Assembly: GCF_900323885.1 (NCBI RefSeq)
Contig: NZ_OOHJ01000015.1
Coordinates: 124,001-188,000 of the forward strand
Source of the DNA: [Actinomadura] parvosata subsp. kistnae
Lineage (GTDB): Bacteria > Actinomycetota > Actinomycetes > Streptosporangiales > Streptosporangiaceae
Length of the DNA: 64,000 nt
Direction: 5' to 3'
Shown: piece by piece, positions 1 to 64,000 of the stretch
Position numbering within the stretch: the first letter of the stretch is position 1
How the letters are laid out: every line of letters begins with the position of its first letter
Position numbers and translations under genes: made by a program
Notes under the pieces: generated by a model
What the model was told of the DNA's origin: nothing
The model's input: the letters and a program-made list of their open reading frames with translations, nothing else
The model's database searches: none

Positions 1-118
1 GGACGCCGTACTGCTGGCTGGTGACGGGCTGGCCGGCGACGGTGCGCCTGAGCAGGAGGACCAGGTGCCTGAGCACCGCCGAGACCTGCTCGGCCAGGTG
101 GGTGGGATCGTCCCTCAT
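1..118 (-). CDS. MarR-family transcriptional regulator, N-terminal fragment
   Basis: Only the first 39 codons lie in the window. The gene starts at an ATG (118-116, minus strand) and runs off the left edge. The visible protein begins MRDDPTHLAEQVSAVLRHLV and continues with a helix rich in Leu and Arg ending near QPVTSQQYGV, which matches the first helices of MarR-type winged-helix regulators. The DNA-binding wing is outside the window. The 33 bp directly upstream carry two tandem TTAG-N5-CTAA palindromes, as expected for an autoregulated MarR protein. The family call rests on the short N-terminus plus the operator, so it is probable rather than certain. Confidence 0.6.
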   Translation of the reverse strand, partial: MRDDPTHLAEQVSAVLRHLVLLLRRTVAGQPVTSQQYGV

Positions 119-151
119 ACTTAGCCCAACTAACTTAGCCTGACTAATATT
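119..151 (-). promoter_or_regulatory. tandem MarR-type operator
   Basis: Two 14-bp direct repeats, ACTTAGCCCAACTA (119-132) and ACTTAGCCTGACTA (133-146), abut each other. Read on the minus strand they form two TTAG-N5-CTAA palindromes (TTAGTCAGGCTAA and TTAGTTGGGCTAA). The block is AT-rich compared with everything around it and sits against the start codon of the MarR gene, so it probably holds both the promoter and the autoregulatory sites. Binding is inferred. Confidence 0.6.
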
Positions 152-494
152 CCCCTCTTGCCGAAGCACGGAAGCCTGCGCCACCGACGCGACGGGCCGG
201 CAATCGACCACACAGGAGAAGGGGCGCGGGAGGAGGCCGGGCGCCTGGGACAGGGCGCTGCGGGACGCGGCACGGGGCGCAGCGGGCATGAGGGCGAGCA
301 CGCAGAGCGGGGCGCAGGGCGGAGGGTGCAGCGCGGGGCGCGGGGCACAGGGCGCGGGGCGCGGGGCGCGGGGAAGCGTGGGCACGCACAGGAGGTGAGG
401 CGTGCCCACGCTGGTCCGCCCTCCGCGAGCAGCCGAAATGCGGAGGAAAGGCGGAAGGAGAGGCGGAAGGAAAGGCGGACGAACCGGACGCCCC
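152..494. other. intergenic stretch of low-complexity GC-rich DNA
   Basis: No convincing gene lies between the MarR operator and the phoD stop codon. From about 240 to 380 the sequence is a degenerate run of GCGGGGCGC-like motifs. From 444 to 479 there is a short tandem array, described separately. Open frames on both strands here have Arg/Pro/Ala-rich translations with no recognisable domain, typical of random frames in very GC-rich DNA. Confidence 0.5.
444..479. repeat. 12-bp tandem repeat, three copies
   Basis: The unit AGGAAAGGCGGA occurs at 444-455, AGGAGAGGCGGA at 456-467 and AGGAAAGGCGGA at 468-479, with one substitution in the middle copy. It is a purine-rich minisatellite just downstream of the phoD stop codon. 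No function is evident. Confidence 0.85.
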
Positions 495-2177
495 CTACGG
501 CCGCTCGGTCTCCAGCCGCACCGTCTCCTCCACGGTCATGGCCCCCCGGCTGCGCAACGTCGGGTCCAACGGCCTCAGGTACGTCTGCTGCACCCCCGGC
601 ACCCGATCTTCGATGACGAACGTGGCCCGGGTGTAGACCGATCCCCCAGGCGTCTGCACCTGGGGCACGACCTTGAAGTCGGCCGACATCTGCGAGCGCT
701 CGATCTTCGTCAGCACGTATCCCCGCTGGTTGTTGTAGAACTTCAGGTGCGGGTTGATGGCCAGGAACGGGTGGGATGCCGGGTCGGAGTCGGCGCCGTT
801 GCCGCCGGTGGAGATCGACGTGGCGACCAGTTCGGAGCCGACGGTGGGCCCGGTGGGGTCGTCGTAGTCGAGTTTGAGGTCGCTGGCCCAGTGGGCGTGG
901 ACGTCGCCGGTGAGGACGACGGGGTTGCGGACCTGCGCGTCGATCCAGCCTTGGGTGATGCGGCGGCGGGAGGCGACGTAGCCGTCCCAGGCGTCCTGGG
1001 AGGTGACCTTGGCGGGGCCTTCGTTGTTGTCGCGCTGGGCGAAGAAGACCTGCTGGCCGAGGATGTCCCATTGGGCGCGGGAGTGGCGGAAGCCGTGCAG
1101 GAGCCATTCCTCCTGGGCGGCGCCGGTGATGGAGCGGGCGGGGTCGACGGCGGCGGGGCAGTCGCGGTAGCCGTCGCCGCAACCCTGGTCGTCGCGGTAC
1201 TGGCGGGTGTCGAGCATGTGGAAGGTGGCCAGGCGGCCCCAGCGGATGCGCCGGTAGAGCTGCATGTCGATGCCGCGCGGGATGGAGGTGCGGCGCAGCG
1301 GCATGTTCTCGTAGTAGGCGCGGAAGGCGGCCTCGCGCCTGCTGAGGAAGTTCGGCTGGGGGATCTCCGGCTTTTCGGGCACCTCGTCGGCCCAGTTGTT
1401 GTCGAGCTCGTGGTCGTCCCACACGACGAGCCAGGGGGCGGCGGCGTGCGCGGCCTGGAGGTCGGGGTCGGCCTTGTACTGGGCGTGGCGCTGGCGGTAG
1501 TTGGCGAGGGTCTCGGTCTCGGGGCCTTCGTGGTGGCGGACGTTGCCGCCGGGGATGGTGTAGCTGTTCTTGGTGTATTCGTACTGGTAGTCGCCGAGGT
1601 GCAGCACGAGGTCGGGGTGCTCTTCGGCCAGGCGGCGGTACGAGGTGAAGTAGCCGTGCTCGTACTGGGCGCAGGAGACGAAGGCCATGGCGAGGGCGCC
1701 GCCGTAGGAGAGGGGGTGCGGCGCGGTGCGGGCGCGGCCGAGCGGCGAGACGTACGGGCCGACGCGGAAGCGGTACCAGTATTCGCGGTCGGAGCCGAGC
1801 CCCTGCACCTCGACGTGGACGCTGTGTCCCCATTCGGGGGCGGCGACGGTGGCGCCGGCGCGCACGACGCGGCGGGCGCGTTCGTCGGCGTAGATCTGCC
1901 ACTGCACGGTGAAGGGCCGCTGCGGCATGCCGCCGAAGCCGTCCTCGGCGAGGGGCTGCTGGGCCAGTCTGGTCCAGATGACGAAGCCCTCGCTGTCGGG
2001 GTCGCCGCAGGCGACGCCGAGCGTGAAGGGGTCGGTGGTCAGGCCGCGCGAGGCGAGGCTCTGGGCGCTCTCGGCCTCAGGAGAGGGGTCGGCGTGCGCG
2101 GCACCCGCGGGGATCGCCGCGGCGGCGCCCGCGGTTAAGCCGGTGACGAGGAAGTGCCTGCGGTTCAGCTTGGACAC
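495..2177 (-). CDS. phoD: PhoD-type alkaline phosphatase/phosphodiesterase, Tat-exported
   Basis: This 560-residue protein starts at a GTG with GGGAG six bases upstream. The N-terminus carries a twin-arginine signal (NRRHFLV at residues 5-11), then a hydrophobic Ala/Gly stretch and AHA before the mature protein. An N-terminal PhoD domain (VACGDPDSEGFVIWTRLA) is followed by the metallophosphatase core with LGDYQYEY, WDDHELDNNW and VVLTGDVHAHW, the metal-binding motifs of PhoD. Family members release phosphate from phosphomonoesters and diesters outside the cell using Ca and Fe. It stands alone between pdxS and the MarR gene. No Pho box was recognised upstream. Confidence 0.93.
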   Translation of the reverse strand: MSKLNRRHFLVTGLTAGAAAAIPAGAAHADPSPEAESAQSLASRGLTTDPFTLGVACGDPDSEGFVIWTRLAQQPLAEDGFGGMPQRPFTVQWQIYADERARRVVRAGATVAAPEWGHSVHVEVQGLGSDREYWYRFRVGPYVSPLGRARTAPHPLSYGGALAMAFVSCAQYEHGYFTSYRRLAEEHPDLVLHLGDYQYEYTKNSYTIPGGNVRHHEGPETETLANYRQRHAQYKADPDLQAAHAAAPWLVVWDDHELDNNWADEVPEKPEIPQPNFLSRREAAFRAYYENMPLRRTSIPRGIDMQLYRRIRWGRLATFHMLDTRQYRDDQGCGDGYRDCPAAVDPARSITGAAQEEWLLHGFRHSRAQWDILGQQVFFAQRDNNEGPAKVTSQDAWDGYVASRRRITQGWIDAQVRNPVVLTGDVHAHWASDLKLDYDDPTGPTVGSELVATSISTGGNGADSDPASHPFLAINPHLKFYNNQRGYVLTKIERSQMSADFKVVPQVQTPGGSVYTRATFVIEDRVPGVQQTYLRPLDPTLRSRGAMTVEETVRLETERP

Positions 2178-2290
2178 GGGTGGCTCCCGGGACGATCAAG
2201 GGGGCGAGCAGAGGAAGATCAGGGGACGAGGGCTGCCCCGTAGCTTGACTGAGCATCATGACCACCCGGTGAACTCCACACAACACCAAA

Positions 2291-2319
2291 AAGGCGACAT
2301 CCTTCGCGGATGCCGCCTT
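2291..2319 (-). terminator. rho-independent terminator downstream of pdxS
   Basis: The arms AAGGCGACATCC (2291-2302) and GGATGCCGCCTT (2308-2319) pair with one mismatch around a TTCGC loop. On the minus strand the hairpin is followed by a run of five T residues, so it terminates leftward transcription from pdxS about 100 bp past its stop codon. Confidence 0.75.
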
Positions 2320-2419
2320 ATCTGGCAATTTTCATCGTCAGCCCCCGCCGGGCCCTACCGGCCCGCCAGGGGTGATCGTCTCACGCGTCCAGCGCGATGA
2401 CCTGCAACGACGCGCCCGG

Positions 2420-3334
2420 TTACCAGCCGCGCTCGGCCAGCCGGTGCGGCTGCGGGATCTCGTCGACGTTGATGCCGACCATGGCCTCGCCCAGGCCGCG
2501 CGAGACCTTGGCGATGACGTCGGGGTCGTCGTAGAACGTGGTGGCCTTGACGATGGCCGCGGCCCGCTTGGCCGGGTCGCCCGACTTGAAGATGCCCGAG
2601 CCCACGAACACGCCCTCGGCGCCGAGCTGCATCATCATCGCGGCGTCGGCGGGGGTGGCGATGCCGCCCGCGGTGAACAGCACGACCGGCAGCTTGCCGG
2701 TCTTGGCGACCTCGGCGACCAGCTCGTACGGGGCCTGAAGCTCCTTGGCGGCGACGTAGAGCTCGTCCTCGGGCAGCGAGGTGAGCCGCTTGATCTCGGC
2801 CCGGATGGTGCGCATGTGGGTGACGGCGTTGGAGACGTCGCCGGTGCCGGCCTCGCCCTTGGAGCGGATCATGGCCGCGCCCTCGGTGATGCGGCGCAGG
2901 GCCTCGCCGAGGTTGGTGGCGCCGCACACGAACGGCACGGTGAACTGCCACTTGTCGATGTGGTTGGCGTAGTCGGCCGGGGTGAGCACCTCCGACTCGT
3001 CGACGTAGTCGACGCCGAGCGACTGCAGCACCTTGGCCTCGACGAAGTGGCCGATGCGGGCCTTGGCCATGACGGGGATCGAGACGGCGTTGATGATGCC
3101 GTCGATCATGTCGGGGTCGCTCATGCGCGACACGCCGCCCTGGGCGCGGATGTCGGCGGGCACGCGCTCGAGGGCCATGACGGCCACCGCTCCGGCGTCC
3201 TCAGCGATCTTGGCCTGCTCGGGGGTGACGACGTCCATGATGACGCCGCCCTTGAGCATCTCGGCCATGCCGCGCTTGACGCGCGCGGTTCCGGTGACGG
3301 GGGTGCTTTCTGGCGTGCTGGTCGACACGGTCAT
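2420..3334 (-). CDS. pdxS: pyridoxal 5'-phosphate synthase, PdxS subunit
   Basis: PdxS condenses ribose 5-phosphate, glyceraldehyde 3-phosphate and ammonia into pyridoxal 5'-phosphate. The 304-residue TIM barrel shows the family signatures [52 protein letters not shown] with its catalytic lysine, and GEAGTGDV. I chose the ATG at 3334; a GTG two codons upstream (3340) is also possible. PdxT, the glutaminase partner, is not next to it, although in Mycobacterium the two genes lie close together. A palindrome 49-62 bp upstream may be a regulatory site. Confidence 0.95.
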
Positions 3335-3382
3335 CCTCACGGGCTCTCACGGCGATTCTGTAGGTCTTTCAAGCCCATCGTA

Positions 3383-3396
3383 GGTCCTGGAGGACC
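3383..3396. promoter_or_regulatory. palindrome upstream of pdxS
   Basis: GGTCCT-GG-AGGACC is a perfect 6-bp inverted repeat located 49-62 bp upstream of the chosen pdxS start. Actinobacterial pdxST genes can be controlled by the MocR-type regulator PdxR. Whether this palindrome is such a site cannot be decided from the sequence. Confidence 0.35.
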
Positions 3397-3439
3397 CCTC
3401 CCCCGACATGCCAAGATGTCAGGATTCGGCCACCGAGTT

Positions 3440-4456
3440 CTACGGAATGACAGGCTTGCGGCTGGCGAGGGCGACCCAGACCTGGCCGGGGGCGAAGTTC
3501 ATCGGCTCGCCGCTCTCAGTGGTGAACGTCGTGCCGCTCTCCTCCGATTCCCGCTCCCACCGCGCCTTGAAAGCTTTACCGTCGCGCAGCACGATCGCCG
3601 AGCCCTTGCCGGTGGTGTGGACCAGCGGCGTGTAGCTCTGGTTCTTGTCGTGGAACTCCGAGCGCTCGGTCTTGGTGTACTGGACCACTATGGTCGGGGC
3701 GCCGAGCTGGCCGCCCTCGGCGGCCATGTCCTTCTTGCCGTCCTGCCAGATGAGCCACTGCTTCTTCTCCTCCGACCAGGCGAAGGTGAAGCGGGCGGCA
3801 GGCCACTTGACGGTGTACGACTTCTTGTCCACCCCGCCCTCGGCCGGGGCGTCGCCGAAGGTGAAGCCGATGTCCTTGGCCTTGGTCGCCTTGGGGGCCT
3901 TGGCCAGGAGCTGCTTGGTGTTGGCGAACAGGTTGTAGGGGGCGAAGCGGCCGGGCTGGCGGAAGTACGCGCCGGGGTTGCGGGTGTCGCCCACGTCGAA
4001 CAGCGACGCCTGGGCGATGAACGGCAGCATCTTGGTCTGCGCGCCCGAGTACGAGAAGGCGGGCTTGCCGAACATCGGCGCGATGTGCAGGTCGGAGATG
4101 CGCGCGCTGCGCACGGGCCCCACCTTCGGCGGCAGCTTGGAGGAGAAGATCGCCATGAGCCGGGTCAGCCCGGCCTCGACCTGCTCGATGTAGACGATGT
4201 CGGCGCTCTTGAGCCCGAGCTGGGGCTTGCCGGCCGCGGTGTTCTCGATCTTCACGGCCAGTACGGGCTTCAGCGCGTCGTACGGCTTGCCGGTGAACGG
4301 GTGGGCCTTGACCTCTTCCTGCTCCTCGCTGGGCGCCGCCGTGGCGGACGGCGCGGGCGCCTGGCCGGCCGCGGGATCGTCCGAGGAACAGGCCGCCACC
4401 GGCAGCAGCACGGCCGCTCCGGCCAGGTAGACCGAGATCATCCGGGGTAGCCGCAC
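3440..4456 (-). CDS. DUF3048 (YerB-like) lipoprotein
   Basis: The 338-residue product starts at a GTG (4456) with GAGGAG eight bases upstream. A signal peptide (MISVYLAGAAVLLPVAACSS) ends in a lipobox, so the protein should be lipid-anchored outside the membrane. A Pro/Ala/Glu-rich linker leads to the DUF3048 domain, recognisable by HPFTGKPYDALKPVLAVKIE, LKSADIVYIEQVEAGLTRLM and VGPVRSARISDL. YerB-like proteins have no assigned reaction. It lies between pdxS and the PIM-synthesis block and is transcribed with them in direction, though gaps of about 100 and 60 bp separate it from its neighbours. Confidence 0.88.
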   Translation of the reverse strand: MRLPRMISVYLAGAAVLLPVAACSSDDPAAGQAPAPSATAAPSEEQEEVKAHPFTGKPYDALKPVLAVKIENTAAGKPQLGLKSADIVYIEQVEAGLTRLMAIFSSKLPPKVGPVRSARISDLHIAPMFGKPAFSYSGAQTKMLPFIAQASLFDVGDTRNPGAYFRQPGRFAPYNLFANTKQLLAKAPKATKAKDIGFTFGDAPAEGGVDKKSYTVKWPAARFTFAWSEEKKQWLIWQDGKKDMAAEGGQLGAPTIVVQYTKTERSEFHDKNQSYTPLVHTTGKGSAIVLRDGKAFKARWERESEESGTTFTTESGEPMNFAPGQVWVALASRKPVIP

Positions 4457-4519
4457 GTGTAACTCTCCTCGCTTCAGCCCGAAAAACGGGATGAAGCTTA
4501 CTGGCTTCCCCAAATCAGG

Positions 4520-5062
4520 TCATTCAGTTGCCATAGCTGCGGGCGGATTGTCATCAATCTCGAAGAATTGCGGGTATTCGGTGTGCCCGGCCAGGCGCAG
4601 CGTCCTGGCGAGCCAGCGGTCCTGCGCCGCCCGCGTCACCGCGACCGCGTTGTTGAAGAAGCGGCGCGAGTAGACCACCTTGGCCACCGCCGCGTCGAGC
4701 TCCTCCAGCAGCTCACGGCCGCCGGGCGACTCCGCCAGCTTCTCCCTGAACCGCTCCTGGTCCACCACCGCGCGCAGCGTGCGCGACAGGTCGCTCTCGG
4801 CGTGCTCGCGCTCCTCGGGGCCGGCCGACCTGGCCTCGTGCGCCGCCGCGGCCAGCACCAGGGACGTGGCCGGGTCGAGCAGCCGCGAGCCGGCCAGCTC
4901 CAGCACGACCGCGCGGCGCCGCATCAGCGCCGCGTCCAGCGACTCCTGGGCCAGCTCAAGGCGGATGTGCAGGCGGTCCAGCCGCCCGGCCCGCCAGGAG
5001 ATGTAGACGGCCGTGAGCACGACCACGATGCCCACGATCAGCACGATCATGGTGGATGTCAC
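4520..5062 (-). CDS. small membrane-anchored protein in the PIM operon
   Basis: The 180-residue protein starts at a GTG whose last bases overlap the pimA stop codon (GTGA), so it is translationally coupled to pimA. One N-terminal transmembrane helix (MIVLIVGIVVVLTAVYISW) is followed by a cytoplasmic, largely helical, charged domain (LDRLHIRLELAQESLDAALM, then VAKVVYSRRFFNNAVAVT). No enzymatic motif is visible. A gene of the same type follows pimA in Streptomyces. A structural or scaffolding role in phosphatidylinositol-mannoside synthesis is inference from position only. Confidence 0.8.
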   Translation of the reverse strand: MTSTMIVLIVGIVVVLTAVYISWRAGRLDRLHIRLELAQESLDAALMRRRAVVLELAGSRLLDPATSLVLAAAAHEARSAGPEEREHAESDLSRTLRAVVDQERFREKLAESPGGRELLEELDAAVAKVVYSRRFFNNAVAVTRAAQDRWLARTLRLAGHTEYPQFFEIDDNPPAAMATE

Positions 5063-6189
5063 AGATCTTCCTCCACGCGCCCCGCGCCGCTCGTGGTGAC
5101 GGTCTCGTAGACGCGCACGACGTCGCGCGCCACCGTCGACCAGTCGTACTTGCGCACCGCGACCAGCGCCTCGGCGGCCAGCTTGGCGCGCCGCTCGGGC
5201 GCGTCGAGCAGCGCGGCGGCCTCGCGCGCCAGCGAGGCGGGGTCGCGGTTGGCGAACAGCGCGCCCGCCTGCCCGTCGCCCAGCACCTTGCGGAACGCCG
5301 GGATGTCGCTGGCCAGCACCGTCGCCCCGGACGCCATCGCCTCGGCCAGCACGATGCCGAAGCTCTCGCCCCTGGTGTTGGGCGCCACGAACACGTCGAC
5401 GGAGTGGTAGGCGCGGATCTTGTCGGCCTCGCTGACCATGCCCAGCACGGTCACGCGGTCGCGGAACTCCTTGGGCACCTTGTCGTAGACGTCCTTCTCG
5501 TCGCCGGGCCCGGCGATGAGCAGCTTCACGTCGGGCCGCTCGGCCGCCAGCGTGCGGAAGGCGTCGAGCAGGATCGGCAGCCCCTTGCGCTCTTCGTCCA
5601 TGCGGCCGAGGAAGCCGAGCGTGGAGCCGTCGGGGCCCCATCCGTCGAGCGGCTCGGCCTCGGTGTAGCGGGCGACGGTGACGCCGTTGGGGATGAGCAC
5701 GGTGTCGCCGCCGAACTGCTCGACCAGGCTCTTGCGGGCCGCGTCGGAGACCGCGATGCGGCCGCTGAGCTTCTCCAGCGCGCTGCGCAGCAGCGGCTCG
5801 GCCACCGCGATGGCGCGCGAGCGGGTGAACGAGGCGTGGAAGGTGGCCACGATCGGCCCCTTGGCGGCCCAGCAGGCCAGCACGCCCAGGCTCGGGATCA
5901 GCGGCTCGTGGATGTGCAGCACGTCGAAGTCGCCCGTACGGACCCAGCGCCGCACCCGCGCGGCCGACAGGAACCCGAACGACATCCGGGCCACCGACCC
6001 GTTGTACGGCACGGGGATCGCCCGCCCGGCGCCGGTCACGTACGGGGGAAGCTCCTCGTCGTCGGCCGCGGGCGCGATGACCGACACGTCGTGGCCCTGC
6101 GCCATCAGGGCCTGGGCCAGGTCGTCGATGTGCTGCTTGACGCCGCCGGGGACGTCCCACGCGTACGGGCAGACGATGCCGACCCTCAT
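5059..6189 (-). CDS. pimA: phosphatidyl-myo-inositol mannosyltransferase PimA
   Basis: PimA transfers mannose from GDP-mannose to the 2-position of phosphatidylinositol at the inner face of the membrane, the first step of PIM synthesis. The 376-residue GT4 enzyme begins MRVGIVCPYAWDVPGGVKQH with the Gly-rich acceptor loop, and shows the donor-site motifs LGFLGRMDEERKGLPILLDA and TRGESFGIVLAEAMASG, including the EX7E pair. Its ATG overlaps the patA stop codon by four bases, and its stop overlaps the next gene, placing it in the pgsA-patA-pimA operon. Confidence 0.95.
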   Translation of the reverse strand: MRVGIVCPYAWDVPGGVKQHIDDLAQALMAQGHDVSVIAPAADDEELPPYVTGAGRAIPVPYNGSVARMSFGFLSAARVRRWVRTGDFDVLHIHEPLIPSLGVLACWAAKGPIVATFHASFTRSRAIAVAEPLLRSALEKLSGRIAVSDAARKSLVEQFGGDTVLIPNGVTVARYTEAEPLDGWGPDGSTLGFLGRMDEERKGLPILLDAFRTLAAERPDVKLLIAGPGDEKDVYDKVPKEFRDRVTVLGMVSEADKIRAYHSVDVFVAPNTRGESFGIVLAEAMASGATVLASDIPAFRKVLGDGQAGALFANRDPASLAREAAALLDAPERRAKLAAEALVAVRKYDWSTVARDVVRVYETVTTSGAGRVEEDL

Positions 6190-7097
6190 CGGGGCTCCAG
6201 GTCGTCGAGCCAGAGCCGCTGCAGCATGTGCCAGTCTTCGGGGTGCTCGGAGATGCCCTTCTCGAACACGTCGGCCAGGCCCTGCGCCACGGCGGCGACC
6301 TTCTCCTGCCGGCTGCCCTCGGCGGGGACGGGCAGCTCGGGGTGGATGTGGATGCCCCAGTCGTCGCCGACGAAGTAGACGGTGGCGGGCAGCAGCGCCG
6401 CCCCGGTCTGGACGGCGAGCAGCGGCGGCCCGGCGGGGTATTTGGTGGTGGCGCCGAAGAAGGTGACCTCGATGCCGCTCTTGGTCAGGTCGCGCTCGGC
6501 GGGCAGGCAGACGACGCCGCCCTTGCGCACCCGGCTGGCCAGGGTGCCGAAGTTGTGGCCGTCGCCGCCGGTGAGCGGCAGCACCTCCATGCCGAGCCCT
6601 TCGCGGAAGGCGACGTACCGGCGGAACAGCGACTCGGGCTTGAGCCGCTCGGCGACGGTGGTGAACGGGTGGCCCACGCCCACCAGCCAGGCCCCCGCCT
6701 GGTCCCAGTTGCCCATGTGCGGCAGCGCTAACACCACGCCCCGGCCGGCGGCCACGTTGTCGTGGACGTGCTCGGCCCCGATGACGTGGGTGCGGCGGAC
6801 GATCTCGCCGCGGTCCATGGACGGCAGCCGGAAGATCTCGTGGAAGTAGCGGAAGTAGGAGCGCATCCCGGCCCTGCTCAGCTCGCGCAGCTCGGGGCTG
6901 TCGGCGGGCAGCCCGGTCACCCTGGCGAGGTTGGACTCCAGCCTGCGCACGGACTTGCCGCGCCGGCTCCAGACCCGGTCGGCCAGGAAGCGGAAGACCG
7001 CCGCCGTCGGGCGCTGGGGCAGCAGCGGCACCAGCGTCCAGCCCGCCGCGAACCCGGCCGCCACGACCCGGTCACCGATGGACACCTTTTCGCTCAT
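6186..7097 (-). CDS. patA: phosphatidylinositol mannoside acyltransferase PatA
   Basis: PatA acylates the mannose that PimA adds, using acyl-CoA at the cytoplasmic membrane. The 303-residue protein belongs to the LpxL/HtrB-like acyltransferases and shows the HX4D catalytic motif in LALPHMGNWDQAGAW, plus EGLGMEVLPLTGGDGHNFG and VCLPAERDLTKSGIEVTFFG. The ATG at 7097 overlaps the pgsA stop (ATGA), and its own stop overlaps the pimA start. An open frame continues upstream inside pgsA, but the ATGA junction and the family alignment favour this start. Confidence 0.93.
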   Translation of the reverse strand: MSEKVSIGDRVVAAGFAAGWTLVPLLPQRPTAAVFRFLADRVWSRRGKSVRRLESNLARVTGLPADSPELRELSRAGMRSYFRYFHEIFRLPSMDRGEIVRRTHVIGAEHVHDNVAAGRGVVLALPHMGNWDQAGAWLVGVGHPFTTVAERLKPESLFRRYVAFREGLGMEVLPLTGGDGHNFGTLASRVRKGGVVCLPAERDLTKSGIEVTFFGATTKYPAGPPLLAVQTGAALLPATVYFVGDDWGIHIHPELPVPAEGSRQEKVAAVAQGLADVFEKGISEHPEDWHMLQRLWLDDLEPR

Positions 7098-7722
7098 CGC
7101 TCCCTCGTCTGTGTCTGCTGGTACACGGCCACCACGCGCTGGCCGACGGTGATCAGGCTGGCCACCGCGAGCAGCCACATGCCCGCGGGCAGGATGTACG
7201 GCACGCCGAGCCCCGAGAAGCAGGCGGCGACGAGTGCCACCACCAGCCGCTCCGGCCGTTCGGCCAGCCCGACGTCGGCCGTCAGCCCGAGCCCTTCGGC
7301 CCTGGCCTTGGCGTAGGAGACCACGGCGCCCGCAATCAGGCACACCAGCGTCACGGCGGCCATCAGGGTGTCGTGGACGGAGATGAAGTACATGATCAGG
7401 CCGGCGAAGATGGCGGCGTCGGCGACCCGGTCGAGCGTGGAGTCGAGGAAGGCCCCCAGGTGCTGCCCCCCTTCCCGCCGAGCCGGGCCACCACGCCGTC
7501 GAGCAGGTCGAACAGCACGAAGACGGTGATCACGAGTGCCCCCCAGGTGAGGTGCCCCAGGGGGAAGAAGAGCAGGGCGGACACGACGGTGCCGAGGGTG
7601 CCGACCGCCGTGACGGCGTTCGGGCCGATCCCGCGGCCGACGAGGGCCCTGCCCAGCGGGGTGAGTATCCGGGTCATGGCCGGGCGCAGGAGTTTGAGCA
7701 TCGCCGTCCGATCGTAGGCCAT
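7094..7722 (-). CDS. pgsA: phosphatidylinositol phosphate synthase (CDP-alcohol phosphatidyltransferase), frame interrupted
   Basis: PgsA joins CDP-diacylglycerol and inositol 1-phosphate, supplying lipid to PatA and PimA. The N-terminal half (LLRPAMTRILTPLGRALVG, then VLFDLLDGVVARLGG) and the C-terminal half (GAFLDSTLDRVADAAIFAGL, then transmembrane helices to QQTQTRER) are in different frames. Together they form the CDP-alcohol motif D-x2-DG-x2-AR-x8-G-x3-D-x3-D, with the break inside the x8 spacer, between a run of six C (7466-7471) and a run of five C (7453-7457). One missing base in the short run, or two extra in the long run, restores the frame. A sequencing error is likely, since the gene should be essential. 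A real mutation is possible. Confidence 0.8.
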
Positions 7723-7867
7723 GGCGAGCCTGACAACTTTCTTTGCCCCGCCCCCCTTGTGATATCCGCCACACGGGTATTTGGTGAACACACCGCGTCC
7801 ATGCGGTTGACAGCACCCTCCGCGCGGGCGCGGCGTCGAACGACAACCGACGACGCGGGAGGCCGAT

Positions 7868-10006
7868 GTGGCGGAAAGAAACTCTGGTGGCGCCGTAGGA
7901 GCCGCGGGCAGGGCACCCGCGGCCGACAGGGCGGATGCGATACGCAATGTCGTGCTTGTCGGCCACTCGGGAGCGGGTAAGACGACCCTCGTCGAGCAGC
8001 TGCTTGCCGCGACGGGCACCATTCAGCGCCCGGGACGGGTGGAGGACGGCAACACGGTCAGCGACTTCGACGAGGTGGAGGTCCGGCAGCAACGCTCGGT
8101 CAACCTCGCCGTCGCGCCACTCGTGCACAACGGCATCAAGATCAACCTTCTCGACACCCCCGGCTACGCCGACTTCGTGGGCGACCTGCGCGCGGGGCTG
8201 CGCGCGGCGGACGCGGCGCTGTTCGTGGTGTCGGCCTCCGACGGGGTGGACGGCCTGACGCGGATGCTCTGGGAGGAGTGCGCGCAGGTCGGCATGCCGC
8301 GCGCGGTCGTGATCACCAAGATCGACCATCAGCGGGCGGACTTCGACGAGGTGCTCGCCACCTGCCAGGACGTCTTCGGCGACGGCGTCGCGCCGCTCTA
8401 TCTCCCGGTGATCACCAACGGTCACGTGAACGGGCTGATCGGGCTGCTGACGCAGAAGTTCTACAACTACGCCACGGGCGCGCGCACGGAGAAGGATCCG
8501 GGCGCCGAGTACGAGGCGCAGATCGAGGAGCACCGCGGCACGCTGATCGAGGGCATCATCCAGGAGAGCGAGGACGAGTCGCTCATGGAGCGCTACCTCG
8601 AGGGCGAGCCGATCGACACGAAGGTGCTCATCGACGACCTGGAGAAGGCCGTCGCGCGCGGCAGCTTCTACCCGGTGCTGTGCAGCGGTCTCGGGGTGGG
8701 CGCGCAGGAGCTGCTGGAGCTGATCACGCAGGGCTTCCCGTCCCCGCTCGAACATCCCATGCCCGAGATCACCGACCTGTCCGGCAAGCCGGTCAAGGGC
8801 ATCACGTGCGATCCGGAAGGGCCGCTCGTGGCCGAGGTCGTCAAGACCACCAGCGACCCGTACGTGGGCCGCATCAGCCTCGTCCGCGTCTTCTCCGGCA
8901 CCCTGCGCCCCGACATGACCGTGCACGTCTCGGGGCACGGCCTGGCCGAGCGCGGGCATGAGGACCACGACGTGGACGAGCGCATCGGCACGCTGACCTG
9001 CCCGCTGGGCAAGCAGCAGCGCAACATCGCCAAGGGCTCCGCGGGCGACATCGTGGCGGTGGCCAAGCTGTCGCGCGCCGAGACCGGCGACACGCTGTCG
9101 GAGGTGGAGCGCCCGCTGCTGATGACGTCGTGGACGATGCCCGACCCGCTGCTGCCCGTGGCGATCAGGGCCAAGTCCAAGGCCGACGAGGACAAACTGT
9201 CGCAGGCGCTCGGCCGGCTCGTGGCCGAGGACCCGACGCTGCGGCTGGAGAACAACGCCGAGACCCGTCAGCTCGTCCTGTGGTGCATGGGCGAGGCGCA
9301 CACCGACGTGCTCCTCGACCGCCTGGCCAAGCGGCACGGCGTGGAGGTCGAGCGGATCGAGCTGCGGGTGCCGCTGCGCGAGACGTTCGGCGGCAAGTGC
9401 CAGGCGATGGGCCGCAACGTCAAGCAGACCGGCGGCCACGGCCAGTACGCCATCTGCCACCTGGAGGTCGAGCCGCTGCCGTCCGGCGGCGGGTTCGAGT
9501 TCGTGGACAAGATCGTGGGCGGCGTGGTGCCGCGGCAGTTCATCCCGTCGGTGGAGAAGGGCGTGCGGGCCCAGATGGAGCGGGGCGTCGTCGCCGGCTA
9601 TCCGATGGTGGACGTGCGGGTCACCCTGTACGACGGCAAGGCGCACTCCGTCGACTCCTCCGACATGGCCTTCCAGATCGCGGGGCAGCTCGCGCTCAAG
9701 GAGGCGGCCTCGAAGGTCCCGACCCTGCTGCTGGAGCCCGTGGACGAGCTGTCGGTGCTGGTGGCCGACGACTACGTCGGGTCGGTGATGTCCGACCTGT
9801 CGTCGCGGCGCGGGCGGGTGCTGGGCACCGAGCCGGTCGGCACGGGCCGCACCCTGGTCAAGGCCGAGGTGCCGGAGCTGGAGATCACGCGGTACGCGAT
9901 CGACCTGCGGTCCATGTCACACGGCACGGGCACGTTCACCAGGACGTTCCTGCGCTACGAGCCGCTCCCGCCGAACCTCGCGAGCAAGGTGGCGGCCGAG
10001 GATTGA
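7868..10006 (+). CDS. elongation factor G-like GTPase (EF-G2)
   Basis: The 712-residue protein starts at a GTG with GGGAGG five bases upstream. It has all EF-G regions: G1 VLVGHSGAGKTTL (about 28-41), G3 LLDTPGYADFVGDLR, G4 as ITKID rather than the usual NKID, then domains II, III (VEVERIELRVPLRETFGG), IV (GGHGQYAICHLEVEPL) and V (DDYVGSVMSDLSSRRGRVLG). This resembles actinobacterial FusA2-type paralogs of EF-G, whose role is not settled; the housekeeping fusA normally sits with rpsL and rpsG. It is divergent from pgsA. A perfect hairpin follows its stop codon. Confidence 0.9.
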   Translation: MAERNSGGAVGAAGRAPAADRADAIRNVVLVGHSGAGKTTLVEQLLAATGTIQRPGRVEDGNTVSDFDEVEVRQQRSVNLAVAPLVHNGIKINLLDTPGYADFVGDLRAGLRAADAALFVVSASDGVDGLTRMLWEECAQVGMPRAVVITKIDHQRADFDEVLATCQDVFGDGVAPLYLPVITNGHVNGLIGLLTQKFYNYATGARTEKDPGAEYEAQIEEHRGTLIEGIIQESEDESLMERYLEGEPIDTKVLIDDLEKAVARGSFYPVLCSGLGVGAQELLELITQGFPSPLEHPMPEITDLSGKPVKGITCDPEGPLVAEVVKTTSDPYVGRISLVRVFSGTLRPDMTVHVSGHGLAERGHEDHDVDERIGTLTCPLGKQQRNIAKGSAGDIVAVAKLSRAETGDTLSEVERPLLMTSWTMPDPLLPVAIRAKSKADEDKLSQALGRLVAEDPTLRLENNAETRQLVLWCMGEAHTDVLLDRLAKRHGVEVERIELRVPLRETFGGKCQAMGRNVKQTGGHGQYAICHLEVEPLPSGGGFEFVDKIVGGVVPRQFIPSVEKGVRAQMERGVVAGYPMVDVRVTLYDGKAHSVDSSDMAFQIAGQLALKEAASKVPTLLLEPVDELSVLVADDYVGSVMSDLSSRRGRVLGTEPVGTGRTLVKAEVPELEITRYAIDLRSMSHGTGTFTRTFLRYEPLPPNLASKVAAED

Positions 10007-10020
10007 GGCCCCGTGGAAGA

Positions 10021-10046
10021 GCCGGGAGGGATTCGTCCCTCCCGGC
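10021..10046 (+). terminator. hairpin terminator after the EF-G2-like gene
   Basis: GCCGGGAGGGA (10021-10031) and TCCCTCCCGGC (10036-10046) form a perfect 11-bp stem with a TTCG tetraloop, 14 bp past the stop codon. There is no strong T tract, which is common for actinobacterial terminators. Confidence 0.7.
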
Positions 10047-10138
10047 CCACTTGTACGCATATATAACAAAAGTGTTGCGACTTGATTTCGGTTTCTCGTC
10101 CCGAGCATGCCGGAGCGGGTGTCACACTGGGTGGCACT

Positions 10139-11686
10139 ATGCGAACTGGACGCCCACTCCTGGCCGCTGCCGCTCTGGCCGTCGCCACCACGACGGCCGC
10201 CTACGTCTTCGGCCCCGAGAGCCCCGCAGCGAGCGAGAAGAAGACGACCGTCGCCGCGCCCCCCGCCGCGGCCTGCAAGGCCGATGCCCGCTACCCCAAG
10301 CGTGAGCTGCGCGGGGTGTGGATCGCCACGACCCAGAACATCGACTGGCCCACCAAGGCGGGGCAGAGCGCCGACAGGCAGAAGGCCGACTACGTCAAGA
10401 TCCTCGACAGCGCCGCGAAGCGGAATCTCAACGCGGTGTTCGTCCAGGTCAGGCCCGCCTCCGACGCTCTCTACAAGAGCTCGCTGGAGCCCTGGTCGCA
10501 GTATCTGACCGGCACCGCGGGCAAGGACCCGGGCTGGGACCCGCTGCCGTTCCTCATCGACGAGGCGCACAAGCGCGGCATGGAGTTTCACGCCTGGTTC
10601 AACCCCTACCGCGCCTCCTACGGCGACAGCACCGCCGCGCTGCCGGCCGGCCACCCGGCCCGCCGGCACCCCGACTGGACCGTCAAGTACGGCGGCCGCC
10701 TCTACTACAATCCCGGCCTGCCGGCCGTGCGCGAGCACGTGACCAAGGTCATCACCGACGTCGTCGACCGCTACGACGTCGACGGCGTGCACTTCGACGA
10801 CTACTTCTACCCCTACCCGGTGGCGGGGGCGAAGTTCGACGACACCGCCGCCTTCCGCAAGTACGGCAAGGGCGAGAAGCTGGCCCAGTGGCGGCGCGGC
10901 AACGTCAACAAGCTCGTCGCGCAGGTCGACAAGGCCGTCCACGCGGCGAAGCAGCACGTCAAGTTCGGCATCAGCCCGTTCGGCATCTGGCGCAACAAGG
11001 CGCAAGACCCGACCGGCTCCAGCACGTCGGGCATGTCCGCGTACGACTCGATCTACGCCGACGCCCGCGCCTGGATCAAGGCGGGCACCGTCGACTACGT
11101 CCTGCCGCAGCTCTACTGGCCGCGCGGCCACAAGCTGGCCGACTACACCACGCTGGTGCGCTGGTGGTCCGACGAGGTCAAGGGCAGCGACGTGCAGCTC
11201 TACATCGGCCAGGGCCTCTACCGGGTCGGCGCCAAGGACGACAAGGCGTGGCTCAAGGCCGGCGAGATGGCCGGGCAGGTGGGCGTCAACCGCGCGAGCA
11301 AGCAGGTCGACGGCGCCGTCTACTTCAGCGCCAAGAACCTGATGGCCAACCCGCTCGGCTCGATGGACCGCGTCAGCAAGAGCTACTACAGCCGTCCGGC
11401 GCTGCTGCCGCTGAACGACTCGCTCGGCGGCTCGGCCCCGGCCGCGCCCGGCGGCGCCAAGGCCGACGGGTCCCGGCTGTCGTGGCAGCCGTCGGAAGGC
11501 GCCCGGTCCTACGCCGTGTACCAGGTGCCCAAGTCCGGCAAGGACTGCCACACCACCGACGCCCGCAACCTGGTGGCCGTGGTGAGCGAGCCGTCCTACA
11601 CGGCGAAGTCGGCGGGCACGTACCTGGTCACCTCGCTCGACCGCCTGCACCACGAGAGCAAGGCCGTGAAGGTGAAGGTGGACTGA
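10139..11686 (+). CDS. secreted GHL10 (DUF187) family glycoside hydrolase
   Basis: The product has 515 residues from the ATG at 10139. A signal peptide (MRTGRPLLAAAALAVATTTA) is followed by the GHL10 TIM barrel: LRGVWIATTQNIDWPTK, RNLNAVFVQVRPASDALY, AHKRGMEFHAWFNPYR, VDGVHFDDYFYP with its acidic residues, VKFGISPFGIWRN and VDYVLPQLYWP. A C-terminal fibronectin-III-like segment begins near SRLSWQPSEGARSYAVYQV. Family members act on cell-wall or other polysaccharides outside the cell; the substrate here is unknown. The gene is flanked by terminators on both sides, so it is monocistronic. Confidence 0.88.
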   Translation: MRTGRPLLAAAALAVATTTAAYVFGPESPAASEKKTTVAAPPAAACKADARYPKRELRGVWIATTQNIDWPTKAGQSADRQKADYVKILDSAAKRNLNAVFVQVRPASDALYKSSLEPWSQYLTGTAGKDPGWDPLPFLIDEAHKRGMEFHAWFNPYRASYGDSTAALPAGHPARRHPDWTVKYGGRLYYNPGLPAVREHVTKVITDVVDRYDVDGVHFDDYFYPYPVAGAKFDDTAAFRKYGKGEKLAQWRRGNVNKLVAQVDKAVHAAKQHVKFGISPFGIWRNKAQDPTGSSTSGMSAYDSIYADARAWIKAGTVDYVLPQLYWPRGHKLADYTTLVRWWSDEVKGSDVQLYIGQGLYRVGAKDDKAWLKAGEMAGQVGVNRASKQVDGAVYFSAKNLMANPLGSMDRVSKSYYSRPALLPLNDSLGGSAPAAPGGAKADGSRLSWQPSEGARSYAVYQVPKSGKDCHTTDARNLVAVVSEPSYTAKSAGTYLVTSLDRLHHESKAVKVKVD

Positions 11687-11692
11687 GGTCGG

Positions 11693-11733
11693 GCGGAAAG
11701 GCCGGTCGGAATCGACCGGCCTTTCCGCATTTT
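11693..11733 (+). terminator. strong rho-independent terminator after the GHL10 gene
   Basis: A perfect 16-bp stem (11693-11708 pairs with 11713-11728) encloses the loop GAAT and is followed by ATTTTT. It begins seven bases past the stop codon and is one of the clearest intrinsic terminators in the window. Confidence 0.9.
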
Positions 11734-11740
11734 TCGGGCC

Positions 11741-12907
11741 ATGCTGGATCTCATGCGGTTGATCCACCTTCTGTCCTCCGCCGTCGTGACCGTGCTCCTG
11801 CTGGCCTGGGTCGGCCTCCCGGGCGAGCACGTCACCACCACGCTCGCGAAACCCTCCTGGCCCTGGCGCCCGGACGGGCTGGGAACGCCGGCCATCGACG
11901 TCGTCGGCAAGGTCCCCTTCGCCGCCGAGGTCTTCGGCGACGTGGCGGTGGTCCCCCGGTACGGCCCGCGCGTGGGCCTGGCCGCCGCGCGGGTCACCGA
12001 CGGGTCCCCGGTCTGGCGGTACGAGAACGCCTGGAGCGACGACAGCGTGGGGCACGTGCGGGTGGACGATCGCCGCATCGCCGCCGTCTGGCGCGACGGC
12101 CGGGTCACCCTGCTCGACGTGCCGGACGGCCGCGTAGTCTGGCGGGCCGACCTGCCCGACGGGCCCTACCACCAGGCCAACCGGGCCTACGACGAGGAGT
12201 GGGGCGCGGCCTGGGAGCTGTCCCTGGCCGCGGACGGCTCCGTCCCGATCGTGGTGGTGGCGCACGAGGGGCGGATCGACGCGGTGGACGGCCGCACGGG
12301 GGCGATCCGGTGGTCGTACCCGCCGCGCGGGTCCGCGGCGTGCTTCGACGGCGCCCGCGGCGAGGGCGAGGTCGTGATGGTCTTCCAGCGTTGCCCCGGG
12401 CCGACGCCCCACGTCATGCTCGACGCCGGCGACGGGCGGCCGCGGTGGCGCTTCGACGGCGGGGAGTGGTACCACGCGCGGGCGCTCGGCGCCGGCCGCC
12501 TGGCGTGGGTGGACGGATCCGGCGGCCTCAACGTCAGCCGGGCCGCGGACGGGCGGCTCCTCTGGCGCGTCCCGTCGGCCGGGCTGAAGGACAACCCGTA
12601 CGGGACCGACATGGGGGTGTCGGCCGAGCTCGTGACCGTGGTCGCGGACCGCCGGGTGACCGCCTACCGGATCGCCGACGGCGCCGTCGCCTGGCGGCGC
12701 GACCGGGTGGGCGGTGACTCCGCCGTGCTGACGGACGGCACGTACACCTACGTCGCCGAGGACGCGACGACGCTGCTCAAGCTCGACGCCCGCACCGGAC
12801 GGGTCGTCGACCGCCACCGCTTCGCGGCCGACATCACCCTGGAGTGGCTGCGGGGCGGCCTGGCGGGCATCAACGTGGGCGTCGGCGACGACGTGCTGGT
12901 CGGCTGA
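11741..12907 (+). CDS. PQQ-like beta-propeller repeat protein
   Basis: This 388-residue protein starts at ATG 11741, with a second ATG at 11753. A hydrophobic N-terminal helix (MRLIHLLSSAVVTVLLLAWV) suggests export or membrane anchoring. The rest consists of repeated blades of the form DG-x2-VWR (TDGSPVWRYENAW, PDGRVVWRADL, RTGAIRWSYP, GDGRPRWRFDG, ADGRLLWRVP, ADGAVAWRRD), typical of PQQ/BamB-like eight-bladed propellers. No catalytic residues for a quinoprotein dehydrogenase were seen, so a binding or scaffolding role is more likely. The start lies just past the preceding terminator. Confidence 0.8.
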   Translation: MLDLMRLIHLLSSAVVTVLLLAWVGLPGEHVTTTLAKPSWPWRPDGLGTPAIDVVGKVPFAAEVFGDVAVVPRYGPRVGLAAARVTDGSPVWRYENAWSDDSVGHVRVDDRRIAAVWRDGRVTLLDVPDGRVVWRADLPDGPYHQANRAYDEEWGAAWELSLAADGSVPIVVVAHEGRIDAVDGRTGAIRWSYPPRGSAACFDGARGEGEVVMVFQRCPGPTPHVMLDAGDGRPRWRFDGGEWYHARALGAGRLAWVDGSGGLNVSRAADGRLLWRVPSAGLKDNPYGTDMGVSAELVTVVADRRVTAYRIADGAVAWRRDRVGGDSAVLTDGTYTYVAEDATTLLKLDARTGRVVDRHRFAADITLEWLRGGLAGINVGVGDDVLVG

Positions 12908-12941
12908 TCTCCCCGCCTCCGCGAACGCACCGGCCGCTGCT

Positions 12942-14282
12942 TCAGCGTTCGCAGGCGCGCCACGCCCGGCCCAACGCGGCCACCGCCTGGTCGGTGAGGT
13001 CGGGCGGCAGGGCGAAGCTGAGGCGCAGCCGGTCGCGGTGGCGGCCGTCCGGGGAGAACAGGGAGCCGGGCGCGACCGCCACCCCGTGCTCGCGGGCCGC
13101 CACCGCGAACCGGTCGGTGTCCGTGCCGGGCAGCCGCGCCCACACCGACAGGCCGCCCGCCGGCCGCTCCCACGCCCACTCGGGCAGGTGGGCCGACAGC
13201 GCGGCCAGGCAGTGCTCCCTGCGCCGGGCCAGCTCGGCCAGCCATGGCTCGACGGGGTTGCGTTCGAGCAGGTCGGCGGCGAGCCGCTGGGCGACGGCGC
13301 TGGTGGCGAGGTCGGCGTCCACCTTGGCCTCGGTCAGGCGGGCCAGCAGCGGCTCCGGCGCGCTCACCCAGCCCACCCGCAGCCCGCCCCACAGCACCTT
13401 CGACAGGGAGCCGACGGTGACGGTGCCGTGCGGGTGCGCCAGGGCCAGCGGCCCGGGCGGCGGCGCGCCGTCGAACACCAGGTCCGCCAGCGTCCGGTCC
13501 TCCACCACGGTCACGTCCGCGTCCCTGGCCAGCTCGGCGACGTGCCGCAGCGGCGACACCGTGCCCGTCGGGTTGTCGACGCAGGAGGCGTACACGGCGG
13601 CGGGCCGGTGCCGGGCGATCGCCTCCTCCACGGCGGCGGGGACGGTCAGGTCCACGGGCACCGCGTGCGCCCCCGCCCGCCGGAACGCGCTCAGCGCGCC
13701 GCCGTAGGCCGGATCGCCCACCAGCACGCGGTCTCCGGCGCGCAGCAGCACGCGGGCGGCCAGGTCGATGCCCTGCTGCGCCCCGGCGGTGACGAGGATC
13801 CGCCCGGGGCCGGCGATCCCCGAGGTGCCGGTCGCCAGCAGGGCCCGCAGCCGGGGGTCGCCCATGGCGTCGTACCCGTGCCCGCTCGGGGCCCGCAGCA
13901 GGTCGGCCGGGTCGATCGGGGGCAGCACCAGGTGCGAGGGGTCGGGGACCACGGAGGTGGACAGGTCCGCGCCGACGGCCCCCGCCTGGAGGAGGCCGCC
14001 GAACGAGGGCGTGCCGAGCACGTACGTGCCGCTGCCGTGCCGCCGCTCGCACAGCCCCTCCTCGCACAGGGCGTTGAACGCCGCCGCGACCGTCCCCCTG
14101 CTGACCCCGACCGCCTGGGCCAGGTCGCGCTCGGACGGCAGGCGGGTGCCGGGGCTGATGAGGCCCGTCTGGGCGAGGTCGGCGAGCGCGCCGGCCAGCC
14201 GCCGGCTGGGCGGACCCTGGTGGAGGCGCAGGCGGTCGCGGACGAGCGTGACGAGGGTGTCTTCCCTTCCCATAGCCACCAT
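12942..14282 (-). CDS. MocR-type GntR/aminotransferase fusion regulator
   Basis: The 446-residue protein has an N-terminal GntR winged helix (PSRRLAGALADLAQTGLISP, RLPSERDLAQAVGVSRGTVA) joined to a fold-type I aminotransferase domain with the PLP lysine in TVGSLSKVLWGGLRVGW. MocR regulators sense PLP or amino acids and usually control a divergent neighbour. I chose ATG 14282 because CAGTAT lies seven bases upstream of it, which would give a leaderless transcript; an in-frame ATG at 14345 is possible. The divergent aminotransferase gene is the obvious target. Confidence 0.87.
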   Translation of the reverse strand: MVAMGREDTLVTLVRDRLRLHQGPPSRRLAGALADLAQTGLISPGTRLPSERDLAQAVGVSRGTVAAAFNALCEEGLCERRHGSGTYVLGTPSFGGLLQAGAVGADLSTSVVPDPSHLVLPPIDPADLLRAPSGHGYDAMGDPRLRALLATGTSGIAGPGRILVTAGAQQGIDLAARVLLRAGDRVLVGDPAYGGALSAFRRAGAHAVPVDLTVPAAVEEAIARHRPAAVYASCVDNPTGTVSPLRHVAELARDADVTVVEDRTLADLVFDGAPPPGPLALAHPHGTVTVGSLSKVLWGGLRVGWVSAPEPLLARLTEAKVDADLATSAVAQRLAADLLERNPVEPWLAELARRREHCLAALSAHLPEWAWERPAGGLSVWARLPGTDTDRFAVAAREHGVAVAPGSLFSPDGRHRDRLRLSFALPPDLTDQAVAALGRAWRACER

Positions 14283-14362
14283 TATCCCGATACTGTGCCA
14301 CTTACCGCGCAATTGGCCCAATCTAATGTCGCTGAGCCGGGCCACTGGAGGAAGGAGTGCGG
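14283..14362. promoter_or_regulatory. divergent control region, MocR gene / aminotransferase gene
   Basis: This short AT-richer gap separates the two divergent starts. It contains the palindrome ATTGG-C-CCAAT (14312-14322) and, on the minus strand, a CAGTAT hexamer (14290-14295) positioned as a -10 for the regulator. It is the likely MocR binding region, by family behaviour. Confidence 0.45.
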
Positions 14363-15265
14363 GTGGAGGAGTCCAAGTTCATCTGGATGGACGGCGAGCT
14401 CGTGCCGTGGGGCGAGGCCCGGGTGCACGTGCTGTCGCACGCCCTGCACTACGGCACCGCCGTCCTCGAGGGCACCAGGGCGTACGAGACGGCGCGGGGG
14501 CCGGCCGTGTTCCGGCTCGACGACCACCTGCGGCGGCTCATGGCCAGCGCCAGGATCATCGGGCTGGCGATGCCGTACCCGGTGGAGGAGCTGCGCGAGG
14601 CGACGCTGCGCACGGTCGCCGCGAACGGCCGGCCGTCCTGCTACATCCGCCACCTCGCGCACCGCGGCTACGGCGAGATGGGCATCGCCGCGCGCGGCTG
14701 CCCGACCAGCGTGTCCATCGCCACCTGGGAGTGGGGCGCGCTGCTCGGCTCCGGCGTGCGGCTGATGACCAGCTCCTGGCGGCGCAACGACCAGACGGTC
14801 GTGCCCACCGCCGCCAAGGCCACCGGCCCGTACCTGAACTCGGTGCTGGCCAAGCAGGAAGCGCTCGACGCCGGCTACGACGAGGCCGTGCTGCTGAACG
14901 CGGCCGGCTACGTCAGCGAGTGCACGGGGGCGAACCTGTTCGTCGTCCGCGACGGGGTGCTCGCCACGCCGCCCGACAGCGCGGGCGCGCTGGCCGGGCT
15001 CACGCAGGACACCGTGGAGCGGCTGGCCGCCGACCTCGGCCTACCCGCCGTCAGGCGCGAGCTGATGCGCTCCGACCTGTACGCCGCCGACGAGGTCTTC
15101 CTGTGCGGTACGGCCGCCGGGATCGTGCACGTGTCGTCGGTCGACCGGCGGGAGCTCGGCGAGGGCCCCGGCCCGGTGACGGCCAGGCTGAGCGACGCCT
15201 ACGACGCCGTCGTGCACGGCCGGGACGACCGTTACCAGCACTGGCTCACCCCGGTGGCCGCCTGA
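14363..15265 (+). CDS. class IV aminotransferase (branched-chain type)
   Basis: This 300-residue fold-type IV PLP enzyme begins VEESKFIWMDGELVPWGEAR. Its motifs are HVLSHALHYGTAVLEGTRAY, RLDDHLRRLMASA, the PLP-lysine segment TAAKATGPYLNSVLAK, EAVLLNAAGYVSECTGANLF and DEVFLCGTAAGIV, as in IlvE. The usual reaction is transfer of an amino group between branched-chain amino acids and 2-oxoglutarate; D-amino-acid and aminodeoxychorismate relatives share the fold. GGAGGAAGGAG precedes GTG 14363 by five bases; GTG 14357 is the alternative start. Divergence from a MocR regulator suggests PLP- or amino-acid-responsive control. Confidence 0.87.
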   Translation: MEESKFIWMDGELVPWGEARVHVLSHALHYGTAVLEGTRAYETARGPAVFRLDDHLRRLMASARIIGLAMPYPVEELREATLRTVAANGRPSCYIRHLAHRGYGEMGIAARGCPTSVSIATWEWGALLGSGVRLMTSSWRRNDQTVVPTAAKATGPYLNSVLAKQEALDAGYDEAVLLNAAGYVSECTGANLFVVRDGVLATPPDSAGALAGLTQDTVERLAADLGLPAVRRELMRSDLYAADEVFLCGTAAGIVHVSSVDRRELGEGPGPVTARLSDAYDAVVHGRDDRYQHWLTPVAA

Positions 15266-15408
15266 GAGCACCGCCGGGCGGCGAAAGACGGCTTCCCGCA
15301 CCCTCCGCACATGAGAGGGTAGTCGCGTCTGGTGGCGCCGGAGCATGACCTTGCACTACCCCGCTCGGCCGTGCCACAGGAACGCTGCGATCACGGGAGG
15401 TCATCGGA

Positions 15409-17508
15409 GTGAGGCGCGCGCTGGTCGTGCTGGCCGTGCTGGTCGGTCAGGCGATACTGGGTCACGCCCTGTTCATCGGCCCCGCCTCGGCGGGGTCCGC
15501 GCGGGCGGAGGGGCGGGTGGCGCTGCTCGGGGTGCCCGGCCTGCACTGGAACGACCTGACCCCGTCCGACACGCCCAACCTGTGGGCCCTGGCCAGGTCC
15601 AGCGCGATCGGCTCCCTGTCGGTCCGCACGGTCGGCAACGTGACCTGCCCCTACGACGGCTGGCTCACCGTGTCGGCGGGCACGCGGTCGGCGGCCGGCT
15701 ACGCGTGCGGCGCGCCGCCACGGCCGGAGCAGCGCGGCGCGGGCGCCGTCATCCCCGACTACCGCTACCTCATCGACGTCGCGGGCCAGCGCACCGCGGG
15801 CACCCTGGGCGAGACGCTGAAGGCGGCCGGGCGGTGCTCGATCGCGATCGGCCCCGGCGCGGCGCTGGCGCTGGCCGACCAGCAGGGCGCGGTGGCGCGC
15901 TACCACGCCTCGCCGCTCCAGGTGAAGACGGCCGATCTGGAGCAGTGCCCGATGGTCGCGATGGACGTGGACGACCTCGTCCAGCCGTACCTGGCGGGCG
16001 AGCCCGACCGGCTGCCCAAGGTGCCGGAGAAGCTGCCCGCCGCCGAGCGCCGCGACGCGCTGCGGCTGGCCGACACCAAGGCCGGCGCGCTGCTGTCGGT
16101 GCTGCCCGCCGGCACCACCGTGCTGCTGGCGGGCCTGGCCGACCACGGCTCCGTGCCGCACCTGCGGGTGGTGGCGCTGCGCGAGCCGGGCGCCGAGGGC
16201 CGGGTGCTGGGCGCCGCCTCCACGCGCAGGGACGACATCTCCATCCTGACCGACCTGACCGCCACCGTGCTCGACAAGCTGGGCGTGGCGGTGCCGAGCA
16301 CGGTCGTGGGCGCGCCGCTGCGGCTGGGCGAGCGGGCCGCCACGTTCGAGGCGCTGGTCGAGCGGCTGCGCAGCGCCGACGCCACCGCGCAGACCATGCG
16401 CTCGGCCAAGGCCGCCTACTTCACGGCCCTGGCGGTCTTCCAGGTGCTGTTCTACGTCCTGGCGTTCCTGCTGCTGCGCCGCCGCAAGGGCCTGCCCTGG
16501 GTGCGCCGCGCGGCGGTGGCGCTCGCGGCCCTGCCGGTCACCTCGTTCCTGGTCAACCTCCTGCCTTGGGACAACCACCTGGAGCTGTTCGGCGGCATGG
16601 TGGCCTGGTGGGCGGCGATCACCGCGCTGGCGCTGGCCGGGCCGTGGCGGCGCCGGCCGCTCGGCCCGCTGGCCGTGGTCGCCGCGGTCACCGCCCTCAC
16701 GCTCGTCGGCGACCTGCTCACCGGCACCACCCTGCAGCTCAACAGCTTCATGGGCTACAGCGCCGAGCAGGGCGCCCGCTACTTCGGCCTGGGCAACATC
16801 CCGTTCGCGCTGCTGGCCACCGGCACGCTGCTGGCCACCACGGTGATCGCGCACCGCTGGCCGGGCAAGATCGGCATCGCGGCGATCGTGGTACTCGGGG
16901 CGTTCGCGATGGTGCTGGGCGGGTCCGGCATGGGCAGCGACTTCGGCGGCGTGATCGCGTTCGTGCCGGGCATCGCCGTCACCGCGCTGATCCTGTCGGG
17001 CAAGCGGGTCTCGCTGTGGAAGCTGGGCGCGTTCTGCGTGGCGGGCGGCGTGATCGTGATGGGCTTCGCCTGGCTCAACTACCTGCGGCCGCCCGCCGAG
17101 CAGTCACACCTGGGCCGGTTCGTCGGGCAGGTGCTGACCGGGGAGGCGGTCGAGGTCATCTGGCGCAAGTTCCTCGCCATGATCTCCACGCTGGCCAACC
17201 CCAACCTGATGCCGATCGTGATCGCCGCCGTGGTGTTCCTCGTGTACGCGATCCTGCGTCCCGAGCAGGCCTCGGCCGGGGTCGTGCCGGCGGCGTTCGA
17301 GCACTCCCCCGCGCTGCGGGCCGGGCTGATCGGCACGCTCGTCAGCGGCGTCGTCGGCATGCTGGTCAACGACTCCGGCGCGGCCGTGCTGTCGATGGCA
17401 CTGGCGCTGGCCGTGCCGCTGCTGCTGGCCACCGGCATCGGCGCGCTGCGCCGCGACGGCGAGTCAGCTCCAGGCGTCGGCGAGCAACTGGCGGGTGTCG
17501 CGAAGTAG
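15409..17508 (+). CDS. large membrane protein with extracytoplasmic alkaline-phosphatase-like domain
   Basis: The 699-residue protein starts at a GTG behind GGGAGG. After a signal-anchor helix (ALVVLAVLVGQAILGHALFI) comes a roughly 300-residue soluble domain (VALLGVPGLHWNDLTPSDTP, VTCPYDGWLTVSAG, LLAGLADHGSVPHLRVVAL) reminiscent of the alkaline-phosphatase superfamily. About ten hydrophobic segments follow (for example AAYFTALAVFQVLFYVLAFL and IGIAAIVVLGAFAMVLGGSG). The protein is known only as a conserved actinobacterial membrane protein; no reaction can be assigned. Its 3' end overlaps the convergent HIT gene by 45 bp. Confidence 0.8.
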   Translation: MRRALVVLAVLVGQAILGHALFIGPASAGSARAEGRVALLGVPGLHWNDLTPSDTPNLWALARSSAIGSLSVRTVGNVTCPYDGWLTVSAGTRSAAGYACGAPPRPEQRGAGAVIPDYRYLIDVAGQRTAGTLGETLKAAGRCSIAIGPGAALALADQQGAVARYHASPLQVKTADLEQCPMVAMDVDDLVQPYLAGEPDRLPKVPEKLPAAERRDALRLADTKAGALLSVLPAGTTVLLAGLADHGSVPHLRVVALREPGAEGRVLGAASTRRDDISILTDLTATVLDKLGVAVPSTVVGAPLRLGERAATFEALVERLRSADATAQTMRSAKAAYFTALAVFQVLFYVLAFLLLRRRKGLPWVRRAAVALAALPVTSFLVNLLPWDNHLELFGGMVAWWAAITALALAGPWRRRPLGPLAVVAAVTALTLVGDLLTGTTLQLNSFMGYSAEQGARYFGLGNIPFALLATGTLLATTVIAHRWPGKIGIAAIVVLGAFAMVLGGSGMGSDFGGVIAFVPGIAVTALILSGKRVSLWKLGAFCVAGGVIVMGFAWLNYLRPPAEQSHLGRFVGQVLTGEAVEVIWRKFLAMISTLANPNLMPIVIAAVVFLVYAILRPEQASAGVVPAAFEHSPALRAGLIGTLVSGVVGMLVNDSGAAVLSMALALAVPLLLATGIGALRRDGESAPGVGEQLAGVAK

Positions 17509-17994
17509 CTGCGGCAGCACCTTGGTGCGGGCGACGACCGGCATGAAGTTGGTGTCGCCGCCCCACCGGGGCACCACGTGCTGGTGCAGGTGGGCGGCGA
17601 TGCCGGCGCCGGCGACGTGGCCGAGGTTCATGCCGACGTTGAAGCCCTGCGCGCCGCTGGCCTTGCGCAGCGCGCGCAGCGCCTTCTGGGTGAACGCGCC
17701 CAGCTCCGCCACCTCGGCCTCGTCGAGCTCGTCGTAGTCGGACACGTGCCGGTAGGGCACCACCATCAGATGGCCGGAGTTGTACGGGTAGAGGTTGAGC
17801 ACGGTGTAGACCGTCTCCCCGCGTTTCACGATCAGGCCGTCCTCGTCGCTCATCTTCGGGATGGCGTCGAACGGGCAGCCGTCGCCGGGGCCCGAGCCGG
17901 TCGGCTTGTTCTCGCCCTTGATGTAGGCCATGCGATGCGGGGTCCACAGACGTTCGAAGTTGTCGGGGGACCCGGCCCCTGCCTGATCGTGCAT
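17464..17994 (-). CDS. HIT-family nucleotide hydrolase/phosphorylase
   Basis: The 176-residue protein has the histidine-triad motif HLHQHVVPRW near residue 140, preceded by ETVYTVLNLYPYNSGHLMVV and VGMNLGHVAGAGIA. HIT enzymes cleave dinucleoside polyphosphates or AMP conjugates. In Mycobacterium the equivalent gene, between thrS and pgsA, encodes an Ap4A phosphorylase. I chose ATG 17994 because TATGCT lies seven bases upstream, suggesting a leaderless start; an ATG four codons earlier is possible. The 3' end overlaps the convergent membrane-protein gene. Confidence 0.9.
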   Translation of the reverse strand: MHDQAGAGSPDNFERLWTPHRMAYIKGENKPTGSGPGDGCPFDAIPKMSDEDGLIVKRGETVYTVLNLYPYNSGHLMVVPYRHVSDYDELDEAEVAELGAFTQKALRALRKASGAQGFNVGMNLGHVAGAGIAAHLHQHVVPRWGGDTNFMPVVARTKVLPQLLRDTRQLLADAWS

Positions 17995-18067
17995 AACTAG
18001 CAGCATAGGACCCCGGGTGCTCCCGGCGTGGCCCGGAGCACCCCTTGCCGGCGCCGCGGCCGGGCGG

Positions 18068-18493
18068 TCAGCCGACGCGGGTCATGTTCGACTCGTAGCC
18101 GCCGCCTCCGGGGTAGACCCAGGCGCCGGTGACGCTCGTCCCGTCGGCGTTGAACGTGCCCCGGTAGTAGGCGCCCGAGTCTCTCTTGTGCGCCCAGATG
18201 GTCAGCGTGTCGCCCTCCACCTCGTACACGTAGGCCAGGGTGCTGCCGTCGCTGTCGAAGTACCAGGAGTGCACGTCCTCGCTCGGCTCCTCCGCGCCGA
18301 ACGGCCGCTTCCTGCCGATGAACTCGGTGCCCTTGACCGAGCCGCCGTCCTGGGTGAGGTCCACGTCCTGGATGAGGAAGTGGCCGCCCTCCATCCAGCG
18401 GTAGGTGACGGTGCCGGCGGCGCCGCCGGTGACCTTCCAGGTGCCGACGAGCCGGTCGAGGGCCTTCAGCTGGGGGTCGTTGATCTCGGTCAT
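18068..18493 (-). CDS. small soluble beta-rich protein (DUF1579-like)
   Basis: This 141-residue protein begins MTEINDPQLKALDRLVGTWK and contains VTYRWMEGGHFLIQDVDL, HSWYFDSDGSTLAYVYEVEG and YYRGTFNADGTSVTGAWVYP. The pattern of a short helix followed by a lipocalin-like beta sheet fits DUF1579 or related lipocalin-fold families. It lies 87 bp downstream of the ECF sigma gene in the same direction and is probably co-transcribed with it. No ligand or reaction can be assigned. Confidence 0.72.
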   Translation of the reverse strand: MTEINDPQLKALDRLVGTWKVTGGAAGTVTYRWMEGGHFLIQDVDLTQDGGSVKGTEFIGRKRPFGAEEPSEDVHSWYFDSDGSTLAYVYEVEGDTLTIWAHKRDSGAYYRGTFNADGTSVTGAWVYPGGGGYESNMTRVG

Positions 18494-18580
18494 GGCGGGT
18501 TCCTTCCTTCAGTGAGCGGGTGTACGGCCATATGACGGCGCGGCTCCCGGAAAGGAATCGGTCCGCGGCGGGATTTTTTC

Positions 18581-19588
18581 TCAGAGTTCGGCGGGCAGGC
18601 CGAAGGCGGCGTGCAGCTCCGGGCCGAACGTGGTGATCTCGGCGATCAGGCCGTCCTCGACGCGCAGGACGTCGATGTTGACGGCCGTGTAGCGGTCGTG
18701 CCCGGGGCGGCGGACGTAGTTGGCGACAGCGGGCTGCCGGTTGGCGCGCGTCGGCAACGCCTGCCACTCCCCCCACGCCTGCGGGCCGATCATGACGGGC
18801 CGCCACATGTCGAGGATGGCCGCCCGCCCGTCGAACACCTGCGACGCCGGCGGCATCGTCTGCCGCGCGTCCTCGCGCAGCAGCGCGGCCAGGGCCGACA
18901 GGTCGCCCGCCACGGACGCCTCCATGTAGCGGCGCAGCACCGCCCGCTCCTCCTCGCTCGGCTCCGTGGCGGGCCCCCACTGGGAGCGCCGGGCGGGCAG
19001 GTGCATGCGCAGCGTGGCGCGGGCCCGCTGCACCGCGCTCTTGACGGCCGCCACGCTCAGCTCCAGCGCCTGCGAGGTCTCCTCGGCCGACCATCCGGCC
19101 ACGTCCCGCAGAATCAGCACCGCCCGCTGGCGCGGCGGCAGGTGCTGGATCGCGGCCAGGTACGCCAGCTCGATCGTCTCCCTCTCCACCGCCACCGCCT
19201 CCGGCCGCCCCTCCCCCGGCGCGGCCAGGTCGAGCAGCCGGTCCGGGTACGGCTGCAACCACGGCACCTCCGCGAACGGCGAGCGCGCCGCGCCGTGCAC
19301 GTCCACCGTGATCTCGCGGGAGCGCGCGGGCCCCGACAGCAGGTCCAGGCACGCGTTGGTGGCGATGCGGTACAGCCAGGCCCGCAGCGTGGAGCGCCCC
19401 TCGAACGTCTCCCGCCGCCGCCAGGCCCGCATCATGGTCTCCTGCACCATGTCGTCGGCGTCGGTGTAGGAGCCCAGCATCCGGTAGCAGTGCACCCGCA
19501 GCTCGTGCCGGTACGCGTCGACCAGCTCCCCGAACGCGGCCGGCCCGCCGTGCCTGACGGCCGTGACGGCCTCGCTCTCGTCGCCCAC
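18581..19588 (-). CDS. ECF sigma factor with C-terminal SnoaL-like domain
   Basis: The 335-residue protein starts at GTG 19588 with GGGAGG four bases upstream. Sigma region 2 is FGELVDAYRHELRVHCYRML with ADDMVQETMMRAWRRRETFE, and region 4 is HLPPRQRAVLILRDVAGWSA with LELSVAAVKSAVQRARATL. From about residue 210 a SnoaL-like fold follows (EEERAVLRRYMEASVAGDLS to ITTFGPELHAAFGLPAEL), as in ECF families whose C-terminal domain controls activity in place of an anti-sigma factor. Consistent with this, no anti-sigma gene is adjacent. The downstream DUF1579-like gene may be a target or partner. Confidence 0.88.
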   Translation of the reverse strand: MGDESEAVTAVRHGGPAAFGELVDAYRHELRVHCYRMLGSYTDADDMVQETMMRAWRRRETFEGRSTLRAWLYRIATNACLDLLSGPARSREITVDVHGAARSPFAEVPWLQPYPDRLLDLAAPGEGRPEAVAVERETIELAYLAAIQHLPPRQRAVLILRDVAGWSAEETSQALELSVAAVKSAVQRARATLRMHLPARRSQWGPATEPSEEERAVLRRYMEASVAGDLSALAALLREDARQTMPPASQVFDGRAAILDMWRPVMIGPQAWGEWQALPTRANRQPAVANYVRRPGHDRYTAVNIDVLRVEDGLIAEITTFGPELHAAFGLPAEL

Positions 19589-19654
19589 GTCGCCTCCCTG
19601 GCCCACGTGCCGCCTCCCGTAGCCCCGTGTCGCCCCGTCGCTCTGTCCGTCGTC

Positions 19655-19700
19655 CCGTCGTCGCGCGGTCGCCCGTCGTCGCGCGGTCGCCCGTCGTCGC
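19655..19700. repeat. 18-bp tandem repeat, about 2.6 copies
   Basis: The unit CCGTCGTCGCGCGGTCGC is at 19655-19672 and 19673-19690, with a partial third copy to 19700. It lies upstream of the ECF sigma gene. Confidence 0.85.
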
Positions 19701-19762
19701 ATTGTCCCCCCGGACCCGCGTCCGCCCCTTGGGGCCGCCGCGCAAGCCTCGCACGAGTGCCC

Positions 19763-19822
19763 GCCCGCCGTGAAGCCCGCCGTGAAGCCCGCTGTGAAGC
19801 CCGCTGTGAAGCCCGCCGTGAA
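19763..19822. repeat. 12-bp tandem repeat, five copies
   Basis: Five contiguous units of GCCCGCYGTGAA run from 19763 to 19822; copies 3 and 4 carry T and the others C at the variable position. It lies 51 bp upstream of the PIG-L gene in the divergent gap shared with the ECF sigma gene. It has the form of a minisatellite likely to vary in copy number. Confidence 0.9.
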
Positions 19823-19873
19823 GAGTGCGCCCCGGACGGCGGACGGGCCGTGGCCGCTGCCAGGATGGCGGGC

Positions 19874-20599
19874 ATGACGGATCAGTTGGAGCCCATGCCG
19901 GAGGACTGGCGGCGCGCGCTGGCGATCGTCGCCCACCCGGACGACCTGGAGTACGGCTGCGCGTCCGCGGTGGCCGTGTGGACCGCCGCGGGACGCGAGG
20001 TCGCCTACGTGCTCGCCACCCGGGGTGAGGCGGGCATCGACACGATGGAGCCGGCCGAGGCGGGGCCGGTGCGCGAGCGCGAGCAGCGGGCCGGCGCCGC
20101 CGTGGCCGGGGTGACGGAGGTGGAGTTCCTCGACCACCGGGACGGCGTGATCGAGTACGGCGTCGCGCTGCGCAGGGACATGGCCGCCGCCATCCGCCGG
20201 CACCGCCCCGAGCTGGTGATCACGCTCAACCACGAGGACACGTGGGGCGGCGGCACGCACTGGAACACGCCCGACCACCGCGCGGTGGGCCGCGCCGTGA
20301 TGGACGCGGTCGCCGACGCCGGAAATCGATGGATATTTCCGGATATCGAGGCCGAGCCCTGGAACGGCGTCCGCTACGTCGCCGTCGCCGGCACCGACAC
20401 CCCCACCCACGCCGTGGACGTCACGACGGGTCTGGAGCGGGGCGTGCGCTCGCTCCTGGAGCACCGCGCCTACATCGAGGCCCTGACCGACGAGGACCCG
20501 GAGACGTACGTCCGCACCTTCGTCGAGGGCATCGCGAGGGATCAGGCGGCCCGCTTCGGCGGCCGTCCCGCGGTGACGTTCCGCCTGTTCAGCCGCTGA
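19874..20599 (+). CDS. PIG-L family zinc deacetylase
   Basis: The 241-residue protein carries the PIG-L zinc motif AHPDD (LAIVAHPDDLEYGCASAVAV), LATRGEAGI, TEVEFLDHRDGVIEYG, and a C-terminal histidine motif in NTPDHRAVGRAVMDAV. Relatives remove acetyl groups from N-acetylglucosaminyl compounds, including the mycothiol enzymes MshB and Mca and antibiotic deacetylases; the substrate here is not evident. ATG 19874 was chosen over ATG 19865. A GGATAC/GTATCC hairpin with a T run follows the gene. Confidence 0.88.
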   Translation: MTDQLEPMPEDWRRALAIVAHPDDLEYGCASAVAVWTAAGREVAYVLATRGEAGIDTMEPAEAGPVREREQRAGAAVAGVTEVEFLDHRDGVIEYGVALRRDMAAAIRRHRPELVITLNHEDTWGGGTHWNTPDHRAVGRAVMDAVADAGNRWIFPDIEAEPWNGVRYVAVAGTDTPTHAVDVTTGLERGVRSLLEHRAYIEALTDEDPETYVRTFVEGIARDQAARFGGRPAVTFRLFSR

Positions 20600-20611
20600 T
20601 TTCCACAAAGC

Positions 20612-20637
20612 GGATACAACGGAAGTATCCCCTTTTT
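20612..20637 (+). terminator. rho-independent terminator after the PIG-L gene
   Basis: GGATAC (20612-20617) pairs with GTATCC (20625-20630) across a 7-nt loop. CC and five T residues (20633-20637) follow. The stem is short but the T run is unusual for this genome. Confidence 0.6.
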
Positions 20638-20692
20638 CATGGATATTAGACGCATCTCCAAAAAGCGGCCGCGCCGAGCCTGAGGAGCTTGC

Positions 20693-20761
20693 TAGGGTTT
20701 CGTCCCCTGCGGTTGATCCTTCCCGCAGAAGCCGGTCGGGCGCGTCGGAGACACGCGCCCG
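20693..20761 (+). promoter_or_regulatory. promoter -10 and structured leader of the TM2 gene
   Basis: TAGGGT (20693-20698) is a plausible -10. It would give a leader of about 85 nt containing two hairpins: CTGCGG/CCGCAG (20707-20712 with 20723-20728) and CGGGCGCGT/ACGCGCCCG (20737-20745 with 20753-20761). The second ends 29 bp before the TM2 start codon. No known riboswitch class was recognised. Confidence 0.4.
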
Positions 20762-20790
20762 GCCCACCCCTCACGCGAAAGGCATTTCCC

Positions 20791-20994
20791 ATGCAGAAAT
20801 CGTGGATCGTCGCCGTCTTACTGTGCTTCTTCCTCGGCGCCCTCGGCGTGCACCGCTTCTACGTCGGCAAGATCGGGACGGGCATCCTCCAGCTCGTCAC
20901 GCTCGGCGGCCTCGGCGTCTGGGTGCTCATCGACTTCATCATGATCCTCATCGGCAACTTCACCGACAAGCAGGGTCAGCCGCTGGCCAAGTGA
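20791..20994 (+). CDS. TM2-domain membrane protein
   Basis: This 67-residue protein consists almost entirely of a TM2 domain. Helix 1 is WIVAVLLCFFLGALGVHRFY, then VGKIGTGILQLVTLGGLG, and helix 2 is VWVLIDFIMILIGNFTDKQG. The HRFYVGK-G-LQ-TLGG-G-W--ID signature is diagnostic. Bacterial TM2 proteins are mostly of unknown role. A weak Shine-Dalgarno (GAAAGG) lies nine bases before the ATG, and a strong bidirectional terminator separates it from convergent thrS. Confidence 0.9.
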   Translation: MQKSWIVAVLLCFFLGALGVHRFYVGKIGTGILQLVTLGGLGVWVLIDFIMILIGNFTDKQGQPLAK

Positions 20995-21003
20995 GCGGCG
21001 AAA

Positions 21004-21041
21004 CGGGAGCGGGCCGTGCCATCCGGCACGGCCCGCTCCCG
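21004..21041. terminator. bidirectional hairpin between the TM2 gene and thrS
   Basis: A perfect 17-bp stem (21004-21020 pairs with 21025-21041) encloses the loop ATCC. It lies 9 bp past the TM2 stop and 14 bp past the convergent thrS stop, so it probably ends both transcripts. Confidence 0.85.
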
Positions 21042-21055
21042 CTCGCTGGAGCCGG

Positions 21056-23020
21056 TCAGACCTGGACGCGCCGCTCCACGGCGCTGACGATCTCGCCGAT
21101 CGCCTCCTCCACGGGCACGCCGTTCTTCTGCTCGCCGTTGCGGTAACGGAAGGACACCGCGCCGTTGGCGATGTCGTCGTCACCGGCCAGCAGCATGAAG
21201 GGCACCTTGGCCTTCTGCGCGTTGCGGATCTTCTTCTGCATGCGGTCGTCGGCCGCGTCGACCTCGACGCGGATGCCGGCGGCCCGCAGCCGCTTGGCCA
21301 CGTCTTGCAGGTAGGGCACGTGGGCCTCGGCGATCGGGATGCCCACCACCTGCACCGGGGCCAGCCAGGGCGGGAAGGCGCCCGCGTAGTGCTCGGTGAG
21401 CACGCCGAGGAAACGCTCGACGGAGCCGAACAGCGCCCGGTGGATCATGACCGGGGTCTGCCGGGAGCCGTCGGCCGCCTGGTACTCGAGGCCGAAGCGC
21501 TTGGGCTGGTTGAGGTCGAGCTGGATGGTGGACAGCTGCCAGGTGCGCCCGATGGCGTCTTTGGCCTGCACCGAGATCTTGGGGCCGTAGAAGGCGGCGC
21601 CGCCCGGGTCGTCCTTGAGCGTCAGGCCGGACTCGGTGGCCACCTGGCGCAGCGCCTCGGTGGCCTCCTCCCACTCGGCCGGGTCGCCGATGAACTTCTC
21701 GGAGTCGTCGCGGGTGGACAGCTCCAGGTAGAAGTCCTCGAGGCCGAAGTCGCGCAGCACGCTGAGCACGAACCGCAGCAGCGACTTGATCTCGTCGGCC
21801 ATCTGCTCGCGGGTGGTGTAGATGTGCGCGTCGTCCTGCGTCATGCCGCGCACGCGGGTCAGCCCGTGCACCACGCCGGACTTCTCGTAGCGGTAGACCG
21901 AGCCGAACTCGCACAGCCGCAGCGGCAGCTCACGGTAGGAGCGCCCGCGCGACCGGTAGATGAGGTTGTGCATCGGGCAGTTCATCGGCTTGACGCGGTA
22001 CTCGATGCCCTCCAGCTCGAAGGCGGGGAACATGTCGTCGGCGTACCACGGCAGGTGGCCGGAGGTCTCGAACAGCGAGCTCTTGGTCAGGTGCGGCGTG
22101 TTGACGAACTCGTAGCCCGCCTCCGCCTGCCGCCTGCGCATGTAGTCTTCCATCTCCTTGCGGATGATCCCGCCCTTGGGATGGAAGATCGGCAGGCCGC
22201 TGCCCAGCTCCGGCGGGAAGCTGAACAGGTCGAGCTCGGCGCCCAGCTTGCGGTGGTCGCGCTTCTCGGCCTCTTCGAGCAGCTTGAGGTATTCGTCCTG
22301 CTTGTCGCGGGACTCCCACGCGGTGCCGTAGATGCGCTGGAGCTGCGGGTTCTTCTCGCTGCCGCGCCAGTAGGCGCCGCCGGAGCGCATGAGCTTGAAC
22401 GCCGGGATGGACCGGGTGGAGGGCACGTGCGGGCCCCGGCACAGGTCCTTCCAGCACAGCTCGCCGCTCTTGGGGTCGAGGTTGTCGTAGATGGTGAGCT
22501 GCCCGGCCCCCACCTCGACGGACTCCTCGTCGGCGGCGCCGCCCTTGAGCCCGATCAGCTCCAGTTTGTACGGCTCCGCCGCCAGCTCCGCCCGCGCCTC
22601 GTCGTCGCCGACCGGCCGGCGGGAGAAGAGCTGCCCCTGCTTGACGATCTCGCGCATGCGCTTCTCGATGCGCTTGAGGTCGTCGGGGTTGAACGCCTGC
22701 GGCACGTCGAAGTCGTAGTAGAAGCCGTTCTCGACGGGCGGCCCGATGCCCAGCTTGGCCTCGGGGAACAGCTCCTGCACCGCCTGCGCCATGACGTGCG
22801 CGGTGGAGTGCCGCACGATCGCCCGGCCCTCCTCGCTGGAGATCTCGATGGGCTCGACGGCGTCGCCGTCGGCCAGCGGATGGGCCAGGTCGCGGGCCTC
22901 GCCGTTGACCTTGGCGGCGATGACGGTGCGGCCGTCGGCCTCCAGCGCCTCACCGGCCGTCGTGCCGGCCGCGACCACACGCTCGGCTCCGGCGAGGGTG
23001 ATGCGTAGCTCGGCTGACAC
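21056..23020 (-). CDS. thrS: threonyl-tRNA synthetase
   Basis: ThrRS charges tRNA-Thr. The 654-residue protein has every domain in order: TGS (to about residue 60), the editing domain with [11 protein letters not shown] and [12 protein letters not shown], the class II core with zinc ligands in [28 protein letters not shown] and [13 protein letters not shown], and the C-terminal anticodon-binding domain ([18 protein letters not shown]). The start is GTG 23020 with AAGGAG six bases upstream, although the frame stays open further. Synteny of thrS with HIT, pgsA, patA and pimA is conserved in Actinobacteria, here with an insertion of about 10 kb between HIT and pgsA. Confidence 0.97.
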
Positions 23021-23085
23021 GGTGACTCCTTGAAGGTCGCGCTCGATGCCCGGCACCGAGGCAGGTTCGACGGTAGGCACCGATG

Positions 23086-23691
23086 CTATCGCGGGTGAAA
23101 CCCCAGCTTTGTCAGCTCCTGCCGGGTGCCGTGGAAGACGTTGCGGTCGATGGGGCTGTTGGCGTACTGGTGGATGGTCCAGTCGCGCCAGGGCCTGGGC
23201 ACCGGGGGGTTGCCGCGCGGGCTCTCGGGGCTGGCGATCCAGAGAGGGTATTCGGCCAGCCCCGCGCAGTGCCCGCCGCGCGCGAACGCGTGGAAGGTGT
23301 AGATGAACGGCCGCACGCCGCCGTGCCGCTCGACGTGGTGGCACCAGCGGCGGGCGTACCGGGCGACCTGCTCGGGGCGCAGGCCGTCGTTGGTCTCCAG
23401 GTCGAGGGCGACCAGGTCGCCGCGGCGCAGCCCGCCCGCCGACCTGATCGCGCCCAGGAAGTGCCGCGCCTGCTCGACGGGGTCGCCCTTGGGCCGGGCG
23501 AAGTGGTAGGCGCCGCAGACCAGCCAGCTCTCGCGCATGCCGGCCCAGTTGCGCCCGAACCACTTGTCGGTGTAGTCGCCGCCCTCGGTCGCCTTGGCGA
23601 ACGCGAAGGCCACGCCCGCCTCCGCGTGGCCGGCCCAGTCGACGGTGCCCTGCCAGTTCGACACATCGATGCCTAGTAGCACGCGCTTCAC
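23086..23691 (-). CDS. glycoside hydrolase family 25 (lysozyme-like) protein
   Basis: The 201-residue protein begins [20 protein letters not shown], the GH25 signature with its catalytic Asp. It continues with [39 protein letters not shown], and the second acidic motif in [19 protein letters not shown]25 enzymes cleave the beta-1,4 bond of muramic acid in peptidoglycan. No signal peptide or wall-binding domain is present, which is odd for a secreted lysozyme and recalls phage endolysins. TAAAAT eight bases before the GTG suggests a near-leaderless transcript. It lies just downstream of the LLM gene. Confidence 0.85.
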
Positions 23692-23721
23692 CTTGCCGGA
23701 TTTTATGGAGATGTACGCGGA

Positions 23722-24621
23722 TCAACCCTTCGCCGCGCCGATCAGCAGGCTTCTGGTGCGTTCCCGGTTCGCGAACACCGAGCCGACGAAGTCGGTCACC
23801 CCCGCCCGCTTCAGCTCCTCCAGCCGGGCCAGCACGGTGTCCTCGTCGCCGACGATCGCGACGTCACCGGGCCCCGCGGCCCCTTCCCTGTCGAGCATGG
23901 CACGGTAGGAGGGGAGCTGGCCGTAGATCTTGAAGATCTCGTTGGCGCGCTCGACGGTGGCGGCGGGGTCGTCGGTGACGCTGACGGGCAGCGCGCAGAC
24001 GATCCTGGGCGCCTGGCGGCCCGCCTCGGCCGCGGCGGCCGTGATGGTGGGCGCGACGTGCTCGGCGACCGTCTTCGGCCCGGTCATCCAGAGCACGGTG
24101 CCGTCGGCGACGGTGCCGGCGAGCTTGAGCATGCGCGGGCCGAGCGCGGCCACGAGCACGGGGAAGCCGGCTCCCGGCGCGGTCAGCCGTACGTTCGCCT
24201 TGAGCGTCTCGCCCTGGTAGTCGACCTGCTCGCCGCGGGAGGCCGGGATCAGGATGTCGAGGTACTCCTTCATGTGCCGGCCGGGCCGCTCGAAGCTGTA
24301 GCCGAACATGTTCTCGATGACCATCTTGTGCGACAGGCCGATGCCCAGCGCGAAGCGGCCGCCGAGCGCCGCGTTGGCGGTCATGGCCTGCTGCGCCAGC
24401 ACGGCAGGGTGGCGCGGGTAGGTGGGCACGACGGCGGTGCCGAGCTCGATCGGCGGCGCCTGGACGCCGGCCGCGGCCAGGGCGGTGATGGCGTCGAGGC
24501 CGAAGATGTTGGAGAGCCAGGCCGAGGTGAAGCCGTCCGCCGCCGCCTGGGCGATCTGGTCGCGCAGGCCGGCGATCGCGTCGGGTCCTTGGGGCTCGCT
24601 GAGGAAACATCCGTAACGCAT
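23722..24621 (-). CDS. LLM-class (probably F420-dependent) oxidoreductase
   Basis: The 299-residue TIM barrel belongs to the luciferase-like monooxygenases: [80 protein letters not shown] and [20 protein letters not shown]. In Actinobacteria this subgroup usually takes F420 rather than FMN. The substrate is not predictable. It is divergent from pgm across a 98-bp gap. Confidence 0.87.
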
Positions 24622-24706
24622 CGGAACAGAACTCCATTCTGGTGACTGACGCGAATGTATCTCCCCACACCGCAGTGCGGTCACCCGCCGGGCCGGAGGC
24701 GATTTG

Positions 24707-24712
24707 TAAAGT
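24707..24712 (+). promoter_or_regulatory. -10 element giving a leaderless pgm transcript
   Basis: TAAAGT, preceded by TTTG, ends seven bases before the pgm ATG. Transcription would begin at or next to the start codon. No clear -35 is seen, which is common in Actinobacteria. Confidence 0.4.
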
Positions 24713-24719
24713 GACCTCC

Positions 24720-26357
<1,638 letters not shown>

Positions 26358-26366
26358 GCGGGCGCA

Positions 26367-26403
26367 CGTGCGCGGCCGGATCGCCCCCGTGCGCGGCCGG
26401 ATC
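26367..26403. repeat. 16-bp direct repeat downstream of pgm
   Basis: CGTGCGCGGCCGGATC occurs at 26367-26382 and again at 26388-26403. It lies in the short gap between the convergent pgm and DUF2786 genes. No attachment-site role could be shown. Confidence 0.6.
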
Positions 26404-26451
26404 CGTGCACGCGCCGGGCGGGGCTGATGGGCTGGGCTGCCGGGCGGGGGC

Positions 26452-27147
26452 TCAGGTGAGCTCGCGGGCCGTCGCGGTGCCCATCCCCATGCGTCCGAGG
26501 TCGGCCCTGCGGCCCGCCGCCACGCCGTCGCGGTAGCCGGTGCCGCTCGTCCTGGGCACGCTCATGCGGATGTCGGGGTAGTGAGCGGCTACCGCCCGCT
26601 CCACCTCGGCCCTGCGGTCGGCCAGGACGAGCGCGCTGCCCGTACCGGCGGACTCGGCCTCCGCCCGCGCCTCGGCCGCGCACAGCAGCCGGTAGACCTC
26701 GTCGGTGAACCCCAGCAGCCACGACCGGCGATAGGCCCGCACGGCCGGCACGCCCTCGGGCGGCTCCACCCGGGCCAGGCCCGAGGCCATCTGCAGCAGC
26801 AGCGAGGTGGCCAGCAGGTCGGCCCGCTCCAGGTCGGCCGCGAAGCCGAACACGTGCACCCGCTGCCCGCCGTCGCCCCGCCCGATCAGCAGCGGGCGGC
26901 AGCGCAGCGCCTGCGCCACGAGGCTCACCAGGCGGGCCTTCTCCCTGGCCCACGGGGCGGGCAGGGTGACGATCCGGTCGCCGGGAACCTGCCGGGTGCC
27001 CGCGGGCGGCAGCGAGTCGATGCCGTACTTGGCCATCAGCGCCGAGGCGGCGGCCATGAACGTGGCGCGCTCGTGCTCGTTGTCGGTGCGCTCGGCCTTG
27101 GCCAGCAGCTTCCTGACGCGCTCCAGCGTCCGCTCCCGCACCCGCAC
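26452..27147 (-). CDS. DUF2786 domain protein
   Basis: The 231-residue protein has an N-terminal DUF2786 motif (LERVRKLLAKAERTDNEHER with FMAAASALMAKYGID), then RIVTLPAPWAREKARLVSLV and a central domain ending in SWLLGFTDEVYRLLCAAEAR. DUF2786 is a short domain of unknown role, frequent in actinobacterial chromosomes and phages. Two GTG starts six bases apart are possible; I chose the first (27147). It lies 35 bp downstream of the membrane-protein gene and is probably co-transcribed. It may be part of an accessory or mobile segment, by inference. Confidence 0.75.
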   Translation of the reverse strand: MRVRERTLERVRKLLAKAERTDNEHERATFMAAASALMAKYGIDSLPPAGTRQVPGDRIVTLPAPWAREKARLVSLVAQALRCRPLLIGRGDGGQRVHVFGFAADLERADLLATSLLLQMASGLARVEPPEGVPAVRAYRRSWLLGFTDEVYRLLCAAEARAEAESAGTGSALVLADRRAEVERAVAAHYPDIRMSVPRTSGTGYRDGVAAGRRADLGRMGMGTATARELT

Positions 27148-27182
27148 TCCCCCGCTTCCGTCGCCGCCGGCGGGCACCCAGC

Positions 27183-28424
27183 CTACGGCTTGCCGGCCAG
27201 GATCCGCCCGTCGTCGGCGATGGCGGGGAAGGCGCCGGTGTCGACGATGCCGTGCTGCTGGTACAGCGCCTCGATGAGCGCGTGCGCCTGCGGCTCCAGC
27301 TTCCACAGCGCGCGGTACTCGCGCGCGGTGGGCAGCGGGATGCCGATCTCCTGGGCGATGTCCACGGTGCGCGGCACGATGCCCTTGGCGATCTGCCGGT
27401 CCCAGAACTCGCGGGCGGCCCGCATGCGCGCGGCCCGCTCGGCGGTGCTGACGACCTGCGGCGTCGTGTCGAACACCACGGCGTCCTCGTCCTCCTCCTC
27501 GACCAGCTCGGCCAGCGCGGCCGGCAGCGCGGGGCGGGCGGGCACGGGGTGGTGGTCGGCCTCGGGCTCCCAGGGGACGCGGGGGTCGGCGTCGATGAGC
27601 GCGGAGGTGTTGTAGAGGGCGGCGATCTGGGCCAGCAGGGCCTCCTGCCGCTGCGGGTCCACGGCCAGGCCGGTGTGCTCGACGGCCTGGTCCATGGCCT
27701 TGTCGAGCTTGGCGAGCGCGGCGCGCATCTTGCGCTCGGACGCGCCCGCCTCGCGCAGCGCCTTGGCCCTCTTGGCGGCCAGCGCGACCCGGGTGAGCCT
27801 GCGGTGGGCGTCGACCTCGCTGGCCGTACGGTCGCTGACCTCGGCCAGCCCGAGCCGGACCAGCAGCCGCTCGGGGGTGAGCCGCCAGTTGATGCGGCCG
27901 GTGCCGCGGATGCGGTGGCGCTCGATGGCCATGCCGCGCTCCCACAGCCAGGCGGCCACCAGCGGGGCGGCCAGGCGGAAGACGGCTTCGGGCAGGCTGC
28001 GCGCGTCCATGGAGGACAGCACGGCGGTCAGGCAGGTCAGGGCCCACACGGCGATGCCGTCGATGCCGGCCGAGAAGTTCTCCCGCATGTTGCGGCGGGC
28101 GCGTACGGCGGAGGTGATGATCGCGACCTCGATGAACGCGAACAGCAGTAACCGCAGCGGCCCGTTCATGCCCAGCACGTCCCCGGAGAAGCGCCACATG
28201 CCCTGCGCGGAGACGCCGGTGGCGATGGAGGCGGCCACGATGGTCAGCACGTCCTCGACGGGCCGCGGGGCGACGTACCTGCTGAACAACCAGGACACGG
28301 CGCGCCAGGCGACCCTGAGCACCAGGACCGCGAGCACCAGGCCGATCAGGCTCAGCAGCGTGATGACGGCGGTGGCGAGCGGCTTCTCGGTGATGAAGGC
28401 TGTTATTTCCTCAAATGTCGGCAT
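27183..28424 (-). CDS. membrane protein with cytoplasmic helix-turn-helix-like tail
   Basis: The 413-residue protein begins with a membrane helix (ATAVITLLSLIGLVLAVLVL) and at least three more hydrophobic segments up to about residue 150 (LRLLLFAFIEVAIITSAV, IAVWALTCLTAVLSSMDA, LAAPLVAAWLWERGMAIER). A long charged helical region follows (VALAAKRAKALREAGASERK), then an acidic patch and a C-terminal segment with a helix-turn-helix look (VDIAQEIGIPLPTAREYRAL). The architecture recalls membrane proteins on actinobacterial conjugative elements. I do not recognise the family with certainty. It is divergent from the holin-like gene. Confidence 0.65.
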   Translation of the reverse strand: MPTFEEITAFITEKPLATAVITLLSLIGLVLAVLVLRVAWRAVSWLFSRYVAPRPVEDVLTIVAASIATGVSAQGMWRFSGDVLGMNGPLRLLLFAFIEVAIITSAVRARRNMRENFSAGIDGIAVWALTCLTAVLSSMDARSLPEAVFRLAAPLVAAWLWERGMAIERHRIRGTGRINWRLTPERLLVRLGLAEVSDRTASEVDAHRRLTRVALAAKRAKALREAGASERKMRAALAKLDKAMDQAVEHTGLAVDPQRQEALLAQIAALYNTSALIDADPRVPWEPEADHHPVPARPALPAALAELVEEEDEDAVVFDTTPQVVSTAERAARMRAAREFWDRQIAKGIVPRTVDIAQEIGIPLPTAREYRALWKLEPQAHALIEALYQQHGIVDTGAFPAIADDGRILAGKP

Positions 28425-28625
28425 CAGTCACTATCCGTGAGGCTCAAACTCCGGCTCTATGCGACGAGATCATCGCAGAATGTCGCCATCTTGTACGCCA
28501 AACGCCGTCTGCTGCCCCACTTTGCCCACCTTTCACCGCAGTTCAGGGGACTTGACGGCGCGTGTATCAGGCTCGCGCCCCGCCCCTCTGCGGTCACAGG
28601 GGGTCCGACTCTGGGAGGGGGTTCC

Positions 28626-29021
28626 ATGAAGATCTTCGGCCGCGAGCCCGCGCTCGCACTCGGCCTGCTGAGCGCGGGCCTGCAAATGCTCACAGCGCTC
28701 TTCCTGCCGCTGACGACGGCGCAGGTGGCGGCCATCAACTCGATCGCCGCCGCGGGCCTGGGCGTCTGGACGGCGTTCGCCACCCGCAACCTGGACGGGG
28801 GGCGCACCATCAAGGCGGCGGCCCTGGGCTTCGCGCAGGCGGCCGTCACGCTGGGGCTGGTGTTCGGGGTGTCGCTGACGGACCAGCAGACGGCCTCGAT
28901 CATGGCGTTCGTCGCCCTGCTGGGCGCCGTACTCGTGCGCCAGCAGTCCACCCCGACCGCCACCGCCACCACTCCGGCGGAGGCCGGCGGGACGGGAAAC
29001 AGCACAGCTCCGTCCATCTGA
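28626..29021 (+). CDS. small holin-like membrane protein
   Basis: The 131-residue protein starts MKIFGREPALALGLLSAGLQ and has about four hydrophobic segments (residues 9-28, 33-52, 62-80 and 85-103), then a Thr/Ala/Pro/Ser-rich tail. Proteins with the MKIFGREPAL-type start are common in actinobacteria and their phages and resemble holins by size and topology. It lies 135 bp upstream of the first CHAT gene on the same strand, with a promoter between them. It could be a pore-forming effector of the CHAT set (inference) or an unrelated phage remnant. Confidence 0.65.
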   Translation: MKIFGREPALALGLLSAGLQMLTALFLPLTTAQVAAINSIAAAGLGVWTAFATRNLDGGRTIKAAALGFAQAAVTLGLVFGVSLTDQQTASIMAFVALLGAVLVRQQSTPTATATTPAEAGGTGNSTAPSI

Positions 29022-29080
29022 CGAATATCAAAGAACGACCTTCTCGGGCAAAACGAGGTTCGCACGTTCCAGCCGCGCGA

Positions 29081-29109
29081 TTGACAATCATGGAACCACA
29101 ACTCATCAT
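29081..29109 (+). promoter_or_regulatory. sigma-70 type promoter of the CHAT-STAND operon
   Basis: A perfect consensus -35, TTGACA (29081-29086), is followed after 17 bp by CATCAT (29104-29109), which matches the -10 consensus at four of six positions. The predicted start near 29116 leaves a leader of about 40 nt before the GTG of the first CHAT gene. Confidence 0.65.
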
Positions 29110-29156
29110 TCTGAATCAGTCGCCCACGAATGGCCGCTATCCAGGGGGGAGTCGGC

Positions 29157-32100
29157 GTGCCTTTCGTACTGGAAATGAGAGATGTCCGCGACCGGGGGAC
29201 TTGGACATGGGTACTCACCACGAAGCAGGGTGAGCCGCTGGCCGAAGCCTGCATACGACTGGGCAGAGATCACCTTCCGTACCTCTACCAGCAGATCCGT
29301 GAGCTTCGTAGTGGAGGTGCGCTGCTGGCCCAGAGCCGGGCGGTCGAGGAGATCAGTAAATTCCTCACCCAGGAGATCTTTCACCCGCGGATCATCGAAG
29401 TACTGGCGCGCAACGCGCCCGCCACCGTCCGAATCAAAATTCCGCCGGCTGGAAGATTTCTCGCCGACTATCCACTCGAGCTCACCGGCGTGGGACAGGA
29501 GATATTCGCCAGGCGCGGAATCGTGCTCGTCCACGAGTTCGACCTCCGCGCCGGACCGCGGATCAAGAAACAAGCCGGTGGACCACTTCGCATGCTCGCC
29601 GTCTTCTCCGGGCCGGACGCCGCCGGGCTCGGCCCCTACGAGCAGCGTCACGAGCTCGCCGCAGCGGTACGGCACGCGGCCACGTCCACAGGCAAGAGCA
29701 TCGAGCTGAGAATTCTGCACTACGGCACCACACGTGACAGCCTGCGGCGGACCATCGAGGAGTATCCCGGCTGGGACGTGCTGCATCTGGCCGGCCACGG
29801 CACCGCGGGCCGGCTGGTGCTGGAGCGCCCGGACGGCTCCCCCGACCCGATCTCGATGGAGGACCTGACCGAGCTGCTGTTACCGACGCGCGGGCGGCTC
29901 AAGCTCGCGGTGCTGGTCTCCTGCGACCGCGGCAATGGGGTCGCGGTGTCCGCGCTGCAGGAGCTGGGCCTGGCGAAAGCGGCCGAGCAACTGCCCTCCG
30001 GCCCGCACGATGTCGTCGAGCCCGGCAGGGGTAAGGCCGTGGAGCTGGCCGTCCGGCTGGCCGATGAGCTGGATGTGGCCGCGGTGGCGACCCGCTACCC
30101 GGTCAGCGACGAGTATGCCGGCGCCCTGGCGCGTGAGCTGTACTCTCGGCTGCTCGGCTGGGGCATGCCGCTGCGTGAGGCGTTCGGCTCGGCGGTGGCC
30201 GAGGCCAGCCGCCCGGTGAGCTCCACCAGACCGCCGCTCTCCGCGGGCGCCGCGATGCTGATCGGCGCCCGTGGGGCGAAACTCAGGCTGATGCCTCCGC
30301 GCGGCGAGCTCGTGCACGAGCCGTTCCGGTCCCGGCTGGGCTCACCGCCGCCCAAACCGCTACGGTTCGTGGGCAGGACCGACGTGCTCGGCGAAGTGAG
30401 CCGGGCGCTGGCCGCCGCGAGCAAGCGCTGCGCCGTCATGTTGACCGGGGGCACCGGAGTCGGCAAGACCGCCTGCGCTCTGGAGCTGATCCACCACCAG
30501 GCCGACGCGTTCTCACGGATCGCCTGGTGGTCGGCGCCACGTCCGGCCACCGAGGCGGACATCGTGGACGTGCCTGCCCAACTCGCCGGCGCCTGGCAGG
30601 ACCGGCTCGGACTGCCGCTCGTTCGAGCCATGAGCAACGAGAGGGAGTTACGTAGGCTCTTGCCGCGATTGTCCGACGCGCTGCGGAAGCAGCGACTGCT
30701 CCTGGTGCTCGACGGTGCGGAGACACTGCTCAGCGCAGACGGCACCTGGCTGGATGAACGCTGCCGCATGCTGATCGAGGCGATCGGCTCACACGGAGGC
30801 GAATCGCGGTTGCTCATGACGAGCAGGCGAGCGCTCGACGCCCTCCCCGGGCTGGAGATGGACACCGTGCGAGTTGGCCCCCTGGGAGTAGCGGAGTCCG
30901 TCATGCTCGCCGCGCGCCTGCCGAACCTGCGCCCTCCGCTGCTCGGAGCCCGGCCGGAGGCCTGCCCACAACCCAAGGCCCCGGTGAGCGGCGCGGAGCT
31001 GGCCTGGCTCCTGGAGGAGGCCCAAGGCAACCCCCGGCTGCTCGAACTGGCCGCCGAGGGAGTGGCGGAGCCGGAGGACCTGCCCGCGGGGGACGGCTAC
31101 TTTCTGCTCGGTCACGGCGGCGACCGCAGCGAGGAGGCCACGACGAAGTTGCTGCGGCGGTGGACGGGCGAGATCGTCGCCCGGCTGGAGCCTCTTCCCC
31201 GTCGTCTCCTGGCCCTGCTGTCACGCGCGCGCGACGCCGACAGATCCCCGGCGGTGCTCGAACCCCTCTGGGACAGGCTCGGCACAGGGTCGCGGTTGAA
31301 GAGCGTCGCCAACTCCCTCATCCTGGCGAATCTGGCGGACATCGTCACGGGGGACGACGGCGCGATGGCGCTGCGCCTGCTGCCCGAACTTCCCACCGCC
31401 GCCGGCGACGAGCCGCGCGATGACGACGTCCTGCTGGCGGATCACTGGTTACGCATCCATGCCGAGGCCTTACGACGAGACGGGGAGGGCGCGAAGCCGA
31501 ACGCCGTGCGCGCGGGTCTGGCCGCGGTGCCTTACCTGGTGCGTAGAGGCCGATGGGCCGAGGCCGGCAGGGTGCTGGCACAGGCCGTCCGCCTGGACGA
31601 CAGCCCGGGGATGACCAGGCTCGCACTCGACTACCTCTCTCTGGCACCGGACGGCGCGGACGGTGGGCGGATCAACGCCACGATCCTGCTGATCCGCACC
31701 AACGAGCAGGCGAGAAGTGATCCTGATCTGGCCGGCGACCTTCTCCGCCATGCGCTTCACCAGGTGCGTGAGGAGGGTGACGAGGAGATCAGGGCCGAAC
31801 TCACCGGAGAGCTGATCGACCTGCTGGCGAGGTACCGCAGCCCCGGCGAGGCCCTGCCGTGGGCCGTCGGCGCCGTCCACCAGGTGGAGTCCGAGAGACT
31901 GAGGCTGGCCGCGGAGGCACGCAGGCTGCGCCTGCTCACCGCCATGCGGCGGCACCATGAGGTGCAGGAGCTGGCCCGGGTCCTCGTGCCCGAGCACGAT
32001 CCGGTGCCGGTCGAGCTGGAACGGTCCTACGAGGAGATTCTGCAGGCCGCCCGCTCATCGGCGTTGGCGTGGGAGCGGTGGTCGACCGCCATCGCGTGGA

Positions 32101-32966
32101 CCCACCGCATGAGCCGGCACCGGCAGCACCAGGGCGTGCAGCCATGGGCGCTGGCTCTCATCAAGATGGCTGATTGGGTGCCGCTCTTTCGGCTGGGCCG
32201 CCTCAGCAAGGCGGAGCGGCTCCTGGACGAGTGCCAGCACGTCTTCATGGCGCACCGCGCACTGCCGGAACTGCGGCTGGCCGTGAGTGCCAGAGCTGAG
32301 ATCTGCGCCAGGCTGGCGCGCCCTGACGAGGCGGCGATGTACGAGGAGATCGCTCTGCGGATCGGCTACGACGCGTACAACGACGCCGAGGACATCGCCC
32401 GCCACCACCACAACCTTGCCGGGCACCTGCGCGACGCGGGCCGGCCGCGTCTGGAGGTCGTCGCACACCGGCTGGCCGCGGCGATGTTGTACTCAGCCGC
32501 CGATTGCCCGCACCAGCTCGGTGCAGTCGTGCGGGCGCTCGCCGAGAACCTGAGTGAGGGCGGCGCGCCCCTGCCACGTGATCCGCACCTGCTGGTGGTG
32601 CCCGTGGAACACGGGGCGGGGATGCGCTTCACGAGCCTGTTCAGCACCCTGGTGCCGGCCGAGCAGAAGCGCGTGGCGCTGTTGAAGGGCGTGCTGGACG
32701 CGGTGGGGCAGGTGGCGGCCAGGGAACGTATGGCGCCCGCGGCATTCTGGACCTGGGACCCATCCGGTCCCATAGGCGCTGCCTCTGCCGGTGACGCCGC
32801 TCATGGCGCCGTGTCGTTCATCGGGCTCGACGAGCAGACGGACTGGACGCCTCTGGCGGAGGCGCTACGGCGAGTCGTACACGGCGAACGGGACGAACGG
32901 GAACTGGCAACCGGGCTGGACAAGATCGACAGAGACATCGTGGGGGCGGTGCTGCGCGGTCTTTGA
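29157..32966 (+). CDS. CHAT protease - STAND ATPase - helical repeat protein (active form)
   Basis: The 1269-residue protein starts at GTG 29157, five bases after GGGGGAG; an upstream in-frame ATG (29130) lacks such a site. An N-terminal region with the motif GTWTWVL (residues 14-20) precedes a CHAT caspase-like domain with catalytic His214 (HLAGHG) and Cys256 (LVSCDRG). A STAND/NB-ARC-like ATPase follows: RFVGR box (403-407), Walker A GGTGVGKT (431-438), Walker B LLLVLD (514-519) and SRLLMTSR (550-557). The C-terminal half is helical and TPR-like, a probable sensor. Such proteins act as switchable proteases in bacterial cell-death and defence pathways. It is the only one of the three paralogs with both sites intact. 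Confidence 0.88.
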   Translation: MPFVLEMRDVRDRGTWTWVLTTKQGEPLAEACIRLGRDHLPYLYQQIRELRSGGALLAQSRAVEEISKFLTQEIFHPRIIEVLARNAPATVRIKIPPAGRFLADYPLELTGVGQEIFARRGIVLVHEFDLRAGPRIKKQAGGPLRMLAVFSGPDAAGLGPYEQRHELAAAVRHAATSTGKSIELRILHYGTTRDSLRRTIEEYPGWDVLHLAGHGTAGRLVLERPDGSPDPISMEDLTELLLPTRGRLKLAVLVSCDRGNGVAVSALQELGLAKAAEQLPSGPHDVVEPGRGKAVELAVRLADELDVAAVATRYPVSDEYAGALARELYSRLLGWGMPLREAFGSAVAEASRPVSSTRPPLSAGAAMLIGARGAKLRLMPPRGELVHEPFRSRLGSPPPKPLRFVGRTDVLGEVSRALAAASKRCAVMLTGGTGVGKTACALELIHHQADAFSRIAWWSAPRPATEADIVDVPAQLAGAWQDRLGLPLVRAMSNERELRRLLPRLSDALRKQRLLLVLDGAETLLSADGTWLDERCRMLIEAIGSHGGESRLLMTSRRALDALPGLEMDTVRVGPLGVAESVMLAARLPNLRPPLLGARPEACPQPKAPVSGAELAWLLEEAQGNPRLLELAAEGVAEPEDLPAGDGYFLLGHGGDRSEEATTKLLRRWTGEIVARLEPLPRRLLALLSRARDADRSPAVLEPLWDRLGTGSRLKSVANSLILANLADIVTGDDGAMALRLLPELPTAAGDEPRDDDVLLADHWLRIHAEALRRDGEGAKPNAVRAGLAAVPYLVRRGRWAEAGRVLAQAVRLDDSPGMTRLALDYLSLAPDGADGGRINATILLIRTNEQARSDPDLAGDLLRHALHQVREEGDEEIRAELTGELIDLLARYRSPGEALPWAVGAVHQVESERLRLAAEARRLRLLTAMRRHHEVQELARVLVPEHDPVPVELERSYEEILQAARSSALAWERWSTAIAWTHRMSRHRQHQGVQPWALALIKMADWVPLFRLGRLSKAERLLDECQHVFMAHRALPELRLAVSARAEICARLARPDEAAMYEEIALRIGYDAYNDAEDIARHHHNLAGHLRDAGRPRLEVVAHRLAAAMLYSAADCPHQLGAVVRALAENLSEGGAPLPRDPHLLVVPVEHGAGMRFTSLFSTLVPAEQKRVALLKGVLDAVGQVAARERMAPAAFWTWDPSGPIGAASAGDAAHGAVSFIGLDEQTDWTPLAEALRRVVHGERDERELATGLDKIDRDIVGAVLRGL

Positions 32967-32981
32967 TTCATCGAGCGGTGG

Positions 32982-35549
32982 GTGGAGACGATGGTACTGC
33001 TCTTGAGGGCCACGAACATCGAGGGCGCGGGAAGCTGGCGCTGGGAGCTGACGGGCGCCAGCCAGCCATGGGATCGGAACGTCGGCCTCGATTCCAGGGC
33101 CGACGAGTACCAGGGATTCCATGACACCTACGCGTACCTGAACCACAGCACCGCCGCGGAGCGCACGTTCCGCGACGACGAGGCCAGGATCAAGCGGCTT
33201 GGCGACTGGATCGGCAACCATGCCTACGACAACGAGCTGCCTGTCCTGATCCAGGACAAGCTCGTGCGCGTCCAGATCCAGCAGAACAGCACCTCGCTGC
33301 TGGGACACGCCATGGACCTGGCCCGCATCGGCGACAGATGGCTGTTCGATCATCTCGCCGCGTTCGTGCACCAGAGCGACTCCAGCGGTGCGAAGCCTTT
33401 CGCGGGGGACAAGAGGAAAGCCGACACCGCGCGGGTGCTCGCCTGGTTCGCGGAGCCTGACCCGTCCTCTCCCTTCACCCTGCACAGGGAGCGGCGGCAG
33501 CTCGAGAAGGTGATCGACGATGCCTCCCAGGTGCCGATCGAGCTGAAGGTCCTGCAGTACGGCGTGACCCGGGACAGGCTCTTGGCTGTGATCCAAGAGC
33601 ACCCCCACTGGGACGTGGTGCACATCGCCAGTCGCGGCAGCGGGGACGTGCTGCCCCTGGTCACGGCAGATGGCCGCGCCGATTCCATCCGGCTGGACGA
33701 ACTGGCAGACCTGCTCGCGCCGACCCGGTCACGGTTGAAACTGCTCGCCCTCTGGCTCAACCGCAACAGCGCGCGCACCATCGCGCGGACGCTGCGCCGG
33801 CTCGGGATCGGGAACACGGATTCGGCCGGACAGCCGAACGACCTGCCCGCTGGCTCGGCCAAGATCTGCGAGCTGGCGTGGAACCTCGCCAGAGATCTCG
33901 ACACAGGAGTACTGGCGTTCAGGCACCCGACCACGGACGATTTCGCGGCCGAGCTGACGGAGCACTTCTACAGCGGGCTGCTCAACCAGATGAATCTCAT
34001 CGATCGAGCGTTCGTCTTCGCCATGCGTCTGTGCGGCGGCGCCGAGAGCTCCCATCGCTCGCCTTGCTCGATCGCCGCACCCGTGCTGTTCGGCGCGATC
34101 AGCGAGAACGAGGACCGACGGGTGTGCCGCGCCAGGATGGCGGCCGGCCATCGCCATGAAGTGCCCGGATACCTTCCCCCGGTGCCCGATCGCCTGTTCG
34201 GGCACGCGGACACGCTCCTCGAAGCCAGCGCGGCCCTGTTGCCCGGCTCGTCCCGTAGCGGCGTCCTGCTGCACGAGCGTCCGGGATCAGGGGCCACCAC
34301 ATGCGCGAAGGAGCTGGCCTACCAGCATCGTCAGTGGTTCGACCTGGTCCTGTGGTGGCAGGCACGACCGGATTTCGAGCAGCCGCGAGAGGCGATGCTG
34401 GACCTGATCGGGTTCTGGTCCGAGGAGCTGTCGAACTACGGGATGAAGATGCCGGACCAGCCCACGAGCAAGCGGTTCGTGCATGAGCTGCTACGCGCGA
34501 TGGCAGCGGGCAAGTTCCTCCTTGTACTAGACAACCTGGACGAGCTCTTGGACGGGGACACCTGGGAGGACGAGGGCTTCGGCATCTTCCTCCAGCGCCT
34601 GGTCTCGGCCGCGGGCCGGAGCAGGATCATCCTGGTCAGCCGCCGCGTACCGGCCGATCTGGACACAGTCCGCATGTCCGTGGTTCCGGTAGGGCCGCTC
34701 AAGGCCACGGAATCCGCTCTCCTGCTGCGCAGCCTCCCGAGCCTGCGAAAGCTGATTCATGAAGACAGACCGATGCCGTCGTTCGCCTCGGAGGCGGCGG
34801 TCACGGGAACGACTGCAGGGCCGATGGACACGCTTGAGGCGATACAACGGGAGCTGGCGGGGCAGATCCACTGCCTCGCGGGTGGCCGGCCCAAACTGCT
34901 CGTCGCCGCCGACGTACTGGCCGGGCAGCCCGAATTCGCGCTCCACGCCAGGTCGAAGCCGCACCTGCTGCCACGCGTCTGCGCGGCTCTCCAGCACGAC
35001 CCGGATTCCGAGGTCTGGACCGCTTTCATCGAGATCGCCGCGCTCCTGGAGCGCTGGGCAGAGAGGCAGGCAGACATGAAAGATCTGATCTCGCGCATCG
35101 ACGGCCTCGGTGACCTCGAAGCCGCCCGGGCCCTCGCGTACGTCCTGGAGATCGAGGACATGTCTGACGCGGAACGCACCAAGCTGGAGCGGGAAGGCAA
35201 GGAGAAGGCGGCCGTGGTCGCCGGCGACGGCACGCTGCCCGAAAGCCCTGGCGGGGATCCGGTTCATGAGGGCGAGCTGGCCCGCGGCACGCTGCGTTTC
35301 CTGGCCACTAAGGACGCCACGATGGCGAAGGTGGAGCGGGCCGTGGCCATGCCGAGCTCGCCTCTTCGCCACGATCCGCTGATCGTCGCGGCCGTTTGCG
35401 GGCTTGCCTTCCTCGCGCTGTCCCGCTTCGGCTTCAAGATCCGCAAGGATGAGCAGAGCGGCCGTTCCTACGAGATCGAGTACCGCCCCGTGCCCGACGA
35501 CGCGATGGACAAGCTCCTCGCCTTGATCAAGAACTTCATCCCCCAATGA
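32982..35549 (+). CDS. CHAT-STAND paralog with both catalytic sites lost
   Basis: The 855-residue protein is a full-length paralog of its upstream neighbour: GSWRWEL near residue 18, CHAT fold, ATPase fold. The CHAT histidine is replaced (HIASRG; His to Arg218) and the Cys position reads LNRNS (Asn260). The P-loop reads ERPGSGAT (432-439), with Ala in place of the Walker lysine, while Walker B FLLVLD (512-517) remains. The C-terminus is short, without the long helical repeats, and has a hydrophobic stretch (LIVAAVCGLAFLALSRFGF) about 40 residues from the end. It looks like a regulatory or scaffold pseudo-protease. GTG 32982 or ATG 32991 may be the start. Its stop overlaps the next gene (ATGA). 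Confidence 0.82.
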   Translation: METMVLLLRATNIEGAGSWRWELTGASQPWDRNVGLDSRADEYQGFHDTYAYLNHSTAAERTFRDDEARIKRLGDWIGNHAYDNELPVLIQDKLVRVQIQQNSTSLLGHAMDLARIGDRWLFDHLAAFVHQSDSSGAKPFAGDKRKADTARVLAWFAEPDPSSPFTLHRERRQLEKVIDDASQVPIELKVLQYGVTRDRLLAVIQEHPHWDVVHIASRGSGDVLPLVTADGRADSIRLDELADLLAPTRSRLKLLALWLNRNSARTIARTLRRLGIGNTDSAGQPNDLPAGSAKICELAWNLARDLDTGVLAFRHPTTDDFAAELTEHFYSGLLNQMNLIDRAFVFAMRLCGGAESSHRSPCSIAAPVLFGAISENEDRRVCRARMAAGHRHEVPGYLPPVPDRLFGHADTLLEASAALLPGSSRSGVLLHERPGSGATTCAKELAYQHRQWFDLVLWWQARPDFEQPREAMLDLIGFWSEELSNYGMKMPDQPTSKRFVHELLRAMAAGKFLLVLDNLDELLDGDTWEDEGFGIFLQRLVSAAGRSRIILVSRRVPADLDTVRMSVVPVGPLKATESALLLRSLPSLRKLIHEDRPMPSFASEAAVTGTTAGPMDTLEAIQRELAGQIHCLAGGRPKLLVAADVLAGQPEFALHARSKPHLLPRVCAALQHDPDSEVWTAFIEIAALLERWAERQADMKDLISRIDGLGDLEAARALAYVLEIEDMSDAERTKLEREGKEKAAVVAGDGTLPESPGGDPVHEGELARGTLRFLATKDATMAKVERAVAMPSSPLRHDPLIVAAVCGLAFLALSRFGFKIRKDEQSGRSYEIEYRPVPDDAMDKLLALIKNFIPQ

Positions 35550-37411
35550 TCGACAAGTACGGGCAGCGGCACCTGGTGCTGGAGGCCTCCGACTACCGCG
35601 CTCCCGGACAGTGGCGCTGGTCGCTGCTCGACGAGACCACTCCCGTCGGGGATCACCAGGTGAATCTCGCCCCCGAGGATGCGTGCCTCCTGCACGGCCG
35701 GCGGCTGTACCACCACGTACGACACGACACCGATCTCGACGACCTGCTCGGCAGCGAGGCACGGCTCGTCGCCGAAGTCGGCAGATGCATCGGGGACAAG
35801 TTGCTCGGCGACCTGCGCCAGGAGCTGATCAGGCACACCCCTGCCCTGGTGGAGGTGCGGGTGCCGGCCAAGGCCCGCGGGCTGCACGACCTACCGCTGG
35901 AGATCGGCCACGTCCGCGGCGAGCCGCTCATCACGCAGGGGGTCACGCTGGTGCACGCGCCGACGGGCGCGCCCCCGCTGCCCGACAAGTCGGGCGTCGA
36001 TGAGCCGCTCCGGGCACTGGCTGTCTTCAGCCTGCCTTACGACGAGGATCTCCTGGAGCTTCGTGCGCAGCGCAAGGAGCTGGTCGAGTTGTTCTCCGGC
36101 CTGCAAGCGCAGGGCCGCCAGGCCACGCTGAAGGTGCTGCAGTGGCGCGTCACGGAGAAGTCGCTCGACGACGCCATGCAGCAGGCCTTCGGGTGGGACG
36201 TCGTGCACTTCTTCGGCCACGGGCTGGTCGACGCGCTGGTGATCCAGCAGGACGACGGGAGCCAGGCCAGGCTGCGCTACACCGAGCTGCGCAAGCGGCT
36301 GGAGCCGACCAGGCACCGGCTGAAGCTGGTCGTCCTCTCATCCTGTTTCTCCGCCGGCACCCCAGATCCCGGCATGCTGCCGATCGCCGAGCAACTCGCC
36401 GCCGAGTTCGGCTGCGCGGTAATCGGCATGCGGTACGACCTGGGCGGGGATTTCTCCCAGCGGCTGACCCGGCGGCTCTACGACGCCATGCTGCGCCTGG
36501 GGCAGCCGCTCACCAGGGCCCTCCAATGGGCCGTCAAGGAAGCCGCGGCCCCGCCGTACGGCAGCGCCTCCCCGCCCCGGTCGGTGGCGGTTCCGGTCGT
36601 GTACGGCACGCGGGCGCTGAACCTCGTGCTGGCGCCGACGGTCGAGCCGCCGTCGATGAGGATCAACGTGCCCATGGCGTACTTCGAGCGCCAGCCCCCG
36701 TCCTTCGTGGGCCGGGCCAGGGAGATGGCACTCGCCGACCGCGCCATCACGGATGACGCCTCCGCGGGAGTGCTCTTCTACGGCTCGCCCGGGGTGGGTA
36801 CGACGGCGTGCGCGCTGGAGCTGGCCTACAGCCACCCGGCCACATTCGGTACGCTGTTGTGGCACTCGATCGACTTGCCGGGCAACCGCATCGCTGGCGC
36901 GCTCGACCGCCTGGCCGAGCACCTGGACGGCCAGTTGGAAGCGCTCGAGTTGCGTGCGGCGCTGCGCGAGCCCGGCAAGCTCGCTGCGCGGCTGCGCCTC
37001 ATCGAGGCCTTCCTGCGCGACCAGGTGGCGGTCCTCACGGTCATCGACAATGTCACCGCCCTCCTTGACGAGCCCAGCGGCCAATGGCGGGACAAGCGCT
37101 GGCCGGCCATTATGAACGCCCTCAGCGGCGGTGGACGGTCCCGTCTGCTGCTGACCGGCGGGGCCCTGCCACCGGGGCTCCCGACAGGGCTCCTCCCCAT
37201 ACAGATCAAGCCGATGACCCGGCGGGAGGCCGTGCTGTACGCGCGCGGACTCGCCCCTCTCAAACCGCTCTTCCACTCGGACCCCAGCGGACTGGCCACC
37301 ATCCTGACCACCGCAGCAGGCAATCCGAAGACCATCGCCGACGCGACACTTCCCATCAGCGGTACCTGCGATCCGGAGTACCTTCGAATCATCAGGGAGT
37401 TCGCCCACTGA
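35546..37411 (+). CDS. CHAT-STAND paralog, protease dyad kept but P-loop lysine lost
   Basis: The 621-residue protein starts at an ATG overlapping the previous stop codon by four bases. It repeats the architecture: GQWRWSL (residues 21-27), CHAT dyad His225 (HFFGHG) and Cys267 (LSSCFS), SFVGR box (386-390), and a P-loop GSPGVGTT (413-420) with Thr419 where Lys is expected. A hydrophobic strand ending in Asp (VAVLTVID) marks Walker B. It ends soon after the ATPase core, with no repeat domain. By motif it could be a protease whose activation does not depend on its own ATP hydrolysis, possibly through mixed assembly with the first protein. That role is inference. Confidence 0.83.
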   Translation: MIDKYGQRHLVLEASDYRAPGQWRWSLLDETTPVGDHQVNLAPEDACLLHGRRLYHHVRHDTDLDDLLGSEARLVAEVGRCIGDKLLGDLRQELIRHTPALVEVRVPAKARGLHDLPLEIGHVRGEPLITQGVTLVHAPTGAPPLPDKSGVDEPLRALAVFSLPYDEDLLELRAQRKELVELFSGLQAQGRQATLKVLQWRVTEKSLDDAMQQAFGWDVVHFFGHGLVDALVIQQDDGSQARLRYTELRKRLEPTRHRLKLVVLSSCFSAGTPDPGMLPIAEQLAAEFGCAVIGMRYDLGGDFSQRLTRRLYDAMLRLGQPLTRALQWAVKEAAAPPYGSASPPRSVAVPVVYGTRALNLVLAPTVEPPSMRINVPMAYFERQPPSFVGRAREMALADRAITDDASAGVLFYGSPGVGTTACALELAYSHPATFGTLLWHSIDLPGNRIAGALDRLAEHLDGQLEALELRAALREPGKLAARLRLIEAFLRDQVAVLTVIDNVTALLDEPSGQWRDKRWPAIMNALSGGGRSRLLLTGGALPPGLPTGLLPIQIKPMTRREAVLYARGLAPLKPLFHSDPSGLATILTTAAGNPKTIADATLPISGTCDPEYLRIIREFAH

Positions 37412-37495
37412 ACCCTCTGGCCTCTTGGTGACAGCCTCGATTCTCGCTGGTCGTGCCCGAGGGGCGGGCGCACAATGGGACGCGAGGAGGGGATT

Positions 37496-37771
37496 GTGAG
37501 CAAGCGATCGCGAAGACGCCGTGCTCTCTCCAGTGGCGCGCCCGCGTGGCCGCCCGGCTTCGGCCCCGGCGAACCGCACTGGACCGAGCGTGACTACCCC
37601 CCGTTCGAGGATCCACCCGGAGGGACGGGCGGCGTGCGGGAGCCGCGCAGGCCCAAGCCCTCCCCGCCCGCCCTGGCGGCCGAGGCCGTGCCGCCCGAGC
37701 CGCCGGTCCGCGCCCGCGACCGCACGGAGCCGCCGCCCGAGGAGGTGACCAGGGCGTTAGCCGGAAGGTGA
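37496..37771 (+). CDS. small basic/proline-rich protein of unknown function
   Basis: This 91-residue open frame starts at a GTG with GAGGAGG five bases upstream, a strong ribosome-binding site that supports translation. It begins VSKRSRRRRALSSGAPAW and continues Pro/Gly/Arg-rich, with WTERDYPPFEDPPGG. It is probably disordered. It follows the CHAT set by 84 bp, but there is no evidence that it belongs to it. Confidence 0.5.
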   Translation: MSKRSRRRRALSSGAPAWPPGFGPGEPHWTERDYPPFEDPPGGTGGVREPRRPKPSPPALAAEAVPPEPPVRARDRTEPPPEEVTRALAGR

Positions 37772-37915
37772 GCCTCCCCTGCCGTTCGCAAGGGCGGCGA
37801 GGGTGAGATGTAAATTCGTCCTTTCGGAGGGCTCCATTCACGTTTCCGGATGGGACCATCTATGCAGGGATTTATCCCGACATGGTGTGATGCATCCCAG
37901 CCAGGACGGATATCG

Positions 37916-39100
37916 ATGTCAGAGACAGAAGAGTTCCCGCTCGTCCAGTTCATGCGCGACGGGTTCGACCCCGTGGGCGAGCTCGCGCGCATCCGGGCCG
38001 AGCACCCGGTCTTCCCCATGCAGATCCCGGGCGACCAGACCGTGTACCTCGTCACCCGCTGGGAGGACGTCCGCGCGGTGCTCGGCGACCACGAGCGCTT
38101 CAGCAACGACTTCGCGGGCGTGATCGGGCTCGGCTCCAACCAGGAGGACCCGGGCGGTCTCGGCTTCCGCGACCCGCCCGAGCACACGCGGCTGCGCAAG
38201 TACCTCACGCCCGAGTTCACCATGCGCCGCCTGCGCCGCCTGGAGCCGCGCATCGAGGCGATGGTGGCCGAGCACCTCGACCGCATCGAGGCCAAGGCCG
38301 CGGCCGGCGGGATGCCGGTGGACCTGGTGGAGGAGTTCTGCCTGCCGATCCCGTCGCTGGTCGTGTGCGAGCTGCTCGGCGTCCCGTACGAGGAGCGCGC
38401 CGACTTCGTCAAGATCAGCAAGGACCGCTTCGACTTCACCGCCGGGCCCGAGGCGTCACTGCAGGCCATCAACGACGCGATGACGTACCTGGTGGACCTC
38501 GTCGCCAGGGAGCGCCAGAACCCGGGCGACGGGCTGCTCGGCCAGCTCCTGCGCGAGCACGGCGACGACCTCGACGACCGCACGCTCGCCAGCATGGCCG
38601 ACGGCCTGCTCACCGGCGGCCACGACACCAGCACCAGCATGCTCGCGCTCGGCACGCTGTGGCTGCTGCGCAACCCCGAGCAGGCCGCCAAGGTGCGCGA
38701 GGTCGACGGCTACGTCGTGGACGTGGTCGAGGAGCTGCTGCGGTACATGACCGTCGTCCAGGTCGCCTTCCCGCGCTTCGCCCGCGACGACCTGGAGCTG
38801 CACGGCGTCCCCATCAAGAAGGGCGAGATGGTGCTGTGCTCGCTCACCGGCGCCAACCGCGACCCCGCGCTCGGCGGCGACATGGACGAGGTGCGCCCCG
38901 GCCGCGAGACGGCGGGCTCGCACCTGGCGTTCGGCCACGGCATCCACCGCTGCATCGGCGCGCCCCTGGCCCAGATGGAGATGCGCATCGCCTTCCCGGC
39001 GCTGCTGCGCCGCTTCCCCGGCCTGCGCGTCGCCGGCGAGGTGCCGTTCAGGGAACTCGCCATCGTGTACGGCGTCAAAGAGCTACCCGTCGCCTGGTAG
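37916..39100 (+). CDS. cytochrome P450
   Basis: The 394-residue protein shows the bacterial class I P450 signatures: the I-helix oxygen-binding motif GLLTGGHDTSTSMLALGT, the K-helix ExxR in VVEELLRYMT, and the haem-binding loop AFGHGIHRCIGAPLAQME with the proximal Cys. There is no fused reductase and no ferredoxin gene beside it, so electrons must come from elsewhere. The substrate cannot be read from sequence. ATG 37916 gives the usual N-terminus. It ends 18 bp before the HAD-like gene. Confidence 0.95.
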   Translation: MSETEEFPLVQFMRDGFDPVGELARIRAEHPVFPMQIPGDQTVYLVTRWEDVRAVLGDHERFSNDFAGVIGLGSNQEDPGGLGFRDPPEHTRLRKYLTPEFTMRRLRRLEPRIEAMVAEHLDRIEAKAAAGGMPVDLVEEFCLPIPSLVVCELLGVPYEERADFVKISKDRFDFTAGPEASLQAINDAMTYLVDLVARERQNPGDGLLGQLLREHGDDLDDRTLASMADGLLTGGHDTSTSMLALGTLWLLRNPEQAAKVREVDGYVVDVVEELLRYMTVVQVAFPRFARDDLELHGVPIKKGEMVLCSLTGANRDPALGGDMDEVRPGRETAGSHLAFGHGIHRCIGAPLAQMEMRIAFPALLRRFPGLRVAGEVPFRELAIVYGVKELPVAW

Positions 39101-39118
39101 AGCGGTTACGTTCGCTGT

Positions 39119-39865
39119 GTGACCGTCATCGACCTGACCGCGATCAGCGCCGTCGTCCTCGACACCGACGGCGTGGTCACCGACACTGCCCGCGGGCACG
39201 CGGCCGCCTGGAAACACGTCTTCGACGCGTTCCTGCGCGGCCGCTCGGCGCCGTTCGACATCCGCGGCGACTACCTGCGGCACGTCGACGGCCGCCCGCG
39301 CCTCGACGGCATCCGTACGTTCCTCGCCAGCCGCGGCATCACCCTGCCCGAAGGCTCGCCCGACGACGAGCCGGGCGCGCCCACCGTGCACGGGCTGGGC
39401 CTGGCCAAGGACCGCCTCTTCATGGAGCAGGTGGACAAGTACGGCGTCGCCGCCTTCCCCGCCACCGTGGCGCTGCTGCACGAGCTGCGGCACCGCGGCG
39501 CCCGCACCGCCGCCGTGTCCGCCAGCCTGCACGGGCGCAAGCTGGTCGGGTCCGCGGGGGTCATGCACCTGTTCGACCTGATGGTCGACGGCAACGACGC
39601 CGCGCTGCTGAACCTGCCCGGCACGCCCGACCCCGCGCTCTTCCTGGAGGCGGCGCGGCGGCTCGACCTGCCGGCGGCCAAGGTCGCCGTGGTGGCGTCG
39701 GCGCTGCCGGGGATCGAGGCCGGCAGGAAGGGCGGGTTCGGGGCGGTGATCGCGGTGGACGCCGAGAGCGGTGACGACGCTCCTGGTGCTGAGGGTGCTT
39801 GTGCCGTGGTGTCCGATCTGGGGGCGATCGAGGTGCGTGGGCGGGTTCTACCCTTGACGTCGTGA
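39119..39865 (+). CDS. HAD-superfamily protein (beta-phosphoglucomutase-like) with degenerate motifs
   Basis: The 248-residue protein has HAD motif I intact (VVLDTDGVVTDT, with the nucleophile Asp), the helical cap, and motif II near VSASLHGRKLV. Where relatives have GKP and an acidic pair (ED), this protein reads GTPDPALFLEAA and VVASALPGIEAG. The motif III lysine and motif IV acidic residues are therefore missing, which should cripple phosphoryl transfer. It may be a binding or regulatory relative of beta-phosphoglucomutase. TACGTT six bases before the GTG suggests a leaderless transcript independent of the P450. Its stop overlaps the DUF4031 start. Confidence 0.8.
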   Translation: MTVIDLTAISAVVLDTDGVVTDTARGHAAAWKHVFDAFLRGRSAPFDIRGDYLRHVDGRPRLDGIRTFLASRGITLPEGSPDDEPGAPTVHGLGLAKDRLFMEQVDKYGVAAFPATVALLHELRHRGARTAAVSASLHGRKLVGSAGVMHLFDLMVDGNDAALLNLPGTPDPALFLEAARRLDLPAAKVAVVASALPGIEAGRKGGFGAVIAVDAESGDDAPGAEGACAVVSDLGAIEVRGRVLPLTS

Positions 39866-40137
39866 CCGTTCTCATCGATCCGCCCAACTGGCCCGGGCCG
39901 CGCGGCCTCATGTGGTCCCACCTCGTCAGCGACCACTCGCTGGAGGAGCTGCACGCCTTCGCGGTGCGGCTCGGGGTGCCGGAGCGGGCGTTCGACCGCG
40001 ACCACTACGACGTGCCCGAGACCGTGCACGCGCGGGCCGTCGCCCTGGGGGCCGAGGCGGTCGGGTCGCAGGAGCTCCTACGGCGTCTCGTCGCCGCCGG
40101 GCTGCGCCGCCGCAAGCGCCGCCCGCAGGCGCGCTAG
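39862..40137 (+). CDS. DUF4031 domain protein
   Basis: The 91-residue protein begins VTVLIDPPNWPGPRGLMWSH and has LVSDHSLEELHAFAVRLGVP and DRDHYDVPETVHARAVALGA, the hallmarks of DUF4031, a small family of unknown function. Its GTG overlaps the HAD stop codon (GTGA), so the two are translationally coupled. The 3' 60 bp overlap the convergent HD-like gene. Confidence 0.85.
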   Translation: MTVLIDPPNWPGPRGLMWSHLVSDHSLEELHAFAVRLGVPERAFDRDHYDVPETVHARAVALGAEAVGSQELLRRLVAAGLRRRKRRPQAR

Positions 40138-40767
40138 CTCGCCCGTCATGTTGGCGCGGGCACGCTCCTCCCACAGGGCGCGGGCGCGGGGCGTGCGGTA
40201 AAGGGCGGGGGTGGCGAGCAGACGCCGCAGCACCGCCGACCGGCCCTCGGCGAACGCGACGTCCGGCACGTGGGCGTACTCCTGGCGGATCGCGCGCGCG
40301 TAGTCGTCGTAGGTGAGGGCGGCCGCGCGCCTGAAGTCGCCGGACGCCGCGCCGATCGCGCGCGTGCGGTCGCCGGAGGGCGGGGCGGCGAGGATGGCCA
40401 GGTCGGCGTCGCACAGGACGGCGCCGTTGCGGTCGCCGGGGCGGAGCGTGTCGTGGGCGGCGGTGAGGCGGACCAGCCTGGCCACCTCCGCCACCCGCCC
40501 CGCCGGGACGCCGCAGGCCGGCAGGCGTGCCTGGGCGAGCTGGGCGCTGCGCTCCTCGTCCCAGCCGGGACGGCCGTCGTAGACCGCGTCGTGGAACCAG
40601 GCCGCCAGGCGTACCGCCGCCAGGTCGGCCGCCTCGTCGGCGAGGTCGTCGATCGCGGCCAGGACGGCGGCGAGGTGGGTGCGCGTGTGGTAGCGCCGGT
40701 GCGGCTCCGCCCAGCGCGCGACCAGCTCGGCCCCGAGCGCGAGCGCGGCGGCCGACCCACCCGCCAC
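40078..40767 (-). CDS. HD-domain-like metal-dependent phosphohydrolase
   Basis: The protein shows an HD-like metal site: RWAEPHRRYHTRTHLAAVLA, then VRLAAWFHDAVYDGRPGWDE with the His-Asp pair, VRLTAAHDTL and CDADLAILAAP. Proteins of this kind are annotated as predicted metal-dependent HD phosphohydrolases; the substrate is unknown. The start is uncertain. I chose a GTG at 40767 that gives a family-like N-terminus, while the frame stays open to 40851. The gene tail overlaps DUF4031 by 60 bp, an unusually long convergent overlap. The GC-rich upstream DNA includes a 36-bp tandem repeat. Confidence 0.7.
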   Translation of the reverse strand: MAGGSAAALALGAELVARWAEPHRRYHTRTHLAAVLAAIDDLADEAADLAAVRLAAWFHDAVYDGRPGWDEERSAQLAQARLPACGVPAGRVAEVARLVRLTAAHDTLRPGDRNGAVLCDADLAILAAPPSGDRTRAIGAASGDFRRAAALTYDDYARAIRQEYAHVPDVAFAEGRSAVLRRLLATPALYRTPRARALWEERARANMTGELARLRAALAAAQPGGDETP

Positions 40768-41202
40768 CACGACCCAACCGCCCAGGAGCCCGCCCCAAGC
40801 ACCGCCGGGGGCAGCGCGCCGTCGGCTGTGGGTGCGCCGCCCTGCGCACACGCGCCTACTGAGTCGAGCACACCGTCATGGGCAGGCACAGCACCGGGCC
40901 CCGGCGCACCCCCGTGCACATGCGCAGCCCCGGGCCCCGGCGCACCCCCGTGCACATGCGCAGCCCGGGCTCCGGCGCACCCCCATGCGCAGCAGCGGCA
41001 TCACGTGCGGGCGCGCGGCCCTGAGCGGGCGAGCCGGGCGCAGGCGCGGTGACCGGCGCGGGCGGGCCGCCGTCCCGGGGCGCGGTGCCGGGCGTGGGCG
41101 AGGGGACGTTGGGGATCACGGTCCCACCGTACGTGGGCCGCGTGATGTTATCGTCCGAGGCATCGGGACGAATGCGGACAAGGAGCCACGGCGCCTGCCC
41201 CG
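40768..41202. other. intergenic region with tandem repeats
   Basis: About 430 bp separate the HD-like gene from the FMN-oxidase pseudogene. The region holds the 36-bp repeat (listed separately) and GC-rich DNA with no convincing gene. From about 41168 one frame encodes EPRRLPRWRELRRIV, which resembles the N-terminus of the downstream oxidase family but is in a different frame from the rest of that gene. Confidence 0.5.
40892..40992. repeat. 36-bp tandem repeat, 2.8 copies
   Basis: Two nearly identical 36-bp units (40892-40927 and 40928-40963) are followed by a 29-bp truncated copy (40964-40992). The unit contains GGGCCCCGGCGCACCCCCGT and ends CACATGCGCAG. Copies abut without spacers. Confidence 0.85.
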
Positions 41203-42378
41203 TTGGCGGGAGCTGCGCAGGATCGTGCCCGCGCGCCCCGCTGGTCCAGGGCGGCGCGGGTGGCGGTGGCGGCCGATGTGGGGGAGCTGCGGCGGCTGGC
41301 GCGGCGGCGGACCCCGCGCATGGTGTTCGACTACGTGGACGGCGCGGCCGAGGGTGAGCGGTCGATGGCCCGGGCGGTGCGGGCGTTCGACCGGGTGGAG
41401 TTCGCGCCGCACGTGCTGCGGGACGTGGCGGAGGCGCCGACGTCGGTGGAGGTGCTGGGCAGGCGGGTCGCGATGCCGGTGGTGCTGGCGCCGACGGGGT
41501 TCACGCGGATGATGCATCGCGGGGGCGAGCGGGCGGTGGCGCGGGCGGCGGAGCGGGCGGGGGTGCCGTACACGTTGTCGACGATGGGCACCACGACGGC
41601 GGGTGACGTGGCCGCGGCGGCGCCCGGCGGGTGGAACTGGTTCCAGTTGTACGTGGTGCGCGACCGGGCGCGGAACCTGGAGCGGCTGGCGCTGGCCGAA
41701 GCCGCGGGCATGGACGTGCTGGTGGTGACGGTGGACGTGCCGGTGGCGGGGCGCGGCTGCGGGACGTGCGGCACGGCCTGACGATCCCGCCGTCGTTGCG
41801 CTGGCGGGGCGCGCTGGAGGCGGTGCGGCATCCGGCGTGGTGGTTCGATTTCCTGACGGGTGAGCCGCTCCGGTTCGCGACGGTGGAGGGCGCGCCGGAG
41901 GACATGGCGGGGCTGACGAACCTGATGTTCGACCCGTCGGTGACGGTGGCGGACCTGGAGTGGATCAGGGCGGCGTGGCGGGGGAAGCTGCTGGTGAAGG
42001 GCGTGCAGCGGGTGGACGACGCGAAGGAGCTGGCCGCCGTGGGGGTGGACGGGCTGGTGGTGTCGAACCACGGCGGGCGGCAGCTCGACCGCGCCGCCAC
42101 CCCGCTGGAGCTGCTGCCGGAGGTGGTGGCGGCGGTCGGCGGCCGGACGGAGGTGTTCCTCGACGGGGGTGTGCGCAGCGGGGCCGACGTCGCCGCCGCG
42201 GTCGCGCTGGGCGCCCGGGCGTGCTTCGTCGGCCGCGCCTACCTGTACGGGCTGATGGCGGGGGGCGAGCCGGGCGTGACGCGGGTGCTGGAGCTGTTGC
42301 GCGCCGAGCTCGTCCGGACGGTGCAGCTGCTGGGGGTGAGCGGTGGTGTCGAGGGGCTCACCCCCGATCTGGTGCGGC

Positions 42379-42392
<14 letters not shown>
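41203..42392 (+). pseudogene. FMN-dependent alpha-hydroxy-acid dehydrogenase (LldD-like), frameshifted
   Basis: Two adjacent frames together encode a lactate dehydrogenase/oxidase-type TIM barrel of about 400 residues. Frame one gives LARRRTPRMVFDYVDGAAEG, VVLAPTGFTRMMHRGGERAV and WFQLYVVRDRARNLERL, ending at a premature stop (41779-41781). Frame two gives DVRHGLTIPPSLRWRGALEA, GLVVSNHGGRQLDRAATPLE with the catalytic His, and FLDGGVRSGADVAAAVALGA. One missing base near 41752-41756 explains the switch (GRG versus the expected GRRLRDV). A second shift near 41240 is suspected, because a family-like N-terminus (RRLPRWRELRRIV) is in another frame. It is either a true pseudogene or a pair of sequencing errors. 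Confidence 0.78.
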
Positions 42393-44517
<2,125 letters not shown>

Positions 44518-44550
44518 TGCTGGACTCCTCACGAACAGGGGGGTGGTGAG

Positions 44551-44560
44551 AGAGCGCTCT
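44551..44560. promoter_or_regulatory. LacI-type operator palindrome
   Basis: AGAGCGCTCT is a perfect 10-bp palindrome 34 bp upstream of the secreted beta-helix gene. It matches the centre of operators bound by LacI/GalR-family sugar regulators in Actinobacteria (GAGCGCTC core). The regulator that binds it is not in this window. Confidence 0.55.
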
Positions 44561-44613
44561 ATCGAGCAGAGCGTGCCTGCGGCCCGGACTTATGTCAATG
44601 CTTGATTTAACTT

Positions 44614-45798
44614 CTACGCAATAGCGGGCGACGGGTAAGCGGCGTCCCCGAAGAACGGCTCGATCACCAGCGTCGCCGCGCCCAGCGCCACCGCGTCGGG
44701 CCCGAGCCGCCCGAGCACCACCGACTCCGGCTGGAACGGCTGCGCCTGCGTGTTGGCGGCGGTGGCGGCCCGGATCTCGCCGAGCAGCCGCCCGCCCAGC
44801 ATCAGCCCCGCCCAGCCGCCGATCACGATGCGCTCGGGGTTGAACAGGTGCACCAGCGACGACAGGCCCGCGCCCAGCAGATCGACGGTCTCCCCGATCA
44901 CCGGCGAGCCCGACTCCAGCAGCCGGGCCAGCGCCGCCTCCTCGTCGGCGGAGTCGGCCTCGACGCCGGCGCGTTCGAGGATGGCCTCGGCCCCCAGGTA
45001 CGCCTCCAGGCAGCCGCGCGCCCCGCACCGGCACGCCCGCCCACCGGCGATCACCTTCAGGTGCCCGACCTCGCCCGCCGCCATGCCCGCCCCCCGGTAG
45101 ATGCGCCCGCCGGTGACGATCGTGCCGCCCACGCCGGAGCCGACGAGCAGGATGACCGCGTCGCCGGTGCCCCTGCCGGAGCCGAACCACAGCTCGGCCT
45201 GCCCCATGGTCTTGGCCCCGTTGTCGAGGACCAGCGGCAGCGAGGTGCCGGCCCGCAGCAGCGCGCCGAGCGGCACCGCCTCCCAGCCGAACGTCTTGGC
45301 CCGCACCAGCCCGTCGGCTCCGGGCTCGACGATGCCGGGGACGCCGACGCCCACGCCGAGCACCTGCCCGGCCGGCACCTCGCCCTCGGCGATGACGGCG
45401 TCCACGCCGGTCAGGATGTGGCGGGCGACCAGCTCGGGGTCGTGCTTGGCCGAGCGGACCGCGTAGTGGGCCCTCGCCCGCACGTTCATCTCCAGGTCGA
45501 ACAGCTCGACCTTGACCTGCGTCTCCCCCACGTCCACGCCGACGGCGTAGCCGTAGGCGGGGTTGACCTTGAGCAGGACGCGGGGCCGGCCGCCGTCGGA
45601 GTCGACCTGGCCCGCCTCGACGATGACGTTGTCGGCCAGCAGGTCGCCGGTCATCGTGCTGACGGTGGCGGCGCTGAGCCCGGTCTGGGCGGACAGCTCG
45701 TTGCGGCTGGCGGGGCCGCCGAAGTAGAGCGCGCGCAGCAGCATCGCCCGGTTCCCCCGGCGGAGGTCTCGTACGGTCTTCCGCCCCGGCGTGCTCAT
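44614..45798 (-). CDS. ROK-family transcriptional regulator
   Basis: The 394-residue protein has an N-terminal winged helix (GNRAMLLRALYFGGPASRNE with SAQTGLSAATVSTMTGDLLA) and a ROK sugar-kinase-like domain: AVGVDVGETQVKVELFDLEM, VGVGVPGIVEPGADGLVRAK, LVGSGVGGTIVTGG, and the zinc motif ACRCGARGCLEAYLG. Such proteins repress sugar-uptake operons until a sugar ligand binds. It is divergent from the ABC transporter and GH operon, its likely target. ATG 45798 was chosen by family length. Confidence 0.9.
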   Translation of the reverse strand: MSTPGRKTVRDLRRGNRAMLLRALYFGGPASRNELSAQTGLSAATVSTMTGDLLADNVIVEAGQVDSDGGRPRVLLKVNPAYGYAVGVDVGETQVKVELFDLEMNVRARAHYAVRSAKHDPELVARHILTGVDAVIAEGEVPAGQVLGVGVGVPGIVEPGADGLVRAKTFGWEAVPLGALLRAGTSLPLVLDNGAKTMGQAELWFGSGRGTGDAVILLVGSGVGGTIVTGGRIYRGAGMAAGEVGHLKVIAGGRACRCGARGCLEAYLGAEAILERAGVEADSADEEAALARLLESGSPVIGETVDLLGAGLSSLVHLFNPERIVIGGWAGLMLGGRLLGEIRAATAANTQAQPFQPESVVLGRLGPDAVALGAATLVIEPFFGDAAYPSPAIA

Positions 45799-45941
45799 GC
45801 TCGTCCCCGTTCCCTCGGCAGTCCGCCGCCATGTTAGTTCACGGCCCGAAGAACCTGCGCGGCCGGTGTTACACAAACGTTTCCTGACTTTCTTCGAGGC
45901 TTAGATTATGGTCTGGCCATCCCCCCGATGAGGAGATGGCA
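45799..45941. promoter_or_regulatory. divergent control region, ROK gene / sugar ABC operon
   Basis: The 143-bp gap is AT-rich in its right half and contains the palindrome AAACGTTT (45875-45882), with a TTAGATTAT stretch (45901-45909) and GAGGAG before the ABC start codon. It is the likely ROK operator and transporter promoter. The exact hexamers could not be fixed. Confidence 0.45.
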
Positions 45942-47156
45942 ATGAGCCGAGGACTTGTGCGAGGCGCCGTCGTGGCGGCCCTCGTGAGCGGGCTGGCCGC
46001 GTGTGGCGGCGGCGGCACCGGTGGCCAGAGCGGCGGCAAGGAGCTGACGTTCTGGATGTACCAGGACCGCACCCCGCAGGCGGGCCAGGTCATGGAGAAG
46101 GTCCGCGAGGACTTCGAGAAGGCCAACCCCGGTGTCACCGTCAAGCTCGTCAAGATCCCCAAGGACGACTACAACACCAAGCTGGGCAGCGCCGTGGCGA
46201 GCAAGAGCGCCCCCGACGCGGGCATCCTCGACCAGCCGCTGGTCTCCAAGTACGCCCTCGACGGCACGATCAAGGAGGTCCCGGCCGGGCTCATCCAGGA
46301 GGCCGACTACTACAAGGGCGCGCTCGACACCAACCGCGCCGGCGGCAAGCTCTACGGCCTGCCCCAGGACCAGACCACGGTCGCCCTCTTCTACAACAAG
46401 AAGCTGGTGCCGAACCCGCCGAAGACCTGGGACGAGCTGAAGCAGGTCGCCGCCCAGGTGCACGCCGCCGACGCGAACGTGGCCGGCATGAACGTGCCCA
46501 AGGGCGACGGCTACGGCGCCTGGATGTTCCCCGGCATCGTGCACGGCGCGGGCGGCGAGATGGTCGACGACGCCGGCAAGAAGGTGCTGTTCGACCAGCC
46601 GCCGGCCGTGGAGGCGCTGCAGCTCTGGGTGGACCTGCAGAAGTCGTCGCCCAGAAAGATCACCGACTCGGACAAGCCGTTCGAGAACGGCCTGGCGGCC
46701 ATGACGATCTCCGGGCCATGGGACGTGCCGACGATCCGCGAGCAGTTCCCCGACCTGGACTTCGGCGTGGCGCCGCTGCCGTACAAGACCGAACCGGCCG
46801 GCAACATCGGCGGCGAGGACTCCGTCGTCTTCTCCACCAGCAAGAACCCGGACCTGGCGTGGAAGTGGCTGGCGTTCCTGTCCGATGCGGCCAACAACGG
46901 GGCGGTCGCGGACGCGTTCGGCGGGTTCCCCGTCCATCTGAAGGCGCAGGTCGTCGCGGGCGGCCCCGAGCAGGCGGCCTTCCTGGAGCAGCTCAAGGTC
47001 GCGCACGCCCGGCCCGCCGTGCCGCAGTGGATCCAGGTCAACGACGAGATCATCGCCCCGGCCATCGAGTCGGCGCTGACCGGCAAGGCCACCGCGCAGC
47101 AGGCGCTGAGCGACGCGGCGGCCAAGACCCGCTCCCTGCTCGGCTGGAACGGCTGA
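45942..47156 (+). CDS. sugar ABC transporter substrate-binding lipoprotein
   Basis: The 404-residue protein has a signal peptide with lipobox (VVAALVSGLAACGGGG), so it is anchored outside the membrane. The body is a family-1 solute-binding protein: ELTFWMYQDRTPQAGQVMEK, TVALFYNKKLVPNPPKTWDE, GDGYGAWMFPGIVHGAGGEM, MTISGPWDVPTIREQFPDLD and EDSVVFSTSKNPDLAWKWLA. It delivers an oligosaccharide or monosaccharide to the two permeases encoded next. GAGGAG lies six bases before the ATG. Confidence 0.93.
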   Translation: MSRGLVRGAVVAALVSGLAACGGGGTGGQSGGKELTFWMYQDRTPQAGQVMEKVREDFEKANPGVTVKLVKIPKDDYNTKLGSAVASKSAPDAGILDQPLVSKYALDGTIKEVPAGLIQEADYYKGALDTNRAGGKLYGLPQDQTTVALFYNKKLVPNPPKTWDELKQVAAQVHAADANVAGMNVPKGDGYGAWMFPGIVHGAGGEMVDDAGKKVLFDQPPAVEALQLWVDLQKSSPRKITDSDKPFENGLAAMTISGPWDVPTIREQFPDLDFGVAPLPYKTEPAGNIGGEDSVVFSTSKNPDLAWKWLAFLSDAANNGAVADAFGGFPVHLKAQVVAGGPEQAAFLEQLKVAHARPAVPQWIQVNDEIIAPAIESALTGKATAQQALSDAAAKTRSLLGWNG

Positions 47157-47157
47157 C

Positions 47158-48117
47158 GTGGCCGCTCCCGTACTCGAACGGGTGACGACGGGACCCGGGA
47201 GGCGCGCCAGGCGCCGCCCGGGGGCCCGGCGCCGCGACCACCTGACCGGCTGGCTGCTGATCGCCCCGGCGCTGGCCTACTTCGTGGTCTTCCTGCTGTA
47301 CCCGGCCCTGTCGGCGCTCTACTACAGCTTCACCGACTGGAACCTGCGCACCGAGGCGAGCTGGGTGGGCCTGGCCAACTACGCCGACCTGCTGTTCGAC
47401 GACGTCAAGTACCCGCACTTCTGGAAGTCGGTGAGCGTCACCCTGCAGTACACGCTCGTCGCGGTGCCGCTGACGCTGGTCTCCGCGCTGGCGCAGGCGC
47501 TGCTGCTGAACGCGATCAGGCGCGGGGCGAACCTGTTCAGGCTGCTGCTGTTCCTGCCGGTCGTGACGGCGGAGGCGGCGGTGGGCGCGATCTGGCGCTG
47601 GCTCTACGACCCGCAGTACGGCCTGATCAACACGCTGCTCGGCCTGGTGGGCATCCCCGGCCAGAACTGGCTGAACACCCCGGAGCTGGTCATCCCGGCG
47701 CTGGCGTTCATCGCGGCCTGGCAGTGCGGCATCTCAATGATCATCTATCTGGCGGGGCTGAAGGGCATCCCCGGCTCCATCCAGGAGGCGGCGATCATCG
47801 ACGGGGCCGGGCCGTGGCAGCGGTTCTGGCGGGTGACGTTCCCGATGCTCCGGCCGACCACGTTCTACCTGCTGGTGACGGGCGTGATCGCGGCGCTGCA
47901 GGTGTTCGGCCTGGTGTACGTGATCTTCTCGGGGAACGGGCGCAGCGTCACCGGCGGGCCCGAGCAGTCGGGGCTGACGTACGTGCTGCACCTGTATTTG
48001 TTCGCCTTCCGCTACGACGCGATGGGCGCGGCCTGCGCGATGTCGTTCATCCTGCTCGTCTTCATCATGATCGTCACGGCGCTGCAGTTCCGGTTCGTCA
48101 AGCAGGAGGCGGCGTGA
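47158..48117 (+). CDS. sugar ABC transporter permease, MalF-type
   Basis: The 319-residue protein has six membrane segments (for example LTGWLLIAPALAYFVVFLLY) and the EAA loop EAAIIDGAGPWQRFWRVTFP that contacts the ATPase. Its GTG begins 2 bp after the binding-protein stop codon. Together with the next gene it forms the membrane channel. No ATP-binding subunit is encoded nearby, so a shared MsiK-type ATPase is expected, as for many actinobacterial sugar importers. Confidence 0.93.
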   Translation: MAAPVLERVTTGPGRRARRRPGARRRDHLTGWLLIAPALAYFVVFLLYPALSALYYSFTDWNLRTEASWVGLANYADLLFDDVKYPHFWKSVSVTLQYTLVAVPLTLVSALAQALLLNAIRRGANLFRLLLFLPVVTAEAAVGAIWRWLYDPQYGLINTLLGLVGIPGQNWLNTPELVIPALAFIAAWQCGISMIIYLAGLKGIPGSIQEAAIIDGAGPWQRFWRVTFPMLRPTTFYLLVTGVIAALQVFGLVYVIFSGNGRSVTGGPEQSGLTYVLHLYLFAFRYDAMGAACAMSFILLVFIMIVTALQFRFVKQEAA

Positions 48118-48947
48118 GGAAGGCTTCGATCTACGTCGCGCTGGTGCTGCTGGCCGCCGTGTCGGTGGTGCCGTTCCTGTGGATGCTGGCCACCTCGCTC
48201 AAGCACGGCCCCGACATCTACACCAAGGTGCCCAACCTGCTGCCGCTGGACAAGCGGACCGGCGAGTGGGCGGCGACCCTCGACAACTACGCCTACGTGC
48301 TCGACGTCGGCGGGCTCGGCGACGCCTTCGTCAACAGCGTCTGGGTGTGCGCGATCCTCGTGCCGGCCAAGCTGCTCATCGACGCGCTGGCCGCGTACGC
48401 GTTCGCGCGCATCCCGTTCCCCGGCCGCGACAAGCTGTTCGTGATCATGCTGGGCGGCATGATGGTGCCCGCGATCACGCTGCTGGTGCCGCGCATCCAC
48501 GTCACCCAGTCGCTGGGCATGTTCGACTCCGGGTGGGGGCTGATCGTGCCGAACATCGCCTCGGTGCTCGACATCTTCCTGCTGCGGCAGTTCTTCCTGT
48601 CGCTGCCCGGCGAGCTGGAGGAGGCCGCGCTCATCGACGGCGCCGGCCGGATGCAGATCTTCTGGCGGATCGTGCTGCCGCTGTCGAAGCCCGTGCTGGC
48701 GGTCGTCACCATCACCAGCTTCCTGTTCCACTGGAACGATCTGGTGTGGCCGCTGCTGGTCACCAACGACCCCGAGCTCTACACGCTGCCGCTGGCCCTG
48801 CAGCAGCTCGTCGCCAGCCCGGACGGCGGGCGCGCGTACTACATCATGGCGGGCGCCACGCTCGCCGTCCTGCCCGTGATCGGCGTGCTGCTCGTCTTCC
48901 AGCGCCGCATCCTCCAGGGCATCGCCTTCACCGGTCTCAAGAGTTAG
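48114..48947 (+). CDS. sugar ABC transporter permease, MalG-type
   Basis: The 277-residue partner permease starts at a GTG overlapping the previous stop (GTGA). It begins VRKASIYVALVLLAAVSVVP and contains the EAA loop EAALIDGAGRMQIFWRIVLP, with family motifs SFLFHWNDLVWPLLVTND and the C-terminal VFQRRILQGIAFTGLKS. Confidence 0.93.
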   Translation: MRKASIYVALVLLAAVSVVPFLWMLATSLKHGPDIYTKVPNLLPLDKRTGEWAATLDNYAYVLDVGGLGDAFVNSVWVCAILVPAKLLIDALAAYAFARIPFPGRDKLFVIMLGGMMVPAITLLVPRIHVTQSLGMFDSGWGLIVPNIASVLDIFLLRQFFLSLPGELEEAALIDGAGRMQIFWRIVLPLSKPVLAVVTITSFLFHWNDLVWPLLVTNDPELYTLPLALQQLVASPDGGRAYYIMAGATLAVLPVIGVLLVFQRRILQGIAFTGLKS

Positions 48948-48957
48948 GAACCCCACT

Positions 48958-50919
48958 GTGCTGATCGACGGGGTCGCCGTCATCGACGGCGTGCCGCGGG
49001 TGCTCGTCACCGCCGACTATCCGTACTACCGCGACGATCCGGCCGTCTGGGGCGACCGGCTGCGGGCGGTGCGGGACGATCTCGGGATCGAGGTGATCAC
49101 CTGCTACCTGCCCTGGCGGCACCACCAGCCGGAGGCGGGCACGGCCCCGGACTTCACCGGCCTGACCCACCCGGCCAGGAACGTCACCGGCTTCCTCGCG
49201 CTCTGCCACGAGCTGGGCCTGCGGGTGGTCGCCAAGCCCGGCCCGTTCATCCACGCCGAGGTCACCTACGGCGGGCTGCCCGACTGGGTGTGCCCCGACG
49301 CGGACCCGGCCTTCGAGCCGCTGCTCGACGCCTCCGGCACGCCCGCGCGCTGGGCGGACGCCGCCGCGCCCCAAGGCCGGCCGCTGCCCGCGCCGCTGGC
49401 GCCCGCCTTCCTCGCCAGGGCCACCGAGTGGTTGTCGGCCGTGGGCAAGGAGGTGCTGGACGGCGCAGAGGCGGTGATCGCGCTGCAGATCGCGAACGAG
49501 GGCGTCTACACCAGCGGCGCGCTGCCGCTGACCGCCTACGACTACAGCGCCTCCGGGCTGGCGTTCTACCGCGACCGGCTGCGGGCCTGGTACGGGACGC
49601 CGGAGGCGTACAACGCCGTGCACGGCACCTCCTACGGCGGCTGGGCGGACGCCGAGCCCCCGGACGCCACGTCGGGCCCGCTGGCCCAGGCCGACTGGGG
49701 ACGGTTCCACGCCGAGTACCTGACCGAGGTGTACCGCGTGTGGGCGCAGGCCGTCGGCTCCGACCTGCCGGTCCTGGTCAACCTCAACCCGCCGACCGTG
49801 CCCGCGCTGGACGACTGGCTGGCCAGGGTCAGGCCGGAGCTGTGGGGCGGCATCTCCTACGGGTTCACCAACTGGATGGGCGTCGTGTCGGCCGACCGCG
49901 ACGCGCACGCCCGCTACGTCATCGCCGCCAAGCGCGCGCCGGGGCCGAACCTGGAGGAGAACTGGGGGTTCTCCGAGCTGTACGACCCCGCCTACATCGA
50001 CGCGGCGACCAGCTTCCACCAGTCGCTGCTGGCGCTGGCGGCGGGCGCGACCGGCTTCAACGTCTACACGGGCGTGGCCACCTCGGGTTGGGAGCCGGAG
50101 CTGGACGCCGTGCCCGGGCCGTACCCGGACTGCCCGCCCGTCGACGCGGGCGGGGCCGCCACCGTCAAGGCGCCGGTGGTGCGGGCGCTGGCGGGCTTCT
50201 TCGCGGTGCACGGCGCGGAGTTCCTGGAGTGCGAGCCGGTGCGGCGGGACGCGTTCGGCCTGTACCTGCCCTACGCCGGGATCGCCGCGCTGTCCGGGGA
50301 GCCTGAGAGGCCCGGGTGCGGGCGGGCGCTGCGCGCCTTCCACGAGCGCATGCGGGCGCGCGGGCTGGACTACGGGCTGGTCGAGCTGGAGAGCGTGACG
50401 GCCGCGGAGCTGGCCGCCTACCGGTCGGTCACGGTGCCCGGCGGGCCGTTCATGCACCGGCGGGTGCAGGAGCTGCTGGCCGCGTACGCGCGCGCGGGCG
50501 GGCGGGTGCTGGTGGACGGCCCCGTGCCGGTGCTCGACGAGCACCTGTCGCCCTGTGCGCTGATCACGCCGTCGGCTCCCCTCGCGGAGGTGGCGGAGGG
50601 GCTCGTGGTGCACGGCGAGGCCGACGCGTTCCTGCGCAGCCACCCGGACCGGGATGTGCACTATCTGGTCGTGCTCGTCCAGTCGGGCAACGAGGGGCCG
50701 ATCGTGTTGCGGACCCCGTACGGGATCGTCGAGGTGGTCGCCGCGCAGGGCGGCGGCGCGGTGCTGCGGCTGGCCGACGGCCAGGTGGGCGACCTCGTGA
50801 TCAGGGGGATGAACGCCTATCTCGGCTGCGCGGTGGAGGCCGGCGTGCGTCTGGACGGGGTGCGCACCGGCGCGTCCGGGCCCGGCGATCTCGTCCGGAT
50901 CAACGGCCGACTTGTCTAG
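48958..50919 (+). CDS. GH35/GH42-like beta-galactosidase-type glycosidase
   Basis: The 653-residue cytoplasmic protein (no signal peptide) has a clan-A TIM barrel: VLVTADYPYYRDDPAVWGDR, VITCYLPWRHHQPEAG, RVVAKPGPFIHAEVTYGGLP, the acid/base glutamate in ALQIANEGVY, and a probable nucleophile in NLEENWGF. The fold and motifs place it near GH35 and GH42 beta-galactosidases. The exact family is uncertain. It starts 10 bp after the transporter operon and would hydrolyse the imported sugar, which suggests a beta-galactoside. Confidence 0.83.
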   Translation: MLIDGVAVIDGVPRVLVTADYPYYRDDPAVWGDRLRAVRDDLGIEVITCYLPWRHHQPEAGTAPDFTGLTHPARNVTGFLALCHELGLRVVAKPGPFIHAEVTYGGLPDWVCPDADPAFEPLLDASGTPARWADAAAPQGRPLPAPLAPAFLARATEWLSAVGKEVLDGAEAVIALQIANEGVYTSGALPLTAYDYSASGLAFYRDRLRAWYGTPEAYNAVHGTSYGGWADAEPPDATSGPLAQADWGRFHAEYLTEVYRVWAQAVGSDLPVLVNLNPPTVPALDDWLARVRPELWGGISYGFTNWMGVVSADRDAHARYVIAAKRAPGPNLEENWGFSELYDPAYIDAATSFHQSLLALAAGATGFNVYTGVATSGWEPELDAVPGPYPDCPPVDAGGAATVKAPVVRALAGFFAVHGAEFLECEPVRRDAFGLYLPYAGIAALSGEPERPGCGRALRAFHERMRARGLDYGLVELESVTAAELAAYRSVTVPGGPFMHRRVQELLAAYARAGGRVLVDGPVPVLDEHLSPCALITPSAPLAEVAEGLVVHGEADAFLRSHPDRDVHYLVVLVQSGNEGPIVLRTPYGIVEVVAAQGGGAVLRLADGQVGDLVIRGMNAYLGCAVEAGVRLDGVRTGASGPGDLVRINGRLV

Positions 50920-51021
50920 ACGAAATCAGCACATACATCGATAGAAGGGACGGGTATTTCGCCGCCGGTGTCGTCGCTCTGCTCCTCACACGGGGACCCG
51001 CCCGCCCGAGAGGAGATCGCG

Positions 51022-51441
51022 ATGGCATCAGGAGAGTTCCAGGTGATGAAGGTGCCGGCCGAGCAGCTGGCCGGCATGCTTCACGGCCAGGTTGTCGATC
51101 CCGGTGCGCAGCCCACGCACGTGGTCCATCGGGACGAGGGTTGGACCGTGGATGTGAGCTGGGAGGTCACCGGCGAGCTCGTCGACTGGCTGGCGGGATG
51201 CTGGCAGTTGGAGATCATCGCCGACCTGATGGGCGGTGGCGAGACCAGGCACCCCTCGCCACCGGTGGAGCTGACCTTCACCCCCGGCTCCGGCCGATAT
51301 ACCGCCTCGATCCCCATGCGCGGTCAGCTCGCCCCCGGCACCTATGACCTGGTGGTCAACCTCACCACGACGACGGCCGCGGGCACCGCGGGGGCGCTCG
51401 GCGGATTCGTCGTGATCAGCAAGGTGACGGTCAAGGAGTGA
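51022..51441 (+). CDS. small beta-sandwich protein of unknown function
   Basis: The 139-residue protein starts at an ATG behind GAGAGGAG. It begins MASGEFQVMKVPAEQLAGML and contains GWTVDVSWEVTGELVDWLAG, VELTFTPGSGRYTASIPMRG and GTYDLVVNLTTTTAAGTAGA, an alternating pattern consistent with an immunoglobulin-like fold. There is no signal peptide. I do not recognise the family. Confidence 0.65.
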   Translation: MASGEFQVMKVPAEQLAGMLHGQVVDPGAQPTHVVHRDEGWTVDVSWEVTGELVDWLAGCWQLEIIADLMGGGETRHPSPPVELTFTPGSGRYTASIPMRGQLAPGTYDLVVNLTTTTAAGTAGALGGFVVISKVTVKE

Positions 51442-51606
51442 GGGGCGGTGATCGTACTGCAAGCACCCCGCAAGCGGGCCCTCCTAGGCTCCTGCCGCGG
51501 CCACGGGGAGAGACAGGGGCCGCCTGACTGTATCTGACGCCGACGGGGGCGCTCTTAACTCCGTGAGCCCTCCGCCAGGCGACGGGACCAGCAAACGGGA
51601 GACTCC

Positions 51607-52851
51607 ATGTCCGACACTCCGATGACCGCGGATGACGTGCTGCGCATCGCGGCCTACAAGGACCGGAGCGCGGCACTCGAAGCCATGGTCATCGCCTACA
51701 GCTACCACCGCGTGGCCGCGGACCTCGCGGTGCACCTGGGCCGGGCGGCCAACAACTGGTACTGCTACGCCACCTGGACCTCCAAGGCGGTGGGCGAGAG
51801 CCTCGACCTCGGCCCGAACTCTCCGTTCATCGACGACTTCGGCCGCCGACTGCGGGTGCCGCGCCGCTTCAGGCGGCTGTTCAGGGCCGCGCTGCTGACC
51901 CTGCTCGGGCCCAGCTACCAGCTCGGCCTGGCGCTGGCCAACCGCGCCATCTTCCTGGAGACGGCCAGCCTCGCGGTCAACCTGTGGAACGACGAGCCCG
52001 ACCGCTACCTGAAGGTGAGCCCCGAGTCCGAGCTGACGCCGACGCCGCCGGAGTTCCTGACCGACCTGCTGTCGCCGGCCGACCCGCGCTACCTCAAGGA
52101 CGCCGCGCAGCTCATGGTGGAGGCGGCCAGGACCGAGGACCCGGCGGCGCGGGCGGAGCTGATGCTGGGCGCCAACATCGCGCTGTCGGCCTACGAGCAG
52201 GCCCGCGCGCAGGCGGCGCTGGAGCTGGTGCTCTACCGGCCGGTCCGCTGGCTGACCCGGGTGTCGTGGCGCTCGCTGCGCTCCCTCGTCACGCGCCGGC
52301 CCTTCCCCAGGTTCAAGCTGTACGCGGCGGCGCACGCGGACCAGCCGTGGCTGACCCGCAAGCTGGAATCCCTGTGGTCGGCGCTCTACACCCGCCACCT
52401 GTTCGCCGTCGCCACCCCGCTCAGCGACGTCAAAGTGGGCAAGCCGCTCACCGCCCCGGCGGGCGTGGACCTGGCCAAGGTGTGGGTGCCGATCCAGAAC
52501 GAGAAGGTGCGCAAGCTCGCCGAGGAGTTCATCACCGAGGATCAGGAGGCGTCGACGGCCGGGGTGACCGACTGGGTGTCCTACCCCGACCGCATGCGCT
52601 TCATCGTCAGCTACTTCCGGGTCTACCAGACCGTGGACGCGCTCTACCGGGTGCCGTTCGACCAGGAGATCGCCGACGGGCTCGCCGAGGAGATGGCGCG
52701 GGGGCTCGTGCCCGAGGCCGTCAGCGGCATGCCCGCGCTACGCGGCAGGAAGTTCTACACCTTCCCGACGGAGACCGACCCCGACGCGTACGAGATGGCG
52801 CACTTCGACTTCGAGCCGTTCCTGGAGGCGATCCCGCTGGAGCGGGAGTAG
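51607..52851 (+). CDS. conserved protein of unknown function, 414 residues
   Basis: A GGGAG five bases upstream supports this ATG. The protein is mostly helical, with conserved-looking aromatic stretches (IAYSYHRVAADLAVHLGRAA, NNWYCYATWTSKAVGESLDL), a hydrophobic segment (LLTLLGPSYQLGLALANRAI) and a C-terminal FYTFPTETDPDAYEMAHFDF. No known motif was recognised. It converges on the ECF sigma gene with only 4 bp between stop codons. A distant link to oxygenase-like helical proteins is conceivable but unsupported. Confidence 0.7.
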   Translation: MSDTPMTADDVLRIAAYKDRSAALEAMVIAYSYHRVAADLAVHLGRAANNWYCYATWTSKAVGESLDLGPNSPFIDDFGRRLRVPRRFRRLFRAALLTLLGPSYQLGLALANRAIFLETASLAVNLWNDEPDRYLKVSPESELTPTPPEFLTDLLSPADPRYLKDAAQLMVEAARTEDPAARAELMLGANIALSAYEQARAQAALELVLYRPVRWLTRVSWRSLRSLVTRRPFPRFKLYAAAHADQPWLTRKLESLWSALYTRHLFAVATPLSDVKVGKPLTAPAGVDLAKVWVPIQNEKVRKLAEEFITEDQEASTAGVTDWVSYPDRMRFIVSYFRVYQTVDALYRVPFDQEIADGLAEEMARGLVPEAVSGMPALRGRKFYTFPTETDPDAYEMAHFDFEPFLEAIPLERE

Positions 52852-52855
52852 CCGA

Positions 52856-53434
52856 TCAATCAAGGAAGTCGCGGGTGATCTCGCGGGCCTGAAGGAGCCC
52901 GCGCAGCTTCGCGAAACAGCGGGCTCGGGTGGGCCCGATGCTCCCGACCGGTCTGCCCAGCCTGCGTGCCACGTCCACGTAGTGGGGCTCGGAGGTTTCC
53001 GTGAGCGCTCTGAACAGCACCCTCTGCGCGGCCGGCAGCTCCTCGACCAGCTCCGCGAGCGTGCCGGCCAGCCAGATCCTGGCCAGCTCCCTGTCCACGT
53101 CGTCCGTGCTGCCGAGCGAGTCGAGGTCCGGCGTGCAGATCTCTCTCGTGCGTTTGGTGAGCTTTAGGCATTCGCGGAAGGCGATCGTGGCCAGCCAGCC
53201 CGCCATGCGCTGGCCGTCCTCGACGCTGCCGAGGTTCTGCCAGGCGAGCATCCACGTCGTCTGCAGGACGTCTTGGGCGTCCTCGTGGCTGAGCCTGAAG
53301 CGCCTGATGCGGGCCTTCAGCATCGGGCTGAACTCCTCGACGAGCCGCTCCCACGCCCAGGCGTCACCCTGCTGGGCGGCGGACACGAGGTCTGCGGTCT
53401 CGAGCGGCGTGTCGAGCCGTTCCATGGTCTGCAT
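52856..53434 (-). CDS. ECF-type RNA polymerase sigma factor
   Basis: The 192-residue protein has region 2 (DLVSAAQQGDAWAWERLVEE with EDAQDVLQTTWMLAWQNLGS) and region 4 (LPAAQRVLFRALTETSEPHY with ARRLGRPVGSIGPTRARCFA). GGGGAG lies six bases before the ATG. No anti-sigma gene adjoins it. It is divergent from the Crp/Fnr gene, across a 179-bp gap that includes a CRP-like site. Confidence 0.85.
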   Translation of the reverse strand: MQTMERLDTPLETADLVSAAQQGDAWAWERLVEEFSPMLKARIRRFRLSHEDAQDVLQTTWMLAWQNLGSVEDGQRMAGWLATIAFRECLKLTKRTREICTPDLDSLGSTDDVDRELARIWLAGTLAELVEELPAAQRVLFRALTETSEPHYVDVARRLGRPVGSIGPTRARCFAKLRGLLQAREITRDFLD

Positions 53435-53513
53435 GTCGATCTCCCCGCCGGTCCGGTTTCTCGGGGGGCCAATTCCGGCCGGCTACCTCACCGTGCGCCG
53501 GCTGATCCGAAAA

Positions 53514-53535
53514 GACTGTTCCGAAGGCAACAGTC
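53514..53535. promoter_or_regulatory. GACTGTT-N8-AACAGTC inverted repeat
   Basis: Perfect 7-bp arms (53514-53520 and 53529-53535) flank 8 bp in the divergent gap between the ECF sigma gene and the Crp/Fnr gene. It could be an operator or a small hairpin. Confidence 0.45.
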
Positions 53536-53539
53536 CGGG

Positions 53540-53555
53540 TGTGGCGCTCGTCACA
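53540..53555 (+). promoter_or_regulatory. CRP-like binding site
   Basis: TGTGG-CGCTCG-TCACA matches the CRP consensus TGTGA-N6-TCACA at nine of ten positions. Its centre is about 66 bp upstream of the Crp/Fnr start codon, close to the class I activator position if the transcript is leaderless. Confidence 0.6.
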
Positions 53556-53601
53556 TTCCGGGGATCGGGTTTCGTCTGCTGTCCCCTCCGTGAATGCGGC
53601 C

Positions 53602-53607
53602 TAGAGT
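53602..53607 (+). promoter_or_regulatory. -10 element of the Crp/Fnr operon
   Basis: TAGAGT ends six bases before the ATG at 53614, so transcription is expected to start at the initiation codon. No Shine-Dalgarno is present. Confidence 0.45.
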
Positions 53608-53613
53608 TCTTGC

Positions 53614-54324
53614 ATGAACGCGCGCAGCGGGGTTCCGTACGACGTCGAGCCGGTCGCGGCCGTCCTGGCGGAGATCCCGTTGTTCCGCGTGCTCGGGGAG
53701 AGCGGCATCCGGAGCACGGCGCGCGCGGGGGTGGCGCGCCGCTACCGCTCCGGGCAGATCATCTTCCATCAGGGGGATCCGGGAGAGTCGCTGTACGTGC
53801 TGCTCGACGGGCTGGTGAAGGTGGTCTTCACCACCGAGCACGGCGACGAGATCGTCCTGAACATGCTGCGGCGGGGCGACACGTTCGGCGAAATGGCGCT
53901 GCTCGACGGCTCGCCGCGCTCGGCCTCGATCGTGACGGTGCGGCCCTCCTGGGTGTTCGCGCTGCCCAGGGCGCGGCTGCTGGAGCTGATGCGGGAGCAC
54001 CCGGGGCTTGCCGACGAGTTCCTGCGCCTGCTCGGCCGCATGGTGCGCAGGCTCACCGGCCAGGCCGCCGACCTGGCCTTCCTCGACCTGGGCGGGCGGC
54101 TGGCCAAGCTGCTGCTGGAGCTGGCGGGCAAGCACGGCCAGTCCGACGACGTGGTGGACCTGCCCGGGCTGACCCAGTCCGACCTCGCCGCGCTGATCGG
54201 CGCGTCGCGGCCGGCGGTCAACCGGGCGCTGCAGTCGCTGGTGTCGAGGAATCTCATCTCCGTCCAAGGGCGGACGATCACGCTGCTGGATGTCGCCGCC
54301 CTGCGGAAAAGGGGCGGCCTCTGA
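53614..54324 (+). CDS. Crp/Fnr-family cyclic-nucleotide-responsive regulator
   Basis: The 236-residue protein has the cNMP-binding beta barrel (YRSGQIIFHQGDPGESLYVL) and the phosphate-binding cassette GDTFGEMALLDGSPRSASIV, which keeps the Glu and Arg that hold cAMP. A C-terminal winged helix follows (LTQSDLAALIGASRPAVNRA). No Cys cluster for iron-sulfur binding is seen, so it is Crp-like rather than Fnr-like. It heads an operon with an MpaB oxygenase and a nucleotide cyclase, and a CRP-like site lies in its own promoter. Confidence 0.9.
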   Translation: MNARSGVPYDVEPVAAVLAEIPLFRVLGESGIRSTARAGVARRYRSGQIIFHQGDPGESLYVLLDGLVKVVFTTEHGDEIVLNMLRRGDTFGEMALLDGSPRSASIVTVRPSWVFALPRARLLELMREHPGLADEFLRLLGRMVRRLTGQAADLAFLDLGGRLAKLLLELAGKHGQSDDVVDLPGLTQSDLAALIGASRPAVNRALQSLVSRNLISVQGRTITLLDVAALRKRGGL

Positions 54325-54346
54325 CCGACTGGGGAGTACGGGGTTG

Positions 54347-55630
54347 ATGAACGAGCATGACGAGCGCTGGCCCGAGGAGCGGTTCCGGCAGCTCAGGCAG
54401 CAGGCCGACCCGGACATCGACAAGGTCGTGGCCGAATACCTCGAGGCGCAGCCCGCCGGCAAGAGCGCCCTCGACCTGCTGAAGTCCGTGGTCGCGGAGC
54501 TGGGGGCGGCCAAGCGGGAGGCCAGGGCCCCCTCGGGCGAGCCGCCGGCCTCCGAGATCTTCGAGGCGATCGACTTCGCCAAGGACCTGCCCGACTGGGG
54601 CGACGACACGGAGCTGCTGGCCCGGGGGCAGGCCGTCTTCTCCGACTACGGCCTGTACCAGTCGGCGGCGCTGTTCTTCGCCTGCCTGCCGATGGCCTAC
54701 GCCGAGGTGTCCAGCGCCAAGGTGCTGGCCGGAGTCTCCAACCTGGCCACGCACAGCCTCACCCGCCGGGTCGCGGAGACCGGGCAGATGCTCGTGGACG
54801 TGATGGGCCTGAGGGCCGCCGACAGCCTCCGGCCGGGCAGCCCCGGGCACACGACCGCGATCGGGCTGCGCATCCTCCACTCGTTCGTGCGCGCCCTGGT
54901 CGCGGAGAAGTACGCCGACCGCTGGGACACCGAGCGGTACGGCCCGCCGGTCAACCAGGAGCTGCTGCTGGCCACGCTCTTCGACTTCTCCGTCGTGACG
55001 TGGGAGGCGATGGAGACGATGGGCGTGGTGCTGACCGACGAGGAGCGCACCGCCAACCTCTACACGTGGAGCGTGTTCGGCCACCTCATGGGCGTCGAGG
55101 TCTGCGGCGACGGCCCCCTCACGCTCGCCGACGTCGAGCCGGTCAGCGCCCGCCTGGGCCGCATGCTGGAGCCCAGCGACGAGGGCCGCCGGCTGATGGC
55201 CATGCTGCTCACGGAGATGGAGGCGTTCATGCCGCTGGGCTGGCGCAAGATGCCGCGCAGCCTGGTGCACTGGATCTTCCAGAACGCCTCGCACGGCGCC
55301 GACCGGGTGCCCGGCCTGCTCGGCGTGCCCCGGCCGGCCTGGTGGTTCACCGCCGGCTTCGCCGTGGCCCGCTCGGCCCACCGGCAAAAGTGGCTGGCGA
55401 GCCCCGTGGGCGGTGTGATTCGCTGGCTGGTACGCAAGGCCGGACGGCACATCGTGATCGCCATGATCGACCGCCACTCCGACGGGCAGGCGGCGTTCAG
55501 GATCCCCGACGAGCTGGCCCGCGCCTGGCGGATCAAGCAGTCGGCCCCGGCGGTCAAGACGCGCGCGATCCGCCGCACCGTCCGCAAGACGCTACGAGCG
55601 CCCGCGCAGGGGCGGAAAGGCCCGCGCTAG
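54347..55630 (+). CDS. MpaB-family (DUF2236-like) oxygenase
   Basis: The 427-residue protein shows MpaB/latex-clearing-protein-type features: a helical N-terminus, LLARGQAVFSDYGLYQSAAL, a histidine-containing helix GHTTAIGLRILHSFVRALVA, VNQELLLATLFDFSVVTWEA and YTWSVFGHLMGVE. Relatives include haem-containing rubber oxygenases and the fungal mycophenolic-acid oxygenase. The substrate is unknown. It begins 22 bp after the Crp/Fnr stop codon, and its TAG overlaps the cyclase GTG by one base, so the three genes form an operon. Confidence 0.78.
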   Translation: MNEHDERWPEERFRQLRQQADPDIDKVVAEYLEAQPAGKSALDLLKSVVAELGAAKREARAPSGEPPASEIFEAIDFAKDLPDWGDDTELLARGQAVFSDYGLYQSAALFFACLPMAYAEVSSAKVLAGVSNLATHSLTRRVAETGQMLVDVMGLRAADSLRPGSPGHTTAIGLRILHSFVRALVAEKYADRWDTERYGPPVNQELLLATLFDFSVVTWEAMETMGVVLTDEERTANLYTWSVFGHLMGVEVCGDGPLTLADVEPVSARLGRMLEPSDEGRRLMAMLLTEMEAFMPLGWRKMPRSLVHWIFQNASHGADRVPGLLGVPRPAWWFTAGFAVARSAHRQKWLASPVGGVIRWLVRKAGRHIVIAMIDRHSDGQAAFRIPDELARAWRIKQSAPAVKTRAIRRTVRKTLRAPAQGRKGPR

Positions 55631-58600
55631 TGACCGGTCCGTATGAGCCCAGACGTGAGCCCGGCACGCTCACCACGGCGACCATCCTGTTCACCGACGT
55701 GGTGAGCTCGACGGCGCTGCGCATCAGGCTCGGCGAGGAGCGGGCCAACGTGGTCTTCCGCCGCCTCTACGAGCTGCTGCACTCGGTGGTGACGGCCAGC
55801 GGCTCCTCCTTCACCAAGAGCCTGGGCGACGGCCTGATGGCGGTCTTCGACTCGGCGACGGCCGGCCTCGACGCGATCATCGCGGTGCAGCAGGCCGTCG
55901 CCGACGAGAACGAGCGCGCCCTGGAGAAGATCTCCATCAGGGCCGCGCTGGCCGCCGGCGACGTCTGCTGGGGGCAGGACGACGTGAGCGGGCTGCCCAC
56001 GGTGGAGGCGGCCCGGCTGGTCGCGGTCGCCGAGGGCGGCCAGGTGCTGTGCACCGACCTGGTCAGGCGGCTGGCGCAGGGCCGCAGCCGGCACGAGTTC
56101 AAGGATCTCGGGCGGCTGCCCGGCAAGGGGCTGCGCGAGCCGCTGCACACCTACGAGCTGCACTGGCAGAGCGCCGACCACCACCTCGGCGGCGGCCTGG
56201 CACCGTGGCTGGACGACGCGGGGCTGCTGCCCTTCGTCGGCCGCGAGGAGGAGCTGCGGGTGCTGGAGGGGGAGCTGGCGGCGGCCGAGTTCGGCAGCGG
56301 CCTGGTGATCCTGGAGGGCGAGCCCGGGGTGGGCAAGACGCGGCTGGCCTCCGAGGTGGCCAGGCAGGCGCTCAAACGGCAGTTCACGGTGCTGGCGGGG
56401 CGGTGCACGGATCCGGCGCGCAAGGCGTACGAGCCGATCGCGGGGGCGGTCGAGCGGCTGGCCCGCACCTCGCCCGCGCTGCTGCTGCGGGCGGGCGTGG
56501 ACCAGCAGTGCGGCCAGCTCGTCCGGCTGGCGCCGTCGCTGGCGGCGCCGCCGCTGTCGCTGGAGGTGCCGCCGGCCACCGAGCCCGTCTCCGAGCGCTA
56601 CCACCTGATGGCCGCCGCCCGCACGCTCATCGAGCGGCTGGCCACCGTGCGGCCCGTGCTGCTGATCATCGACGACCTGCAGTGGGCCACGCTGGAGTCG
56701 CTGCAGATGCTCAGCGCCCTCATGTGGGACGCCGACGCGCTGCCGCTGCTCGTGCTGGCCACCTCGCGGCCCGTGCCGGTCGAGTCGGCCCCGCCGCAGA
56801 CGCTGCCGGAGCTGCACAAGCTCACGGCGGGCGCGCGGGTCGTGCAGGTGCCGTCGTTCGGGCTCGACGAGGTGTCGTCGGCGCTGACGCAGGCGCGGGC
56901 CGGCAGCGACCCCGAGCGGCTGCACCGGATCACGGGCGGCAACGCGTTCCTGGTCAGCGAGGTGATCAGGGAGCTGGCGGCGGGCAAGGACCTCGACGCG
57001 CTGGCCGTCCCCGACTCGGTCACCCGCATGGTGACGGCCCGCCTGTCGCAGCTGCACCCCGACGCGCGCGACCTGGTCACCCTGCTGGCCGTCGGCGAGC
57101 GCATGACCTCGCCCGAGCTGCGCCGCGGGCTGGGCCTCGACGAGGCCAGGTTCGTGGCGGCGGTGGAGGAGGCCATGGGCACCGGCCTGGTGACCATGCT
57201 GGACAACGGGTCCTGCCACTTCTCCCACGAGCTGACCCGCGACGCGCTCTACTCCACGCTGTCGCCGCCGCGCGCCGCGCTGCTGCACGGGCGGGTGGCC
57301 GACGCCCTGTGCGAGACGGATCCGGGGGCCATGCGGGCGCGTCCGTACGTGGTGGCCGCCCACCTGGTGGCCGCCGCCGAGCAGGGCCGCGACCCGGTCC
57401 GGGTGAGCGCGGCGGCCGACGCGGCCGTGCAGGCCGCCCAGCACGCGCTGGCCGGGCTGGCGCACCGCGAGGCGGTCACCTGGTACCAGCGGGTCCTCGA
57501 CCTGCTGCGCGACTTCCCCGGCACGTCGCTGGAGCGGCGCGCCGAGCTGCTGGTCGAGTGCGGCAGGGCGATGTGGCTGGCCGGGCATCCGGAGGCCAGG
57601 CGCACCCTGCTCGACGCCGCCGACCTGGCCAGGGAGTGCGGGCGGCACGACCTGCTCGTCACCGCCGCGCTGGGCGGCGACCGCGGCTCGGCCATCTCGG
57701 CCGCGCCCGACCGCGAGCGCATCGCGCTGCTGACCGAGGCCCGCAAGGTCGTCGACTCCACCGACGTCAGCACCCGGGCGCTGCTGGCCGCGCAGCTCGC
57801 CGCGGAGCTCATCTGGGCGCCCGACGGCGAGCGCCGCTTCGCACTGAGCGACGAGGCGGTGGCGCTGGCCCGCAAGTCCGGCGACCCGCGCACGCTGGCG
57901 AGCGTGCTGGGCATGCGCAGCCTGACGATCATCCCGGCCGACCCGCTGCACCAGCGGCACCGCGACGGTGACGAGATGCTGGAGGCGGCCCGCCGCACGG
58001 GCGACGACCTGGCGCTGTTCCACGCGTACATGCAGCGCACTCCCCCGGTGCTCGACGGCGGCGACACCACCAGGGTCGCCATGCTGCTCGGGCAGGCCGA
58101 CGAGCTGGCGCGCCGGCTCGGGCAGCCGCACCTCACCTGGCTGATCGGCTACTCCAAGGCCGGCCTGACGCTCATGCAGGGCGACCTCGTGCAGGCCGAG
58201 GCGGAGGCGGAGGCGGCGCTGCGGCTCGGCTCCGAGATCGGCCGCCGCCTGGAGGCCATGGCCATCTACTCGGAGCAGATCCGCGAGATCAGGCGGCTGC
58301 AGGGGCGGCTGTGGGAGCTGGGCGAGCGGCTGCGGCGCGCCGCGCAGCGGCCGCGGGTCGACCCGGTGCACGCGGTGCTGCGCTACCTGTGCGAGCTCGG
58401 CGACGAGGAGGCCGGGCCGCTGCTCGACCGCATCCTCGCCTACGGCGGCGCCGCGCCGCCGCGCAACATGGCGCTGCGCTCCGCCCTCGACAACCTCGCC
58501 GTCGCCGCCGCCCGGCTCGGACGGGCCGAGCTGGCGGCGCGCCTGTACGACTCGCTGGCCTCCGGCGGTGAGACATTCGGGCACGGCGCGGTGGCCCACC

Positions 58601-58860
58601 ACTGCGGGCACCACTACCTGGCGCACCTGTGCGTGGCGATGGGCGATCGGGTGCGGGCCGGCGAGCACTTCGAGGCGGCGGCCGAGGTGCACGAGCGGCG
58701 CGGCGTGCCGCTCATGCTGGCCGAGTCCCTGCTCGACTGGGCGGACCTGCTCGACGGCGGCGACCTGGGCGGCCCCAAGCCGGGCGACCTGCGCGAGTGG
58801 TGCCGCTCGCTGCTGGCCGGGCGGGGCGCGCTGCTGCTGGAGCGCCGCGCCACCGCTTGA
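55630..58860 (+). CDS. class III nucleotide cyclase - STAND ATPase - helical repeat protein
   Basis: The 1076-residue protein starts with a class III cyclase domain: ATILFTDVVSSTALRIRLGE (metal Asp), SFTKSLGDGLMAVFDS (substrate Lys and second metal Asp) and GLPTVEAARLVAVAEGGQVL. In the last motif the usual VN before AAR is replaced by TV, so the transition-state Asn appears missing. An ATPase follows: PFVGREEELRVL box, Walker A LEGEPGVGKTRLA, and LLIIDDLQWATLESLQML. The rest is TPR-like. This architecture is common in Actinobacteria as a signal-controlled cyclase. Its place behind a Crp-type gene suggests it makes that regulator's ligand, if still active. Confidence 0.87.
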   Translation: MTGPYEPRREPGTLTTATILFTDVVSSTALRIRLGEERANVVFRRLYELLHSVVTASGSSFTKSLGDGLMAVFDSATAGLDAIIAVQQAVADENERALEKISIRAALAAGDVCWGQDDVSGLPTVEAARLVAVAEGGQVLCTDLVRRLAQGRSRHEFKDLGRLPGKGLREPLHTYELHWQSADHHLGGGLAPWLDDAGLLPFVGREEELRVLEGELAAAEFGSGLVILEGEPGVGKTRLASEVARQALKRQFTVLAGRCTDPARKAYEPIAGAVERLARTSPALLLRAGVDQQCGQLVRLAPSLAAPPLSLEVPPATEPVSERYHLMAAARTLIERLATVRPVLLIIDDLQWATLESLQMLSALMWDADALPLLVLATSRPVPVESAPPQTLPELHKLTAGARVVQVPSFGLDEVSSALTQARAGSDPERLHRITGGNAFLVSEVIRELAAGKDLDALAVPDSVTRMVTARLSQLHPDARDLVTLLAVGERMTSPELRRGLGLDEARFVAAVEEAMGTGLVTMLDNGSCHFSHELTRDALYSTLSPPRAALLHGRVADALCETDPGAMRARPYVVAAHLVAAAEQGRDPVRVSAAADAAVQAAQHALAGLAHREAVTWYQRVLDLLRDFPGTSLERRAELLVECGRAMWLAGHPEARRTLLDAADLARECGRHDLLVTAALGGDRGSAISAAPDRERIALLTEARKVVDSTDVSTRALLAAQLAAELIWAPDGERRFALSDEAVALARKSGDPRTLASVLGMRSLTIIPADPLHQRHRDGDEMLEAARRTGDDLALFHAYMQRTPPVLDGGDTTRVAMLLGQADELARRLGQPHLTWLIGYSKAGLTLMQGDLVQAEAEAEAALRLGSEIGRRLEAMAIYSEQIREIRRLQGRLWELGERLRRAAQRPRVDPVHAVLRYLCELGDEEAGPLLDRILAYGGAAPPRNMALRSALDNLAVAAARLGRAELAARLYDSLASGGETFGHGAVAHHCGHHYLAHLCVAMGDRVRAGEHFEAAAEVHERRGVPLMLAESLLDWADLLDGGDLGGPKPGDLREWCRSLLAGRGALLLERRATA

Positions 58861-58877
58861 GCGGGCCCGTTCGGGCG

Positions 58878-58903
58878 GGCCGTTTGAGCAGGCCGTTTAA
58901 GCA
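58878..58903. repeat. 13-bp direct repeat between cyclase and GH15 genes
   Basis: GGCCGTTTGAGCA (58878-58890) is followed immediately by GGCCGTTTAAGCA (58891-58903). It lies in the 69-bp intergenic gap. No function is evident. Confidence 0.6.
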
Positions 58904-58929
58904 GGTCAGGGGCCGGGCAGCCCGTTCGG

Positions 58930-60735
58930 GTGATGATGAGCGGCTACCCGCCGATCGGTTCGTACGCGTTCCTGTCCGACTGCCACACGGCGGCGCTGGT
59001 CGGCCCCGACGGCGCGGTGGAGTGGATGTGCGTGCCGCGCTTCGACGGGCCCAGCGTGTTCGCCAGGATGCTCGACCGGCGGCGGGGCGGGGCGTGGGAG
59101 CTGCACGCCGAGGACGCGTTCGTGACCGAGCGGGGCTACCTGGACGAGACGCTGGTGCTGCGTACGCGCTGGGAGGGCGCGCAGGGCGTGGTGGTCGTGC
59201 ACGACTTCCTCGCCATGGCGCCCACCGGTGAGAGGGCCGGCGCGGGGATGGCGGCCGCGCACCTGCTGGTGCGGTGGGCCCGGTGCGAGCGGGGCCGCGC
59301 CGTGGTCAGGTCGCGGGTGCTGGCCAGGCCCGGTTACGGGGTGCGCGAGGCCCGCTGGACGGCCCGCGACGGCGTGCTGGAGGAGGAGTGCGGGCTGGTC
59401 CTGACCGGCGCGCCCGAGCCGGAGTCCCGCGTCGTGCTGCGCGAGGGCGAGTCGCTGGCGCTCATGCTCGGCTACACCGGGGCCGCGCCCGACGGCCACC
59501 CGGCGCGGCTGCTGGAGGACACGGTGCGGTCGTGGCGGTCGTGGTCGGCCCGCTCCGGGTACGCGGGGGTCGGGGCCAAGGAGGTGCGGCACAGCGCGAT
59601 CGTGCTGCGCGGGCTGCTGTACGACGAGGGCGGCGGCCTGCTCGCGGCCCCCACGACGTCCCTGCCCGAGTGGCCGGGCGGGTCGCGCACCTGGGACTAC
59701 CGCTACGTGTGGCACCGCGACGCCGCCCTGACCGTGCTGGCGCTGCTGCGGCTGGGCCACCGGGAGGAGGCGGGCGCCTACCTGGAGTGCCTGATGCGGC
59801 AGTGCGGCGGCGACGCGGACCGGGTGCCGCCGATGGCGGGCATCGACGGCCGCCCCGCCGACGAGGAGAGCGTGCTCGGCCACCTGGAGGGGTACGCCGG
59901 CTCGCGGCCCGTCCGCGTCGGCAACGACGCCTCCGCCCAGCTCCAGCTCGACATCTACGGCCACATCATGGACGCGGCCCTGGCCTACCACGAGGTCACC
60001 GGCGAGCTGACCGGCCGCGACAACTCGCGGCTGTGGCGGGTCGTGCGGCTGGCGTGCGAGCAGTGGCGCGAGCCCGACGCCGGCATCTGGGAGGTACGCG
60101 GGAAGCCGCGCCCGTGGACGTACTCCAAGCTGTACGCCTGGGTGTGCTTCGACCGGGCGGTGCGGCTGGCGGAGCTGACCGGCGAGAAGGGGCTGCCGCT
60201 GGAGGCGTGGCGGGACGAGCGGGAGGCGGTGCGCGCGGACCTGCTGGCGCACGGCTACTCGCAGGAGACCGGCTCGTTCGTCCAGTCGTACGGCTCCACC
60301 TGCGCGGACGCGTCGCTGCTGCGGGTGCCCCTGGTCGGCTTCCTCGACGGGCGCGACCCCCGGGTGCTGGGCACCCTCGACCACGTGCAGTCGCGGCTGG
60401 GCGAGGGCGGGGCGCTGCTGCACCGCTACGACCCCGAGTGCACCGGCGACGGCGTGGACGGGCCCGAGGGGGCGTTCCTGCTGTGCTCGTTCGAGATGGT
60501 GTCGGCGCTGGTGCTGGCCGGGCGGACGGCGGAGGCCCGCGACCGCTTCGAGACGCTGTGCGCGCGGGCGGAGCCGCTCGGGCTGTTCGCCGAGGAGATG
60601 GCGCCGGACGACGGCAGCATGCTGGGCAACTACCCGCAGGCGTTCACGCACCTGGCGCTGATCGAGGCGGCACTGAACCTCGACGCGTCCGGCGTGGCGG
60701 AGGAGCTGCACGACTGGGCCGAGCGGGGCGGGTGA
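58930..60735 (+). CDS. GH15 family glycosidase (trehalase/glucoamylase-like)
   Basis: The 601-residue cytoplasmic protein has the GH15 N-terminal beta domain (YPPIGSYAFLSDCHTAALVG, then GAVEWMCVPRFDGPSVFARM) and an (alpha/alpha)6 barrel with RTWDYRYVWHRDAALTVLAL, the general-acid Glu in GIWEVRGKPRPWTYSKLYAW, and the general-base Glu in LFAEEMAPDDGSMLGNYPQA. Actinobacterial members include trehalases and glucan-processing enzymes; sequence alone does not separate them. GTG 58930 or ATG 58936 may be the start. Confidence 0.9.
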   Translation: MMMSGYPPIGSYAFLSDCHTAALVGPDGAVEWMCVPRFDGPSVFARMLDRRRGGAWELHAEDAFVTERGYLDETLVLRTRWEGAQGVVVVHDFLAMAPTGERAGAGMAAAHLLVRWARCERGRAVVRSRVLARPGYGVREARWTARDGVLEEECGLVLTGAPEPESRVVLREGESLALMLGYTGAAPDGHPARLLEDTVRSWRSWSARSGYAGVGAKEVRHSAIVLRGLLYDEGGGLLAAPTTSLPEWPGGSRTWDYRYVWHRDAALTVLALLRLGHREEAGAYLECLMRQCGGDADRVPPMAGIDGRPADEESVLGHLEGYAGSRPVRVGNDASAQLQLDIYGHIMDAALAYHEVTGELTGRDNSRLWRVVRLACEQWREPDAGIWEVRGKPRPWTYSKLYAWVCFDRAVRLAELTGEKGLPLEAWRDEREAVRADLLAHGYSQETGSFVQSYGSTCADASLLRVPLVGFLDGRDPRVLGTLDHVQSRLGEGGALLHRYDPECTGDGVDGPEGAFLLCSFEMVSALVLAGRTAEARDRFETLCARAEPLGLFAEEMAPDDGSMLGNYPQAFTHLALIEAALNLDASGVAEELHDWAERGG

Positions 60736-60833
60736 ACGGTTCAACCTCAGACCGAACGGGCATTTCGCCCATCCGTGGCTGGTGGGCGGGGGCATCCTTG
60801 GACGGTCCTTCCTCCCTCCAGTGGAGCCGCGCC

Positions 60834-61688
60834 ATGGGATACCCATCGGAGCCTCACCGCCCGCCGCCGTACGGATCCGGGCCGCAGCAGCACGAGTCCG
60901 GGCCGCAGCCGTACGGGTCGGGGCCTCAGCCGTACGGGCCGGGGCCGCAACCGTACGGATCCGGTCCCCAGTACACCGCCGGTCCCGGCCATCCCGGCGG
61001 CCCGCCGTACGGGTACGGGCCGCCGGCCCCGCCCGCGCCGCGCCGCAACCTGGCCCTGGTCCTGAGCCTGTCCATCGGCCTGCCGCTGCTGCTGCTCGGG
61101 GGCTTCGCGACGGCCTGGTTCGTGCTGGCCGCGCCCGCCCGCGACACCGTCACCTCGGCCTCCGACTCCCCCGCCGAAGCGCTCCCGTCCTCCCAGGAGG
61201 AGTCGGAGCCGGCCGCCCAGGCGTCGGAGGAGGAGCCCGCGTCCCAGGAAGAGGACCACGGCGGCGGGCTCACGAGCAAGGTCGGCGGCACGGTGACGCT
61301 CACCGGCCTGGAGGCCGGCTCGAAGATGGCCGTGACGCTCGACCAGGTCTACGCCGACGCCGAGCCGACGCTCGACAGCCTCCAGCCGAAGCCCGGCTAC
61401 CGGCTCTGCGCGGTCAAGCTGACGCTGGCGAACAAGGGCAGCGTGGTCTACAAGGACGCCCCCATGAACGGCGCGGTGCTGATCGACGCGGACTCCCAGG
61501 AGTACCAGTTCTCGATCAGCCGGGTCGAGCAGGGCCAGCAGTTCCACTGGGCCACCTCGATCAACCCGGGCGACAGCCGGAAGGGCCTCGTCGTGTTCGA
61601 GGTGCCGCAGGCGGCGAAGATGGTGAAGTTCCAGTTCTCGCTGAACAGCGGGTACGCCCGGCAGCGCGGCGAGTGGACGCTGAGCTGA
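60834..61688 (+). CDS. membrane-anchored DUF4352-like protein with Pro/Gly/Gln-rich head
   Basis: The 284-residue protein begins with a cytoplasmic repeat region built on YGSGPQP-type octapeptides (about residues 13-45). One transmembrane helix follows (LALVLSLSIGLPLLLLGGFA), then an acidic Ser/Glu linker and an extracellular beta domain (GYRLCAVKLTLANKGSVVYK, HWATSINPGDSRKGLVVFEV) typical of DUF4352 telokin-like domains. The role is unknown. It may bind a partner at the cell surface. The start ATG 60834 begins MGYPSEPHRPPPYGSG. Confidence 0.8.
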   Translation: MGYPSEPHRPPPYGSGPQQHESGPQPYGSGPQPYGPGPQPYGSGPQYTAGPGHPGGPPYGYGPPAPPAPRRNLALVLSLSIGLPLLLLGGFATAWFVLAAPARDTVTSASDSPAEALPSSQEESEPAAQASEEEPASQEEDHGGGLTSKVGGTVTLTGLEAGSKMAVTLDQVYADAEPTLDSLQPKPGYRLCAVKLTLANKGSVVYKDAPMNGAVLIDADSQEYQFSISRVEQGQQFHWATSINPGDSRKGLVVFEVPQAAKMVKFQFSLNSGYARQRGEWTLS

Positions 61689-61694
61689 TCGGCG

Positions 61695-62579
61695 TCAGGA
61701 GGGGCGGTCGAGGCTGAGGGTGCGGCCCGCGTCGATGGCCACGCGCACGCTCTCGGCCAGCGTCTCCTCCAGGGCGGCGCCGCGCGCCTCCAGGTCGCGC
61801 ATGCCTTCGGTATCGTCGGTGCGGGCGAGCAGGTCGCGGTACTTGTCGTTGTTGTCCAGGGCCTCGCGGGCGCGCAGGGCGGCGTCGGCCTCCTGGACGC
61901 GGCGGGCGTAGCGTTCGAGCCGCTCCACCCTGGCCGTCACGGACGCCACGGAGCGGCGCAGCGCCTCCTGCTGCGGCTCCAGCACGGCCATCAGTTCGGG
62001 GGTGACGACGCCGCGCATCGCGCGTTCCTGCTCCTCGTGCAGGTCCGTCTGGAGCCGCAGCAGCGTCGCGATCTCCCAGATCTGGCGGGGCAGCAGCACC
62101 TCGTTGGCCAGGCCGTCCAGCAGGCGGCGGCGCATGACCCGCGAGGTGTAGACGGCCATCACGGCCGCCCTGGCCCGCTCCAGCAGGGCGCGGGCGGACG
62201 GCGACAGCTCGGGGACGAGGACCAGCCGGTCGCGGTACGGGGCCCGCGAGGCGCCCCGCCCCGGGATGAACGAGTCGATGATCGTCAGGCGCTGCTCCTC
62301 GGTCAGGTCGGGGTCGGCGACGAAGTCGACCGTGCGCCTGACGTGGTCGCGCTCCCTGGCCAGCCGCCGGGCCTCCTCGGCGGTCAGCGCGCGGCGGGGT
62401 GCCATGTCGCGGGGCATCGTGTCGCGGGCGACGAGGAACGCGCACACGCCCAGCAGCCCGACCACGGGGACGAGCACCGCGCCGGCCGACCCGGTGACCA
62501 GGTACGCGGCCAGGCAGGTCACCAGGATGGTCGCGGTGGAGGCGACCGTTAACAGCGCGTACAGGCAGCCCTTGGCCAC
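61695..62579 (-). CDS. membrane protein with long coiled-coil domain
   Basis: The 294-residue protein has two N-terminal membrane helices (LYALLTVASTATILVTCLAA and VLVPVVGLLGVCAFLVA) and then a charged helical domain with predicted coiled coil (LRRSVASVTARVERLERYAR, RVQEADAALRAREALDNNDK). No enzyme motif is visible. It converges on the DUF4352-like gene with 6 bp between stop codons. Confidence 0.72.
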   Translation of the reverse strand: MAKGCLYALLTVASTATILVTCLAAYLVTGSAGAVLVPVVGLLGVCAFLVARDTMPRDMAPRRALTAEEARRLARERDHVRRTVDFVADPDLTEEQRLTIIDSFIPGRGASRAPYRDRLVLVPELSPSARALLERARAAVMAVYTSRVMRRRLLDGLANEVLLPRQIWEIATLLRLQTDLHEEQERAMRGVVTPELMAVLEPQQEALRRSVASVTARVERLERYARRVQEADAALRAREALDNNDKYRDLLARTDDTEGMRDLEARGAALEETLAESVRVAIDAGRTLSLDRPS

Positions 62580-62650
62580 GCCGTCCCCCTCTGAGCGAGT
62601 TCGCGAAGTGCCCTAGAGAGTCACGATAACCCCGGGCACCCGGAAGATCG

Positions 62651-63397
62651 TCAGCGCAGGTACGAGGCCCCGTTGAGGTCGAGCACCGCGCCGCTGGCCC
62701 ACTCGGCGTCCGGTGAGGCCAGGTAGAGGACGGCCGCGGCGATCTCCTCGGGCCGCGCCACCCTGCCGAACGGGCTCTGCGCCCGGATCGCGTCGCCGCG
62801 CGGCGCCTTCAGGTGCTCGTTGGTCATGTCGGTCTCGACGAAACCGGGCGCCACGGCGGCCACCGCGATGCCCTGCGGCGCCAGGGCGATGGCCAGCGAC
62901 TGGCTCAGCGCGTTCAGGCCCGCCTTGCTGGCGCCGTAGGCGGGGGCGTCGGGCTCGCCGCGGAAGGCGCCGCGCGAGGAGACGTTGATGATCCGGGCGC
63001 CGGCGGACATGTGCCGCAGCGCGCACCAGACGACGTTGGCCGCGCCGAGCAGGTTCACGTCGAGGGTGCGCCGCCAGGCGTCCTGCCACTCCTCGTAGGA
63101 GGTGCCGGTGGCGGGGTGGTGCAGGAACACGCCCGCGTTGTTGACGAGCACGTCGATCCCGCCGCCCAGCTCCCGCGCCGCCGCGTCCACCATGCTCCTG
63201 ACGCCCTCGGGGTCGGCCAGGTCGGCCCGCACGACGGCGTGCCCCTGCCCGGGCAGCTCGCCGAGCAGGCTCTCGGCCTCCTTCGCGGAGTCGCGGTGGT
63301 GGATCGCGACCCGGTCCCCCCGCGCGGCGAAGGCGGCCGCGACCGCCCGCCCGATCCCTCTCGACGCTCCGGTGATCAGCACTGCACGTCCGCTCAT
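62651..63397 (-). CDS. short-chain dehydrogenase/reductase
   Basis: The 248-residue protein is a classical SDR: cofactor motif AVLITGASRGIGRAVAAAFA, NNAG (IDVLVNNAGVFLHHPATG), catalytic Ser-Tyr-Lys (IINVSSRGAF, then PAYGASKAGLNALSQSLAIA) and the C-terminal PFGRVARPEEIAAAVLYLAS. Arg/His-containing positions after the first strand (AIHHRDS) suggest NADP(H). It is FabG-like in form; the substrate is unknown. ATG 63397 was preferred over GTG 63406 because AAGG lies at a suitable distance. Confidence 0.9.
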   Translation of the reverse strand: MSGRAVLITGASRGIGRAVAAAFAARGDRVAIHHRDSAKEAESLLGELPGQGHAVVRADLADPEGVRSMVDAAARELGGGIDVLVNNAGVFLHHPATGTSYEEWQDAWRRTLDVNLLGAANVVWCALRHMSAGARIINVSSRGAFRGEPDAPAYGASKAGLNALSQSLAIALAPQGIAVAAVAPGFVETDMTNEHLKAPRGDAIRAQSPFGRVARPEEIAAAVLYLASPDAEWASGAVLDLNGASYLR

Positions 63398-63442
63398 CCC
63401 CCGCACCTTAGGGGATCGGACGGGCCCGGCCGCAGCCGGGGG

Positions 63443-64000
63443 TCACCACTGCCGCTTCGTCTTCCGGTAGGTGACGGCCTTGCCGCCCTTCCCGGGGAAG
63501 GCCATGACGAGGAGCCGCTGGCCGCCCTGCCGCTCGCCTTTCCACGGGAACCACGCGTAGTGCACGCGGATCCGGTACGGGCCCCGGTACCCCTTGAGCG
63601 CGAGGTCCGGCAGCCCGTCGCCGCCCATGGCGTCAGCGAGCACGATGGAGTCGCCGGCGTCGCGGTAGCCGACCTCGACGACGTGGTCCCATCCCTTGGT
63701 CTCGACGGGCGGGCGGCGGTCGTAGGTCTCGACGGTGACGCACACGTCGAAGTCGGAGTGGGACAGCACCATCAGGTGGCCGGGGCGGGCCGCGACCAGG
63801 CCGTCCTCCTGCGCCCGCTCCAGGAGCTCCATGCTCGCCGGGTCGTAGTCGGTCTCCGGCTCCCCGTACGCCTCCATGACGCCGTAGTCCGTCCCCTGGG
63901 GCTCCTCGACTCGGGTCGCCTTGACCGGCTTGATGAGGGGGCGGTGGCGCGGGGTGGCGGCGCACATGCGGCGGGCGTCCGCCTCCCACTCCTGGAACTC
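63443..64000 (-). CDS. protein of unknown function, 5' end outside the window
   Basis: The frame is open from the stop codon at 63443 to the right edge and reads EFQEWEADARRMCAATPRHR at the boundary, so the true start is probably beyond 64000; an ATG at 63967 is the alternative. The visible 185 residues include HLMVLSHSDFDVCVTVETYD, DHVVEVGYRDAGDSIVLADA and YRIRVHYAWFPWKGERQGGQ, a beta-rich pattern. No family was recognised. Confidence 0.6.
   Translation of the reverse strand, partial: EFQEWEADARRMCAATPRHRPLIKPVKATRVEEPQGTDYGVMEAYGEPETDYDPASMELLERAQEDGLVAARPGHLMVLSHSDFDVCVTVETYDRRPPVETKGWDHVVEVGYRDAGDSIVLADAMGGDGLPDLALKGYRGPYRIRVHYAWFPWKGERQGGQRLLVMAFPGKGGKAVTYRKTKRQW

Follow-up and report, generated by a model that had tools for sequence, protein, structure and literature searches.

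Three linked genes of a soil actinobacterium, all on the + strand and each encoding an N-terminal region, a CHAT protease-like domain and a STAND NTPase, form an 8.4-kb block that, we infer with a probability of roughly 45 %, acts as one hetero-oligomeric, NLR-like, accessory protease-based conflict system. As proposed in the initial annotation, the protease/ATPase motif residues are intact/intact in gene 1, lost/lost in gene 2 and intact/lost in gene 3, which looks like an unusual, putative division of labour across three paralogues of a bacterial self-defence switch. Gene 1 would be the receptor, its helical tail sensing an intruder and its intact STAND NTPase driving assembly, as would be expected from the family, with a CHAT protease competent by motif. 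Gene 2, a double pseudo-enzyme, may offer interaction surfaces through its CHAT and STAND folds; together with a CHAT-associated small domain, it could serve as an adaptor, perhaps a membrane-bound one, or else be the first substrate. Gene 3, a sensor-less and switch-dead protease, would fire only when recruited to the assembly that gene 1 nucleates, and the ensuing cleavage of a target, from host or phage, would stop the infected cell from growing or kill it; neither a substrate gene nor a gasdermin gene lies within the block, which holds only the three genes.

The coordinates, strand and order assigned to the genes were recovered, as was the ATGA overlap between genes 2 and 3, and their treatment as one cassette is borne out by a single presence/absence block, that overlap and one promoter-like site upstream. 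Homology with the nearest congener stops at 29021 on the left and starts again between 37364 and 37417 on the right, depending on the relative, and the two flanking genes lie 9425 bp apart here vs 599 bp as the median across 50 congeners. Thus, the inserted or deleted DNA comprises just the three CHAT-STAND genes, the site being short in congeners, and neither an integrase nor a transposase was found within this extra DNA. The promoter-like site is the only one between 28900 and 37900, where shuffled sequence averages 0.4. Gene 1 starts with GTG, preceded 5 nt upstream by GGGGGGAG, with an in-frame ATG at 29130, and gene 2 starts with GTG 15 nt past the gene 1 stop. Furthermore, the closest congener retains ~39 bp of the gene 3 end, which suggests that the block was lost there; this remnant (G049) reached a local alignment score of 34, the best of 2000 dinucleotide shuffles scoring 26, and no such match was present in congeners G004, G039 and G023.

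Table 1. Features of the cassette, numbered along the window, that is, the whole stretch of 64,000 nucleotides analysed.
Feature	Positions	Strand	Remark
Extra DNA vs congeners: three-gene cassette	29022..37411	+	right edge approximate, 37364-37417 by relative
Promoter-like TTGACA-17-CATCAT, 5' of gene 1	29081..29109	+	sole promoter-like site in 28900-37900
Gene 1: CHAT, STAND and ~620-aa tail, sensor candidate	29157..32966	+	1269 aa
Gene 1 catalytic His214 codon	29796..29798	+	
Gene 1 catalytic Cys256 codon	29922..29924	+	
Gene 1 Walker A GGTGVGKT, Lys437 intact	30447..30470	+	
Gene 1 C-terminal tail, homologous to tails with Pfam TPR	31101..32963	+	full-length BLASTP to L055, L062 genes
Gene 2: pseudo-CHAT, pseudo-STAND and C-terminal small domain	32982..35549	+	855 aa
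Gene 2 Arg218 at relatives' catalytic His	33633..33635	+	
Gene 2 Asn260 at relatives' catalytic Cys	33759..33761	+	
Gene 2 Ala438 at relatives' Walker A Lys	34293..34295	+	
Gene 2 C-terminal ~165 aa with CHAT-associated small domain	35052..35546	+	separate ~150-aa gene in relatives
ATGA stop/start overlap, genes 2 and 3	35546..35549	+	
Gene 3: CHAT with intact H225/C267, STAND degenerate, no tail	35546..37411	+	621 aa
Gene 3 catalytic His225 codon	36218..36220	+	
Gene 3 catalytic Cys267 codon	36344..36346	+	
Gene 3 Thr419 at relatives' Walker A Lys	36800..36802	+	
Gene 3 3' end, remnant in otherwise empty site of congener G049	37373..37411	+	local alignment

A CHAT plus a STAND domain, as initially assigned to all three proteins, is supported by Pfam for gene 1 and, as regards CHAT, for gene 3, and by sub-cut-off matches together with a modelled fold for gene 2. 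Gene 1 matches CHAT (PF12770; E 1.1e-14, 55.1 bits vs a cut-off of 24) and AAA_16 (E 5.9e-10, above cut-off), retains both the Walker A K437 and the Walker B D519, and has lost 9 of 45 well conserved CHAT columns. By sequence, no PDB match was obtained for gene 1, and the family profile matched STAND/AAA chains only. The claim that gene 1 alone carries a long helical-repeat sensor holds insofar as it is the sole member with a long tail, and hence the only one likely to join effector, STAND and repeat sensor in one chain; the sensor reading itself rests on homology, because TPR_12 was matched at E 2e-5 or better in the tails of three out of nine relatives (L107, 5e-14; L113, 2.3e-8; L082, 1.8e-5), and no Pfam TPR match was found in its own tail up to E 0.1.

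Gene 2 yields CHAT at E 0.014 (15.2 bits vs a cut-off of 24) and NB-ARC at E 0.046, both below curated cut-offs, and AlphaFold predicted a complete CHAT plus STAND fold from an input that held active relatives as rows and was thereby biased toward an intact fold. Judged by this predicted fold gene 2 is CHAT-like, and judged by motif it is not an active CHAT peptidase; its Walker B Asp is retained. Loss of both catalytic residues could be part of general drift, because gene 2 no longer matches 14 of 45 well conserved columns of CHAT, the median of other members being 98 % kept; two given residues fall among so many lost columns with a chance of 9 %. Selective inactivation is thus not demonstrated, as the losses sit amid wide divergence. 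Of its former designation as a "scaffold", the CHAT-STAND fold stands in the model, and gene 2 is better called a dead CHAT-STAND protein with a CHAT-associated small component.

This small component (aa ~691-855) had been overlooked. It contains the most hydrophobic 19-residue stretch (aa 800-818, at 35379-35435) and is modelled, at low confidence, as a hydrophobic helix, a beta-hairpin and a helix; it gave no Pfam match up to E 1 and no PDB match by sequence. In relatives, free small-domain genes adjoin CHAT genes, one of them encoding a differently built CHAT protein. Identity with EACC1 (PF19953) was rejected, as hhalign of the domain against 8 EACC1 sequences gave a probability of 0.8 % and Pfam no match. 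A single-match hit, G601 (E 3e-4), did not come back with the better profile. The domain could serve as a handle on CHAT-protease partners which current profile libraries miss.

In gene 3, CHAT is matched at E 3.9e-17 (63 bits vs a cut-off of 24), with 11 of 45 well conserved CHAT columns lost, and the STAND part carries Gly539 in place of a conserved Arg while retaining the Walker B Asp. Used alone as query, it found no relative in a first scan of genome contigs, and no match in the plasmid collection.

The three genes match each other in BLASTP (E 8e-36 or better), and a CHAT-STAND region profile spans them nearly end to end at 6e-229 or better, matches that are not independent because all three are rows of that profile. 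Over the whole region they share 26.8-32.2 % identity with one another, which is below the median of each to 61 other rows (31.6-35.5 %), vs 35.2-41.6 % with the best outside homologue. The tree of this region, whose 62 rows leave out same-locus duplicates and rows with fewer than 500 of 635 columns, gave them very long branches, and their grouping as one clade was neither shown nor rejected (p-AU 0.065). A recent local duplication, as implied by the earlier view that the subunits diverged after duplication, was therefore discarded, each gene having closer homologues elsewhere than in its two neighbours; they look like old paralogues instead.

Nor did the expected conserved three-gene order recur: no second case of the exact arrangement was found in the other loci opened, weak matches with E above 1e-14 being left out. 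Homologues do not occur merely as isolated single genes, however, since at least two copies lie at 7 of 49 named genomic places (one of the seven being a remnant), and at 3 of the 49 an intact TPR-less copy stands beside full-length ones. Such TPR-less CHAT-STAND paralogues adjoin full-length ones in Geodermatophilus and in a Bryobacterales MAG; L101 (762 aa), which seemed TPR-less, was not counted among them, as the rest of its tail lies in a different frame. Purifying selection acts on the TPR-less gene of Geodermatophilus, and members without TPR need not have lost the ATPase, because the G. obscurus orthologue keeps the Walker Lys. A lost catalytic or Walker residue was not significantly enriched in arrays (3/21 members vs 1/38 singles, p 0.12). 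Distribution within the phylum is sparse, at 2 of 396 genomes, the host included.

The strongest rival, to which we would give about half the weight of our own reading, is decay, in which only gene 1 still works as a receptor and two tandem copies, genes 2 and 3, are being lost. For instance, the second copy in Planomonospora (L084/L055) is reduced to a 279-aa remnant and broken copies occur in G065, G576 and G488; furthermore, more conserved columns are missing from genes 2 and 3 than from gene 1, and homologue searches found no orthologues. Against this, neither frame is interrupted over its 855 or 621 codons, GC3 is coding-like (0.86 and 0.90) and the ATGA junction joins the two, the neutral odds of open frames being 0.028 and 0.076 under set assumptions; moreover, the gene 3 protease dyad is intact, and the comparable Geodermatophilus genes are selectively maintained.

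Somewhat less probable is that gene 2, perhaps with gene 3, would restrain gene 1 in resting cells or bait phage inhibitors, in which case no productive protease assembly would form. c-FLIP acts on caspase-8 as such a brake or decoy. Gene 2, with its dead CHAT and dead STAND folded in the model, could suit this role, and inactive enzyme copies are reported to be common in related conflict systems, where the parts of PMC7159879 that treat them read them as dominant-negative or decoy. By itself, this alternative leaves unexplained the intact protease of gene 3, and also why gene 2 bears a domain that elsewhere is its own CHAT-linked gene. Improbable is a role outside defence, with the genes acting in the house-keeping or the developmental signalling of a filamentous actinomycete: the cassette lies outside any recognised defence island of its genome and PADLOC is blank for genes 1 and 2, the SAVED_CHAT match of gene 3 being weak (E 0.007), but presence/absence at a conserved site, transposon-split and multi-copy relatives, the sparse distribution, an AbiE pair within a related locus and a MADS context in one relative (L103/L076) fit accessory conflict genes.

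Within our preferred reading of a co-assembling conflict system, it is conceivable, though less likely than not, that the cassette is a bacterial counterpart of animal caspase/pseudo-caspase logic, where a sensor with an ATP switch, a switch-less protease and a dead adaptor, whose new CHAT-associated domain would act at the membrane or as an adaptor, would be three co-assembling paralogues, and where the adaptor domain, fused here and free in relatives, would be a constant partner of actinobacterial CHAT proteases. If true, pseudo-enzyme subunits and a division of labour evolve in bacterial NLR-like receptors much as in animal apoptosis, and such divided labour exists in compact three-gene form. 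Literature searches on CHAT with STAND, pseudoproteases or hetero-oligomers brought up no paper describing a three-gene set of this kind.

Several known systems are reminiscent of it. Gene 1 resembles antiviral STAND and bacterial NACHT proteins in its N-terminal effector, central STAND NTPase and C-terminal helical tail, and the cassette differs from them by its CHAT effector and by two tail-less CHAT-STAND genes with degenerate motifs. The portions of Kaur et al. 2020 (PMC7159879) on two-gene EACC1-caspase systems describe a protease of the caspase superfamily and, coupled to it, a small domain, which has one hydrophobic helix and alpha/beta flanks, with inactive enzymes among the parts; here, the small domain is not EACC1 and is fused to a dead protease, and the protease is a CHAT joined to STAND. 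With TPR-CHAT Csx29 (Craspase) and SAVED-CHAT the CHAT fold is shared, whereas the cassette has no CRISPR or SAVED part, Pfam finding neither a Cas7-11 partner nor a fused SAVED domain in the three proteins, and would be regulated through STAND. An inactive STAND NTPase as a component also appears in iSTAND conflict systems, as far as the relevant sections of PMC7159879 and PMC8195603 go, but that of the cassette belongs to the CHAT-STAND family itself and has no MoxR-vWA partners in the cassette. PADLOC matched no mad genes among the three cassette proteins; the likeness to MADS lies in the relative mentioned above, whose CHAT-STAND and small-domain pair is found within a MADS-like operon. 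Finally, the Geodermatophilus arrays provide ready natural series, with members that are intact, lack the Cys, lack the His or lack the tail.

Within the window, the three consecutive CHAT-STAND genes, each combining a CHAT caspase-like protease domain with a STAND NTPase, encode proteins that all match one another in BLASTP (E 8e-36 or better), and the sole sigma-70-like site within 28900-37900 lies 5' of gene 1 (29081-29109; shuffles expect 0.4). The cassette described in the initial annotation is confirmed, as are its protease/ATPase motif states: intact/intact in gene 1, lost/lost in gene 2, and intact/lost in gene 3. Conservation of the dyad and Walker-motif residues was established here by comparison, while naming the His-Cys dyad catalytic and the motifs Walker follows general knowledge of the family. 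Furthermore, gene 2 retains both the Walker B Asp and the conserved Arg, the latter also kept by gene 1 and absent from gene 3.

Coordinates of the three-gene block and its flanking genes
Feature	Position	Direction	Remark
Left flanking gene	27183-28424	reverse	
Gene 1	29157-32966	same as genes 2 and 3	
Gene 2	32982-35549	same as genes 1 and 3	start 15 nt past stop of gene 1
Gene 3	35546-37411	same as genes 1 and 2	ATGA overlap with gene 2
Right flanking gene	37850-39100	forward	cytochrome P450-like by our reading

In the most likely mechanism, to which we give a probability of roughly 45 %, gene 1 would sense and switch, gene 2 would be a dead adaptor supplying a small CHAT-associated domain, and gene 3 would be the protease drawn into the assembly. 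The earlier interpretation as a hetero-oligomeric switch of sensor/ATPase, scaffold and protease paralogues is supported in part. Inactive enzymes are described as components of such conflict systems in PMC7159879, where EACC1, with its single helix, is also presented as the constant companion of caspases; PMC8195603 likewise reports inactive STAND modules, and PMC10197012 mentions that CHAT proteases occur in NLR-like proteins and in the control of gasdermins.

The small domain at the C-terminus of gene 2 was overlooked by the initial annotation, and this CHAT-associated domain is an addition of this analysis. The final ~165 residues of gene 2 correspond, in relatives, to a small gene that stands on its own and encodes about 150-180 aa, and members share a 19-residue stretch with a mean hydropathy of 1.5-2.1; no match was found in Pfam or PDB sequences up to E 1, nor in NCBIfam under 0.17. 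Whole-genome searches of two overlapping sets (341 family and 394 class genomes) recovered it in 11 genomes besides the source genome, adjoining a CHAT gene or remnant in 9 of them: CHAT-STAND genes in G150, G347, G393, G452 and G657, a broken CHAT-STAND gene in G065, remnants in G576 and G488, and, in G254 (L141:9659-13544), a 1141-aa CpXC-like/CHAT gene 7 bp downstream, which ends in CHAT (Pfam 2.4e-39) and is not matched by the CHAT-STAND profile. No CHAT gene lay beside it in G437 or G601, the G601 match being weak and not recovered again. Removal of the four genomes supplying rows of the first profile left 5 of 7.

CHAT-STAND genes are sparsely distributed. The gene 3 query matched in 14 of 148 relatives, strongly only in G065, G073, G060 and the source genome, and the gene 2 query in 18 of 394 class genomes; of 396 phylum genomes, the family profile at E 1e-30 hit 2, one of them the source genome. 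Scanning named genomes yielded 52 loci, representing 49 places because two arrays matched several times; at least two copies occur in 7 of these, one counted through a remnant, and such counts are lower bounds as contigs are often short. Geodermatophilus obscurus (L112, L108, L098) carries at least seven paralogues in a row, among them a Cys-less (1487 aa ORF), a His-less (1319 aa ORF) and a copy lacking the C-terminal tail (TPR-less) followed by the small gene, and G. siccatus at least four copies and a fragment. Further such places are found in Streptomyces bungoensis, Lentzea californiensis, a Bryobacterales MAG, Actinomadura madurae, and Planomonospora venezuelensis, whose second copy is the remnant. 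In A. madurae (L119:9689-20690), a STAND-TPR gene without CHAT match stands between two CHAT-STAND genes.

Intact TPR-less copies occur in G. obscurus, G. siccatus and the Bryobacterales MAG, and the family tree groups them with the genes next to them. The TPR-less gene of each Geodermatophilus species is followed by the small gene, so that gene 2 looks like such a pair fused into one chain, its enzyme sites lost. The G. siccatus TPR-less copy has Walker Lys replaced by Thr, as in gene 3, and its G. obscurus orthologue has Lys. Loss of His, Cys or Walker Lys affects 4 of 59 non-window rows, three in Geodermatophilus arrays and one a single gene. Between the two species, dN/dS (YN00; NG86) was 0.10 and 0.32 for the TPR-less genes, 0.14 and 0.58 for the small genes, and 0.12 and 0.38 for a full-length pair.

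Presence or absence of the block at a conserved site is a further addition of this analysis. Its flanking genes are neighbours in congeners, on the same contig in 50 of 53, where they stand a median of 599 bp apart (41/50 under 1.5 kb, maximum 7.6 kb) as against 9425 bp in the window. Aligned to the nearest congener, G049, the extra DNA (29022 to about 37364-37411) comprises only the three genes with the stretch upstream of them, and no integrase or transposase. The G049 site holds ~39 bp resembling the last codons of gene 3 (score 34; maximum of 2000 shuffles 26), absent from the same site in G004, G039 and G023; from this remnant we infer that the common ancestor with G049 probably had the block, which was then deleted nearly whole in G049. 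The site (28437-37850) is itself variable, spanning 1.7-7.6 kb in 9 of 50 congeners, some with unrelated genes, and may therefore be a tolerant insertion site.

Decay, as another account of the lost motifs, we consider unlikely. The flanking genes show a difference of 0.15-0.17 at four-fold sites; under neutral drift simulated at 0.08 substitutions per site on one branch, gene 2 stayed stop-free in 2.8 % of runs and gene 3 in 7.6 %, which supports, without proving, selection on both. A role as brake or decoy appears somewhat less probable still. PADLOC recognised none of the three proteins, apart from weakly matching gene 3 to SAVED_CHAT (E 0.007); a function outside defence is nevertheless improbable.

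Several relatives show particular gene contexts. In Actinomadura xylanilytica (L076:14-17138, the same place as L103), PADLOC gave the order mad7-like, mad8/DndH-like, CHAT-STAND, small gene, mad2, mad3, mad4, mad5-like, a MADS-type operon holding the CHAT-STAND and small genes between its mad8-like and mad2-like genes. The full-length gene of P. venezuelensis is separated from the second-copy remnant by an AbiEi/AbiEii pair (L084:13951-15510), and at L061:11972-13255 a CHAT-STAND gene is interrupted by an opposite-strand Mutator-family transposase gene.
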